A stretch of 64,000 nt of DNA from Physcia stellaris (taxonomy: Eukaryota > Ascomycota > Lecanoromycetes > Caliciales > Physciaceae). The notes beneath the pieces were generated by a model. That model did not search any database and had not been told where the DNA came from. It saw nothing but the letters and a program-made list of their open reading frames with translations. The stretch covers positions 434,001-498,000 of the forward strand of contig JABSSW010000004.1 of the NCBI GenBank assembly GCA_018902385.1. Reading direction: 5' to 3'. Both the position numbers and the translations under genes were made by a program. Positions 1 through 64,000 of this stretch are shown in pieces. Each line of letters opens with the position of its first letter. The first letter of the stretch is position 1.

Positions 1-341
1 GGGTAAAGTGTTGATGTGTAGACAAAGTCATTGTTTGCATAAAGGATCTTTCTCCCTTCCTGATGGTAGAGTTTGCATGTGCTAAGGATCCCAAAGCCGA
101 TATCGTCCTGGCCTCTTGGTTCGTCTTTGACAGTATGGTAGATTTCACCACCACTCCAGTGAAAATTAAGCAGTGGATTCTGGGAGGTCAAGCATTCCCG
201 CAGAATACAGAGTTGCACCTCGAGAGGTAAGCGAGGTAGAGATACTGCCGATGGGGGAGTGAGGGTAGATGGGTCTGAAGCTTTTCGGATAGGCATGAGA
301 TCCTGGTGCCGGAGAAACCTTGGATTCAGCTCTTTTGCCAT
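1..341 (-). CDS. F-box-like protein, 3' part cut by the window edge
   Basis: The frame is open from an ATG at 339-341 (MAKELNPRF...) to the left edge, so the C-terminal part is missing. It carries the F-box-like stretch LPLEVQLCILRECL, then RGQDDIGFGILSTCKLYHQE and GRKILYANNDF. These match, block by block, the neighbour at 1209-2057 (LPLEIQLLILSHCL, RGQDDISPQILHTCKLFYHE, GRRILYDNNEF). The two are therefore diverged tandem paralogs on one strand. Proteins with this layout are numerous in fungi. Some are thought to be substrate adaptors of SCF ubiquitin ligases, but the substrate cannot be read here. An upstream non-coding exon or a different ATG (294-296) is possible. Confidence 0.7.
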   Translation of the reverse strand, partial: MAKELNPRFLRHQDLMPIRKASDPSTLTPPSAVSLPRLPLEVQLCILRECLTSQNPLLNFHWSGGEIYHTVKDEPRGQDDIGFGILSTCKLYHQEGRKILYANNDFVYTSTLY

Positions 342-1208
342 GTTGACGGTTTGATGCCACGAGCTTGGAACACCTAGTCTTATCTTAAATTTGATCCTGT
401 GAAGGCTGTAATCCCGGTGCCACACACCAATAGAGCTCTGCTGTCTCAGGATGTGACGCAGTCACATCTAATTTCTCTATGGTGGCTGACGTTGGTGTCA
501 AGAAGAGCTGTCTGTCCGATGCAATTTCGCATACCAGAGGTTGGATGGAGTCGGTGGAATTCTGCATACGATTTTTGGGCCACAGTGGTGAGCATGTACG
601 AGGAGCCGGATTTTTTCGGCTTCCCAACCCGGGAAGGTAAGAGAGAGAGACCTCTGCGGTGGGTTACTGGTAATGATCTCTGCGGCTGAGCAGGAATTGA
701 AAACTGCCTACGTCGGCACTGCTTACAGTAAGTAGAACAGGGATGGACCAGGAGCAGATACGTTTGATAATACTGAGATAGGTACACGAGAATCTTAGCA
801 CTTGCGCTCCTTCCTGATCTGATCACGTCTCGACTGACCCACTCTCTCCCCAGACCTGAAGTCCCGTTTAAAGCTTGTTCTCAAGCAATCGCTGCTACCA
901 TTCTAGTACAATGGTGGTGCCACGGTACTGATTTAGTGAGACCCTAGGAAACGCTTCTTGCATGCCTAATCAGTCTTCCATCTCCATTATCTTCAGACTA
1001 TCCGTCAGATCTAGTGCATGGCTATCCTCACTAATCCATCCCATGACTTCCCTGTGCCCAAACCAAGTCAGGCAAGGATCCTGCTTTGCAAGCCGAATAT
1101 CAGAAACGGCGTGTTCCTCCGCTGGTATGAAACGCTCCTGATTCCGGGTTTAGCAATCCCATGTTTTGAAGCTTCATCCTGGACAGAGATGAACAACAAC
1201 AAGGGTCA
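342..1208. other. Intergenic, between the two F-box-like genes
   Basis: Several short open frames cross this stretch on both strands, but none shows a known domain, a convincing splice pattern or similarity to the neighbours. It should contain the promoter of the left gene and the 3' UTR of the right one. Confidence 0.6.
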
Positions 1209-2057
1209 TTATAAACTTACATATTTCGCTCCCCTGAGGCCCATCGAGTGGCCAATTTTCCCATCATCATGAAGTAAGCACGAGAAGCGCATCATCATTC
1301 GTAAGCCGTTCGCGTCGCGCGTAAGGCCCGTCAGGACGACCTCGTCAAGCCCGCTATGTAGGGTGCGCCAACTCTCCTTTACCTCGCGCTGGTGCGGAAG
1401 TTCTTGCGCTCTCCAAGAGTGGTTTCGAGAGAATTGAAACTCATATTGACGAGGGGTGCTCAAGGAGTCCTTCGGACTGCGGACGTAGTCGATTCTAAGA
1501 CTTTTCAGACGCGGAACTTCATGAATCCAGCAAGCATTGTTCAGAATCGATCTCCAGAAGGTGTACCAGTATGGTCCCCAGGTAGGTCTGAGGATAAGTC
1601 GCTGCAGATCAGGTAGACGCGCCGGTTGCCGTGACTGACTCCTCAACCAGCGGGCTTCAATGACCCAGATGGGAGCTACAGATCCATTCCGAGCTTCGCT
1701 AGAACAGCTACAGAATGAGGGTCTGCACTTCAAGCATTTATTTGAGGTCGTATAGCAGAATTCATTGTTATCGTATAAAATTCTGCGACCTTCGTGATAG
1801 AAGAGCTTGCAGGTGTGGAGGATTTGAGGAGATATGTCGTCTTGCCCTCGCCGCTCGCCCGGTACAGTAACAGGGCATTCGGATGCAGGTACCTTGAAGT
1901 TGAGCAAAGGTACAGGAGCGATAAGACAGTGGCTGAGGATGAGTAATTGAATCTCTAGGGGAAGCTTAGAGATGGTGAATGGTGGGCTGGGACTATTAGT
2001 CAAGTGGACTTGGGTGATATGAGTGGGTTGTTGTGATCCACCGGCCTCTTTCGGCAC
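1209..2057 (-). CDS. F-box-like domain protein, 282 aa
   Basis: This is a single uninterrupted frame. Residues about 30-50 (SKLPLEIQLLILSHCL) form the F-box-like helix, followed by a conserved segment with HTCKLFYHEGRRILYDNNEF. After that come Cys-rich (CLKCRPSFCSC) and Trp-rich stretches. Family members in filamentous fungi are usually 250-400 residues, so the length is normal. The likely role is substrate recognition for ubiquitin ligation, inferred only from the motif. It is paralogous to the truncated gene at the left edge. The first ATG of the frame is taken as start; no intron is needed. The degree of divergence between the copies suggests an old duplication. Confidence 0.7.
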   Translation of the reverse strand: MPKEAGGSQQPTHITQVHLTNSPSPPFTISKLPLEIQLLILSHCLIAPVPLLNFKVPASECPVTVPGERRGQDDISPQILHTCKLFYHEGRRILYDNNEFCYTTSNKCLKCRPSFCSCSSEARNGSVAPIWVIEARWLRSQSRQPARLPDLQRLILRPTWGPYWYTFWRSILNNACWIHEVPRLKSLRIDYVRSPKDSLSTPRQYEFQFSRNHSWRAQELPHQREVKESWRTLHSGLDEVVLTGLTRDANGLRMMMRFSCLLHDDGKIGHSMGLRGAKYVSL

Positions 2058-3189
2058 TGTTGCTGTCTGCTGTCTGCATCTTATGGATGATTGAGGTAAT
2101 GCCGAGAGCGATCAAGGTGGGCAGACAAAGGCTATCAAATGTGGAAGATTGGCGAAAACAGCTTCCTCGTATTTGATCACAATTGTCGGTGAGATCTAAG
2201 GCAGGTGAAAAGGTAAGTTTAATTGGACACAGTGTTGGTCAAGGTATGTATCATGTGGCCTGGCCTGGTCTGTCGCGCAGCTCCAAGGAGATATGAGCCA
2301 TGGACTCCTCCGGCTGTTCGACCCTGGACAACTGATATTTCCTATAAAAACCCCATCTAATGTGTAAAAATAATACGAAGACGCATGCACTCAAAGACCG
2401 TTTCAGACTCGGCAAAATCACTGAAATCACTGAAATTGTTTTGCAGATTACTACCTTACCTTATCGGAGCAAAAGATTTGACAGACTGCAAAGATTCACA
2501 GTTTTTCATATTCTAGCTGCGTCTCGGATCTATTGGTTTGTGCTGCTGTGCATGCCAAATTACACGTTTGACTTGCAGTCTTGCAGACGTCTGGATGCGC
2601 CGGGGCCTCGCAGGCATCGAAGATTGCAACGGTGTGCGCAGGCTCGAGTGGAGTGTGGCAAGCATTCATGAGGTATGGTCAATGTGTTGGGAGTTGTAGG
2701 TAGCAAGATCTGTAATGAGAAAGTAGGATCAGGTGATTCTGCTTAGATGTTGCCTGGTGTTGAAGTGGCGAGAGGCAAAAGCAAACGCAGGAGCGGAGCC
2801 CCTGAAAAACCAACGGCGCAAGATTAAGCGAGCCTATTAGCTTGGCATTACCGAGGCGTTGCATAGCCAGACCCGCATTTAAAGACCTTCAAAGACCGCC
2901 AGATGCCCCCATCAGCCCATCTCCAAACACCGCCAAGACCGCTGCATTTTAGGTTGACCAACACCGCCCGCCAATCACCGCAACACTCGTCTCCCCAGTC
3001 TGTCTTACCATGATTGCTGTTATCATGAAGTGACCATGATTGTCCGGTGGAGTAACGCGACCCCGATCAATCACCATAACTGTTCCTGTCTCTTTTTCAA
3101 TCGTCTGTTCATCAGCCTTGCACACGGTGGTGAGGAGAAGCTGAGAGCAAGGCAGCGATAGAGCGTTTTTCCAATGAGTGAATCACGAA
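2058..3189. other. Intergenic between F-box-like gene and MOT1
   Basis: Two divergent promoters must lie here. I see no credible gene. A small direct repeat (AAAGACC, at about 2880-2900) and a CCAAT box close to the MOT1 start (about 3170) are the only visible structures. Confidence 0.6.
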
Positions 3190-6100
3190 ATGACTTCGAG
3201 GTACCGACGCGCCCGTTTGTTTTTGATTGGCCGCTAGCTGACTGTCACGTGCCAGACTTGATCGACTAGTAAAGTAAGCCCGAGCCACTGCCAACCAATC
3301 AACATCTCCACTGACCTTTTTGGATCGCAGGCTTCTCGAGACAGGCAGTACTCCGCTGATCCGGAACACGGCTGCCCAGCAGCTCGGAGACGTCCAAAAG
3401 CAACACCCTGACGAACTCTTTCATTTGCTGAACAAGGTCATCCCTTTCTTGAAATCCAAGAATTGGGAAACCCGATCAGCCGCCGCCCGAGCCATCGGCA
3501 GTATCGCCGAGAATGCTCCCAAATTTGATCCTAACGGTGAAGCCGACAGTACTAAATCCGAGCCAAGCGACGTCAAGGTCGAAGATGGCGATGATGTCGC
3601 TTCTTCGGCACAAGACCAGCTACAGCTCGACAAGCTGGACATCAATGCCATCTTGACCCACGGAAAGAAGCTGCTCGGTAGTGGGAGCAGAGAGCATGAA
3701 TATGCTCTGGCCGCTTTGGAGCCCTCGGATCGCTTGGCGCGACAGAAGAAGACCTTGAATTCGAGGTTGGGTCTCAATGGGGAGTATGTAGAGGAGGAGG
3801 CCATCGAGGAGCAGCCCACTAATGGCGGTATCACGACTGGAGTCCCTCGATTAGACACATCCGGGAGCAGTTTCTATGGCCAAGATACACTACAGTCGCC
3901 GTCGCCATACACCGCGCTATCGCCACGTGCTTCGTTTTCACAAACCCCTACAGAAGATTCAGCCCTGAGTAAACGCCAATTGAATCAACTCAAGCGAAAA
4001 AACAAAATGAACGCGAAGAGTCAAGCTAACAAAGTTCGTGTCGTCGATCTCTCGGTCAGAAGACAGAGTACAGATGTGACGAACACTCCGTTAGCTCCGG
4101 AGCCCACTGCTATCAAGACAGGCATCAAGTCGGAATTCGACCAGGATGGCAAAGCCGATCTCTTTTCTCTTGAACGGGGCAACGTCGATGAGGACACGAA
4201 GCTAGTGTCCGACTACAAAGGACCTATTATCCCGGAAAAGCCCATTATCCAGACCGAAGCGGAGGAGGATGGCTTATCATGGCCGTTTGAACTGCTCTGT
4301 GATTTCTTGAAAATCGACTTATTCGACCCAAACTGGGAGATACGGCATGGCGCTGCGATGGGCCTACGCGAAGTCATTCGCGTGCACGGTGCAGGAGCTG
4401 GTAGAGAACGCGGGAAAAGTCAAAGTGCAAACGATAGATTGAACAACTCCTGGCTTGATGATCTTGCTTGTCGTCTGTGCTGCGTTTCTATGCTTGACCG
4501 CTTTGGAGATTACACGTCCGATACTGTGGTCGCACCGATCCGCGAAACTGTCGGCCAAACCCTGGGGGCTCTCTTGTCCCATTTATCAGCTCCGTTAGTG
4601 CACTCAGCCTACCAGGTACTATATCGGATGGTCATGCAGCATGATTTGAAGATGTCAGCGCGAATATGGCAGGTGTGTCATGGTGGTATGACAGGATTGA
4701 AGTACCTTGTGGCTGTCCGGAATGATCTCCTGGTTAATGACAATGGCCTCATGGACGGTGTGGTCGAAGCAGTCATGATGGGTCTTGCAGATTCAGATGA
4801 TGACGTTCGCGCTGTCAGTGCAGCTACCCTAACACCCGTTGCAAAAGAGTTCGTGGGTCTTCGCCCAACAGCCCTTGACCAGCTGATGAACATTGTCTGG
4901 GAATGCCTTGCGGACCTGCGAGATGATCTGAGTGCAAGTACAGGGTCAATCATGGACCTTCTTGCGAAGCTATGCAGCTTTCCCGAAGTACTACACGCGA
5001 TGCAACAGAATGCCGCAAGAGATCCCGAACAATCGTTTACTACCCTCGTCCCAAGGCTTTACCCCTTCCTGCGTCATACGATCACAAATGTTCGATCAGC
5101 CGTGCTACGTGCTCTGCAGACTTTCCTCAGTATCGGTGACGCCAGCACTAAAGGTTGGGTCGATGGAAAAGCCTTACGTCTTGTCTACCAGAATCTGCTA
5201 GTGGAAAGAAATGAACCGACACTGGAGTTATCGCTTGCGGTATGGCATTCACTTTCAAACACCCTTGTTGAGAGAGATCCACAAGAGTTCGCAGTCCACT
5301 TTTTGTCTATCTCTCATGACCTCTTCCGGTTGGCTATGCAACCCATAGGCACATCACGAAATCCAATACCAATGGATACTTCATATTTCATGAGACCATC
5401 GGGTCAAATGTACGCTCCGCCTGCCGCAGCGCAGGGTAAATCCTCTCCGCACCATACTGGCGAACCTGCCCCTAAACGAAGACGGCGCTCAGACAAAAAG
5501 GAGGAGCCTCCGCAGTCGGCTCATAACGTTGACGCTCACATGATCCAAGGTGATGTAGACCTTGTTGGTTTGGATGTCTTGATTCGATCCAGAGTCTTTG
5601 CCGCAAGGGCTTTCGGGACAGCCTTGAGCCAATGCGTGCAAGGGCCGTCGATCGACCGAATCTTAGAAGAAGTTATGTTAGAGTTGCAGTCAGCTCATTC
5701 TACAACACAGATGATAGCATGTACTATTATTGAAGAATATGCACGGACTCATACCCATCAGTCCAACCTCACCGGAAAGCTCAATTCCCAATTACGATCG
5801 ACCCTTGAGACGGACCGACCGGACAGCTACCAGGATCTATTGCCCTACTTACGGATCGTCCGCTCGCAGTGCCATTCATTACTAAATTGTTTCCGAGACC
5901 AAGCACATGTACAGCAGTCGAAACTTCCTTCGATCGCAGTTGTTGTTCAGGGAGATGTTGGTGCTGGACCATCCGCTTTCTCGATAAAAAATGCAGACGC
6001 TATAGTTGGTCCGGATTTTGATCGCTTAAAAAGGTCTCTTACGCCTGCGCAGAGGATTACATCCAACAAGCCACTCGATGATGCCCGGATCAATGCCATC

Positions 6101-9100
6101 ACTACCATTGACGAAGCCAAACGGATCAAGTCCGAACGTGATATACGCATCAAAGCAGCCGCGTCTGGTGCAATAGTCGCTTTAGGAGATATACCCAAAA
6201 AGCCAAGCCTACTCATTAAAGGACTCATGGACAGCGTCAAGACAGAAGAGAATTCTGAACTGCAAAAGCGTTCCGCCGTTTCCGTAGCGTCTCTTTTGGC
6301 TCATTATGCCAATTCCGAGCGCAGAGGCCCAGCAGATAAAGTTGTCACCAATTTAATGAAATTTTACTGTATAGACACATCTGAAACGCCCGATTTCCAG
6401 GCCAACGCTGCCTTACATCAATCCATTCTTTCCCTTCGGAAAGAAGAAGATCGGAAAGACTATGCCGATATGGCCAAGTACGAGTTGGAAGCTAAAGCAG
6501 CAAGAATTACGCGTCGAGGTGCAAAGCAAGCGCTCGATCAGCTCACTCAAAGCTTCGGCTCAGACCTCTTCGTAAAAGCCCCAATACTCAGGGACCAGAT
6601 TGAAGCACCACTGCATCAAGCTTTTGATGGCGATCTACCTGACGAGGCCACGAAGGAGAGTGGTACTCTCGGTCAAGAAATTGTTGATGGGCTTTCCATT
6701 TTGCGTGCTCTGTCGCCAAAAATTCATCCAGACCTCCACCCCTGGATCGTCCGACTACTACCACTCATAGCTAAAGCGCTACACAGTCAGCTCTCAGTAT
6801 TCCGTTACTCTGCGGCGAAATGCTTTGCTACCATCTGCAGTGTACTGAGGGTCGAGGGAATGACAATGCTCGTCGAGGACGTGCTTCCTTCCAGCAGCTC
6901 AATAGATGTTCAAAGCAGGCAGGGATGTGTGGAGCTTGTCTACCACCTGATCCAGGTTATGGAAGACAGTATTTTGCCCTACGTTATCTTTTTAATCGTC
7001 CCAATTCTTGGCCGAATGAGCGACTCGGACAACGAGGTTCGACTTCTGGCCACCACTACCTTCGCCACTTTAGTCAAGCTAGTACCTCTAGAAGCCGGTA
7101 TACCAGATCCTCCGGGGTTCCCCGAAAAGCTGTTGGAGGGACGCGACAAAGAGCGTAAATTCATCTCACAAATGCTCGACGTTCACAAAGTCGAGCCGTT
7201 CAATGTGCCCGTTGCCATCAAAGCGGAGCTAAGATCATATCAACAAGAGGGGGTCAATTGGTTAGCGTTTCTTAACCGCTACCATTTGCATGGGATCCTG
7301 TGCGACGACATGGGGCTCGGCAAGACACTACAAACGTTGTGTATCGTGGCTAGCGACCATCATCTCCGTGCTGAGGAATTCGCGAAGACCCAAGCCCCAG
7401 ATTCTAGGCGACTTCCGTCCCTTATAGTGTGTCCGCCCACTTTGTCTGGACATTGGCAACAAGAGATCCAAACATATGCACCCTTCCTGACTTGCTTACC
7501 TTTTGTTGGACCATCATCAGATCGAATGAGGCTCCGTGATAAGCTTGGAACGACCGATATAGTCATTACATCCTACGAGGTTTGCAGGAATGACATTGAT
7601 GTCTTATGCCCTCTCAATTGGAATTATTGCGTACTAGACGAGGGCCATCTCATCAAGAACCCAAGGGCTAAAACTACCATGGCTGTCAAGAAAATATTGA
7701 GCAATCACCGACTGATCCTCTCCGGAACTCCTATCCAAAATAACGTCTTAGAGCTTTGGTCGCTGTTCGATTTCCTGATGCCGGGTTTCCTAGGCACGGA
7801 GAAGGTCTTCCTCGATCGATTCGCCAAGCCCATAGCTGCTAGTCGCTTCAGTAAATCGTCATCGAAGGAGCAAGAAGCCGGTGCCCTTGCCATCGAAGCT
7901 CTGCACAAGCAGGTACTACCATTCCTTCTACGACGACTGAAGGAGGAGGTTCTTGACGATCTTCCACCCAAGATTCTGCAGAATTACTATTGCGATCTCA
8001 GTGATCTACAGAAGAAGCTTCTAGACGACCTGCTCAAGAAAGAGGGTAAAGGACTTCAGCAGATGGCAGGTAGCGATGACAAGGAAGCCAAGCAGCACAT
8101 CTTCCAAGCACTCCAGTACATGCGCAAGTTGTGCAACTCTCCGTCGTTAGTCGTCAAAGAGGGTCACAAGCAATACGCCGCGATCCAAGCAAACCTCGCC
8201 AAGCAAAACTCCAGTTTGAAAGACATCGCCCATGCTCCCAAACTCACCGCTCTGAAAGATCTGCTCCTAGACTGTGGTATTGGCATAGATTCGTCCGGCG
8301 GTGGTGAGCTAGCAACGGCAACCGAGTCTGTAAGCCAACATCGCGCGCTCATTTTTTGCCAAATGAAAGAGATGCTGGACATTGTGCAAACAGAGGTACT
8401 GGGGAAACTACTTCCTTCGGTCCAATTCCTGCGACTGGACGGCAGTGTCGAAGCTACCAAGCGCCAAAGCATTGTCAATCAATTCAACACCGACCCTAGC
8501 TATGATGTCCTCCTCTTGACAACTAGCGTCGGCGGTCTCGGTCTTAATCTCACGGGCGCCGACACCGTCATCTTCGTCGAGCACGACTGGAATCCGCAGA
8601 AAGATATCCAAGCCATGGACCGCGCGCATCGGATCGGGCAGAAGAAGGTCGTGAACGTGTACCGGCTGATCACAAGGGGGACGTTGGAGGAGAAGATCAT
8701 GAAGTATATCTCCCTTCCTTTTCCTTTTTACCAGGCCCCCCTCCACCCCAACCCCAAATTTCATCTTTCTCCCTCTCCTCTAATCTCCCCACCTTTGAAC
8801 ACGCAACGCTAACTCCATCGTCCTCCCCACCCAGCCTCCAACGCTTCAAAATCGACGTCGCCTCCACAGTCGTCAACCAGCAAAACGCAGGCCTCAACAG
8901 CATGGAAACAGACCAGATCCTCGACCTCTTCGACGTCGACAGCGCCGACAAGGACTTACTCTCCTCGTCCAAAAAGGGAGGAGATGCGGCGGATGGCAGG
9001 GAAGAAGACACGGTGGATGCCATGGGGCTCGTCAAGGAGAAGGGCAAGCAGGGGTGGTTGGACGGCTTGGGCGAGCTGTGGGATCAGGGTCAGTATGAGG

Positions 9101-9144
9101 AGGAGTATAACCTTGATGAGTTTTTGGGGAGGATGAAGGGGTAG
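3190..9144 (+). CDS. MOT1: MOT1/BTAF1, Snf2-family ATPase that removes TBP from DNA
   Basis: Exons are 3190-3200, 3256-3273, 3331-8703 and 8835-9144, giving 5712 nt (1903 aa) exactly in frame; yeast Mot1 is 1867 aa. The first two exons (11 and 18 nt) restore the family N-terminus MTSRLDRLVKLLETGSTPL. The last intron (131 nt) restores KIMNLQRFKIDVAST before the conserved C-tail. The N-terminal two thirds are HEAT-like repeats that grip TATA-binding protein. The C-terminal ATPase has Walker A DDMGLGKT, the DEGH box, SGTPIQNNVLELWSLF, and helicase motif VI MDRAHRIGQ. The insert PKRRRRSDKK is a likely nuclear signal. The protein uses ATP to displace TBP and redistribute it between promoters. The identification is secure; the micro-exons are inferred from splice signals plus family sequence. 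Confidence 0.96.
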
Positions 9145-9842
9145 TTTGTTTCTTGTGCTCTTCTGGGGTGTGGAACGTTGGGTAGGTGATGGAGGGAGAG
9201 AAGAATGGGAGATGGGGAGATGGGATTACATTATTTCTCGGCCTTTCGGGGATGTTTTATAGTCGAGCGATTTCAGCGTGCATATCGGCGTTGAGGGGTG
9301 CTCTCACCATACTGTGCGCCTTCGAGGCATGCATTTCTGGTTCAGTGGGGGCAGCGATGAGCGTTGCACACTGCTCTAAAACCCATTTCGTTCTTGAGCT
9401 TCTTCCTCCCATCAAGGTTGGGTGACGAAAAGCATTGTTAACGCGAACAGATCAAGGTGCTTGATTTACCTACTACATCGACCATTTTTGAGAAAGGAAG
9501 GGAAGCTATTTAGGCGTGAGCACAGCTGGGCGTATCTCGTCATGCTACATCGCTACCTTATCATAGCACACATACATACATCCACACTCCACATCCCGCG
9601 CCACCATTAACCGATCCAGCCAGACCCTATCGCTGGAAAGAAGAAGAAAGTAAGCGAAACCTTTTGTACCAGCATCAGCATGCATCGTCATCCATCGTAG
9701 CAAGCATCCCATATCCACGTAACAGGGCCCATGCCCGGAGTCTTTCATCTCCACAACTCAAAAGCCCCTGTATCATCCTAAAATCCCCTCCATGTACTAG
9801 CCTCGATAGGTCGTGCTCCAAATCGATATCGACACGGAACAT
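9145..9842. other. Convergent intergenic spacer
   Basis: It lies between the 3' ends of MOT1 and the minus-strand nuclear protein gene, so it should hold two 3' UTRs. No supported gene or RNA was seen. Confidence 0.6.
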
Positions 9843-12030
9843 CTACCGTCTATCCTTTGGCCTAGCCAGCATGTTCAACCGGCTCAGACTCAATGCTCCT
9901 TTCCCTTTGCCCTTCCCATTAGGTGCAGCGGCGCCAAACTTGGGAATACGGCTGCCGCCAATCATCTTCTTCTGCGGACTGGTGGGTTCGTGTCGCTCGT
10001 TCATCTTCTGCTTCTTGGCCCGTGGGCCCTCCTCTCGCTCCTCTTCGTGACCATCCTCCTTTGGCTTTTGGTTGACTGCTATGGCATGAGAAGCAGGAGC
10101 CACGTTCTCCAGATCCTCATCGTCCGAGTCTGCATGTTTCCGCTTCTTATTTGCCATTCCGTGCGCAATCCCTGGCCGATTGATGTTCTCGAATGGTGCA
10201 AGCGGAGTTGTGATACCGCTCGGACGAACTTGGCGGATGGTGGAAGGCCCGAACTTGAGCTTGGATATGGGGGCCGATCCGCTGAAATCGAGGGTTCGCG
10301 GGGAGGTGAATGTAAATTCGGTCGGTTTGGACGGCAATGGTGTGCCGGCGGGCTTTGAAGGAGATACAGAGACCGGAGGAGTCTCTCGAGACTTGAGGGA
10401 GCGGTGGGTTATATTGGGGAGTTGACAAGCGAGGGATAGCTGACTGGGTCGGAAGATGCAGAGGGCTCTGTAGCTGGCTTCGGAGTACTTTGGGTGGGAA
10501 TCTTGGAGGGCGAGGGCGGAGCGACAGAGTCTTCTGAGAGTTTCGTAGTAGATGTGAAGCCAACACGCTTGACCTGAGGAGCACGTTCTTCCGAAACGGG
10601 AAATGCACCAGGAACATTGGGAAGTTCTTTGTTGAGATCGACCTTAGCACGATGCAACTCCAGGTGAGGCTTGTTCTGGGGCACTGGCAAGTGTGTGCCC
10701 GCTGCGATCTTCTCTGGATCATTGGAAAACTTGGGTTGATGGCGGGAGAGAATGGACTTGACATTGCCGAACTTGGCGAGCGAAGACATGTACTTGTTGC
10801 TGCCTTCGGACTTTGCCGGGCTAGCCAGCGTCCTAGTAGAGTTACTTCGGCCAAGCGAAGGAATCATGGAGGTCTTGGAAGTCTTCACGCTCAGTGCACG
10901 AGCTAAAGAGGCTTTGGTAGGAGTCGTGATAGCGCTAGGAAGATTGGTGGCGGCAGCTTTCGTTGCTGATGGAGTTGTCGGGGCGCTGTCCTTCTCGTTG
11001 TTGGTGTCTTGAGCTCGGGTGGTTGATATATCATCGCCAACATGTCTCTTGGCTCGTTTGCCAGGAGCAGTATTCTCGAGTCGGTCATTATCAGCAACCG
11101 CGCGAAGCGACTTGGAAGATACGGATTTCGGCAGCCCTTTCGCAGATGGTTGTCCGTCGAGTCCAGCTTTTGAGCCACTCCGCTTCAACGAAGTAGCAGT
11201 GGGCTGAATGTTGTTCTTCCATGTTGAAGGATGGTTCGCAATCGATTCCATCCTCTTGAACTGCTGCTTATGCACATCACTGAAGCGGCCAGACTTGCCC
11301 TTCGGCTTTGCAATCTTGCGACCGACAGCAGTATAGAGCTGATCCGCCTGACCATCCTGATGTTGATGTTTGTTGCGTTCCTCTTGCATTCTCGCCTTGA
11401 TCACTGCTGCTTGTTCTCGTACGCCTGCCATGATCTTCCTGGCTTCCTCGCTTAGATCTGTGTCAGGTCGACCGAAATTAAAATCGAAACCAGGAGATGA
11501 CATGTGGCTCGGCAGTGAGCCTGTCGACTTGGTAGGCGTAGCCTTACCTGCTGTTGATGCGAATGACTTGACAGCAGGCGCGGTCATACTACCAGAGATG
11601 CCGTCGAGGCGTTGCCCGAGACCTAGGGCTTCTGGCCTATTTGTGCTCTGGTGTACTTTGCTTGGATGCATCTCCTCCAGACCAGCATACCCACGGGATG
11701 CAGTCTGTGGCGTACGCACAGCTGACTTTATGGCATCTTGATGATGCTGGGGTACAATGTCTTTGGGAGGGGGCACTGGGGAGGATATCAGAGTATCAAT
11801 GCTTGGCTGAGCATTGGGCGGTGACTCGTTCCGTTCGAGGAGAGACGAGAGTTTGCTAGGAGAAGGCATTGCACTCAGCTGGGCCTACAAACAAGTCAGT
11901 ACTATAGGATACCGGTATTGAAGCCAAAGATGACAGCAAAAGAGGAAGAAACTTTCACGAGGGGTATCGTTTGGCTTACTGGTGTCGCACTTCCTCGAAG
12001 GCGTGAGGATCGACGGCGTGGCGTTGCCAT
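9843..12030 (-). CDS. Low-complexity, basic, probably nuclear protein, 679 aa
   Basis: The proposed exons are 11980-12030, 10445-11884 and 9843-10391, which sum to 680 codons in frame. The N-terminus MATPRRRSSRLRG is Arg-rich. One ordered segment stands out near residues 125-160 (FGRPDTDLSEEARKIMAGV), predicted helical and likely conserved. The rest is Ser/Thr/Pro/Lys-rich and disordered, with many S/T-P sites. Two basic clusters near the C-terminus (NKKRKHADSDDED, RAKKQKM) look like nuclear signals. The second intron (53 nt) uses a weak GTCAGC donor and an AAG acceptor, so that junction is the weakest point. I do not recognise a named family. The architecture suggests a chromatin or spindle-associated protein regulated by phosphorylation, but this is a guess. 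Confidence 0.72.
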
Positions 12031-13437
12031 TGTAGGCCAATGTAGTTGTGGCCTCCGTTCGGTAAAGTGGTCAATCACTCTCTAGGAAGTTAAGAACTAC
12101 AAGGATTTTGAAGTCGTCGTGCAGTCGGCTTTGCGAATGAGTCGGAAGTTGTATTTCAGAATGACGTGTTTATAGACTCTATTTGTTTGTTGATTTCGGA
12201 GCTTATCTCGCTTGTGATAGCAACGCCCGCTAAGCCACGATGAGAGACCGAGACTGTTGCAGAGTTACAAGAAACTGGTAATTGGCCCATAAGCGAGTTG
12301 CACGTGACTAGCCTTATATGCTTGGCATTCGGCCTTCTACAAAACCGCCTGTAGCATCCTCCTAGATAGTCATAATCCACACACCTTACAACCAGGAGCA
12401 TTGCACTCGATTGTAGACCTATCGGGCCTCGATTCTGACCTCCTGTCACTGTGCTTATTATCCTCTTTTCTGAGACCACTAGTCTCAAAGCGTCAACATA
12501 TCCATAAATAGAACCTGGAGTGCCTATAAAATGAGTCAAACCGAATTGAAATTGTGACATTTTATCTTCTTGTTGAAGTTATTAGAAAAGAGGCCCTATA
12601 AAGCACTTCCATCATAGTTGACAAGGCAACGGCTTGTGCACTGCTTGGTAAATACTGGTGTTGCCTGGGCCGAAGGCATCCTTCTGTATCGTTTAGGGGC
12701 ACGATCCATATTCGGGTCGAAGCAAAACATCTTTTGACGAGTTTTCTATCTGAATCCTCAAGCCGAACAGGCGGTCATTCCCCTTTCGAGCCACACTAAA
12801 GAAAGATAGCACAACTTTCTACCAGGCTATAGGTCTTCTAGGGTGAATTATACGGAGGTACGGTTCCGACAACACCAACAAACTGTTCATCCAGGGCCCA
12901 AAGGATCTGAAATGCAATCAAAGAACATGCGAACATGGCTGCTTTTCTGGCAATCAGAGAGAATCTGCTAGTAAATTTGCTGCTGATGTTCAAGCTATAA
13001 GTTCCAAATCGAGCCTTTTCTGTCAGTGCTGTCAGGATACAAGCTTTCGAGATGTATCTTCACGATGCAAAGCCTCTTCAAGTACATACCACTGGACGTA
13101 CGTCGTCTAGTCGAGCTTGGAGTATCTGCGAGTCTCTGTGATGCAATATCACCGGACGTGCGTCGTTCGGCTGAGCCCACAGAGTTGCACCTGAATTATC
13201 GTTCAGTTCTAGCGAATTTGCGAGCAGACTATAGACTCGCTGAAAACGTATGCTTGATCCCTCACAGGGTGCTACGTTCAATTATTGGCCTTCGAACATA
13301 ACCCGTAGTCAAGGTCGCTATGGCGATGAACTCCGATGATTGGGAATGGATCATGCAATGTTTGAAAAAGAGGAGTGATAAGATTAAACGACGAGCACTT
13401 GATCGCCGAGAGACTGAGGCTCGAAAGCGGACGCTAT
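12031..13437. other. Intergenic, no supported gene
   Basis: Short frames at about 12156-12560, 13026-13301 and 13320-13538 lack domains, splice support and codon regularity. The stretch contains the imperfect direct repeat described separately at 13090-13176. Confidence 0.55.
13090..13176. repeat. Imperfect 27-nt direct repeat, 60 nt apart
   Basis: The copies are 13090-13116 and 13150-13176. They match at 20 of 27 positions without gaps. The seven differences are all transitions and none is a transversion. No function is apparent. Confidence 0.6.
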
Positions 13438-14461
13438 CTATACTCCTGGCATGCCAATCACCTCCCTCATACTTGGTATTGCTCGCGGAAGAAAGTAGAC
13501 GCTGCCGATGGCGACAAAAGCCACGACTAAGCCAGTGAACTGAGTATGGTCAGTAATAAACCTTTAAGGATAGAGTCTGCTCTCACCTTCTCGAACCATG
13601 TGTGGAAATAGGCAGCCGTCATCAACAGCATCCACCACGACAGCCCCGCGACAACCAGTGGTACACTCAAGCCTTGGATTTCCTCTTTCTCCTCACGCTC
13701 CTTCTCGCCTTCAGCCTCTCTATCCGCGGTGATCACATCGCCTTCTTTCCTCTTGATCATCCTCGTCTCTCGGCCAGCAACAGCGGGTAGAATTTCCATC
13801 CATAGGAACGCGCTTCCCAACACCAAGAGGAAAACGTGCCCACTGATATCATGACCTCCCTTCCATTGCCCACCTGCTAGCTTACAAGCCGCAGCCGTGA
13901 AAAGCTCCCTCTTGTCGCTCATGCTGTCCCTTCCCTCTTCCGTCCGGAGAAGCTCGCACTGACCTCCCGTATACGTGAACCCTCGATCGATAATAGGTGG
14001 CCCAAAGAACCACTGCGTCAGCGCAGCCCACCAGAAGGTCATGAGCCCCCATCGTATCAGACCCTGCACACGCTTTCTGTTTAGGACTAGTCCGCCACTG
14101 GGCCCTGTGCTTGGATGCAGGAAGAGGAACATGACGAAAGCGAGGGTGGTCCAGAACCATCCGATCTTGACGAAGAAGCGATTGAAGACGTTGCGTTTCA
14201 GCGCGAAGTAGGAGGGTGCGAGATGCGAAGGGTGCGATTGAGATGCGGCACTGTAGGGGCTGCTCGGGCGTGAGGTTCGAGAAAGGAGAAGAGTGAACCG
14301 AGGAGGAGAGTTGATGGGTAGATTGCGAGCAGTAGGGACTCAAGCGGTGTAGGTAGGAGTGGTGATCTTGTTGAAGGAGGACTTGTCGCACCAGGTGTGT
14401 ACGACTCGGATTCTTTATGGGTTTGCGTGCCGTTTCGGCGATGGACTGTGGATGAGTCCAT
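13438..14461 (-). CDS. FIT2: FIT2/Scs3-type fat storage-inducing transmembrane protein, with one-base frame break
   Basis: FIT proteins are ER membrane acyl-CoA diphosphatases needed for lipid droplet formation. The diagnostic motif GGHDISGHVFLL and the second conserved His in AAYFHTWFEK are both present. A 47-nt intron (13540-13586, GTGAGA...CTGAC...CAG) leads to the last exon (FTGLVVAFVAIGSVYF...), ending at 13438. The N-terminus from the ATG at 14461 contains SPLLPTPLESLLLAIYPSTL and LLLGSLFS. The reading frame then changes before SYFALKRNVFN. No GT donor lies between the two frames, so splicing cannot explain it. One missing base in the G4/C4 run at 14256-14259 would repair the frame (977 nt present, 978 = 326 codons expected). 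It is either a sequencing error or a recent pseudogene; I favour error. Confidence 0.9.
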
Positions 14462-14809
14462 GACCCTCGGAGAATTAAAGATTCTGAACGAGTGGGAGCT
14501 CTGGAATGGGCGTAGGTAGGTGTTTTAGGATCAGTGTGGTCATTTGAAATATTTTCATGTGATGGGTACCTAATCCCTGTAAAATAATTTGTAGCTTTAA
14601 CCCTATGTAGCCCTAAGTTTTGCGTGTCCAGTCTCGCGCCAGCCCCTTTTTCAAGGCTGCCTGCGAGGCTCGTGTAATCCAAGCTACATGCTTATACTAG
14701 CTGTAGAAGAGCGATAGATATGTCTTTCTAAGTCTCAGCATCGAGCTTCGACTCCCCTTGTCACAGCTTCTCGTATACCGCACCGTTTCTAACACCTCGC
14801 ACATATTGA
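14462..14809. other. Upstream region of FIT2 up to the retrotransposon
   Basis: Base composition is ordinary right up to the 5-nt target duplication ATTGA (14805-14809), so the hypermutation next door has not spread into this flank. No gene is seen. Confidence 0.65.
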
Positions 14810-14963
14810 TGTTACAGGTATGTAGGGTGCAACGTGTTTATTCTTCGTGATAATACTATCTACCGTACATGTGATGAATGTGAATTATTGTACAGAGTTT
14901 GCACGTTAACTTATAACAGAATAACGTCTTGACATTGTTTTTGATGATAAATTTATTTTAACA
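14810..14963 (-). repeat. Left LTR (3' LTR of the Copia element)
   Basis: It aligns without gaps to the right LTR, 132 of 154 identical. Its left part (up to at least 14863) is the unmutated version at 6 variable sites. Its right part (from 14877) carries the T/A version at all 16 remaining variable sites. Confidence 0.97.
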
Positions 14964-15650
14964 TTTTTTTTCGAATTTGCAAAAATATAAAATCATGATG
15001 TTTAATTCATTTCGAACATGTCGATAAATCGTTGATATTTGAACGAAAATAAAAGTTTGATGAAATCGTCGATCGACATAATGTCGATCGTTATGTATTG
15101 AATTCAATGCGATTTTTTTAATTTCGTTTTTTATATAATGATATATGATATCGACGTGCTTGATACGATCGTGATGTATCGAATTTTCATTGAATGTTTT
15201 GACGTTTTGATTGTCAATATTTATCAATATTTTGACGTAATTGTTTGTTTGATTTTGAATTCGTAAATCAACGAATAATTGTTTGAATCACGTAATTTTT
15301 TTGACGACGAATGATATGATCATATATTCGACAACGCAAATAAATGTGATCACGATAAATTGAAATTTTGACATTCAATTTATTGAATTTTCGTTGAATA
15401 AAAACAGATACGTTTCGATGAATTTTTTTGTGAATTTGTCACGAATTCAGTTTGCATCGCAATATGCTTCGATGTTTAATTTCTTGTTGAAATTATCGTC
15501 GTAAATTATGCAAAAATCGATCGTGAAATTGAAATAAATTATAACACGTTTGATTGTTTTGATATGATTAAAATTGAAATTTTGAACAAATCGATTGATT
15601 ATGAAAATCGCATTCGTTACATTTGATTTGATTTTTATCATTGCAAACAC
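14958..15650 (-). pseudogene. Copia RNase H domain, degenerate
   Basis: Recognisable pieces are INRFVQNFNFNHIKTIKRVI with a Y-C-D-A-N remnant near 15450, and the C-terminal DNQ...NENSIHHDRIKHVDIIYHYI block near 14980-15220. Both match the Copia RNase H layout (an SRF...P.HW.A.KRI segment, then an R-x-KHIDI-x-YH-x-I segment). Trp and Gly positions are lost. Confidence 0.8.
14964..14972 (-). other. Polypurine tract next to the 3' LTR
   Basis: Read on the minus strand, G followed by eight A sits immediately before the LTR TG terminus, where plus-strand DNA synthesis is primed. The original tract probably had more G, lost to the same mutation process. Confidence 0.6.
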
Positions 15651-15663
15651 GATGAATTTATCA

Positions 15664-16275
15664 TTATTTGATATTGTTTGATATTTTGATCGATAATTTG
15701 ATTAACGTTGAAAATTGAATCAAAAATTTTTTCATGAATGTTCGAATTGATTTCGCATTTTGTAAATCGAATTTCTTAACAACGCGTTGAATATATGCTT
15801 TTTGATTAAAACGAATTACGTGCATATCGCGATTTCTGAAAACGATCATATCAAAATAAAAACTTATCGATTCAAAATCAATCATATCGAAAACGCTATT
15901 GAATTTTGTTTTTGTTCTGTTAATCATGATTTTATTGAAAGCAATAATTTTGATGTCATCGATTCATGTAATAATGATAAAATTCTTGAAATCAACGTTC
16001 GTGACGAATATGTTTTGATTTGCGTCGAAAAAATTGAAAACTAACTTTTGCTAAAAAAATTCGAACAGTCGTTTATATTAGAATTTGAATGATTGTTTCA
16101 GATTATACAATGCTTTGTTCAATTTGCAAATAATTTTGTCATTGTCACATTCAATCGAATATTTAACGTAAATATTTGAATCAATGAATTCGTATAAAAA
16201 CGCAATTTTCACGTTCATTTGTTCAATTTTCAAATTCAAAAAAACGACAACGACGAATAAAACTCGAAAAATCAT
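15664..16275 (-). pseudogene. Copia reverse transcriptase domain, degenerate
   Basis: The strongest match is VFLNLKIEQMNVKIAFLYEF followed by CKLNKALYNLKQS, the Copia RT signature (E-x-x-Q-M-D-V-x-x-A-F-L and K-L-x-K-A-L-Y-G-L-K-Q). The catalytic Asp of that first motif reads Asn here, and the Gly of YGLKQ also reads Asn. Downstream AYIQRVVKKFDLQNAKSI matches the conserved RT C-terminus. Confidence 0.88.
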
Positions 16276-16907
16276 TGATTTGACGACGAAAACAAAAATT
16301 TGATCAAAATCAATGTCGTATTGTTGTAAAAAATTTTTGACGTATCATTTAATTTTGTATCGTATTACAACGTCATCGACATTGCGTTTGAATTTGTAAA
16401 TTCATTTATCGTTCAACGATTTTTTTTCATCGAACGTGAAATTTACTAAATTTCAAATGTGATTTTTCGATAAAAAATCGAGTTTTTTTTTTCATTGTTT
16501 TTAATCATTGTGAGAAATGAAAATTTCGTGCGACGTCGTTGTAATTATTTGATTTTTTCTCGTCGATCGTCAACATTGTTATGAATTTTTCGAACGAGAA
16601 AACGTCGATGTTTTCGACGTAATCGATCAACAATGAAACAAAATTGATCGTATCAAATTCAGCGTTTGTAATTGAAATTAATTGAAAATCAACAATGTTG
16701 TCGAACAAAACAATTAAATCATTTAAATTTGAATTTCAATTTGTGAACAATTCACGCATTGCTAAATGAAACATCGTGAAATTGACAAAAATTATGACAT
16801 TGTAAACGATAAAATTTATAAAAAAATTTATTCGAATTGTTTTTTGTTTGAACGCATTGTAACGTATTTTTGAAAAAATTTTTGAAAATTTTTTTGTTTT
16901 TGTGACG

Positions 16908-17939
16908 TCATTGATTTTTGTATAATGATATTTGGAAATTTGATTTTGATATGTAATCGAATTTCAATGTTTTGAAAAATTTGAAATTGAATTTTTGTTT
17001 TTTTGCAATGAATTCAGTGTAAATAACAAAAAAATTTATCATTGTTGAATCAACAATTGATTCGATAAAATTTTCATCGAATTCGATATCAATTTTTGAT
17101 GTTGATTTGTGATCATAAATATCGAAATTTTTGACGCGTTCGATTTTCTGATTAATCGATATGTAAATTCGATAAATGATGTCATCGTCGTATTCGATGA
17201 AAATTTTTTTTTCGACGTTCGACTTCAAATAATTTTTGATTTTCTTGTTGATGATAACGTAAACGATTGATTCGAATGAATACATGTTCGTCAATTTCGA
17301 AAATTGTCTGTATAAATTTTCGAATGATGACAGACTTTTTAAATATGAAATTGAACGTCGATTTTTGATATACGTCATTGCATGTGTGATGTTTGATCAC
17401 AAAAAATTCGATATGTTTCTCGTCAATAGCGTTGTCTTGATCATAATGATGAAAATACGTTGATGTGTTTCGATTACATTATTGACGTTTTGAACATCAA
17501 TTGAAATTGAATTGAATTCGATGCTTTGATTGTCAAAATAATTGATTGATTGCGTGTTGCGAAATTCGCTGTCATAATTTGTTCGTACGATTTTGACATC
17601 AGCGTTGAATTGACGTTTGATTCAATTAATGTATTTGATCAAACATTGTAATCATTCATGTTTATTTTTGACGATGTATACTTTCGTTCAACGTGATTTG
17701 TCATCGATAATATTGATATAATAACGTTCATTTTCAAAATTTTCGATCGTTATTGATACTAAATCGATGTGAATGATATGAAACGCTTTTTCGACATGAT
17801 GAATATTCTTTTTATTCGATTTTTTTTTTGTTTTGATTAATTTGCAAACATCACAATGATTGTTTTTGCAATCGTTTTGATAAAAATGATTCAATTTTTT
17901 TAAATATTGACGTAATAAAAAAAAATTCATGTGATTCAA
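16908..17939 (-). pseudogene. Copia integrase domain, degenerate
   Basis: A zinc-binding remnant (H...CDVCK) precedes the core motif FHIIHIDLVSI...RYYINIIDDKSR at about 17690-17830. The C-terminal part (TYIKNRRSISYLKSLSSFEN, later FIEYDDD..YRIY) follows at about 17000-17370. Stops and frame changes break it. Confidence 0.85.
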
Positions 17940-18487
17940 ATTTCGATGTCATACGATAAACGACAATGATGATGTTGTTGACAATGCAATCATTTAATGT
18001 GATTGCAATTTCAAAACGTATAATTCGTTGTTTTGCAAAAAAACATATTCGATCGATTTGTTTTGATGTTTGAAAATGTGATTTTCAATGTTTCAATAAA
18101 CGTCTTGTTTTTCGAATGCTGATATTGACAGCAAATTTGTTGACGAATTTGACATGTAAAAAATTGACAAATCGATGAGCTGATCGTTTGCATTGTTGTA
18201 AAAAAAAACGAACAGAAATTTGATCATTTTTTTTTTTCAACAATGAAACGAGTCTTGTTTGCAATTACAACATACTCGATGTGAAATCTGAAAAAATGTA
18301 TGAAATTTCGATTTTTGCACACGTGAATATTGACGTTTGAATTTGTATATCACAACATATCATTGATTGAATGATTAATGAACAAAATTTGTTTTCAAAA
18401 TTCAATCAACGACGTTGATTGTTATTGTGAATTTTGAATTTTTTTCAAAATTTTGTCGTATGAATGATCAAACATGTTTTTGTCAAT

Positions 18488-19830
18488 TCATTTTTTGAAA
18501 ACGTTTTTTGAATGATTATAATAACATTTTTCAAAATCATGTTTGATGAAATCGTTGTTTATGCATTTTTGATTGATGCAAAAAAAATCGATGTATTCAA
18601 ATTTTGATGTATTGAAACGAATACGTTTAAATTTTTCGAAACGATCAACGATCAATGCAATTGAGTTTGATTTTGTTATCGTATCGATGATGACTTTAAC
18701 GAAATTCAAAAAAAAAATTTCGATTTCGATGAAATTTGTGTTTTCGAAAATTCATTCGTCACGTTGACGAATCACGAAATAATTGAAATGAATTAATTTG
18801 TGCATTTTGAACAACAAAATATTTTGACAAAATACGTCGACAATGAATTTCGAATCAACGTTTTCGAATCAATTGTTTTAATGATTCAACGATTTTGATG
18901 TAAAATTCGACGTTCTAAAATAACAAATCTGTTAGATGATCAGTGTCAGAAATCTGTTTTAACATTAGATGACGATTCTTTGATTAGCTTTAAAATTTAA
19001 ATCGACGCTAAAATTCAAGTCTTTTACATCTACTTGCTCTAGCAAAATCGATCAATAAAATCGAAAATGATATCGACGAAAAAAACGAAAATATTTTTTT
19101 GAAACGTTTTGTTATTTTTGTTCAATAAATCAATGATGTTGAATTCGTTATGACAATGATAAAAAAACGATGATTAACGTTCATTGCATTGAACAAATAA
19201 AAAAAAATTTTTATTTAAATTTCGTTCGTGTTTTTCGACGACGATGATGAAATTCGTGAATTTGATTTTCGTTTTTGCATCGATGAAATTTCAATCGATA
19301 TTTTTGTTGTGTAAAAATTCGACGATAAACATTAATTTTATTGATAAATTGATTGTTCATTCAACGTGATTGACTCGAAAATCATTTCTGACGTCAATTT
19401 TTCAATTGAAATATTGCTCGAGTTTTGAAATAAAAACGACAGAATTGTGTATGATGTTTGACGTGATCATTGTGATGTTTGAATTTGAAAACTTGAATTG
19501 TATAAATGAAAAAAAAAAAAAAAGCGTATGTAGAAAGTGAAATCGTGTAAAACGTGTGAATTTTACATCGTACTTATTTTTTTTTTCATTTCGTAACAAA
19601 TGAATTCGAAATATCAATTCGAAACAATAACGAATTCATTGAATCATTGAATCGTGTATGTAAAATTTCGTGTTTTTTGAAAACGTTTTCATCGAAATCG
19701 AATGATCGATCGTGCGTTCGAATTTGACGTTCGTTTGAACGATGAATAACGTTTTTATCGATCGACGTCGATGTTGATTTTTGAATTTTTGAAAAATTAA
19801 ATGACGATCGTTAAAATAAACATTATGCAT
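18488..19830 (-). pseudogene. Copia gag region, degenerate
   Basis: It lies between the 5' LTR and integrase. A zinc-knuckle-like pattern survives near 18540-18590 (CINNDFIKHDFEKC, with the second Cys replaced). The N-terminal part has no recognisable motif and is broken by stops. A less mutated island interrupts it at about 18908-19045. Confidence 0.6.
18908..19045. other. Island lacking the hypermutation signature inside the retrotransposon
   Basis: Unlike its surroundings, this about 138-nt piece keeps many CT and AG dinucleotides (TCT, GCT, CAG, TAG). It contains a 9-nt direct repeat AAATCTGTT (18925-18933, 18950-18958). It is flanked by GATGTAAAA (18897-18905) with its inverse TTTTACATC (19022-19030). 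It could be a later small insertion; the ends are not certain. Confidence 0.5.
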
Positions 19831-19995
19831 TTTATTGACGACATTAAATGACGATAAATTCGTTGTGAATTCAATTTGATGTTTTCGAATTTGATCGTCG
19901 TTTAATCAATCAAAAATTTCTCGATCGATGCGTAAATCAACGTTTGAACGTTGTAAAATAATATGAATCGATTCGAATGATATTTGACAAACATT

Positions 19996-20010
19996 GTCGA
20001 ATTCATAATT
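19996..20010 (-). other. Probable primer binding site, initiator tRNA-Met anticodon-arm type
   Basis: The minus strand just inside the 5' LTR reads AATTATGAATTCGAC. If the element's own mutation pattern is allowed for, this fits complementarity to the anticodon arm of fungal initiator tRNA-Met (which contains GGGCTCATAACCC). Drosophila copia and yeast Ty5 use such half-tRNA primers. The match is an inference from mutated sequence. Confidence 0.5.
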
Positions 20011-20164
20011 TGTTACAAATATGTAGAGTGCAACGTGTTTATTTTTCGTGATAATATTATCTATCGTACATGTGATGGATGTGGATTATTGTACAGAGTT
20101 TGCACGCTAGCCTATAACAGAATAACGCCTTGGCATTGCCTTTGGTGGTGAGTTTACTCCAACA
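20011..20164 (-). repeat. Right LTR (5' LTR of the Copia element)
   Basis: It is the mirror of the left LTR. Its left part (to 20064) carries the T/A version at 6 variable sites, and its right part (from 20078) keeps C/G at 16 sites. Read on the minus strand, a TTATAG element lies in the spared promoter-side half. Confidence 0.97.
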
Positions 20165-20434
20165 ATTGACGACGAGGAAGCACAGAGTCGCGTCGACGCT
20201 ACTCAGTGGCCAATCGTGTGGCTGTATTGAGATTGGGGCGTTGCGATATCCAGAGACCCTGAGACCCTTTAGGAGTAAACATAGATAGTATCCAAGGTTT
20301 CCAACGGATATTCTCAGTTAGCTATGAATGAGTCGCGAAACTCGTTCTGGAACCCAGCAGGTTGCCACTTCCGCCAAATGCCATTCATGAACAACATTTC
20401 TTTGATTCTCATAGCCCGTGAATAGGAGTGATTT

Positions 20435-22151
20435 TTACTGTATCAATCTTGGCTTGAACTTAGTGTTGAAGTTTAGCACTTTGACGAACCATGCATTATG
20501 CAATTTCCAGTCCCGATCTGGTTCTGCAAGCTCAATCTGAAGATGCTGTCAGCATAGCTCAGCCTCAATTCATAGACTTCTACTTACCTCAAATCTCCTC
20601 ATGAAACTGGGCACGAGCTTGTAGATCTCTAACAGACTGATATTTTTGCCAATGCACGTCCTTGAACCCATGCCAAAATGAAGCATGCAGCCCTCCATTT
20701 CCTTTCTAGCTTCCTTGTCTACCTCGAGCCATCTCTCCGGTCGAAAGGCTTCAACGTTCGGCCCGAATATCTCTTCTCGACGATGAATGACCCATGCATT
20801 GCAGCCAACGATGGTCCCACCAGCAATGCGTTCGCCACAGATGTTCGCGCCCTGCGGAGGTACAACACGTTCTAATGGGAGTCCAACTGCTGGATGAAGC
20901 CGCAAAGCCTCTTTAATACAAGCATCGAGATAGGGCAGTCTCTGGGATTCGGCCCAGCTCACTGACCCTGTGGCGCGATTCTGAACAACCTTGGAGGCTA
21001 CAGCGGTATCGATCTCGTCCCGTAGGCGAGTATAGCACAGAGGGTTCTTGAGCAGGTAATAGAATACGGCCGCAAGAGATATACCAGTGGTTTCCGAACC
21101 AGCAAATGCCATGCTAACAGCCATCGTAAGGACTTGACGATCGTTGAAGAAGTCTGGCCGGTCATCTTTCGCTTGAAGGAACATTGAGAGAAGGTCGCCA
21201 CGGCCGATCGCGGCGGCGGTAAACCTTTTCCCACATGCCTGGATTTCTTCGAGACGCTCATGCAGGTGAGCTTGTGCAAACTTTACTACAGGAAAAGTGA
21301 AAGACATGATTCCACATCTATCCAGTAATCGTAAGATAGGATTCTTGAGAAGGAGCCGATCAAGAAATGGAAGCTGACCAATCTGCAGTTTCTGTTAGAG
21401 AAGCGAAGAAAATGGACTCAGTCAAGTATGTAGTACCGGAGCAACATAGCTGAAGAGGCCACCAAGATATTTGACCATACCATCAACGTCTTCTCCGCGA
21501 TCCACAAAGCCATGTCGCTTGCTATAAGTTATTTCTCCAATGACATCGAATGCGTAAAATTGGAGCCACTGCGCAAAGTCACAGGTAGCATTCTTGGAAG
21601 AGAACAATGCTTCCGTTTGGTCCAAGAAGACTTCTGTTGTATCGTCTACGAATGGCTCATACTGTACAAGAGCAGTCATTGAAAATGAGCTGTTGACCGA
21701 TCGCCTGAGAGCAGCATGGTACTGCTCATCCGTTGTCGAAAACAGCGTCGGCAGCCGAACCCCTTTATTGAGGCTTTGCTGCACAGGATAAAATTGCGAC
21801 TGAATGGCGTCAGCTACAAAAGACGGGCTCGAGGCACAATTCGCCTACCTTGGTGAAGCCTTTATTCAGGCCATATATGTCCTTGAGCGCTCTCGGATCG
21901 GCGAATGTAAGTGCATTTGGTCCAAGGCGGACGATGTCCCCATTCTCCCTGTGTAGTCTGTTTAGAGTGATATCTGGTCTCCGGCCCCAAACGTCCCAAA
22001 AGCGCCACCAGTCGGTCAATGAAGCTAAAAAGGGTCCAGGATATTTCTGCAAGCCATGATGAAAACGGTTTTTCACGAGGTAAGAACTCAGGATGAGAAC
22101 AGCGAGGAACAGCCAATGCTCAGCTAAGGTAAACAAAATGGCCTCCAACAT
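20435..22151 (-). CDS. Cytochrome P450 monooxygenase, 513 aa
   Basis: Exons are 21849-22151, 21437-21778, 20588-21382 and 20435-20536, 514 codons in frame with good GT-AG junctions. The N-terminus is a membrane anchor (LFLAVLILSSYLV) followed by the proline hinge KYPGPFLA. The I-helix motif AGSETT lies near residues 309-314, the ExxR helix (EALR) near 373, FRPERW near 428, and the haem loop FGMGSRTCIG with the ligand Cys near 458. This is a microsomal class II P450 that needs a reductase partner. It resembles the fungal pisatin-demethylase/benzoate-hydroxylase-like clans; the substrate is unknown. The gene ends only 270 nt from the dead retrotransposon, yet its codon use is normal. No other biosynthetic genes are adjacent. 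Confidence 0.93.
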
Positions 22152-23352
22152 CGTTAATTTACTGGCAGAAACGGGTAGGAAAGTGAGAGACTCGAGCTCT
22201 ACGAAGAATCATACTAGAGAGTTCGGACGCTGCCGCTTGAAAACCTTGGTTGAGCTTCCACAGCGGCCACTTGGGCTGGTTATCTTGATAGGATTTCGGC
22301 AATTCTGTTCGCGTTGGATCCGATGAGCCAGCTGCGGAGGATTTGGAAGTGCAAGATACCGGCATGTCAAACGGCTAGAGTCTTGCATGGAAATTGCTCT
22401 CTAACCCAAGCGTTTTGCAAGTAACTATGCAACTATATGATTCGTGTCCGACACGTGGAACACAGACGTTGGATCCGTTGCAATTGGGGAATTGAAATCA
22501 GATCTCCACATTTCGGAGCGGCAGATACACAAGAGCTTCTATGGGCTAAGGAGCCGCGCTGTAACAGCCATCCGTTGTATCACAACCCATGATTACCGTA
22601 GGCAGTCAAGGTCCGCATGGATATTACAGCATCTCACATGAGACAAGAAGCTTATCGTTAGCGTAGCTGCACCAGTACGGACTGAGGAGACCTAACAAGT
22701 AAAATCCCGAACCTTTAGTGAGTGCGCTTCATCAAGCAGCTAGAGTCTGCCGAAACCGTCGCCGATGATGCCAACGAGATCAGTGCGAAAGCCGGACTGA
22801 AACCTTCGGCAGGTCGACGAGAAAGACATCCCGATGGGCGACTTGCTGACCATTTAACCTTGTTGTACATCAGTGAGCGCATTGCCATTTGACCCGGAGA
22901 CATCCCTTGTTCCCAGACGGAGCGGTGGAATCCCTCGTCTAAGCGCATTTCATCATCGCAGGGATCTCTGTATCTGGGTGGCTTAGCTGAGCTCTGCGCG
23001 AAGCACAAAGCGGCAATGCCGGTTCTTGTTCAAAAAGGTTTCGAAGTCGGTTTCTCGTCTCCGTGGAATTGAACCCATCAATCTGCTCCATATTGTAGTA
23101 CCTTGTTAGTATTACAGTACGGGTACAGGTACCACGTACAGTACCTTAATTGATTGGTGCATTTCAGGTCACCGTTCTGGCTTACAAGGCTGATTACATA
23201 ATCATAGCAGCATTGGTTCGTTCGGCGTGTTCGTTCAACATCCGACTACTGCTCACTGCTGACTGTATTATCATTCTATCTCTCATCGGATCATACAAAC
23301 TAACAGGCCGAGTTCCTTTTCCATGTGAGTAACCTTCTACTTGACCCCTACC
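22152..23352. other. Divergent intergenic region
   Basis: It contains promoters for the P450 and the four-TM protein. A minus-strand frame at 22715-23008 has no recognisable motif and is not called. Confidence 0.5.
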
Positions 23353-24240
23353 ATGGTATCGACTCGGAACCATCCTTCCAAGTTCCCACCTCCTTCGCTC
23401 TCATCTTCGAAGCCACCCTCCCTTCCATCTTCTGCTCCCTCTACAGCATGGAGTCACATTCCTTCGACATTAACCCTGCTCTGGCTTATCGTTTCTCTAC
23501 CGCTGGTGATTTGGGACACCGCATATGTTATGCTGCGTCCGCATTCTATGCCTGGCGGCAAATTCCAGTCGCCCATCTTCACGCCATACGTACTTTACGG
23601 CACTGTTGATTACATCTACGGGTGGAAAGCATACAACGCTCGAAATGGATTCACAGCTGCTCAAGCATCTTTAAACGCCATTGAGACTACAGGCTACATT
23701 GCTTATCTCTGGATTGTATGGCGGTACGGAGAAGGAGACCGCAGAGCTCTTCAAGGAGGCTGGGGAGGTCTCGCTGTGCTTACAGGTTTTGCACTCAGTG
23801 TCATGACTGTGAGTAAGACTGTACTATATGGTAAGTAAACGCAAGCTAGTCCGTGACCGAATCTCCCTTCTATCTCACGCACAGACCGCCATTGTTCTCC
23901 ATTTCAATTCTGTAGCGAATATTTCTGAGCTCTCCTCTGATTCTCTGACGTAGGGCTGAACGAGTATTTTTCCGACTTTGAGAACATTGGCCATAATGAT
24001 CCCATGTCTTTACTGTTCTTGTGGATTATACCAAAGTAAGTCCGGCAACATCCGGAGTCCGGGTTTTCCCTGAAGAACAATGAAGGTCATTAACGTATCT
24101 TTCTCAGCGGCGCTTGGCTTATATTTCCAACCTACATGATCTGTGTCTTCGCTCAGGACATACTACAAGGTTTGGCGATTGCAAGCGGCGATTTCACCAG
24201 CAAGCCTGCAAAGGTGGCGGGGTCGAGTAAAGATGAGTAG
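23353..24240 (+). CDS. Four-TM membrane protein, EXPERA-like fold, 230 aa
   Basis: Exons are 23353-23830, 23954-24035 and 24108-24240 (231 codons). After a Ser/Pro-rich N-terminus there are about four hydrophobic helices: LLWLIVSLPLVIWDTAYVML, a second around TGYIAYLWIVW, a third around GGLAVLTGFALSVMTVSKTV, and a last one around LLFLWIIPNGAWLIFPTYMI. The segment VIWDTAYVMLRPHSMPGGK and the YGTVDYIYGW motif are typical of a conserved fungal family related to the EXPERA/emopamil-binding group. Those enzymes act on sterols, but catalytic activity here is not demonstrated. The short C-tail is hydrophilic (KPAKVAGSSKDE). Confidence 0.8.
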
Positions 24241-25775
24241 GAAACCTGTGAGGACATGATGTGAAACACTTTTCTTGTGTCTCTTTCTTTGCGTCTTGCA
24301 ATGCACGGAACATGTGATTCCCTCCAAGCCTTCCAGCGGCTTGGTGTAGATTCTGGTTTGCAACGAGGTGACCGACCCCTTGTGCCTTCCACCCCAGGCT
24401 CAGGCGAGGGGTGGCTTACAAAGCCTAATGTCCATATCGATCAGCAGAGCAATATCAGTATCAAAATCCAGGCTCTCGCTTCATGGGAGCATTTGAATCC
24501 TATCTCCGTTAGAGGTTTACGAATCTAGGCGGCGCCAAGCACCGAGGAGCAGACAGACGTTGGCAATGTCAAAATGGAACGCAACAGACTGAGCGAATTG
24601 CAGCCACAAGGCGGTGGACGTTATACTTCAGTCGCTGGATCAAAGGTGGAGCAGCATTCGAGGACGGGGTAGCTCTTGACGGATCTCGCTAAACTTTCTA
24701 TCAGCTCTAGTGGAGTGACTTTGAGCATTGCTGAGTTCAGATCCCTCGTGGCATTGCAAGAAGGCTAAAATATCGAATAAGCTGGTGTTCACGAGGAAAT
24801 CTGGCTACCACGTGAATAGTCACTGCCTCGGTTATCTGCAGAGTATCTCCGGTCGAACACATGGCCCCAGTAGCAGAAGTTTGTTCCATGCGGGCGTCCG
24901 TCGCTTATACTTTGCTCTAAGGATTGCGGGGTGCATGTACCTGCCAAGGGCGTGTGGTTGAGCTTTGGACTGGCGAGCGAGACAGGTAACTTCTTGCACA
25001 ACCTGATGTCTAACTAGAAGCTCGGCATGAATCCTTCTTCCTTGAACACTGTCAATCAGGTCTAGATTGATGAACATTCAAGCTCGAGGGACAAATCCTG
25101 TGACGAGCTCCGAGGTGAAGGTGCAGCACAGGGTGTCATCGCCATACGACGTTATGTCACCCCGTCATCTTTTAGTGCTGTCAGACTTTCTGTTCGAGAG
25201 GGGTACCCTGCCAATGAGGTCACGGACCTTCGTCGATGCTGTCCCTGAGAGCTGACCTCCTTGCTGACGTGTGCAAGGGCGTTCATGTCTGGATTGTACA
25301 TCAACTCCTCTGAATCCGAGATGATGGACAGTCAACAGAATTCACCCAGAAGTGACGCTTTGGAAATCATGCAAAAGCTGGAGATGTGAATGGCTTGATC
25401 GTTACTCCGTAGATGGGAGAAAACTAAAAGGCGGGGGAGCGTTTGAAAGCGGGCCCTAGAGGCGGTACCTTATGTAAGCCTTCCGGGCTCGGTAAAGCAG
25501 CTGATGGCGTGTTACTTTAGTCGCTTCTGCTACTGTTACCCCCTGCAACTTGTGGAGCTGTAGGAAACATTTGGAAAAACTGGGGCAATGACGATGGACG
25601 AGTAAGGTACGTACAGCAGCTACTTGAGATATGAAAGCACTTCTGCTTCCTCTTCTTTCTTTGTCCTACCATTCCCTTGAGCACCCCATCATTACTGCTC
25701 CTATTCTCCTGAGCTTCATTCAGTATCATTCTCGGTTGCTGTTCCTCACCCTTTACGCCTCATCTAACCGCAAAC
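24241..25775. other. Intergenic, 1.5 kb, nothing recognised
   Basis: No open frame with domain support, no RNA gene and no mobile element was recognised. It includes the promoter of the beta-glucosidase gene. Confidence 0.55.
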
Positions 25776-28685
25776 ATGTGGCTGACGCCTTTGCTTTTGG
25801 TGGCGGCAGGTTTGGTGAACGCACAGGATGGTAATACAACTGCACCCGTAAGCTCATCCTCTCATCACCTACACTTCTACCGTGTCGTATACTGAGCCAT
25901 CGCCATAGTTTCCAAATGCCACCTATTCCGATGCTACTTCGCCGGACCCGGCTGCAGCAGAATCAACAGCTAGAGCATCCTCACTGCCTTTCTATCCATC
26001 TCCATGGGGTAGTGGCTCTGGTCCTTGGGCTGATGCCTACGCGAAAGCTCAAGCCTTCGTCAGCCAGCTTACCTTGACCGAGAAGGTCAATTTAACCACT
26101 GGCGTTGGGTAAGTCGTCTTTGGCAGCTATTGCAGGAAACAGTCGAGATACTGATTCACTGTAGTTGGGAAGGAGAACGATGCGTCGGTCAGAATGGCGC
26201 CGTTCCACGACTTGGCTTTCGGAGCATGTGTATGCAGGATTCGCCAATGGGAGTAAGAAACAGTACGCTGATCAAACTCAACACCCTATTCAGCACTAAT
26301 CTTTCGCAGCTGACTTCAACTCTGTCTTTCCTGCCGGCGTTAATGTTGCTGCCACCTTTGATCGTGGACTCGCCTACGCGAGAGGGCAAGCAATGGGTGC
26401 TGAGCATCGAGGCAAGGGTGTGGACGTTCAGCTAGGTCCTGTCGCAGGTCCCTTGGGCCGCTCGCCAGAAGGTGGCAGAAATTGGGAAGGTTTCAGGTCT
26501 GTCTCCAACAACTTCTATCATGGATAGTGAAGCTCATTGATCTGTAGTCCCGATCCTGTACTCACGGGTATCATGATGGCCCAGACCATCGAGGGCATTC
26601 AAGACGCCGGTGTGATCGCCTGTGCCAAACATTATATCGGTAACGAGCAGGAGCATTTCCGCCAGGTACCGGAGTCCGCTGGCTTTGGTTTCAACATCTC
26701 GGACAGCCTAAGCTCCAATATCGACGATAGAACAATGCACGAGCTTTACCTCTGGTGAGTCCGCGTGCATCTATAATCAGTGGAATATCTGACCAACTCA
26801 CTCCAGGCCATTCGCTGACGCTGTCCGGGCGAATGTGGGTTCAGTGATGTGTTCCTACAATCAGATAAACAACAGCTACGGTTGCCAGAATAGCTACACC
26901 CTCAACTACCTTCTCAAGGGAGAGCTTGACTTTCAGGGGTTTGTCATGAGTGACTGGCAAGCACAACATTCTGGCGTGGGAAGTGCACTTGCGGGCATGG
27001 ACATGTCTATGCCTGGAGATGTCTTATTTGATACCGGGACCACATTTTGGGGCACCAACCTCACAGTCGCAATACTCAATGGTACCGTACCAGAATGGCG
27101 CCTTAACGACATGGCTACACGTATCATCGCCGCCTGGTATTATGTAGGTCGTGATAATACTTCGGTTCCGATTAATTTTGATTCCTGGACATTGGACACG
27201 TTTGGTAACCAGCATTTCTTTGCGAAAGAAGGCTATGGTCTGATCAATGAACATGTGGATGTTCGAGCCGAGCACGGTAACCTCATTCGCCAAATTGGTT
27301 CTGCAAGTACGGTGCTACTCAAGAACACCAATAACGCGTTGCCTTTGGCTGGCAAAGAAAAGCTTACCGCTGTATTTGGAAACGACGCTGGCGGCAACCC
27401 CAATGGACCGAACGGCTGCTCCGATAGAGGTTGCGATAATGGTACTCTTGCTTTGGCATGGGGAAGTGGAACCGCCAACTTTCCGTACCTCGTCACTCCG
27501 GAAACCGCTATTCAGAATGAAGTCCTCAATAACATGGGAGCATTTGAGTCAATTACAGACAACTTCGCCTCCACACAAATAGCAGTTCTGGCAAGTCGAG
27601 CAAGCGTCGCTATTGTATTTGTGAACGCAGACAGTGGTGAAGGCTACCTCGACGTCGATGGAAATATTGGCGATCGCAATAATCTCACGTTATGGCAAGG
27701 TGGTGATACCTTGGTCCAAAACGTTTCAGCCCTCTGCAACAATACAGTTGTTGTAATCCACAGTGTGGGTCCAGTGCTGCTGAGCAATTATTCGGACAAT
27801 CCAAACATCACGGCGATACTTTGGGCTGGTCTGCCGGGCGAACAGTCAGGCAACTCTATCGCCGATGTTCTTTACGGGCGTTATAATCCAGGAGCAAAAC
27901 TACCTTTTACAATGGCTGCTTCCCGTGAAGATTACGGAACGGATCTTCTTTACATCCCCAATGAAGGCACTGATGCTCCTCAAGTCAGCTTCACTGAAGG
28001 CGTTTTCATCGATTACCGGTCACTCGATCAAGCTGAAATCCAACCTGTGTACGAGTTTGGCTATGGTCTAAGCTATACCACCTTTGCGTACTCTAATCTT
28101 CAAGTGAATCGTAGAGCCACAGGCACATATACACCAACAACCGGTACGACAGCAGCAGCTCCTATTTTCGCAAGCTCTCCTAAGGACGCGTCCGATTACC
28201 TCTTCCCATCCAACATCACCCGAATCCCACTGTACATCTACCCCTACCTCAACAGCACAGATCTCGAAACCTCGGCCAATGAAACATTCTATGGTCTAGA
28301 AGTCTCTCTGCCAGCCGGCAGCCAAGATGGGTCACCACAGCCTCGAATCGCAGCCGGTGGTGCTCCAGGCGGAAATCCGCAACTCTACGATGTTCTCTAC
28401 CAGATCGACGCTTCAGTCACTAATACTGGCACCATTCCTGGCGAGGAAGTTGCTCAGCTTTATATCTCGCTTGGTGGACCCTACGATCCTAAGGTGATGC
28501 TTCGAGGTTTCCAGAGGCTCTCCATCCAACCGAATATGACAGCCAACTTCCATGTGGATATTACTCGCCGCGATATATCTAATTGGGATAGTGCCACACA
28601 GAACTGGGTCATCTCTAATTATACGAAGACGGTCCATGTTGGTACCTCATCAAGGAAATTCTTTTTGAATGCAACCCTATCATGA
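25776..28685 (+). CDS. Secreted GH3 beta-glucosidase, 880 aa
   Basis: The model has six exons (25776-25847, 25909-26108, 26165-26262, 26310-26496, 26548-26754, 26807-28685), 881 codons in frame. A signal peptide ([17 protein letters not shown]) directs secretion. The N-terminal barrel contains [32 protein letters not shown] and the nucleophile Asp in [10 protein letters not shown] near residue 304. The alpha/beta sandwich domain follows, then a C-terminal fibronectin-III-like domain ([16 protein letters not shown]). Length and order match Aspergillus BGL1-type enzymes, which hydrolyse cellobiose and other beta-glucosides outside the cell. Several N-glycosylation sites (NNT, NGT, NAT) are present. 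The third exon's donor was chosen because it restores [14 protein letters not shown]. Confidence 0.96.
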
Positions 28686-29222
28686 TAAAGCAATGCCCAT
28701 GAACTGTCCATGAGTTAACGAAGCAGATTAGTATGGACATGCTTCACACGAGTAGGTTGAAGGTGTCCTCGATTGGGCTTGGAGACCACCTCGTCTGAAA
28801 TGTTGCACAGGGAAGAAAAGTGGTTTTTGTACATAGTGCATTACAGCATAGCTGAATAGCCAAGGCGTCAATATAATGATTTCAGAGATCTGTGAATAAA
28901 CATAAATTGTAACCGATGGTTTGTGGGTACTTGATTAAACATGCCGCTCAACCTCTGGCATAAGTATGATCATTGGCGATGCTGATTGTCTTGAACAGAC
29001 GCTTGGCGAACTTGGACCCATTTGCAGAAAGCAAAAACTTCAGACCTTAGGGAGAGCTTTTTCGAGTTCTACATCCTCATGGCATCCCGCCATGACGAGC
29101 CAGTACCCATACAGTCAAACACCGAGTTAATCTATGTTGATGGTACATTGACCCATTGGTACGCCATGACCTTTACCTACCCTATGCTAAAGTATCCCAA
29201 CAACCGAAACAAATGAGGAGGT
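28686..29222. other. Convergent spacer between beta-glucosidase and GDT1
   Basis: It should hold two 3' UTRs. No supported gene was seen. Confidence 0.6.
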
Positions 29223-30993
29223 CTAAACAATGTACATCGCTTCAAATAGATATATGATGCCGAAAACAAGGAACGCGAAACCGCCTCCGAGCGTCACTAT
29301 CGATGAATTAGCAATGCCTTCCTCTCAATAGCAAATCGGGTGTAATAGTGGGACTCACCAACTCTCAAGCTAACCCTCCCAGCGACCGCCCGTCCTCCCA
29401 TAACCGCTCCAGCAGTACAAGCCGCATGGCCCGTCACTGCTCCGCCTGTGACCCACCAGTAGTCGCTCCCAGCAGCCATAGCTATCGTCGCGATCTGGCT
29501 CCTATCGCCCCACTCCCCCAGAAACGTCATTACGAATGTCTGCACCCACGCCGGGCTCAGCAGCAACGAGCATAGATTGTTGATCCCGCCCACCGCGCTC
29601 GAGAAGCCGCTTCCCCTACTACTCGGCGAAGGACTGCGCGAATCAGGCGACGAAGGCGGAGAATCCGGGGGCGCAGGTAGGCGGGTATTCGAGCGTGTTT
29701 TCCGCCCAGCGTTGCGTCCCGATTCGAGCATATACGGCGTGGCAGCCATGGAGGAACGTCTGCGCCCTGCCTTCCGCGCCATCTCCTCTTTTTCTTCGAG
29801 CTCCATTTCCACCTCCTTCATCTCTTCGCTCACGCCCTGCTCGCGCGGGATCGCATACCCCTCTCTCAGCATCTTCGCGCCGAACACGAGGAATAGCACC
29901 GCGGCTAGGAAGTTCGTGTAGCGTTTGGGGATCAGCGTTGGCACTGCGTGGCCGAGGATGGCGGAGAGGATGGTCATGCATATGAGCGCGGAGAAGGCGG
30001 CTGTGAAGACGACCAGGCGTGGGTGTTTCATGGCCATGAGCGCGGCGATCAGGAAGGTTTTGTCGCCGATCTCGGAGAAGATTATCATTGTTAGAGAGAG
30101 GACGAAGGAGTGGAGGGGTTGAATTAACGAGGCAGGAGCGGAGGCGAGGAGGGGAATGGAGTCCTTGAGGGGGCAAGAATGGCGAGGGGGTCGGAGTGTG
30201 AGGTCCCGGCTGGAGAGGGGTGGGGGATGTCGTGTGGTTTTTCAGGGAGGTCTTCGGGTTTCTGGGGAAGGGAAAATATTAGCTATAATACGTGTAGGAA
30301 AGCGTTTGAAAGATATACCTCAAGTCCACCGACCTCTTTCTCTCTTGATTTGTCTCCAGTGTCTTCAACAATGACATCTGCGGTCTTCTTGCCCGATTCG
30401 CTAGTAATGACTTGCTCTTGTTCACTGTGAGGTAGTGGAGGCACTTCTTTTGGTGGGTCGGGTTTTTTGCCTTCGTCTGACCCTATGCTTGACAGTTGGC
30501 CCTCCTTTTCTCTGCTCTTCTCTGATATTCCGCCTTCAGTCCCCCGAGTACCCTCCTTCGGTCCTTTTCTATTCGGATCGTCCATGACTCCATCGTTGGT
30601 ATCGGGTGTTCCGGATGGTATCAGTTTGGACAGCGGCTTCTCACTCGATGATAATTTATCGTCATCGCCGCTCTCTTTTGCCTTTTTCCGATCTCGTTCG
30701 GCGCTTGTCTCGACAAATGGACCCGTATGAGGTCTACCGTCCTTGCCATCAATTGGTGTGCTTTTCCCCTGCAAAGTCGTATCATATTTGGATCTGGGTA
30801 ATGGAGTTGATATGGCTGCCCCTGCGCCGAGTTCTTGTTGCTTTACAGCCTTTCCTTCGGCTAAGGCTGCCACCTCGTGGCCATAGTCATTGATCTTGTG
30901 GCCTGGGACATCAGTGGGGTCGATCGCATATGCCAAGTGTAGAGCCGGTATTAGGAGTAATAACAATGGCGAAGGTCGTTGTCGTAATCTCAT
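29223..30993 (-). CDS. GDT1: GDT1/TMEM165-type Golgi Mn2+/Ca2+ : H+ exchanger with long lumenal N-terminal region
   Basis: Both hallmark motifs of the UPF0016 family are present: FSEIGDKT in the first repeat and LGEWGDRS in the second, each within a three-helix bundle. The family supplies Golgi Mn2+ for glycosylation. The proposed exons (30319-30993, 29359-30163, 29223-29296) give 518 codons. The N-terminus has a signal peptide (PSPLLLLLIPALHLAYA) and then about 200 charged, Pro/Ser-rich residues, much longer than yeast Gdt1 (280 aa in total). The central loop is also long and Ser/Pro-rich. The first intron as drawn (155 nt) needs an AAG acceptor. The alternative is a normal CAG acceptor (exon from about 30262) plus one missing base in the C5 run near 30170. 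The C-terminal intron (29297-29358) is well supported. Confidence 0.9.
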
Positions 30994-31463
30994 CTTTGGT
31001 GGCACAAGCTTGTAACAAACAGGAGATGCTGGCAAGAGGAGCGAAGGGATACCCCTGACGTGTTGACGGTATCGTCGCAAACTCGAGAGAAACTATCTCA
31101 ATACTCAGTCCATTTGTCCAAACGTGAATGCGATGATCGTGATCGAGATATAAAGATCTTCACCACTCAGCAGAAGTCAGTGTGAAGGAAGAGATTCGAG
31201 GTAGGGGTGATGGGCCGTGTTCTCTTGGCAATTGGCATCACGCTAGTTATGTAATTAGCGCAGTCCACGTATCACCGAAAACTTCAACCCTCCTTGCCAG
31301 CCACCTTGGTCCTCGACCCTAATTCCTACATCTTCGAGGGTTGACACCTAACCCTTGGTCGTTATCAATATCCATCAGTAACTGACTTGATCTTCTCTTT
31401 GCGCGTTCGCGCCGTGAGGACCACAACTTGTCGGTTCGTAACCCGTACTCAATCGCGGTCGCC
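30994..31463. promoter_or_regulatory. Shared divergent promoter, GDT1 and telomere-binding candidate
   Basis: This 470-nt stretch separates two start codons on opposite strands. An ATATAAAG sequence at 31148-31155 could be a TATA element. No other motif was recognised. Confidence 0.45.
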
Positions 31464-34312
31464 ATGGCAGAGCGAACAGGCACCCGATCCTCAGCTCGCC
31501 TGACAACCCCTCAGTCTCCCCCAAAGATGCAGCAAGCTACCAATACAATGCAACAGACCGCTCCTCGACGTTCCGCTCGTGCTGCGCGAAGTCAGAGTCG
31601 AGATGTGAGTGAGAGTGAGGCAGGAAAGGCCAATGGCAAAGGTGGTCGACGTGGCGGCCGTGCGGGTGGAGAAACGTCCGGGAAACCTGGTAGAAAGGGC
31701 AAAACTAATATTCAAATAACCGACGTTCAAAGTAAGTTATTACCATCATGATATCCCGTTCTTCCCGGGTTGGCGAGCCCTTCCAAGGATACTGCTCTCT
31801 CGGTCTTTCGTCAATAAGACCTTCCCTTGTCATAGCATTCGCTGATTGTTTAGTAGTTGATCCAAATCTTTCCGCCGTCGCAGAAGATGGGAGCATAGAG
31901 TACCCCGAAATGAAACCGACCCTTGGCCCGAGTCCTCTCCAGGGTGTCGTTCAGGCTGCTGAGTCTCCCTTTTCTGCATTCTCCGGAACCACTGCAAGAA
32001 CTTCGCGTTCGGTCCATGAAATCAAAAGCTTCAGCGCCTTTGACCTGCTCGATGCCCTTCCGGATCTCTCTTATGCAGCTGATAAGGTTCTAAGCTGGCT
32101 TCTACCTGAGAACGAGGTCTCTGAGGAAACCGTAATCAGCATTTGCGATCAGCTACAGGACAATGGCTCTCGAACTAGTAAGAATGTTGTTCGACTGGGT
32201 AAGAGCTTCCAAATGCAAAAGGATGTCTATGGTGGGAAGCCGTTCATGAAACCCTCCGTAGTAGTAAGTGCTTTACTTGGATCGAGCGAGATCCAGGGCA
32301 CTGGCACCGAAGCTTGGCGACCTGATCCATTGTTGCATAAGGCCAACTTGACCTCGCTGATAATGTTGATCACACTACCATGGGAAATAGAGGCTAGCGC
32401 TCAGCTACTTGAGTTCTTGGATCAGAACTTCCCAGCTGCATTCATTGCTCGATTGGCTACAAGCGAGGACTTCACACTCGCATTGGAATTACGTACACAA
32501 CATTTCATACTCCAGCTTGCTCGCTACATTCATCAATTGAACTTCGATCCAGACATGCTTCTCTCCCAAATTTTTCAAAATAACCCTACCACATTCAAGG
32601 GTTGGAACAGCCCAGGGTTGCAAGCAGAAGAACTTACTATCGAGCAAAAGCAGGCTATTGCCATACGTTTCCAGGAACTCGGTCAGAACTTTTCTGATGG
32701 CAAGAATGTCGATCCCGAGGCTCTCAAGAATGCTTACCCTTGGATCCCATTCGTGACCAGGATGTTAATCTGGTCAAAAGCGCGCTTAGCAGACGTTGAG
32801 ACCATAGTGAACATTCATGGAGGTACCGGTGAAATCATCCATGCGCTTGACCAAGAGATTCACGAGCGAATCTCCGCTGGCCTGTTGGGGAATGATGGTA
32901 GAGGCACCGATATCCGCTTGGAGTACCCTTCACCATCACAGCTGTCCACCCCCATATCCGATAAAGCTGAGGCTAATAAGATTGCCACAATCAAAGCTGC
33001 GGAGAGACGCTCGTCAAAGCTCATGTAAGTTGCAGAAATGAAACCGGATGCTATTTCATTGCTGGTCCAGGTACTGAATTCTGCAGACAAAACTCCGCGA
33101 AGACTTTAGGCCATCGAGTTGCTCACTTGAAAGTTTTAGAGAAGGCGGTGAAAAAGCCTCGGGCCTCGAGCAGCACCCAGGCTTCTCAGCTTGCCAACTC
33201 CGCTTTCAACCAGCCCCCGTTCGCTGCCGCTATAGCCCCCATGGGCAGCGCCTCATTGGGTGGCCACGCACCAACAGCTAACATGATGCCAATGGTAACT
33301 TCAGCACCTCCCTTCGAAGAGATGACTGCTGGCAGTATCATGGACGATAGTTGGCAGCCCCAGCAGATCGAAGACGGTATGGGGCAGCCCAATTTCGAGG
33401 AGGAAAATTATACAACCGAGCGGATAGTGGCAATGGGAGGCGAACACGAGGCCGCCGCTAACAAAGAGAATATGGCAGAGATCGCCAATATGCAAGGTTC
33501 GACTTCTCCAGGAGGTACACAGAGACCTCCGCTCGCTCCACGAAAGCTAGGTATCATGGACACTCAACCCGACGCACAACGGGTGACATTTGATAGTCAA
33601 TTCCAAGACATGCCTGAAAGCAGCAGAGGCACCAAGCGTGGTTTTGGTGTAGCAATGGATGCGGAGGGTGATGAGCTTGACGAGCCAAGCCAGGATCAGG
33701 GGTTCCAGCAGGATACCCGCACCTTCGATGTCGCAGCACGCCGTGCTGTGAAACCTGCCCGCGCTCCGAGGAGAACGAAGAAGGCTCGAATTGCTCAAGC
33801 TGCTCAAGCTATCAATGAAGCCGAGCAGGATTTCACACAACCTGGCCAAGCTACACAAGACAACAGTCTGCCCGGGTCAACTTTTGACGCTTATCGGCAA
33901 AGCAAAAATAAGGCCCAGGAATTCCAGGCTACACAGCCAAAAAAGGTGCAAGTCCGGAAAGCGTGGACCGACGAGGAGACCGGACTTCTACTTGACCTCA
34001 TCGAGGAGCATGGCACAAGTTGGAGGTTGTTGAAGCAGATTGATCTTGAGAACGCCCACATACTCAAGGACCGCGATCAAGTTGCTCTGAAGGATAAAGC
34101 TCGGAACATGAAGCTTGACTTCTTGAAGTACGTGATGCATTTGCTTTGTAAGACTACTGTTTGTTACTAACGTCCTTCATCACAGGGCTGGAAGCTATCT
34201 CCCTAACAACTTCGAGCACGTACCTCTCAACAAGCTGCAGATCCAGAAGCTGAACGATCTTGGATTAGAGTACAACCAAGACATGGGAAGGAGGAGAAAC
34301 CGAGCGTCTTAG
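31464..34312 (+). CDS. Telobox Myb protein, TRF/Taz1-type telomere-binding candidate, 868 aa
   Basis: Exons are 31464-31731, 31854-33024, 33087-34127 and 34186-34312 (869 codons). Near residues 770-830 is a single Myb/SANT repeat, RKAWTDEETGLLLDLIEEHG, ending in VALKDKARNMKLDFL. This corresponds to the telobox (consensus VDLKDKWRN) of TRF1/TRF2, Taz1 and Tay1. The region at residues about 130-480 is helical and could be the TRF-homology dimerisation domain. A basic, Arg/Gly-rich N-terminus (RRGGRAGG) and a disordered linker complete the layout, as in vertebrate TRF2. The expected role is binding double-stranded telomeric repeats and protecting chromosome ends. The Trp of the telobox consensus reads Ala here. 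An alternative is a general Myb-type transcription factor. Confidence 0.8.
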
Positions 34313-34955
34313 TTTCGATCTCTCCTTTGTTTGTTGAGATCTAAGGGTCAGCGGTGGTCACTGAGGGAGTAGAAGCTCAAAAGCTTCAATGGTACAACGC
34401 CCAGATGTCTCCTTTATATTTTTACCGGCTTGGCTAATTTGCTAATGGAACGTTCTACACGGGGCTTGCCAAAACCATGTAAATCTGTCAGCACACTAGG
34501 AGTTCAAAATCCGTAAAATTTTGGCAATGTTCTCAGCATGCAAGTCAGTGAATTCACAATCGCTTAGCCGCCTGGACGAAAGCAGGTGCTCGTCTCATTC
34601 ACTCTATATCAAAGCTCACATTTCACTTCCTCGTTCCTGTCAACTCACTCCTCCATTGTCCCAAAAGCGAACCGATCATGCATCCAGACCGGTCCTTTTG
34701 TGCGAAACTTGTCCGTCTCTAGTAACTGTGTTCGTGTTCTGCATCGATACCTCCTCTTCGTCCCGTTGCAATTGCAGATATGTACCGAGACCAGGTGAGT
34801 GCCCATCTACGGTGATCGTGAACGCCCACGGTCCCATTTCGTGACGGTTCCATAGAGCATATCTAAGTTATAGAATGATCGTTGACATGGCCTACAGTAG
34901 CATTCATTATACACGCAGTGGCTTGCTCGATCTATAGCTCTCAAAAGTAGCGACC
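34313..34955. other. Intergenic, nothing recognised
   Basis: It lies between two plus-strand genes. Short frames at about 34521-34844 have no support. Confidence 0.55.
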
Positions 34956-35814
34956 ATGGACACCATGTCGATTCCTCATGATTCTAAAGACACAAACGTC
35001 TCGGAGGAGATCATAGTGAAGAGCGAGCCATACGACGACGACTGCATAATGTACGCCGACATGCCGCACCCAACCTACGGATAAAACTCCATTCATATCT
35101 ACACGAACCCTATGCTGACAATTCAGCGTTGAAACCACGGAGCACGAAGATCCCATAGCCCGGCTGAAGCGGCTGAAAGGTTTCGATCAGTCCAGATCGA
35201 AGAACATCGAACCAAGTGACGACGAACAAGCCTTCGACCCGAAATGCGATATTGATCAGTCATACGACAACGACGACTACGTGCCGTCGTCGGATCACGA
35301 CTCCAGCTCGTCTTCAGGTGTGTCTACTTTCGTCCCCTCCCCATGATTATCAGCCTCACCACCGCATGATTCCCCAATCTGCAATATTCTAGAATCATAC
35401 TCCGATAATGTTCAGAGAGTATCTAATCGTATCATAGCTGCTCGTACGCCCACACCCCCCTTATCCTGCCAAGCGGCCGTCAAACGGAGTCACTGGCCCC
35501 GTCAGCATCACACACCTCCTCCGACGCCCACTCCCTCTCGAAAGCGTAAAGCTGAAGACATCATGATTCCGGAAGGGACACCGTCCTCTAAGCTCAGCAA
35601 ACGTGCTCCCAGGATCTCGGTCTGGCAGAGTCGTAGATCACTGACGCCATTGTCAGGAACACGGTCTAAGGATCAAAAGTTGGCGGTGAAGAGGAAGCGG
35701 CCCACGAAAACTGTGATCGATGAATGCAATGAATGGCTGTGGGAAGAGCCATGGATTTCACGGAGAAAGAAGATGAAGGTTACGCCTATCTTAGTTGAAG
35801 GAGAAAGCGAGTAA
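34956..35814 (+). CDS. Small acidic/basic nuclear protein of unknown function, 235 aa
   Basis: Exons are 34956-35050, 35127-35317 and 35393-35814, 236 codons in frame, with CTGAC branch sites. The N-terminal half is acidic (EPYDDD, QSYDNDDYVPSSDHDSSSSS) and contains a VKSEP motif resembling a SUMOylation consensus. The C-terminal half is basic and Pro/Thr-rich, with TPSRKRKAED, KRKRPTKT and SRRKKMK as likely nuclear signals. I do not recognise a family. The mix of acidic patch, basic patch and TP sites suggests a chromatin or transcription-associated protein. Expression data would be needed to confirm the model. Confidence 0.65.
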
Positions 35815-36045
35815 GGCTTGATAGGGATTGGGCTGAGGATATGGGAAGCATGTAACGGGGCTTATAACATCGATCGCAATTTCCTCGACCTGTACCTTCC
35901 ATGTATTGGTGACCTTCCGATCCGTAGCAAGTCTTGCACAACGCCGTGATACAACTACCTCAGTAGTCGAGGGACCTCCGAACACCATCGACGTAGCCAC
36001 ATTTCCACCCACAACCCACAAGTTCACAATCCTCAAGCCTTACAT

Positions 36046-37049
36046 TCAAACCTCCAACATTGCCCTCAAACTTGTCTCCACTCCTCTCAGCCACCGCCCC
36101 CTCAACTCTAATTCATCTACCCCTTCCCCACCCGCCCCATCTCCTCTCCTACCCATCGCCTCTCTCGCTCCTTGCACAGCAATCTCTTTCTGCGCTTCAA
36201 CGGCTCTGAGCTCATTCTCCGCCTTCTCCAGCTCGCGCTGTTTAGATGGGAGCGCTTGCTGCAGGGATTTGAGTTGCTGATCCAGGTCCGCAAGCTCGGC
36301 TTCGCGCTCTTGCAGGAGAGCCTGAGTCGCGTCAAGGGAAGTGAGAGAGACGATGGGTTTGTGGAGGAGGTGGTGGGTGGGTTATGATTGAGGGTGGTAC
36401 GGAGGGAGGCGAGAGTGGAATTTAGGGAGGCGATTTGGGGTGGGAGGGAGGAGAGGTGGGTTGTTTGGAGCTGGACTGTCTCATATCCTGTAACCAAATT
36501 AGCCTTACATAGCTTGACATGTCTGAGCATCAAATGCGTTGCTAGCTGAGGGAGATAGATCGACGTACTTCTACTCAGCTCCCTCCCCCGTTCATCCAAC
36601 TCCTTGACCATATTTGCGACATCTTCCTTTTGCGCTTTCAGGATTGCTTTGACTTCGGCAAGCTCAGCCTCGAGCTCAATGTTCTCTTGGTGGTCAACAA
36701 TGAGAGGGGGTTCGCCGACAATGGCCCGTAAGAATTTCTCTTTGGTGACTTGTTCGAGGTAGGAGAAGCGGAGTTTCGAGAAAAGTTCCTGCATCCGTAA
36801 GCGCTGGCGCAAACACGCGCGAAAGAAGAAAGAGTATACCTTGTAGTGGTTTAGATCTGCTTCTAGAGAGGCTGATGTAGGATTGTCAAGCGCAGAACTG
36901 GAGGCATCTGAGGTGCGTGCTGAGGATTGAGGTGCGGAGATGGGCTCGCTGAGGCGGATGATGGAGAGTGGTTGTTCTTGGAGCGCTGCGAGACTTGCTA
37001 GCGTCTCCGAATAGTCATCCATTGTCATTGTAAGGAAATTTCTTTGCAT
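36046..37049 (-). CDS. SOS7: Kinetochore protein SOS7, coiled coil, with one-base frame break
   Basis: SOS7 is the partner of Spc7 (KNL1) at fungal kinetochores. The conserved block FSKLRFSYLEQVTKEKFLRA, followed by IENIELEAELAEVKAILKAQK-like coiled coil, identifies it. Exons are 36840-37049, 36569-36788 and 36046-36487. Intron 1 is 51 nt, a multiple of three with no stop. After RTTLNHNP (about 36370-36420) the conserved coiled coil (ALLQEREAELADLDQQLKSL) and the C-terminus continue in another frame to a TGA at 36046. The exons total 872 nt, and one extra base gives 291 codons. The break sits in a run of short C/G tracts and no intron fits it, so a sequence error is likely. The start could also be the internal ATG at 37028 or 37022. 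Confidence 0.85.
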
Positions 37050-37251
37050 CGGCTGCGAAATGGATCATGGTCAAGTCATTCTGAGCTTCGCGTTCCGACT
37101 GTTTACGGCCAGCTTGCCCTAAACAATTGATAAGCATTGCGCTAAGATAAGCATCCAGTGATCAGCGTTCACTGACAATCGATTTCTAGATTGTGAGAGC
37201 GTGCTCACTGCCAGCGAGTGAGCTCGTGGTAAGGTGCACTACTCACACGCA
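37050..37251. promoter_or_regulatory. Short shared divergent promoter of SOS7 and the SR-like gene
   Basis: Only 202 nt separate the start codons. This arrangement often means coordinated expression, but no element was recognised. Confidence 0.45.
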
Positions 37252-38492
37252 ATGCCTTCCGGTGACACTCTGTCCGACGATTACGTCGCAAGCCTCCTAG
37301 CGAAGGACGCAAAAGAGAGTAACATTAAGTATTCTTCTTACGGTCTCGGAGCCTTGTTGCCAAAAAGGTATCCTCATAACCACCTTTTCCAGCAAATGTG
37401 CTGACTTTTTAGACCTACAACTAATGCGCCCAAGCCAAACACTAGGTTTCTGAAGAACATTATCAAGGAGACTGATAGCCACAACGCGGCATTGAAAGCC
37501 AAGGAAACCGAGGATGCAAAAGCACGGTTACGAAGATTAAGGGATGGATCCAGAAGAGACTCTGACACCCATGTGAATGGCGAGGCTCGACGTTCAGCGA
37601 AAAGGCAAAGGGTTGAAGACGGTGATGGCATAATTCGAAAGGGGCGGGGACATAAAACGCACCTTGCCCAGCAGATACGAGACAACGACGACTACAATCG
37701 CAAGAGAGAACGAAAGCGGCACGATGACGACAGTAGCGAAGACGAGCGAGTCGATCGGTCTCACCGACATAAACACCATCGTGAGCACCGAAGACACCGC
37801 TCACGCAGTGGAGATCGATCAAAAGACCGGGACGGACACGGAAGCCGGAAGGCTCCTCACCGGCGCAGATCAAGATCTCGATCACGGTCCCCCAGGGCCC
37901 ACAGAGACTCAAGCATCGCCGTTCCCGCCGTCGAAGATCTCCTTCGCCTTCATCTGATTCGGATTCTGATGCGAGTCCTCGCCAGAAACCTAACGGCAAA
38001 GACTCACCCTCAGAGCCCAAAAACGGCAAGCTGAAACGCATGCGCTCTCCTACCCCCAACTCCGCATCAGACTCCGACCCCCTAGCCTCCCTCATCGGTC
38101 CCCCTCCTCCACCCTCCCCACCAAAAGTCCGCTCGCGTGGCCGCGGAACCTTCGCCTCCAACTCCGGCATCGACACACGCTTCTCAAATAGCTATGACCC
38201 GACCATGGACGTGCACCCCGACCCCGACAGCGAAAATGACTGGGACCAGGCGCTCGAAGCGCTGCGCGATAGGCAGAAATGGAAGCAGCAGGGTGCGGAT
38301 CGGCTGAGGGAGGCAGGGTTCACGGAGGAAGAGGTGCAGAAATGGGAGAAGTCGGGACCGAGCGGGGAGAAAAGGGAGGAGGATGTGGTGTGGAAGGGGA
38401 GAGGGGAGGGGAGGGAATGGGATCGTGGAAAGGTGGTTACGGTGGATGGGGATGAGGTGGTGACGAAAGCGGAGTGGGGGAGGTTGGTGTAG
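37252..38492 (+). CDS. SR-like protein (pre-mRNA splicing factor 38B-like), with one-base frame break
   Basis: Exon 1 is 37252-37367 and exon 2 starts at 37413. Together they give the conserved N-terminus SDDYVASLLAKDAKESNIKY and PKRPTTNAPKPNTRFLKNII, shared by a widespread fungal family. An RS-rich middle (HRRRSRSRSRSPRAHR) suggests splicing-linked RNA work in the nucleus. The frame then shifts. The continuation RSRRRRSPSPSSDSDSDASP, RMRSPTPNSASDSDPLASLI and the conserved C-terminal block (NDWDQALEALRDRQKWKQQG) lie one frame over, up to the stop at 38492. A single missing C in the C5 run 37889-37893 would join them (1196 nt present, 1197 = 399 codons). Splicing cannot explain it. Confidence 0.82.
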
Positions 38493-38950
38493 CTTCTGGA
38501 TAGCAAGGAGGGAATATCCCGTTAAAGCATATTTGTCTTCTCCACCCGTTTGATTGATTCTGTATATCTCACCTCGTCTTGGGTTGGCTTCTAAACCGTT
38601 GTATACTCCCAAAGGTAAGAAAAATACTAGTTCAGACGGTCCCCGAGCTGAGGAAACGGCAGCCAACAAATGATGCTCCTGAAAGGGTACAAGACTCGCT
38701 GAAACAAGCACCAGCCGGTATCGTTGGGTACAGAGCAGTCGCAGTAGAAGACGAGGAAGTATCGTTGGCGGAAATCAGCTCTCAATCACATTCAATTGGG
38801 CAATTTGCTCAAGCCGTTATGCTATTATTCGGTAAAGAATGTATGTTGCACATTCGTGGAAAGCGGCAAACAAGAGTGCTCCCTCTCTTCCACTCTTTAA
38901 ACCGAGTCTTTTGTGTTTGAATGACAGATCTCAGTTCATGACGAGTTAAA
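38493..38950. other. Convergent spacer
   Basis: A plus-strand frame at 38579-38920 has no domain or splice support and is not called. Confidence 0.5.
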
Positions 38951-41280
38951 TTAATCATGGGAACGATAGCTAAAGATTCTTTGAATCCTGACCAGGTCTA
39001 AGCTCTCTGCCAAAATCCAGCTAAAAGTCAGAATGCGGAACCTGAACAACGATTGTAAAGGGTCTTCACCTCGAACAGATGCCGGGCCTAAAGAAGGGAA
39101 AAGAATACAATTTTTAGTCAACGGATCTGTGAATACCATGATAAGCCGTTAGTTCAGTCTCCCTAAACGGTCGAGTTCCCTGATTCCTCCCAGAAATCGC
39201 ATTCTGGATATATAGTGATCCGATCACAAGCAGCAAATGCACGGAAGCAACGCCGACGAGGAGCGCAATGAGGTATGGCCAATGCACTCTCATCCTACTA
39301 CCGAGATAGGGTACTAAGCCAGGGGCTTCGATGAGAGGATTGGTGCGTGCCATCGTGGCGAGGGAGCCCATCGCGAATTCTGCCATCATCGCGCCGACTT
39401 CATCGGGCTCGCGGTCATGGGCTTCCCAAGCGGACCTATTTAGTCGTCAGTTACTGAGTATCAAAGAACTTGAAGGCGAGGACGACTGGTGCATACCCAA
39501 TTGTATACAGCTGATATTGGTTCCAACTCTTGTCGTCGTTCATACGACCCGACAATGCAATGCCCGCCGCAGCGAGACGAGCCATATCGTCCGATATGGT
39601 TTGATTATCATGAGTCGCATTCGTGACGGCGCTCACGGTGATGGGGCATTGGAAAATCTGTCGACTAGGATTTGATCGATGAGCCCAAACATTTACGCAC
39701 CGCGGGCCGCAAGCCTGGAGTCCAGCTATTGGTGGAGCATGGTAGCCTTCGAAGATGTAAGTCGTAGCATGCCAAGTACCTGACACCGACGGGATGGTTA
39801 TGTTCCCTTTGGAGGTCTCATTGTGGAATTTGTAGCGCAGATTCCCGTTCCCAAGGCTTTCAGGGTCACCGTCCTGGGAGTAATTGAAGCACTCTCCAGA
39901 GGATGTAGTGATCAAGCGCTTTGTGAAGCGTGGATAGGCCTTTTCTGTATCGTCTACATTATACTCATTGAAGCGATAGGCAAATTGTTGCTGATTCCTT
40001 TGTCGGTTACAATAGTACCGGCAGTCATTCTTTGAAGTCAATACCCCGTTTAGATCCGTGTAATCACAGCACCTGGTCGATACAGCGAGGTCACCATATG
40101 CGTGTGCAAGCCTGTTGTGATTTCGAAGTCAATATCTCCATTCTCAGCCAAGCGCTGGATTGTAGGACAGTATGTTGAGCAGAGCGCTGTGGTGACATGT
40201 CTTGTAGCTCGAGGAAAGCTATAAGGAAGCAAAGGGCGTTGAAAAATACAAAACGTACGTTTGACCAGTGCCATCAAGACCACTCGTGCAGTTGGGGTTC
40301 TGATTGAAATAATCGATGTAGCATGTTAAATTTGACGCATGGTTGATGCCTGGTTTCACGTATGTATGGTTCCAATTTGTACCGTCGTCGATAGTGTACG
40401 TCAAACTTATAAGGGCTACGGATATTTGGGCAAGCTGAGTATTGTTAGGCATAGGTACCTAACGCTTTGAAAAATTCTTACTATATTGAGGAAAATCTAG
40501 ATAAAGCATTATGGTCAGCGCGATCTGTCATACAACGACCCGGAAGTTTCTTTAGTAAAGCCCGAATTCGCGAAAACCGTAGGCTTCGTATCCCATCTCT
40601 TTGTCGGCAATCAGATGACCAAGCCAAAAATCAAACACTATACGTATAGAAGACGAGAGTGGGAGCCATACCCACGCAAAACACAAAACCGCGGTCAGTG
40701 AGCGTAGATTTGAAACCCCAAGGGTAAAGACGTTCATCAGACTATCACTCCCTCTAATCAAGCTTTGCTCTTTCGAATTCCACCTGCCTTGCTGCTTGGA
40801 CAGCACCCATACCCCATACCTCTTGGCCAGCGACTTGAAGGCTTCCTTGAGAACACAGGCCGGTGAGCGATTGGATGACAATAGGGGCCACTGATTGAAA
40901 CCACTCACAAAGAAGCTGAGACCTAGTCCCACGATAAGGCCTGTAATGATAGTGTTAAAAGCATGCTTCTGGTTTCCAGTCATATTGCCCTTTCGCTGGT
41001 AGACTATTATGACGACGGTTATGAACACAGCAACGACAAGCGTGATTAACAGATCGACAGTAAGTAACCGTGACAACCGCGACAGTGCTTCATATCCATC
41101 AGTATTGGTCTGTGAAGTCACTAACGGCGCCGTATCATTGTCGTTGCCAGGATGGACAGCCGTGGGATGTCCATAGGCATCTCCATGATGCTGGGTCTCG
41201 TCATCCTGAGTTGGATTGCTGATGCTAGTCGACGAGTGATTGCCTTCTGCCCTTATACCTGAAGTGGTATCTTGTGTCAT
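38951..41280 (-). CDS. Multi-pass membrane protein with Cys-rich outer loop, 611 aa, unknown function
   Basis: The five-exon model is 40672-41280, 40259-40434, 39497-40111, 39137-39435 and 38951-39087 (612 codons, all junctions in phase). The N-terminus is Ser/Thr/Asn-rich and cytosolic. Membrane helices are DLLITLVVAVFITVVIIVY, IITGLIVGLGLSFFV, and TAVLCFAWLAQISVALISLTY, with another near the C-terminus (YLIALLVGVASVHLLLVIGS). Between the third and last helices is a large region with many Cys and N-glycosylation sites (CTSG, CCDYTD, CRYYCNR, CGPRCVN), probably extracellular and disulphide-bonded. The layout matches a large, uncharacterised family in filamentous ascomycetes. The last exon (38951-39087) is the least certain; without it the protein ends shortly after the last helix. 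Confidence 0.7.
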
Positions 41281-43895
41281 ACTGACTTTGTCGCCAGCGC
41301 GTGGAAATCGAGAGCATCGTATATGAAACGGGTCACCCTGGGCTTAGGCCTCGAGCTGGGATTGTGGAATGTCGGATGATGGAGGGTGAAGATGTTCGTA
41401 CAATTGTAGGAGTACTGATGATCGACATCATAGGACTACGTACCCCCAGACGCGGACTTAAGTAAGAGCGATAAGATTGGCTACACGATGCTGAAGCGGT
41501 GGACAGATATTGGTGAAAACCAGGTCAACCAGAGGGTCGGGTATTCCCATAACAGTAATTGACGCTGCCACATATCTGTTCTATGAGATCATCGGCGAAT
41601 AGGGATCGCGATAGCCTGTGCGATCAAAAATAGACGCGATAAAGGAGACTTGAGCGTTCGATGATAATCCCAATTCATCATCCTATTCGCTCGATCGAAT
41701 TAGACGTATGATTCGTGGCTCCTCAGTGCTATTGCCTCTGATAAAAGGTGCTCTGCAACGCTTCGAAATAATAATTCCGACTCCTTTGAGGCCCCACTTC
41801 GGCTTCTCGATAAAACCTTCCAAAAATCCCGTAAATTCGCTTCACACACGTGATCGACCGGGAAGCGTCCCTCGGTCCGGACTAATACGAGTGTCCCGTT
41901 TCTTAAATCCGACAATCTCAACCAATACATAATAATTGATGTTCCCAAATAGGAAGAGTACGAACCTTCATTCGGTCGACCACCAAACAGAAACAGCTGG
42001 AGCTACTTGGGAGACTCGGGTGAGAGCGCCCGTACAGTGGTTTTGCAGCCTGCGCACCGACCAACAACCACGTATGATTTTGAATTGACCTCTTCGACCC
42101 CGAAGGGCCTGATTTAGACCTAACCATGAAGCTCTGCATGGCTTTTTTGAAAAAATCCACGGGCAAATTTGTAAAGTAATAACAATGGCCCAGGATAGAA
42201 TGGAGAGCCACAAGAGACGGATCCATTGTTGGATTCCAGAGATTGCACACCTACGTTTTTACTATACTGACACCCATTCTACTATTTTGACACATACTGT
42301 TACTGTTTCGACACCCATCTTCGATCCATTCGATAAAGTAAGCTCTGATCGACATTGTTCGGCTCAATTCTCGGGATTCTCGCAGACTCTCAAGTCCCAA
42401 AGCATAATAAGAGCCCTGCGATTGGGGCAGCACGATTAATCAAAGATTTTTCGTGTGAAATAGGAAAATTCTCCGGCAAGCTCCCATGCCATGATTGCAA
42501 AGGTGCTCCCAAACCCGAATTCGCCACTAGGCTTATTGCACCTGAAAACCCAAAGTCATGTGATCAAGTATGCCATTGATCGCACCCCTTGCCCCTGTCT
42601 TCACGTCCTCCGTGGGCCCGTTGGCTCCCTGGAGTAGTCTGCGTTCCGGGTGGCGGTTGACTGTTAGGTAGCTAAATAGAGAATGCCTGGATTGGGTTCG
42701 GTCCCCCATATTTGCTCACGAAAATGTCTGTTAGGGGTATCAGATTAGTAAAATGGGTGGTCAGTGCACTATAAAACAATATTAATGTGTATACATAGTA
42801 GGGCCTTGCGTGGCGCCTTTGACGGCAAGTTCCGGATTAAACCGGATTAAAAATCGTTCAAATAACTTAAACCGCAGAAACAGCGTTTAAACTTAGCTAA
42901 ACCGTGGAATCACGGTTGTATGAAGGCATCAAAATCTAGCTATCCACGCTGAGCTCTCTTTGTCTAGGCTAGAGATTAGCTAGTCAAGGTCCATGGCTCA
43001 GCCCAAGTCTGACAGCAACACGCGGCCGTCACAGTAGGTAGTACTACAGTGAACGAACCAGACTACGATTGTAGTGGATGTACTCGATACTGAGGTCAGT
43101 ATCACTGGCAAGTCCTTCCCTGTCGCCAGGTACGTGGTGTCTGCTAGAGCCGCCCTCTGTGAGGCTCAAGGAGTGAGTGCCGAGTGCTGACTGCTGAACA
43201 CATGCTGATTCTTAGCATGACACGAGATCCCCAATTTTCAGCTTCCGACCCCAAATAGAGATATGGAATCAGTCTTGTCGATGTTGTTCCCAAGGCGGGG
43301 GGCCATCGGTGTGGCAGTCCAGGTCTCCCGCACTAGAATGTGAGAGGGAGTCTCTCGCGCGTCTCAGTGGTAGTGCAATCCACCATTTGTATCTGTAGTG
43401 TCATCTGCGGTGCCTTAAGCGAATTCCCTCAGACATGATTGGGGCAAGCTGTGGCTGTGCGACTCAAGGCTTTCGTGCACTGTTGAAATGGTGGTGTGCG
43501 GCAAGCGCGTAGCGAAACCATTTCTGGCTACCTTATCTCTAGATGTTCTAGATGTTTCTGAGGATACTCAAACACCAAGACTCTTACCCTCGATGAGGTT
43601 GCTTTTGGCAAATCATGAAGTGGCTCGGGACGGTTCTTTGCATATTCGGGTACTGCGCCGCGCAGCTGCCTCAACCAGTCAGGGAAAGAGGCTGAGATCT
43701 GCCAGATACATAAAACCCGAAATTCCATTATGTCTATACGAGTAAGGTAGCTTGCACTTCAAGGAAAGGCAGGTATTGTCTATAGATTGAAAGCAGTGCG
43801 TGGTGTTGCAATAGGGATCGATTTGGACTTTCCTAAATTTTGCTTGTCTCCTGTCTGATTATCAAATTTCTGTATACGAAGCCGTCTTCCAGGCT
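41281..43895. other. 2.6 kb gene-free region
   Basis: Many short frames exist on both strands, none with domain or splice support. The stretch 42770-42960 is rich in AAACC/GGTTT words with a small hairpin, and might be a relic of a mobile element. Near 42265-42330 the words TGACACCCAT, TGACACATACT and CGACACCCAT recur. Confidence 0.5.
42900..42917. repeat. Short perfect hairpin
   Basis: AACCGTG and CACGGTT flank a GAAT loop. A palindrome of this size can occur by chance; no poly-U tract follows. Confidence 0.4.
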
Positions 43896-45675
43896 ATGGA
43901 GAAGTTCACTAAAGCAAATGCTATCGCTCGTGAACTTGGATTGAATGCTCATGCCAGCAAACAACTCAAGTCGGATATCAAGGAATACATCGAGCGATGG
44001 AATCGATTTTCTCCCTCGGGTCAGACATTCCACGAGCTAAATGACTCTGACATGAAACATCATTGTGGCATATACCTAGATAAGGGTTGGAACAAAGACG
44101 AACGTTTAAACAAAGGGGAAGCCAAAGCTTCAATAATTCTACCTGGGAAGCATTATTGGAAAATATGGACTAGGGAGACAGGTACAAAACAACCGAAGTA
44201 TGAATGGGGTAGAGATACGAGAGGGTGTGCAATCTAACATTGAGGCAATGGGCTCCACTGACTTGACCAGGATCACGGAAGGAGTCCAAAAAATCTTCCA
44301 GATCTATAAAGCGGTACGCATGAACGGAATCCAAGAAAGGCTATTGACTTTACTAAACATACCATGTTAGACGAAGGAAGAGGCTGCGAGAGCCAGTGCA
44401 AATGACATTAGACAAGGAGCTAACGATCAGGTTGTTCCAGAGAGCCCCGGGCTTTCGCCCAGCAGCAGCGATCATCATCTTTCGGAGCTTCGAAAAGGAG
44501 AGATCCGAGCAGCTGCTGCACATAGCTTAATGACAGGCTCAGAGCAGTCTCTCTTTCTCCATGATGACGACGAGTCCTTTCGGCCAGCGCCTTCAGAGCT
44601 AGATCCCCTTGAATTTGTTCGAGGGGACACTGAATTCGATGCGGCTGCCTTGTTCGGAAGTCCTCCGAGATTTGATAGCACAAGCGAGGGCCTTGCGTCG
44701 CCCTCACACGCGTCGCCAAGGAAGCACACCAGCAGAAAAGGCGGCGTTGAGCCATGCTCCCGAGCGCCCACAAGCAAGGAAACCACCGAGACGCGAAAGC
44801 GGAAAGTCGAAGGAAGGTCAGATACTGAAGAAGGTGGTGATAGAACGCTCATTGAAGCCGAGAATGCTTCTGGTCAAGTGTCGTCGGATGAGGATTCATT
44901 ACCCAGCCCACGATCATTGCTTCTATCCTCAGCAAGTTTCGCCAGGAGAAAGGATATCTCGACCGAGGCTAATGTCGACTACAATGCCCGAGCCCCAGAA
45001 AGCTTGACAAAAGCTACACCAGCTACGAAGAGACGTAAAGTGGTCGGTGCACCTGAAACTGATCCATCGACGATCACCAAATATAGTGGAACATTCGATA
45101 AAACGCCAGTAAAAGGCTTGGTGGCAGACTATCGGCCGGAAGCAAAGGCATCTTGGAGCGAATCGCAGCACTCTGATTCGGAAGTACAGCAGGACGAAGT
45201 CCGTAGTCAAACCATTGGGACAGTGCCATTAATGGACAGCGGCAAGGAGGCACGCTACCTAGGGACCAATACCTCGAGCGGATTGGAAGCTAGGCTGGAT
45301 CTGTCATCTAGGATAGCAGGGCTTCCTAAAGCAGAAAATCCAAGGCCCCAGTCCTCGATCCTTTATTGGGTACTTGTGTCTAGGCGACCGCGTAAGCGGT
45401 GGGAAAATCGAACAAACCTTTCACTTCGCGATGCGAACGTGCAGTCCTTTTTTGCTGCAATCACTGGCACCGCTGATGCTGCGGCATGCTCCAGCATAGA
45501 TGTGACTCTGAAAACCTCAGAAGAGGAATGGACGTTTTCTCTCTCTAGGATGGATGAGGACCACTTCGAGGATATGAAACAATTCGTTCTTCACAGGGCC
45601 AAGTCCAGCCCACACGGGGTCAATAATGCTTTCCGGGTTGTTGAAATGTATATGATTGCAAGCACAAAAGCCTAA
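43896..45675 (+). CDS. Uncharacterised 558-aa protein with disordered middle
   Basis: Exons are 43896-44224, 44271-44313 and 44371-45675 (559 codons). Both introns have in-phase junctions, and the first has a CTGAC branch point. Residues 1-115 form a compact, lysine-rich domain (ARELGLNAHASKQLKSDIKE ... GKHYWKIW). The middle is disordered, acidic then basic (TRKRKVEG, TKRRKVVG, likely nuclear signals). The last 100 residues form a second ordered domain (SILYWVLVSRRPRKRWENRT ... DVTLKTSEEEWTFSLSRM). I do not recognise either domain. An extra upstream exon is possible because a CAG precedes the chosen ATG. Its position beside a large gene-poor stretch suggests a lineage-specific gene. Confidence 0.68.
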
Positions 45676-46331
45676 AATCGGCCAATCGGATTTTTCGAGG
45701 CGTATATCGCGGCGTGCAGGAGTCCTCAGGCTCGGTCCCAGCAGCGTCATGTATCATGAATGGTGATTACTCTTTTAGGCACCCTGTTATTGCAGGTATT
45801 TTCTCACAGTCTTCTCCTTTTCAAACAGTTATCAGCCAATCGACCGATTGAGGGATGACGTACCTTACAAAGACACAGGAAATTGGAGCTTGATTTTTAT
45901 GGAGAGCACGAGCCGTCTCATAGAGATGACACGCTGGGCCATCTATCAGTATGTAAGATTAGTTCAGTACCCAAGACATTCTGAGGTATCGTTATTGGTT
46001 CTACCACGCATAGATTAGGCCACTTCACCTGAACATGTACATTCTTGAGAAACCCATCCAAGCAGTCGGTATCAGTGTGTCTCAATAGCTGACTTGCTCT
46101 ATGATGCGAAAGCGTGTGCAAATTTACGGCGTAAGATGTGAAAGTCCTCGCATTGGCGTAGGAGCGAAATGCCATTGAGGGTTAGGGTTTTTATCTAATC
46201 ATCCCACTAGCCCTGGCCGCTTTCAAACATTCATGAAAGGCTGAATCTTGTAAATAATTGGGTATCTTATGAAGTCAAGATGAGGGTCAAGATGAGATAG
46301 CTTGCTTCATCGATAGCAGGTCGTAGGGCAC
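45676..46331. other. Intergenic, nothing recognised
   Basis: This is a spacer between two plus-strand genes and includes the GPI2 promoter. A minus-strand frame at 45918-46175 has no support. Confidence 0.55.
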
Positions 46332-47938
46332 ATGACATCTTTTGAGCCCATTGCAGCCTCGCCCCCTAGCCATCATCCTTCAAGAGACCATCCACCACTT
46401 GAGCATCGTCCGTTCTCAGATCCAAATCGCCTAGCTCCCGAGGATGCCTTTTTTGCTCGTTCGCCCCCAAAACGAAGACGTGAAGATGAATACATTTCAA
46501 AGCTCAGCGAAGATGCTCTTGAGGGAAATGGATCTGGTGTTTGGAAAGATCGGCCATTGCGGCGCAAGCGTGAGAAAGAGCGAGGACGAAGTGGCAGTCG
46601 CAGACGGAAAGGTGAATGGAAAAAGCTCCTATGGGTGAGGCATCCAGGCTGTAGGACACCCATATTCAATCAAAGCTGCGGACCCGGAAATTGACCTGTT
46701 CTAGATCCTGACAATTACACCGATCCTCCGACCTTTCTCTCACATTTGCAGCGGAATCCACGCCTGCAGTTTTACGACTTCTGGCCCTTGGTCGCAGATT
46801 CCACGGTCATCGTACAGCATATCTGTGCCGTGGCTATCTTCGTGTGCTGTTTCGTCGGTATCTACCAGGAACGGATCTCTCCAATCTCAGTGGTCGGGTG
46901 GGGCAGCGCAGGGACTGTCTTGGGCTGGGTAATGTGGGACTTTTGGGTCGGACAAGAAGCTGCAAAAGCAATAGCTGAGTCTTTGCCTTCTGCCCCGGCA
47001 GAGTTTTCTACCAGCGAAGGAGGAAGTGGTACCAGCTCTGCAATAGGCAGCACTACGCCACTCTTTCCAGGGAAAGAAGCACAAGGCCTTGGGCTTGGCC
47101 TTTCTTTGACTACTACCAATCTTCCACCTAGTCGGACTCATTCCCATTCCCAAAGTCAGACATCCATACCATCGGCATCGTCAGCTCCATCGCCGACACT
47201 CTCAAACCATCCTAATGGGAATTTTGGTGCTCAGATCCAATCTCAATATCACAACCCTGGTTCTCCTTTCTCCAGCCGCAATCAACAGCGCTTGTCAACC
47301 GCAAAGTCAGCTATACTGATATATTGTGCTTTATTGGGGTTGAGCCCCATACTCAAGTCGTTGACAAAATCAACAACGAAGGATTCCATCTGGGCAATGA
47401 GTAGCTGGCTGATGCTGATCAATATTTTCTTCTTCGACTATGGCGGAGGCGTGGGCGTCAAGTAAGTTTCCAAAATCTTCAATTTTTCTCTTTTCATATC
47501 AACTGTTACTGATCATGGCGCTCGTCGAGTAGATTTCCGGCGTCTCTCTCTACTAACGCAGCCTTGATGGCTTCTACCGTGTTGGCCTCCCGGCTCACAA
47601 GCACCACCCATGTCTTCAGTCTCACATTGTTCAGTATTGAAGTGTTTGGACTGTTTCCGGTCTTTCGTCGACATTTACGTCATATCTCATGGCAAGGTCA
47701 TTTGCTACTCACATTTGCCCTCGTCCTAGGAGCAGGTGCTGGTATGGGAGTTACTCTAGCTCCGGCTTCGACACCCTGGAAGGCGGCGACCCTTGGAGTT
47801 GTCTTATGGGGTTTAGGAACCGCGCTTGGCATGGGTGGATGTAGTTGGTGGCTAATCGGATTGCAGAGATATAAGAATGTGGTTATAGGCCCTTGGGACC
47901 CAGCACGACCAATAATTAGAGCTGGCCAGTGGGAATGA
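46332..47938 (+). CDS. GPI2: GPI2/PIG-C, subunit of the GPI-GlcNAc transferase, 493 aa
   Basis: Exons are 46332-46650, 46705-47461 and 47533-47938 (494 codons). The first two introns' junctions restore WVRHPGYPDNYTDPPTFLSH and GVGVKFPASLSTNAALMAST, both family hallmarks. About eight membrane helices follow the core block DFWPLVADSTVIVQHICAVA. The protein is part of the ER complex (with GPI3, GPI1, GPI15, GPI19 and ERI1) that adds GlcNAc to phosphatidylinositol, the first step of GPI-anchor synthesis. The N-terminal Pro/Arg-rich part and the Ser-rich loop between helices make it longer than yeast Gpi2 (280 aa), which is usual for filamentous fungi. It converges with CPD1, leaving 53 nt between stop codons. 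Confidence 0.95.
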
Positions 47939-47991
47939 AGAGGGAAGCTACTGTCTCTTGCGGTACCGCCAAACATTACGATGGTTGTTCT

Positions 47992-48662
47992 TTAAAGAAC
48001 CCTATCAGCAAGCACCGCCCAGTCTTTGATGTCCACAAACGTCGACACCAGAACTATCCTCCCACCACTCCAACCATTAAGGGCTTCGTTCTCCTTACGA
48101 AGTACGCCCTCGGTCTCAAGTCTCAGTCCAGTCTGGTCGAGAGCCTTCAAAATCTCAACACGCCTCTCCTCATCAATTTCAAGATCCCCGTAGAGCAGGC
48201 TGACGTGGGGGGCATAATTATCTTTGGCCCATCGCTCGGCAGCAGCAGTATCTCCCTTCTCGACCGCGGCAGCACGGATCTGAACAGCGATTTCATGAAG
48301 CGGATCTTTCGCAGCGCTTACCGTGAGCTTCTTGAAGAATGCGTCGCTGACATCTAGTGATTGGAGTTTCACAGTTGGCTCTTTGTCTAAGGCCAGAGGA
48401 ATATTTTGCAGCCATTCCATCCATAGCTGGGGTCTGTCGCCCAAAGCTTCTATAGGTATGTCGCTCGTGAGCGTCAGATGGGGCAGGGAGATGGGAGTGC
48501 ATTCTTCGACGTGAAAGTATGCGGGGACGATAAAGTTGGTTAGACTTGACAAGATTTTGCCTATCTGTGAGTCTTTTGGAGGTACCAGCCACAAAGAAGC
48601 GCCTGACCATGATTAGGGAAGAGTGTCTCCAACAAGGATGGTCGATGAGCCGTACCAGGCAT
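47992..48662 (-). CDS. CPD1: CPD1-like 2',3'-cyclic-nucleotide 3'-phosphodiesterase, 205 aa
   Basis: This 2H-superfamily enzyme hydrolyses ADP-ribose 1'',2''-cyclic phosphate, a by-product of tRNA splicing. Both catalytic H-x-T/S motifs are visible: PHLTLTSD near residue 42 and PHVSLLYGD near residue 133. The length fits the family (about 200-240 aa). The long exon lacks an ATG. A 7-nt first exon (48656-48662, ATGCCTG) and a 53-nt intron with a CTAAT branch give MPGASLWLVPPKDS and 206 codons in frame, as in relatives. Its 3' end abuts GPI2 on the other strand. Confidence 0.9.
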
Positions 48663-49220
48663 CGCAGATAGAGCTCTTAGCGTAAGATACACTTAAGTCC
48701 GAGCTAAAAACTGAAGTCTGGATTCGGTAGAAAGCAGTCTAGAGACAAAGCAGTGCCAGTTGTGAGCCTTTGATGCCTTCTTGCAGCTAGGAACAGGACC
48801 TTCTTCTAAGGATCGATGTAAAGCTTTGGGCGGAGCAAGTTCTACAGACGTCATCCCGCAAAAGGTTGCATCTCAGAACATAACACTGAACCTAGATGCT
48901 TTGATATAATAAAAGCAAAGCGTTGGACTTTATAATCACCAGTTTCATCTGCTCTCCGACTTCCACTTTTCTCCCTCGTCGAGACTCAATCTATCCACAA
49001 CCCTGCTGCCCCCTCGGCTGCACTCCTCGGCATTTCAATGGCTTATCGCAATCTTTAACCACCTGCCTATCGAGGTAATGAGCTCCCAGGATTCAGGAAG
49101 CTCCCAACCGTCAGCTTCTTTCGTCTAGCCACAAGCGCGCCTCAGCTTTAATGTCGTTTAGATGAAGTCCATTGTGCTTACTCCTCACCATGACTTTTGG
49201 CTTCTCCTTCATTCATCGAG
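48663..49220. other. Divergent intergenic region
   Basis: It holds the promoters of CPD1 and the amino-acid permease. No gene is seen. Confidence 0.55.
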
Positions 49221-50716
49221 ATGGAAAAATACGACAAAGAGCAATCCAGTTCCCCATCTCTTGAAGAGGCTTCGACCGCCTACCCGCAATCCAGCGAAGC
49301 TCACTACCACAACGTCGATGTCTTCGGCCAGGAAGAAGACCATCAAATTCAATACAAAACGCTGTCATGGCCACTGGTAGCGGTGCTGATGATTGCGGAG
49401 ATTGTCAGCAATGGCATGCTCTCGTTGCCCAGTAGTCTGGCGGTCGTGGGGTTGGTGCCGGGGATAGTCGTCATTGTGTTCCTCGGGGCTTTCGGACTGT
49501 TCACTGCTTGGGTGTTGATACAATTCAAATTGAGGCATCCAGAGGGTGAGTGGAAGCAATTTTCACCTCTTACATGTATCAAATGGATTGGAGTGAACTC
49601 CAACAAAGCCACATTTTCCCGACACTGGAAAAGCACGATAGACATGCTATCAAGCTTACCACCTCAAACTATACAGTCCACAACATGGGCGACGCAGGCT
49701 TCATCCTCTTTGGCCCTGCCGGCCGCGAACTCCTCTCCTTCGGCACCATCGTCTTCGCCGTCTTCGCAACCGGAGGCCAGCTCCTCGCCGGGCAAATCGC
49801 ACTCGCCAACCTCTCCTCCAACAAACTCTGCCTAATGCTCTACACCGGCATCTTCGCAATCCCCACCCTCCTCTGCTCCCTCCCGCGCACCCTCGACCGC
49901 CTCTCCTGGCTCTCCGTCCCCTCCGTCATCTGCATCATCGTGGCCGGGATAGTGGGCATGGTGGGCGCAGGCCTGTACCCGACGCCAGGACGCAGCACGA
50001 CGGTCGCTGCATCCCCGGACTTCGTGAGCGCCTTCATCAGCGTGACGAACCCCGTGTTCGCCTACGCGGGGCACTTCATGTTCTTCATCCTGATCTCGGA
50101 GATGCGGCACCCGCAGCAGGCGATGCGCGCCGCGTACGTGCTCCAGATCTTCGCCACGGCCTTCTACGTCCTCTTCGCCGCGCTCACCTACCTCTACCTC
50201 GGCTCCGCCGTCGCCTCCCCGTCCTTCTCCTCCCTGCCGCCCAAATGGGCCAAGGCGGCCTACGGCATCGCGATCCCGAACTTCCTCATCGCGGGCAGCC
50301 TCTACAGCCACACGGCCGCGAAACTCGTCTTCGTGCGCTTCTTCCGCAGGTCACGGCATCTGCACTCGCATACCGTGCTCGGGTGGGGCACCTGGGTGCT
50401 GTTGGTGTTTGCGATGAATGCGGCGGCGTTCGTGCTCGCGGTCGGGGTGCCCATCTTCAATTACCTGATCGGCATCGCGGCGAGCCTGTTCGCGAGCTGG
50501 TATACGTATGGCATCGCGGGCGCGTTTTGGTTGTTTGATGTTTATCATGATAAAGGTGGGGTCGCGGCGTGGAGGGAGCGGTGGGCTATGACGGGGCTTA
50601 ATGTGGGGACTTTGCTGGCTGGGGGGTTTATCTGTGTCGCGGGCATGTATGTTACTGTGAAGCAGATCGTGGACGCGTATGCTAGTGGGGTGGTTAGTAA
50701 GCCTTTTAGTTGTTGA
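49221..50716 (+). CDS. Amino-acid transporter, AAAP family, 454 aa
   Basis: Exons are 49221-49545 and 49677-50716 (455 codons), with one 131-nt intron. About eleven membrane helices start with LSWPLVAVLMIAEIVSNGML and LPSSLAVVGLVPGI, the typical entry of AAAP permeases such as Neurospora Mtr. The conserved segments FAYAGHFMFFILISEMRHP and NYLIGIAASLFASW are also present. It probably imports neutral or aromatic amino acids with protons across the plasma membrane. The second exon is far richer in C and G at third positions than the first exon or the neighbouring genes, so the codon bias is strong within one gene. Confidence 0.92.
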
Positions 50717-51089
50717 TGTGATACGGGAGATGGGACTGAATGTTTGTGGGGATTCGATTGGTTGGTCATTGGCTTTGTTCCAAGAGTTGGATATCGTGTA
50801 TGTGGTCAAGGAATCTTAAGAGTGCCCTACAACGCTTCAACTACCATTGAATACTGAAATTCGCCCATAGAGTGGCATATAGAGGCAGATCCATTGAGAC
50901 ACCTTCAAAGTAGAAACTCCCGAGGTAAGATGGAAGTATGATGAATACTCCATTCGCTATGCTAAAGACTGTATCCAACCCCAGGAGCGCCACGCTTGCA
51001 TATCGCAGAGAAGTAAAGGACCAGTATGTACTCGCCAAAACCTGCTCTCGATCCTCAGCCCCATATATACACCCTTCACCCCCCAAATC
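50717..51089. other. Convergent spacer
   Basis: It is the 3' UTR space of the permease and the MFS transporter. A minus-strand frame at 50841-51086 is unsupported. Confidence 0.55.
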
Positions 51090-53619
51090 TCAAAATTTCT
51101 CCATCAAATTCCTCCTCACGGTCCACATGCGCGCTCTCTTACCATAAATATACATCGGCACCGTAGTCACCAAACAAGCAACCTGAATCCCCCCAATAGC
51201 GACAAAAACATCCTTCGAGCCATCCTTCTCCAGCCAGCGATTGAAGAACAACGAGAACACCAGTCCATGAAACACATTCTTCGAGAAATTGAGCGTGACC
51301 AGCGCCTCACCGGCATACTGCCGATAGCTATCGACCGCGAACGTGATACTCGTCGTGCTACCCAGCGAGCACCCGAAGCTGATGACGCCAAAGAAGACGG
51401 TCGGCACGATCCAGTTGTCTTTCTCGGCGGCGCTCCACCCGAAGCCCATTAGGCCGATGCAGGTCGCTAGCATCACTGGGATGGCCATCACGAGGCGGAA
51501 TTCGGGCTCGTAGATACCGCCGTTCCGGCGACTCATGAAGCGCACGATGATGTCGCTTACTTTTCCGGCGACTGCTGTGCCCAGTATTCCGCCGACGAAG
51601 GGGGAGAGGTAGACGAGACCGGTTTGCAGGGCGCTGAAGTGGTAGGTTTCCTTGTTGCGGTAGATGTGGCTGACGGATTCGGAGAGGACGATGAGCCAGC
51701 CGATACTGAGCGAGTAGACGAGAGTGCTCCATAGAATCGCGGGATAGGCGAAGAGGATGAATGGACGCAGTGCTACTTTGAACCAATTTTCCCGACGAAG
51801 TCTGCCGTTCCAGGGCCGCAGTGTTTGGCGAAACGTCTTGGGTGGCTGGGTCCGGAGGTGGTTGGTATAGTGGGAAGGACCGGCTGGTGTAGAGACGCCT
51901 GGTGTGGCGGGTTCCGATTTGGGCGTCTTTGAGGGGGCCGTGGAGATATTGCGTTCTTCGTCATTATGATCCAAGTAATCTGCTTTGCCGCCTTCCTCAC
52001 TCATATGGTGTGGTGTGTTTGACTGTGGTACTTGACTTGGTGGAGTAGCATCTGGTTTTGAGGTGCCTAGCAGAGTCGTATTGGACGTCTCCACGGATTC
52101 CTTTTCAGATCTTGTACCATTCTGGTGTAAATGCTTCGTACTGTCTGTTTTCGTGGCCTGGACATCTGCGTCCGAGAGCATCGTCCCGGCTGTTCTTTCT
52201 CCTAAGCCTTCCGTATTTTCATCAGTAAAATCAGCAAAGCCAACACGATGCTTGTTCTTTTGAAGTCTTCTCTCAGCAATGGTTACAGGACCTGATCCTG
52301 CCATCGATGCCGCGTTACCAATAGCTAGCTTCCTCATATCTGAAGATCCATCGACCCCATGGGAAGTTGTGGATTTCTCACCATGACTGTGATCAAGATG
52401 GTGAAAGAGATTGGTAAGAGAAGGAAACGCGCTCTTGCGGGGCTTATGGGGTCGAGGCGTACGGTCCCAGAATGTCTCGGGCACGAAGAAAAACATAGTA
52501 AAAAAGCAGAAGCCAACCACAATTGCGACGATCCTGAAATTGTCAGTCTCAATGTTGTCCTAGATTGTCCCATTGCAAACTGAAACTTACCAGAAAACCC
52601 ATCGCCAATCAAGTCTCTGAATGATCGCAGCACTAACCAATGGAATGAGATTCTTCCCGCTAAGAAGAAGTAAGGTATATATGCCCAACCGATAGGCCCG
52701 CTCATGCAGAAAGAAAATCTCGGCAATAGTAGCTGAAGGAAGACATTCACAGGGACTAACCGCAAGACCCATGAAGACCCGGGCGACAACCAAAGATGCA
52801 TAGTTGGGAGAGGCTGCGCACCAAATGGCACTGACTATGAACAAGATGATGGCCCCAAGGTAAACTGGCCGTTTGCCGAAGAGAATTGCCGTTGGCGATG
52901 CAATGACTGAACCAATTCCAAGCCCCAGCATGTAGAATCCCGTTGTAAGTGCCACTTTGGGAATACTGACATGGTAGGTGTCAGCTACGTTGTCGAAACC
53001 TGCGGCCAGTATAGGAGTCATGCCACCGCCAAGCATACAGAAGAATCCGAGTGAGAGAAGAGCAACATCCCGTCTCCAGGAAGGCCAATTGAGAGGGTCA
53101 TTCATTGATTTGTCTGGCTGAGGTTCTAAGATTATCTTGCCGTCTTTGGTCTTTTGTTGTTCTTCCTCAGAGCGCTCTGATTCTTTTCGTGTCGCGTGCG
53201 GCCTCATTTCGGGAGGAAAAGGAGAGGGAAGTGACGAGGCCGAGACATTTGCGGGAGCATTGCGCAGACCGAGCGGTTCATTGCGCTTGCTATGGGACAT
53301 CAAGAGGACGGAACCTAAGTAAATATGTGAGAACTCGATACATAAGAAGAACTTGCAAATCCATAGGTGAAGAATGCTCCTCACCTGGCACTTCGTCCGT
53401 CTCCGTGTCGTTCAAAACACCCATGCTCCATTTCTCGGGCCTTCTCTTCATTTCTTCGATGCCTTCTGATGACTCTCGCGAAACGATAGATCCTTGGGCT
53501 GGGTTCGAGCGGCTGAGCATGCGTTTCCACCTTGACTTCGCATTTGCGTCTGGCTCTGGCCTTTTTTCAGATTCCATTTCTGGCTGATGACGTTGCGCGG
53601 GCAATTCATTTTCGGACAT
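51090..53619 (-). CDS. MFS transporter with unusually long central loop, 800 aa
   Basis: Exons are 53385-53619, 52591-53314 and 51090-52533 (801 codons). A hydrophilic N-terminus of about 150 residues is followed by DPLNWPSWRRDVALLSLGFF, the usual entry of DHA1-type major facilitator drug/polyamine transporters (yeast Hol1 group). The motif FGKRPVYLGA matches the loop 2-3 signature. The loop between helices 6 and 7 is about 200 residues, Ser/Thr/Lys-rich and disordered, probably a phosphorylation or sorting region. The second half has LVMAIPVMLATCIGLMGFGW and SLGSTTSITFAVDSYRQYAG. Substrate is unknown. An alternative start is the ATG 13 codons upstream (53656-53658). Confidence 0.92.
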
Positions 53620-54426
53620 TGCGCCGATTGCAGGAAGAGTGAAGCGCTGAGGAATCACACGATGGGAGTGGGGGTGGGGGGGTAGAGACTGAAGTGAAAA
53701 GTATGGTGAGCTCGAGTCATAATCTAGGTAAAGAAGCGTAAAGAAGATGGTCTAAGTAATGTCAGGTAATAGAGGTGATAGGTGTCCAGGACAAAGGCCA
53801 TGAGGCACAATAAGGAGACGATGGATCCTTCATGGTTGAGGCGCAGAGGAGTATATCAGACAGAGAATTGCTCTAGCTAAGCTGGTAGCCCTGCTGGCCC
53901 AGCTGCAGGGCACCATTCGCACCTGCTCTGTGCGCAGTTGGCCACGAGGTTTCAAGTTGGATGGAACAGCCGCGTGGTGGAATCACATGCGGCCTTTATT
54001 TAGCCCCTGGAGACCCTGCGTAAAACGTCTTGGCAGCTTTGCGGCTGTTAGAACTACTGCTCTCCATCAGATGCCGATCTCTTCACGGGCTGTGTATCTC
54101 AGCGCACTTTCATACTTTCCTGCAGCTGGCTCGACCTTGAATATGAAGGCTTGCTAGAGCATGCTCTAAATTCCAAGCACTGCTAGCCCGCATTGCTTTT
54201 TAGAGAATCTGGGTTTTAAACTAGCAAAGGGTCTTTGTTTGTTTCCATTAACCCGATGCTAAGTAAATTCATCCTCTAAACTTCCATGTACAAAATGCCT
54301 TCAACTATATACACGTCACTAAATGAACAAGGATAGTCGACATATGTACAACTCTATATTCGTAATCCATCAGTCATAGACATGTCCATCTAAGTATCGT
54401 ACAATGCTACCCAACAGCACCCTGCA
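53620..54426. other. Intergenic, nothing recognised
   Basis: It contains the MFS promoter and the 3' UTR of the carboxylesterase. It includes a G-rich stretch near 53670. No gene is seen. Confidence 0.55.
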
Positions 54427-56495
54427 TCATTGCTTCAATTTAATGCCCCAGCTCGTCAACGTGCGGCATCTGTCCTGCTGACCATCGGGTACCGTCTCCA
54501 TGGTGGTGCTGTTATTGTTGCCACCTTGGATTAGTAGCCGCCGTTGGCTATCTTGACCTCCCCATTCTTCCCACAATGGACTCCCCGGAATCCTCGCAGT
54601 GTTCGGATCGAAGAATCGGATGAAGCTCGTCCAATAACCTTGCATTAGCGGCGTGACCTCCGAGTTCTCGCCATGCGCCTTGTAGCTTGCGGGAGCTCCT
54701 GGTGGTGCCCAAATCGCATTTAACTCGGTCACGTGTGGCACACCGTAGCCATTTCTTGCCAGGGCAGGGTCGCTGACGTTATAATGATAGTTGTAGACCT
54801 TGGCAGACGAGTTGTGAGAGTAGTACTCATTCGAAAGATGGTTTCCTTGACAGACATAGCGCAGCTCCCCGTACGCTGCACAAGTAGACCGCCAGTGGTC
54901 CCCAGCTGAGGAGAAGTGAGGGTAATCGGACACAGGGTACATGTCTTGAATGGTGGCCAACTGCGTTTTGTTGATGGTAGGGAATTGGGCCTTGATGAAA
55001 GAGTTGGATTGATCTTTGGAGGAGGTTGATTTAGGCACGAACAGAGTTCCTTCATCCGAAACGTCGCCATAAATAGCAGGGACCTTGATGAAACGACCTG
55101 ACTCGAAAAGGGCGAGCGTATAGTCTTGCAGGATGTCGTGGTCAAGCGTTGGGTTATATGGGAAGAGTGGCTTCCGATCTGCCCCTGGAAATATCATACC
55201 TACGTTTTGTTTCTGGAGCCGCTCAATTGGAACCTTACGCAGACATGCAAGAGTATCGTCACTTCCAATATCTTCTTTGGTACATTGTGTACGGTTCAAC
55301 AGTCCGTCGTACTGATACTGTGACTCTGAAACCGTTCTGATAGCTCCAAAACTTTGACTTTCTGCAGCGGTTGCGTGGAACAACCCATCATTTCGTCCGT
55401 TATAAGCAGCTAGATGGATTGTTACTGAGGCAGCTCCAGCACTGGCACCTCCGATAACCACATGTCCAGGGTTCCCTCCAAATTTGGTTATATGATCTTG
55501 CACCCAATGCAGTGCTTTCCGTTGGTCTTTCAGACCGTTGTTGAGACTGCCGCCTTTCAGAATTTCCTGACTTGCCAAGAATCCGTATGGTCCAACACGG
55601 TAGTTGGACGTAACAATCACAATATTCATACCAGAAGCCACAACAAGTTTAGTACCGTTCAAATTCGGGTTGGCATTTGCGTTAAATCCACCTCCTTGGA
55701 TGAAAAAGTAGACAGGAAGCCTTGATTCTTCTGTCGCGTTTGCAGGTGCATACACGTCGAGGAAGAGGCAATCTTCGCTTTGGAAGACAGGAAGAGGCCG
55801 GTTTGTGACTTGGGAGCGGGTAGCTAAGCAATTTGGACCATGCTATCGGAGATACATGAGCATTTAAGTCATTTCTTGGCATCGTCGAAACATACCTTCG
55901 TTGCCCTTTGAAGTGTACTATTCGCAATGGGATCTTGAGGGGCTGCAAATCTCAAGTGCCCAGTTGGTGGTGCGGCATAGCGAATGCCTAACCACGCGCT
56001 AACACCTTCGTTGTACGAATGTCCTTGATATGAGCTGTATCCCAAATCGACAATGGCACCAAGGTCGTTGCGTTCGCCTCCACCATGATGTTTCCGACCT
56101 AATGTTAAGCCTAGACTCAGGGCGAGGATGAGTGCGAGGAGCACAGTAGATGTTGCCAGGATGATCCACCAGAGCTTGCGAGGTCGATGAGTCCGCTTTT
56201 GCAGAAGACCAATCCCGCTTTTATACTCTTTCGAAAGAGGGTTCGGGGCGCTTGAGTCGGGTGTGTTGGCGGGAGAAGGAGATTTCCAGTAGCGTTTTGG
56301 GATCATGATGAAGGCAATGAGAATGGTAAGCGCTCCTAGGGTCAATGCCGAGCTCGTTCGTTTATGGGCTGAAAAGAAGTGCCATATCGTAGACTGTCCA
56401 ACAAAGGAGTCGACGCGATTAGAGCACTCGGAGACGAAGAAGGCAAGTGAAGAAGGAACAAAGGCAGAGGCCTGACCAGAGAAAGAGACGGGCAT
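54427..56495 (-). CDS. Membrane-anchored type-B carboxylesterase, 671 aa
   Basis: Exons are 55896-56495 and 54427-55842 (672 codons), with a 53-nt intron restoring TKHGPNCLATRSQV. Two hydrophobic helices precede the enzyme: ALTLGALTILIAFIM and WWIILATSTVLLALILALSL. The catalytic domain is therefore outside the cytosol. Hallmarks are FIQGGGFNANANPN (oxyanion loop), the nucleophile elbow GGASAGAASV, the region YGDVSDEGTLF, and the His in GVPHVTELN. The enzyme probably hydrolyses carboxylic esters; the exact substrate is unknown. Multiple N-glycosylation sites fit secretion-pathway location. Most relatives are soluble and secreted, so the anchor is a notable feature. A start at the internal Met before PKRYW would leave one helix only. 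Confidence 0.9.
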
Positions 56496-57347
56496 GACAA
56501 CGGCATCAATATCAGCGAGGATAAAGGGGATTATCCATCAAGCCAAATGACGGAAGATCAGGTACCAGGCTGCATGAGGATGGAGGGACCGGAAGATGAT
56601 GGTTGCGGTGTAAGCTGGTTGGCCCATCGCACTGGAAAACTGCATGGGTGCCGGCCAGTGAGCAGGCTAATCGGTTATGCTGGTGCCATGGGGAACAAGC
56701 ATTCGGTAGGGAGATACCTTGTGCTTAGGTAACCAATCGAACTGGCAGCATCTCAATTGATGACGTGGATGTTGGAAGCTTGGCTTACTACCATGTATCA
56801 ATCCGTCTTGGGGCGGCGCCATTGATCTCACTTTAGCCGCATTCCAGACCTGACTCTCTCTCACTCATGCCGTTCTACAAATCACATTGTTTCCTATCAG
56901 AACTAAATTGGACCAACTTAGATGTCTTGATATGATCCTCATTCACCTGTACATTGAAATGTCGTCTCGTTGCGCGAACCGTCCACGGATATGATCTTGC
57001 GCCTCTGCGAGCAACGACCGGACGCATGAGTTTTGTGTTTGAGACAAAAACAGTCAAAAATAGATATAACAGGGTCAATCTACTTGCGGATAGTCATAGT
57101 AGCCGGATGGAGAAGCCTTCGACTTTCGCACTCCGACGGTCTCATCTACTCATATCTCAGCTGTCTCAACGAATGTTCGGAAATTGATCCCAGGTCCGTA
57201 AGAGGCTTGCGACAAGCTCATTCTGCGAATGGTAGTGCAGAAGTCACAGTGGACCATCTGCTCACTCGGTCAATACATGCTCGAGAAAGGTGGTCCTATT
57301 CTTTCGTTGCTGGTTTATTCACCATTCGCCATTATACCTTCCGATGT
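56496..57347. other. Intergenic, nothing recognised
   Basis: It lies upstream of the carboxylesterase. Short frames on both strands have no support. Confidence 0.55.
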
Positions 57348-59038
57348 TCATTGACTGCCGAATAATTGTGGCTCATGCATTTGACAAAGTGCCTCCCATG
57401 GTATCCAATTTCCCGTATCAGACCAAGCACCGTCTCTCTTGTCCCGCTCAGTCATCGTGCGATGACCATTGGCTCCTGGCTCTTCATCTACGTTGACAGT
57501 GGTGTTGCCTCGGTATGGGGATCTGCTTCGACTGAAAGACGCCCTTAGCAACCTTTCGCCATACGGGTAGAACCACATGCGATCCCACCATTGATCGCGA
57601 AGCTCTTTGTCCAGGGTGAAATGAAGCAACACGGGGATTTGTTTTGTGATGACGTTACTTGCCAACGGCATGTCTTCCCAGGAGTTGCTGAACGATATAA
57701 CCTCGTCTGTAGAAGATTGTGTGTTTTTGTACCACCACTAACCTCTGATAGGACTAAGAAAGGTGAAGGCGCTGAAACTATATCGCTCGGCATTTCATAT
57801 CGATACGGCTTGAGCTCCTGATTGTGGCCAACAGATCCAGTTTTGCGAGAAGTGCCATAGAGCATCCACGCAACATCGCGAATCGAGTATCCGAGGTTTT
57901 GGAAGACAGCATACTCGTAGTCGATGCCGATATGGTACTCCGCCTTGTCGCCGGCTTCAAGGAAAGGAGCGGTACTTCCTTCAGGATCTGGTAGTGGGAT
58001 TTTCTGTAGATGTCTGCGAGCATACTCTTGTGCGCCAAACAGATTTGCAAAGTAGAATTGGTCAGAATCTGTCGTATGGTTCCTTTGAATCTCTCTGGCT
58101 GTACCCTCGAAGATAGCTTGTACCTCTGCTAATGGGCCGATAATGGTACCCGAGTTCAGCCATCGGGGCCGCTGATGCACTGCGTCAGACGTCTGCTCCG
58201 CGAAACGCCCGAAAGAGTGTTTGGGTAACGTCGACTCAGAGACAGCCCAACAGGCTGGACGCTCCCCAGTGTCACCGTTCGGCCAACATAATTTATCCGG
58301 CCCGAAGAGGACGGTCTGCCGGATGTCGTTCGCTTGCAACACGACAGGGTCGAACCTCGATTGCAGCCTACGGTTGGCAGCTTCCGTCACGACGTGATAT
58401 CGGGAGATAAGAATTCCTGGTGGAAGTTGAAGCCATACATCGTAACCGTCGACAATAAGTACTAGGTCTTCCGGCGCAGCCGAAGGAAGCGAGTTAAGGT
58501 AGTCAAGGACCTTAGTGACTTTAGCTAGGTGTTGAACGTAGGAGTTCTCATCCCTGTTGAGTATCCGAAGTCAGCTCTGCCAGTCCTGATCGAGCCCAGA
58601 AGCAAGCGATTTTTTCTAGCATCAAACGACTTACTCTTCAGCTCCCCAATTCACAAGGACTGGTTCAGGGTAGTCCAAAACGGCTGCCGAAAGAAGGAGC
58701 TTGCACAGATCTATGTTACTACTGGTCGCTGGAATTATAAAATGAAGTCGAGGGTTTTGCCCGTTCTTTGGTTGACTCCATGCTAATTTAAGAGGGAGGA
58801 GCGAGGTCTATGGAAAAGCACAGTCAACATTGATCAAGATGGCAGAGTAACACTGGCAATCCAGTGCTTGAAAGTTTGATGATCATTTCGTTGTGATCAA
58901 TCAAGGCAACATTCCATCATGTGCACTCACCGCTTGCGATCGCCCATTACTAAGTAGTAAGAACAAGATTAGAACACCGAGGGTAGAAAGTAAAAGAACA
59001 TATGCTGCTGTCGTGCGCCATCTGCCCCTCCCGTGCAT
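57348..59038 (-). CDS. Type II membrane glycosyltransferase-like protein, one junction unresolved
   Basis: Exon 1 (58931-59038) encodes a signal anchor (AAYVLLLSTLGVLILFLLLS). Exon 2 is 58635-58807 (LHFIIPATSSNIDLCKLLLS). Exon 3 starts at 58553. It contains APEDLVLIVDGYDVWLQLPP, a DxD-like metal motif region, then RPRWLNSGTIIGPLAEVQAI and FANLFGAQEYARRHL. This layout belongs to a fungal family related to procollagen galactosyl/glucosyltransferase folds, acting in the Golgi. The C-terminus PLASNVITKQIPVLLHFTLD ... DQWWDRMWFYPYGERLL lies in another frame, ending at 57348. A GTTAGT donor at 57742 gives a phase conflict with the obvious CAG acceptor. The only in-phase choice is a 41-nt intron ending in GAG. 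That junction may hide a sequence error. Confidence 0.78.
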
Positions 59039-60066
59039 CGGTCATAAGAGAGCGACCAGCATAGAAAGATGGTGTGATGAAAAGGAGATTATCAGAGAAG
59101 CTAAGTCTCATCAACTGACGGATGTGAGTAGAATGTCCCTTCCTCGCGCTTTAAGCCAACGAAATCCTCTTGTGCTGGGCAGTTGTCTCCACTCTTTGAC
59201 GAGAATCGATTTTGGCAGGACCTCAAAAGAGACCGGCAAGCGATGGTAGATGTACCACATTCGACACGGACGGTGACTGGGCCTCCGGAGATTCATTCCT
59301 CATCGAAGGATACGGGGAACCTATCACTCCGTGTGCTACTGCTGCATCCCGTGATAGGTCACACGTGGGCTAATTGCAAATCCTCGCTCGGGAGGTGAAG
59401 CGAAAATACTTTGCATCTGGTTGGGTTTTGATTTTTACGGCTAGTAAAAGTACGTATCGACATTTTTCCAGATATCACTGTTGGCCGCATCACAGCTCTT
59501 TCTTTAATCTGACTTGTTTTGATTTTGTCGCTGATTTAGGAGCCGCTAAGATAAAGTGATGGATAATGAAGATGGCAGTGCACAGATCAGGCAGACAATA
59601 CTGGCAATCGTTACGACCTCTCTCCCACGCAGCAGACTCGCTCCACTATTTCACCCTCAGGATCGCCTGAACAAGTCTGGTAACGAGTTAGCCTACCTGA
59701 CTTTTTCTGCCCTGTCGTGTCGGTTTGACACCAAAGAAATCGCATTAAAATGATAGTGCGCTTATCTACTTTCCTGTGCGATTTTGATTGATTGCGTAGA
59801 CTGATTAGGGAATTTACATTGCAATGACTTCGAGTATTTCCTTGTAGTAGCTTCATTATTAGTTTTTGTCTGCGTGAGATGATGTGACGGTGTCCCGCAT
59901 TTAACCTGGTGGTATGTGACATGGCCTGGACATCATGTGTCATCGTGGAACCTCCAAGCTTCGGCCGATTTCCAATTTCTCCAATTCAGAACCGTCCAAA
60001 GAAAACGTTGCTGTCGCTAAATCTGGTTTCTGTCTTTACCAAGGGTTGATGCCTGCACTGGATTAA
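59039..60066. other. Intergenic, nothing recognised
   Basis: This is a divergent region between the glycosyltransferase and the DMT transporter. No gene, RNA or repeat was recognised. Confidence 0.55.
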
Positions 60067-61299
60067 ATGGAAGCCAAAGTGCACAACGTCTACGACTCAA
60101 CGGACGAGGATGAAGGTGACGAGGGCAGTCTCTCAAGAGGAGACGCAAGGTCATTGAAAGAGTACAATGTCCACGATGACGCTGAGGCACAGCTCACAAA
60201 CAAGAGATCGAATGCTTCCGCAGCAGAGTACCGCATTCCTTCAAGTACCAAGTACTTCTATCTCATTATCTACTTTACCCTCAACCTGTCATTGACCATC
60301 TGTAACAAGTATGTTTTGGGCAAGGTATGTTGAAGGAGGATGCAACCAAGTTGATAGCTTCCTGCTGATTCGGTTTGTCCAGTTCAACTTCCCTTGGCTG
60401 CTCACGACCATCCATACCGGAATCACCGCGTTGGGTTGCTACATCCTCCTACTTTGGGGCTCCTTCAAGATGACGAGACTCACACGGCACGAGAACCTGA
60501 TACTACTCTCTTTCTCGCTGCTCTACACTGTCAACATCGCCATCTCCAATGTGTCCTTGTAAGCGGCTCACTGGGATCTTTGGATTTGACAGTTTCCTAA
60601 TACAGCGTGCTTAGGGCGATGGTCTCGATGCCTTTTCATCAGATCCTGCGCTCAACGTGCCCAGTCGTAGCAGTGCTCATCTACCGTTTCTACTACGCTC
60701 GATCCTACTCAACAGCGACGTACCTCTCCCTCATACCGCTGATCTTCGGTGTCGGCCTGGCCACCTATGGCGATTACTACTTCACGTCTCTTGGATTCCT
60801 TCTTACATCGCTCGGCGTCGTTCTCGCCTCACTTAAGACTATTGCTTCAAATCGGCTGATGACTGGCACACTAGCTCTGCCTGCGCTTGAGATACTCCTA
60901 CGAATGTCACCACTTGCGGCAGTGCAATCACTGTTGTACTCGGTTTCGACTGGGGAAGCTGAGAGGTTCTTGACTTATGTCAATGCCGGTCGGCTCACAC
61001 CATTTCAAATCGCTGCTTTGGCCGGAAACGGAACCCTCGCATTTCTGCTGAGCGTCGCTTCCCTGCACACCAACAAGTTGGCTGGGGCCCTTACCATGAC
61101 TGTCTGCGGCAATCTGAAACAATCTTTGACGATCTTGCTGGGCGTTACGTTGTTCCATACAAAGGTGGGCTTGTTGAACGGGTGTGGAATGATCATTACC
61201 GTTATCGGCGCGGCCATATACAGTAAAGTCGAATTGGAGTCGAAGACGAGGACGCGCTTTGGAGCTGCGGGAGAACCTCGTGGAAATGCTGTGGGATAA
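60067..61299 (+). CDS. DMT-superfamily transporter (triose-phosphate/nucleotide-sugar type), 375 aa
   Basis: Exons are 60067-60324, 60383-60558 and 60606-61299 (376 codons). After an acidic N-terminus come ten helices beginning YFYLIIYFTLNLSLTICNKY, the classical TPT-family start ending in NK. Then follow FNFPWLLTTIHTGITALGCY, NVSFVLRAMVSMPFHQILRS and ALTMTVCGNLKQSLTILLGV; the last, with its conserved Lys, is the substrate-site region in relatives. It likely moves nucleotide sugars or phosphorylated sugars across a Golgi or ER membrane. Substrate cannot be told from sequence alone. Confidence 0.92.
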
Positions 61300-63632
61300 T
61301 AGAGCGGTTTCAGGTCTGGCTTCTGGGCTTGTCGATGTAGAAATATTGAATTGGTGCGAGTCTTTCATGTCTATGATACGGCCGGAATAAGCAGAGTTTT
61401 GCAATATACATACATAGATAATAGCATAGACAGCAAGAGCGAGACGACATCAAATGGTTTCCAGGTAGATGAATTCGTTCTAGTGGTTCACACCAAAGTG
61501 GAGTCCTTTCCAGGACGCAATCATTGGCCCGTTCTCGGTTGAAGATACTGAATGCCATGACCTAGCCTCTCCTAACACATCTGATTATTCTCGGAGGGGA
61601 TCAAGGGATACACGTTTTCTACGTCTCTTCTTCCTCGCCATCAGCCCTGGTGTGAAGACGTGTATCATACGAGATTTATCGCCATTGCATGCTATGCTTT
61701 CCAGCCCTAATCTGATCGACCAGGACCAGGTGGAAGGCACTTTGAATACAGAATACCCGAGACTTACACCATAGCGACATTTCGCCATAGGATCCATCCT
61801 CATCGACCGAATTTTAATGAAAAAGGTGCTCAGTCTTCACCTGTAACAGCCAGAATGTAATTTTTCAAATCAGCTTTGACGCATCATTTTAAAATATCGT
61901 CATGCCAATATGCGTCTGGGTACGAGACCCGAAAGGAGGTTCGCAAAACCATACATGCGGAAGTAGTGAGTCAAGGTACTGTCAGTGCTCAAAAGTACGT
62001 ATCTCCGGCCGGAGCAGACTGAAGGAGTACAGTCGTATCCCCTTTCAGAACTGTCTCTGCTAAAGCGATTAAAGTAGTAGTAGTCGATATTGGCATTCGT
62101 GATTCTGGTGAAACGGGACTCACAAAGTGTCAGTGTTAGCTCCTCTCCGGTGAATATCCTGGGGTCCAGAATGATCCTCCCTTTCCCTTACGAGTGGCCA
62201 CGCACGGCACTAAGCCGGCTGAAAGACGGTCTAGAGTAATACTGAAGTCTGGCATCTACCAAGCCATCTTGGCCAGAATCTGTCTGGAGCAAATCATATT
62301 GTCGTGGAGTCATGTGGCGAATTGCTGATCAGTCTTCGCGCAGTGATGGACTGTTATCCAATCATTGCCTGATCGCACGGACTCAAGCCCTTTTTGGATA
62401 GACATGCAGGGTGGTCCTGGTGGAAGACTGAGGTTCTAAGCCCTTCTCAAGTTCTTATCGATCCTGACATTGATTGCTTCAAGTGAGATTGTGGCTTCGG
62501 TAAGGGTAGTAGACTAAACCAAATGGTCCTCAGCCAAACGAATGCAAAGCTATTTTGGGTCGTTGCCGACGGAAGCCGGGCAGAGTTTAACCGAAGGTCC
62601 GACGTGGTTTCACATTGATGAAACAATCTCACGCGAAAGGACTTGAAACAAAGCGAACACCAAGCTTCAAACCGTCAGTGCCGTTGCGGAGCCGCAAGTA
62701 GACAGTAACCATGAGAGAATGATTAGATGTTGCGATTTGTCGAATGTTCCCCCTCACTCGTGTGGATGTGTATAAACATTAAGGGCACCCAATTTCTTGG
62801 GTGTCAAGAAGGCCAAAGCGTGAGCCGTAGATCGAAACGCGTCAATAGTTTCTCGTCGAATGGTTTCTGTTCCCAATCGAACCAGCAATTGGGCGGAGAT
62901 TGGATGAGGTGAGAAGATGATAATGTAGTTGATTGGTTGTACGCGTATTTATCCTGCTTTAATTCTGAACAAGCTGCTCCAACTGTAAACATCTCAGTGC
63001 TCAACTAGATGCATGATCATCGGTTTCCCGTAGATGATGTACTCGTACAAGGTTTTATACAGCATGCAGATTGCAGAGCAGTTGCTAGCGTGCTAATTTC
63101 CCATACAAGTGGAGCCGTGAAGGAAGCGAAGCAGAATGACTTGCTGAGACTTGATGCCAACTATACGCAGCAATAACATCCAGGAGGCACTCGCTTTGCC
63201 TCCAACACACCTTCACTTCTCATCCTCTTTACTACATCGCTCCTTACACCACATTCCTTTCTCCACATATCCTGTACCTACTCGGCGAATCTTGCCTCGG
63301 CATCAGTGCAGTACGCTACGATTGAACCTTCCTGAAAACTGACTAGATCGCCCGCGACACCTTCGATCTTGGATTCTCGACTGCAGTACACACCATACTG
63401 TATTCCTCTCGAAACCTGCTGAGTACCCATTACTGTTTTGGCCAGAAAGAAGGGCGGAACCGACCGCAAACAACAGACTGCGCTCCAAACAGTATGCGAT
63501 TGAAAAAGTGTTGACCATTAACCCTACTTACTCGCGAGACCCGCGAAGCAAGTGCGCTGGCTGGCAGAGCTCCCTAAAACCTTGCAGACTCTGGGTGGAT
63601 GGCACAGGAAAAACCGAGAGAGATTTAACAAG
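61300..63632. other. 2.3 kb gene-free region before PalI
   Basis: Only short unsupported frames are present. The last part (about 63150-63632) is pyrimidine-rich and is probably the promoter and 5' UTR of PalI. Confidence 0.5.
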
Positions 63633-64000
63633 ATGCTTCGACCGGCGACTCCTCTCTCAATCTTGCTCTTCGTCGCCTTCGTCCTCCTGCTACTCTCAGT
63701 AATCTCCACGCCCGTCGTCAAAGGCATACCCCTTGCAACATTCGACGGGATTGATTTTGGTGTTTTTGGATTTTGTAAAGGGGATTCCTGCACTGGGCCC
63801 CAGGTTGGTTACTCCACAGGTGAGCCGATTGACTGCAGACAGAACAAGGGGCTGGCTGGCAGATTTCTCCTTTTCCCCGATTCGATGATGATCCTACTCC
63901 TTTACAAGCCCAAAGATTGCCAACTTGACATACCTGACTTTCCTTGGCAGACTCGCAGACACTCTTTCACAACGATAACGAGAACAATGACTTCTCTCTC
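63633..64000 (+). CDS. palI: PalI/Rim9, pH-signalling membrane protein, cut by the window edge
   Basis: Exon 1 (63633-63819) encodes MLRPATPLSILLFVAFVLLL with the conserved STPVVKGIPLATFDGIDFGV and FGFCKGDSC. A 131-nt intron leads to exon 2 (63951 onward), DSQTLFHNDNENNDFSL, still open at the end of the window. This is the N-terminal SUR7/PalI domain: first helix plus a Cys-containing outer loop. PalI/Rim9 helps PalH/Rim21 sense alkaline pH at the plasma membrane and activate PacC/Rim101. Only about 79 codons are visible, and the remaining helices and tail lie outside. Confidence 0.9.
   Translation, partial: MLRPATPLSILLFVAFVLLLLSVISTPVVKGIPLATFDGIDFGVFGFCKGDSCTGPQVGYSTGEPIDCRQNKGLAGRFLLFPDSMMILLLYKPKDCQLDIPDFPWQTRRHSFTTITRTMTSL

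Follow-up and report, generated by a model that had tools for sequence, protein, structure and literature searches.

Origin of the CpC and CpT depletion

A single transposon in Physcia stellaris raises the question of which process could remove cytosine in front of a pyrimidine and largely spare it in front of a purine. Classical RIP, as in Neurospora and most Pezizomycotina, prefers CpA, acts pre-meiotically in the cross and depends on RID, while methylation-driven decay prefers CpG. The transposon lies in a stretch of 64,000 nucleotides (the window), and the initial annotation had placed it at 14877-20064. Its true span is 14810-20164, with ATTGA flanking either end, and its features are the following:

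14805..14809, no strand: left target-site duplication ATTGA; the identical five bases recur at 20165-20169
14810..14963, minus strand: 3' LTR, the mutated side at 16 of the 22 C:G/T:A differences
14964..20010, minus strand: Ty1/copia interior, its CpC and CpT sites saturated with C-to-T changes in either strand
15733..16431, minus strand: RVT_2 reverse transcriptase match, E 1.2e-30 (C4:449733-450431)
20011..20164, minus strand: 5' LTR, the mutated side at 6 of the 22 differences
20165..20169, no strand: right target-site duplication ATTGA, same as the left copy

Both LTRs measure 154 bp, and since coding runs on the minus strand, the LTR with the larger number of mutations (14810-14963) stands at the 3' end. 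LTRs, a short target-site duplication and an RVT_2-type reverse transcriptase are all present, as is usual for Ty1/copia; the family assignment was made from the RVT_2 and SH3_retrovirus matches of a related copy, L013. The RVT_2 match is interrupted by 3 TGA, 1 TAG and 1 TAA.

Mutation pattern within the window

All 22 differences between the LTRs are C:G versus T:A, as originally counted, and their contexts (11 CpC, 9 CpT, 2 CpA, 0 CpG) were reproduced together with the observation that in 15001-15120 all 14 cytosines precede A or G. Relative to the targets available in the LTR pair (CC 13, CT 15, CA 26, CG 10), 20 of 28 CpY sites differ versus 2 of 36 CpR sites (Fisher p = 2.5e-8). As these LTRs belong to one insertion, the mutations arose after integration. 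The interior (14967-20010, 5,044 bases) holds CC 0, GG 1, CT 55, AG 32, CA 245 and CG 281, with a CpG O/E of 3.21; in the 57,000 window bases outside the element the O/E values are 0.95 for CC, 1.07 for CT, 1.11 for CA and 0.87 for CG. Within the 64-kb window the loss of CpY is confined to the repeat element: the 52 CpY-poorest 300-bp segments, with CpY shares of 0 to 0.27, are exactly those starting at 14801-19901, the next-poorest (0.36) starts at 35001, and the mean over the window is 0.47.

Copies of the element across the genome

Nineteen copies were compared with L013, the least-mutated copia copy detected in this 44-Mb genome; the two LTRs of L013 are identical. C-to-T changes were found at 4193 of 4267 CpC sites (98.3%), 5208 of 5882 CpT (88.5%), 689 of 7677 CpA (9.0%) and 151 of 6253 CpG (2.4%), equally on both strands and with a small effect of the 5' neighbour (NCC.976-.992, NCT.83-.93). 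The idea that cytosine is changed before a pyrimidine, as determined by the 3' neighbour, holds on both strands and in several families. CpY as a single class was right as to the dependence on a pyrimidine, but the order is graded, with CpC ahead of CpT. Likewise the sparing of CpA and CpG is strong but not absolute, for CpA is mutated at 4-25% in seven full-length copies; in four copies CpA mutated roughly 39 to 78 times more slowly than CpC. CpA to TpA does not dominate among the 19 aligned copies, and an ancestor already devoid of CC, CT, AG and GG does not fit either, since less-mutated or intact relatives retain them.

In the 5' LTR (20011..20164) all 6 mutated sites lie inside the 54 bases that come first when the window is read forward. 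The outer LTR parts of the element are less mutated, which may reflect an edge-of-homology effect or an influence from flanking unique DNA. L024 is mutated right up to its truncation edge, and the edges of nested family-2 elements are not spared. A CpC-only stage, suggested by segments in which CC is close to 0 and CT lies around 0.9-1.0, was rejected: CT is reduced too in the mutated right flanks of L014 (CC+GG 3, CT+AG 15) and L032 (0 and 12; unmutated left flank of L015, 27 and 39), so that a graded preference is enough.

Other repeat families

In the RVT_1 family three copies were compared with the intact copy L048. L051 is mutated at 158/192 CpC, 111/234 CpT, 5/221 CpA and 1/190 CpG sites, L052 at 179/194, 179/238, 14/220 and 5/190, and L053 at 193/196, 221/233, 24/221 and 6/189, so the degree of saturation varies; transversions number just 4-7 per ~1,700 bases. 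L051, with 275 C>T/G>A, 14 T>C/A>G and 4 transversions, has the excess of transitions that RIP in the broad sense requires. Eight LTR pairs pooled gave CT 65, CC 45, CA 15, CG 1 and other 5, and a second LTR family CT 213-258, CA 21-42 and CG 3-31 per pair. The CpY dominance proposed for many families is thus borne out in several, as the copia copies, the RVT_1 family and the second LTR family agree. Residual differences in the saturated pairs L021/L026 and L023/L027 are CA 23, CT 23, CG 15 and CA 20, CT 12, CG 5, respectively. Long similar repeats free of CpY mutation also exist (L048/L049, 96%; L040/L041, 97% over 4.2 kb), which indicates that mutation does not reach every repeat, comes in episodes or has ceased.

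Consequences for coding capacity

Within RVT_2, RVT_1, DDE_1 and DDE_3 matches 742 TGA, 143 TAA and 8 TAG stops were counted, an excess of TGA expected from TGG-to-TGA changes through CpC mutation. New stops relative to L013 comprise 19 TGA, 18 TAA and 1 TAG, so that the weak CpA activity has to be taken as real. Gly codons are retained in 0/136 cells and Pro codons in ~2/427 (copies versus L013), so the change goes beyond TGA. The coding effect is unusual: TGG becomes the codon readily turned into a stop, and Gly and Pro codons are nearly eliminated.

Candidate enzymes and the favoured explanation

A search for RID and DIM-2 homologues, as suggested at the outset, was successful for both: two RID/Masc1-like genes are located on C5 (EQT triad) and C6 (EET triad), their gene models predicting motifs I, IV, VI, VIII, IX and X, and one DIM-2-like gene with its motifs on C3. 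The EET triad is named for B. cinerea Rid in a figure legend (PMC6709928, Fig 3), which taken by itself would hint at Leotiomycetes, and according to the same source catalysis by the RID family had not been demonstrated in vitro.

We consider a repeat-directed, RIP-like process with the specificity CpC>CpT>>CpA>CpG, turning C into T in either strand of the transposon copies, to be the best explanation (probability roughly 0.78). The target C would be chosen by its 3' base, CpC first, CpT ~2-3 times slower, CpA ~40-80 times slower and CpG ~95 times slower or more. Mutation may be carried out by one or both RID-type enzymes, or by DIM-2, with the CpY preference presumably located in the target recognition region of the enzyme and the action perhaps a burst during the sexual phase, Neurospora-like. 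An altered RID-type enzyme may be the cause of the CpY pattern.

A slower route is rather unlikely, namely CpY methylation, e.g. by a DIM-2-like enzyme, followed by gradual deamination of 5-methylcytosine with no RIP-type burst. The DIM-2-like gene and the range of saturation among copies agree with it, as does the preference of Neurospora DIM-2 methylation for CpT given in a 2026 review (PMC13297926). However, L051 has 269 of 426 CpY sites mutated versus 4 transversions in 1,692 bases, an excess apparently far beyond expectation for slow decay, and Dim2 of Z. tritici is described as methylating chiefly CG and CA, hardly CT, and as increasing CA mutation (PMC8016269). CpG-type hypermutation or decay of 5mCpG was discarded on the 151 of 6253 CpG changes and the interior CpG O/E.

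Editing of single-stranded DNA or cDNA by an AID/APOBEC-like deaminase is very improbable. Its chemistry, C to T, would be identical, and the coding-strand bias of L013 (GG O/E 0.54 versus CC 0.85) is compatible with cDNA editing, but in the 19 copies the strands are equal and the preceding base, which such enzymes read, is nearly irrelevant; LTRs within one insertion differ; TGA-rich stops occur also in DDE transposase matches, and DDE transposases use no cDNA; and the pol-like stretch of L013 has 9 TGA and 1 TAA in frame instead of the TAG expected from editing the second C of CC. The early view that the pattern resembles neither APOBEC-like editing nor CpG decay is supported, CpG being the least-affected context. 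That the composition is ancestral, or TGA decoded as Trp in these elements, can practically be dismissed: the pol-like stretch is indeed poor in Gly and Trp codons in every aligned copy, L013 included, but LTR pairs from single insertions and the comparison of L048 with L051-L053 reveal the changes directly, and in L043, L046 and L048-L050, which come from this genome too, the CC O/E is 0.91-1.01 and the reading frames, open over 571-1,024 aa, contain 10-17 Trp and 39-50 Gly.

Significance

RIP is held to be CpA-preferring almost by definition, and in this genome the usual target preference appears reversed. The three standard RIP indices are negative in 16/16 mutated copies (TpA/ApT 0.37-0.53, composite index -0.63 to -1.18), so index-based surveys would overlook such mutation, and a RIP-negative index need not equal absence of RIP. 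It is about an even proposition that the RID-type enzyme of this lineage, perhaps after duplication into two paralogues, was re-aimed from CpA to CpC/CpT and that such index-negative systems may occur widely among other fungi. If so, CpC/CpT systems would have been scored RIP-negative because the standard indices rest on CpA and TpA; index tools are built on TpA/ApT and CpA+TpG (PMC6714961). The two RID-type paralogues form a natural pair for asking what determines target choice in the RID family.

Comparison with known systems

Like RIP in Neurospora and other Pezizomycotina, the process saturates repeats with C:G-to-T:A changes on both strands in a 3'-neighbour context, and genes of the RID and DIM-2 types are present here too. 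Unlike canonical RIP, with CpA preferred and TpA raised, it mutates CpA at 9% versus 98% for CpC. In a Z. tritici duplication 240 of 242 mutations were reported at CpA and 2 at CpT (PMC10294615), and a survey of 1,239 fungi describes CpA preference as common to RIP-like defences (PMC12543289).

The initial statement that no CpY-preferring RIP has been described holds in part. A CpT component is published: CpT is the leading RIP signature, with CpA second, in M. oryzae and B. cinerea T4 (PMC4352252), CpT-to-TpT ranks first or second in Magnaporthe oryzae, Botrytis cinerea, Sclerotinia sclerotiorum and Anisogramma anomala (PMC4352252, PMC10998396), and CpT was termed the dominant form among RIP-capable controls (PMC7882544). 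For CpC-first, CpA-sparing repeat mutation no precedent was found in the literature consulted. CpT-rich RIP is thus already known, and the CpC-led, CpA-sparing order may be new. Some of the genomes with a CpT component likewise are reported to have two RID-type proteins, and the C6 gene shares its EET triad with B. cinerea Rid (PMC6709928), but in those systems CpA goes along with CpT, whereas here CpC leads and CpA is minor. AT-rich regions of Botrytis are described as TpA-rich (PMC6417074). In contrast, TpA is not raised here (TpA/ApT 0.37-0.53).

CpG hypermutation is known from Basidiomycota, at TpCpG in Microbotryum and in Rhizoctonia solani AG8, and it resembles the present case in being C-to-T in a non-CpA context. 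For AG8 the tabulated spacing (genome/repeats) is shortest for CpC, 214/301 bp, with CpA at 422/490, CpG at 370/583 and CpT at 491/539 (PMC4014442, Table 2), possibly a near precedent; its authors read the data as CpG-biased heterozygous SNPs across genes and repeats alike. In contrast to AG8 and Microbotryum, CpG is the least affected context in P. stellaris, and within the window the change is limited to repeats.

Mutation of the window element

The mutated element and a neighbouring open frame lie in the window at:
14810-20164, minus strand (coding): Ty1/copia element, 5,355 bp, with 154-bp LTRs and an ATTGA duplication on both sides
13527-14339, minus strand: open frame matching the FIT family (E 2e-75), about 470 bp from the element

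The initial annotation claimed 22 differences between the two LTRs, all of them C:G versus T:A, and this count was reproduced, the context in the copy keeping the C being CpC at 11, CpT at 9, CpA at 2 and CpG at 0 sites. Relative to the targets available in the pair (13 CpC, 15 CpT, 26 CpA and 10 CpG), 20 of 28 cytosines preceding a pyrimidine (CpY) were changed versus 2 of 36 preceding a purine (CpR) (Fisher p 2.5e-8). The interior retains 0 CC, 1 GG, 55 CT and 32 AG dinucleotides and 281 CG. When the 64-kb window is cut into 300-bp windows, the 52 with the lowest CpY share are exactly those of the element, with a clear gap to the next poorest. The frame with the FIT match shows no sign of mutation spilling into it.

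Spectrum in the copia family

The assembly to which the window belongs (contig C4) spans 43.97 Mb in 147 contigs, and a search of it for the copia LTR gave 40 scored matches among 58 candidates; 20 surrounding stretches were taken. The reference copy L013 (G000:C20:567800-573052; GC 0.45) has LTRs with 0 differing sites and the same five bases flanking both sides. Matches of its pieces to RVT_2 and to a retroviral SH3-like domain assign the family to Ty1/copia. Among the aligned copies L013 shows the least mutation, yet it is not intact, as its pol-like stretch holds 10 in-frame stops, 9 of them TGA. Identical LTRs together with in-frame TGA point either to a light hit sparing the LTRs or to copying from an already mutated element.

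The spectrum was taken over L013 positions 200-5050 from 19 of the 20 aligned copies, including the window copy and leaving out the solo LTR L022. The partial mutation of L013 itself lowers the number of CpY sites and is no source of the bias. Both strands agree (CpC.979/.983, CpT.862/.903), and the preceding base has a small effect (NCC.976-.992; NCT.829-.932, GCT lowest).

Mutated cytosines by context
Comparison; CpC; CpT; CpA; CpG
19 copia copies vs L013; 4193/4267 (98.3%); 5208/5882 (88.5%); 689/7677 (9.0%); 151/6253 (2.4%)
Copia copy L015 vs L013; 387/388; 533/534; 175/702; 20/559
RVT_1 copy L051 vs L048;.823;.474;.023;.005
RVT_1 copy L052 vs L048;.923;.752;.064;.026
RVT_1 copy L053 vs L048;.985;.948;.109;.032
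L049, intact sister of L048; 5/195; 7/239; 4/221; 1/190

Replication in other repeats

A further family was compared in six pairs among four copies:
nested in the copia copy L019: second LTR family, 197-bp LTRs, 43 matches from 40 scored candidates

Pairwise contexts over repeat families, which the initial annotation had proposed as a check, bore it out: CpY-to-TpY is dominant in the copia, second LTR and RVT_1 families. The LTR pairs within eight elements, seven of the copia family and one of the second, hold 126 C:G/T:A differences (CT 65, CC 45, CA 15, CG 1) and 5 others. Each pair of the second family differs at 213-258 CT and 4-26 CC, and 0-4 CC are common to the two copies; CA differs at 21-42 and is kept at 495-532, CG at 3-31 and 490-501, respectively. 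The RVT_1 family (40 scored among 227 candidates) offers in L048 an intact reference with a 1,024-aa open frame and a CC O/E of 1.0. The three mutated copies taken against it carry 4-7 transversions each over about 1,700 bases, and L049 has no CpY bias (table). Relative rates CC:CT:CA:CG, obtained by 1-exp(-kt) from L051, L052 and the copia copies L017 and L014, are about 39-78 : 21-32 : 1 : 0.2-0.4. Two further AT-rich pairs without remaining CC, which also show more transversions, have residual differences of CA 23, CT 23, CG 15 and CA 20, CT 12, CG 5; thus CpA and CpG changes do accrue after CpY exhaustion.

In the partly mutated L051, GCT is mutated less (17/57) than CCT (39/62), a difference absent from L052, and CpT states of neighbours are weakly correlated on the same strand (phi 0.11), not across strands (0.02).

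Stop codons across the genome

By the genetic code, CpY mutation gives stops from TGG (to TGA) and not from CAA, CAG or CGA, and mainly TAA and TAG stops are expected under CpA-type RIP.

Stops in domain matches
Domain; TGA; TAA; TAG; rows; stop-free rows
RVT_2; 401; 101; 3; 137; 4
RVT_1; 250; 33; 3; 150 scored of 527 candidates; 10
DDE_1 (hand-summed); 44; 3; 0; 10; 1
DDE_3 (hand-summed); 47; 6; 2; 23; 2

The sum is 742 TGA, 143 TAA and 8 TAG, counted over related copies, a few of them overlapping, and hence not over independent events. Stops new relative to L013, however, number 19 TGA, 18 TAA and 1 TAG (TGG>TGA 17, CAA>TAA 15), which counts against a pure CpY footprint; L013 already lacks most Trp codons, and weak CpA activity is real.

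Edges and escaping repeats

Across copies, in window orientation, CpY mutation in 20-bp bins begins at.40,.09 and.33, then reads.94 (60-79),.30 (80-99) and.55 (100-119); beyond that most bins exceed.79. At the other end, the final 80 bp show.13-.30 per bin, compared with.65-1.0 deeper in the element apart from a single bin at.58. The outer LTR parts are partly spared in all aligned copies and in the window LTRs; the transition is abrupt and lies at about 60 bp on one side, at about 80 bp on the other. However, the truncated copy L024 is mutated up to its edge, and the nested edges of the second family show no sparing. The 300-bp flanks of the copia copies L015, L016 and L017 are unmutated on both sides; in L014 and L032 the right flank carries mutations.

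Some long, similar repeats carry no CpY hits (L048/L049, 96%; L040/L041, 97% over 4.2 kb), so that the process either works incompletely or in episodes, or has ceased. L040, L041 (G000:C30:312799, C2:1503015) and L042 represent a long repeat of normal GC, CpY-unmutated, of which incomplete, diverged copies are numerous in the rest of the genome; L040 has no open frame of 150 aa.

Candidate enzymes

The search for RID and DIM-2 homologues suggested by the initial annotation yielded PF00145 matches at four places in three genes, one DIM-2-like and two RID/Masc1-like. The DIM-2-like gene on C3 has a 1,118-aa open frame with ENV and PCQ motifs and matches chains 9bap and 9baq (E 5e-188), titled DNA (cytosine-5-)-methyltransferase. 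The RID/Masc1-like genes on C6 (L033) and C5 (L035), 40% identical over 174 aa of the catalytic part, possess motif IV as PPCQ.FS and motifs I, VIII, IX and X; motif VI reads EET in the former and EQT in the latter. They share an intron position, and the predicted models would be open over 515 and 935 codons after removal of introns. EQT or EET instead of ENV is given as the mark of the RID family in the available text of one study, which lists EET for B. cinerea and P. destructans (PMC6709928). Judged by sequence, all three genes are candidates for setting the CpY preference, if any of them does.

Comparison with known RIP

The RIPper cut-offs for RIP, as far as the source text was available, are product >1.1, substrate <0.75 and composite >0 (PMC6714961); all 16 of 16 mutated copies above 1 kb fall on the 'not RIPed' side, with TpA/ApT 0.37-0.53, substrate index 1.08-1.64 and composite -0.63 to -1.18. 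In the literature searched, of partial coverage, no CpC-led, CpA-sparing repeat mutation was found, and an earlier report is possible. According to the accessible parts of the respective papers, CpT is already published as leading or second RIP context (PMC4352252, PMC10998396, PMC2621366), and CpT-to-TpT is termed the dominant form in RIP-capable controls (PMC7882544). In R. solani AG8, heterozygous C/T SNPs lie closest together at CpC in Table 2 of the partly available report, though its authors stress CpG (PMC4014442).
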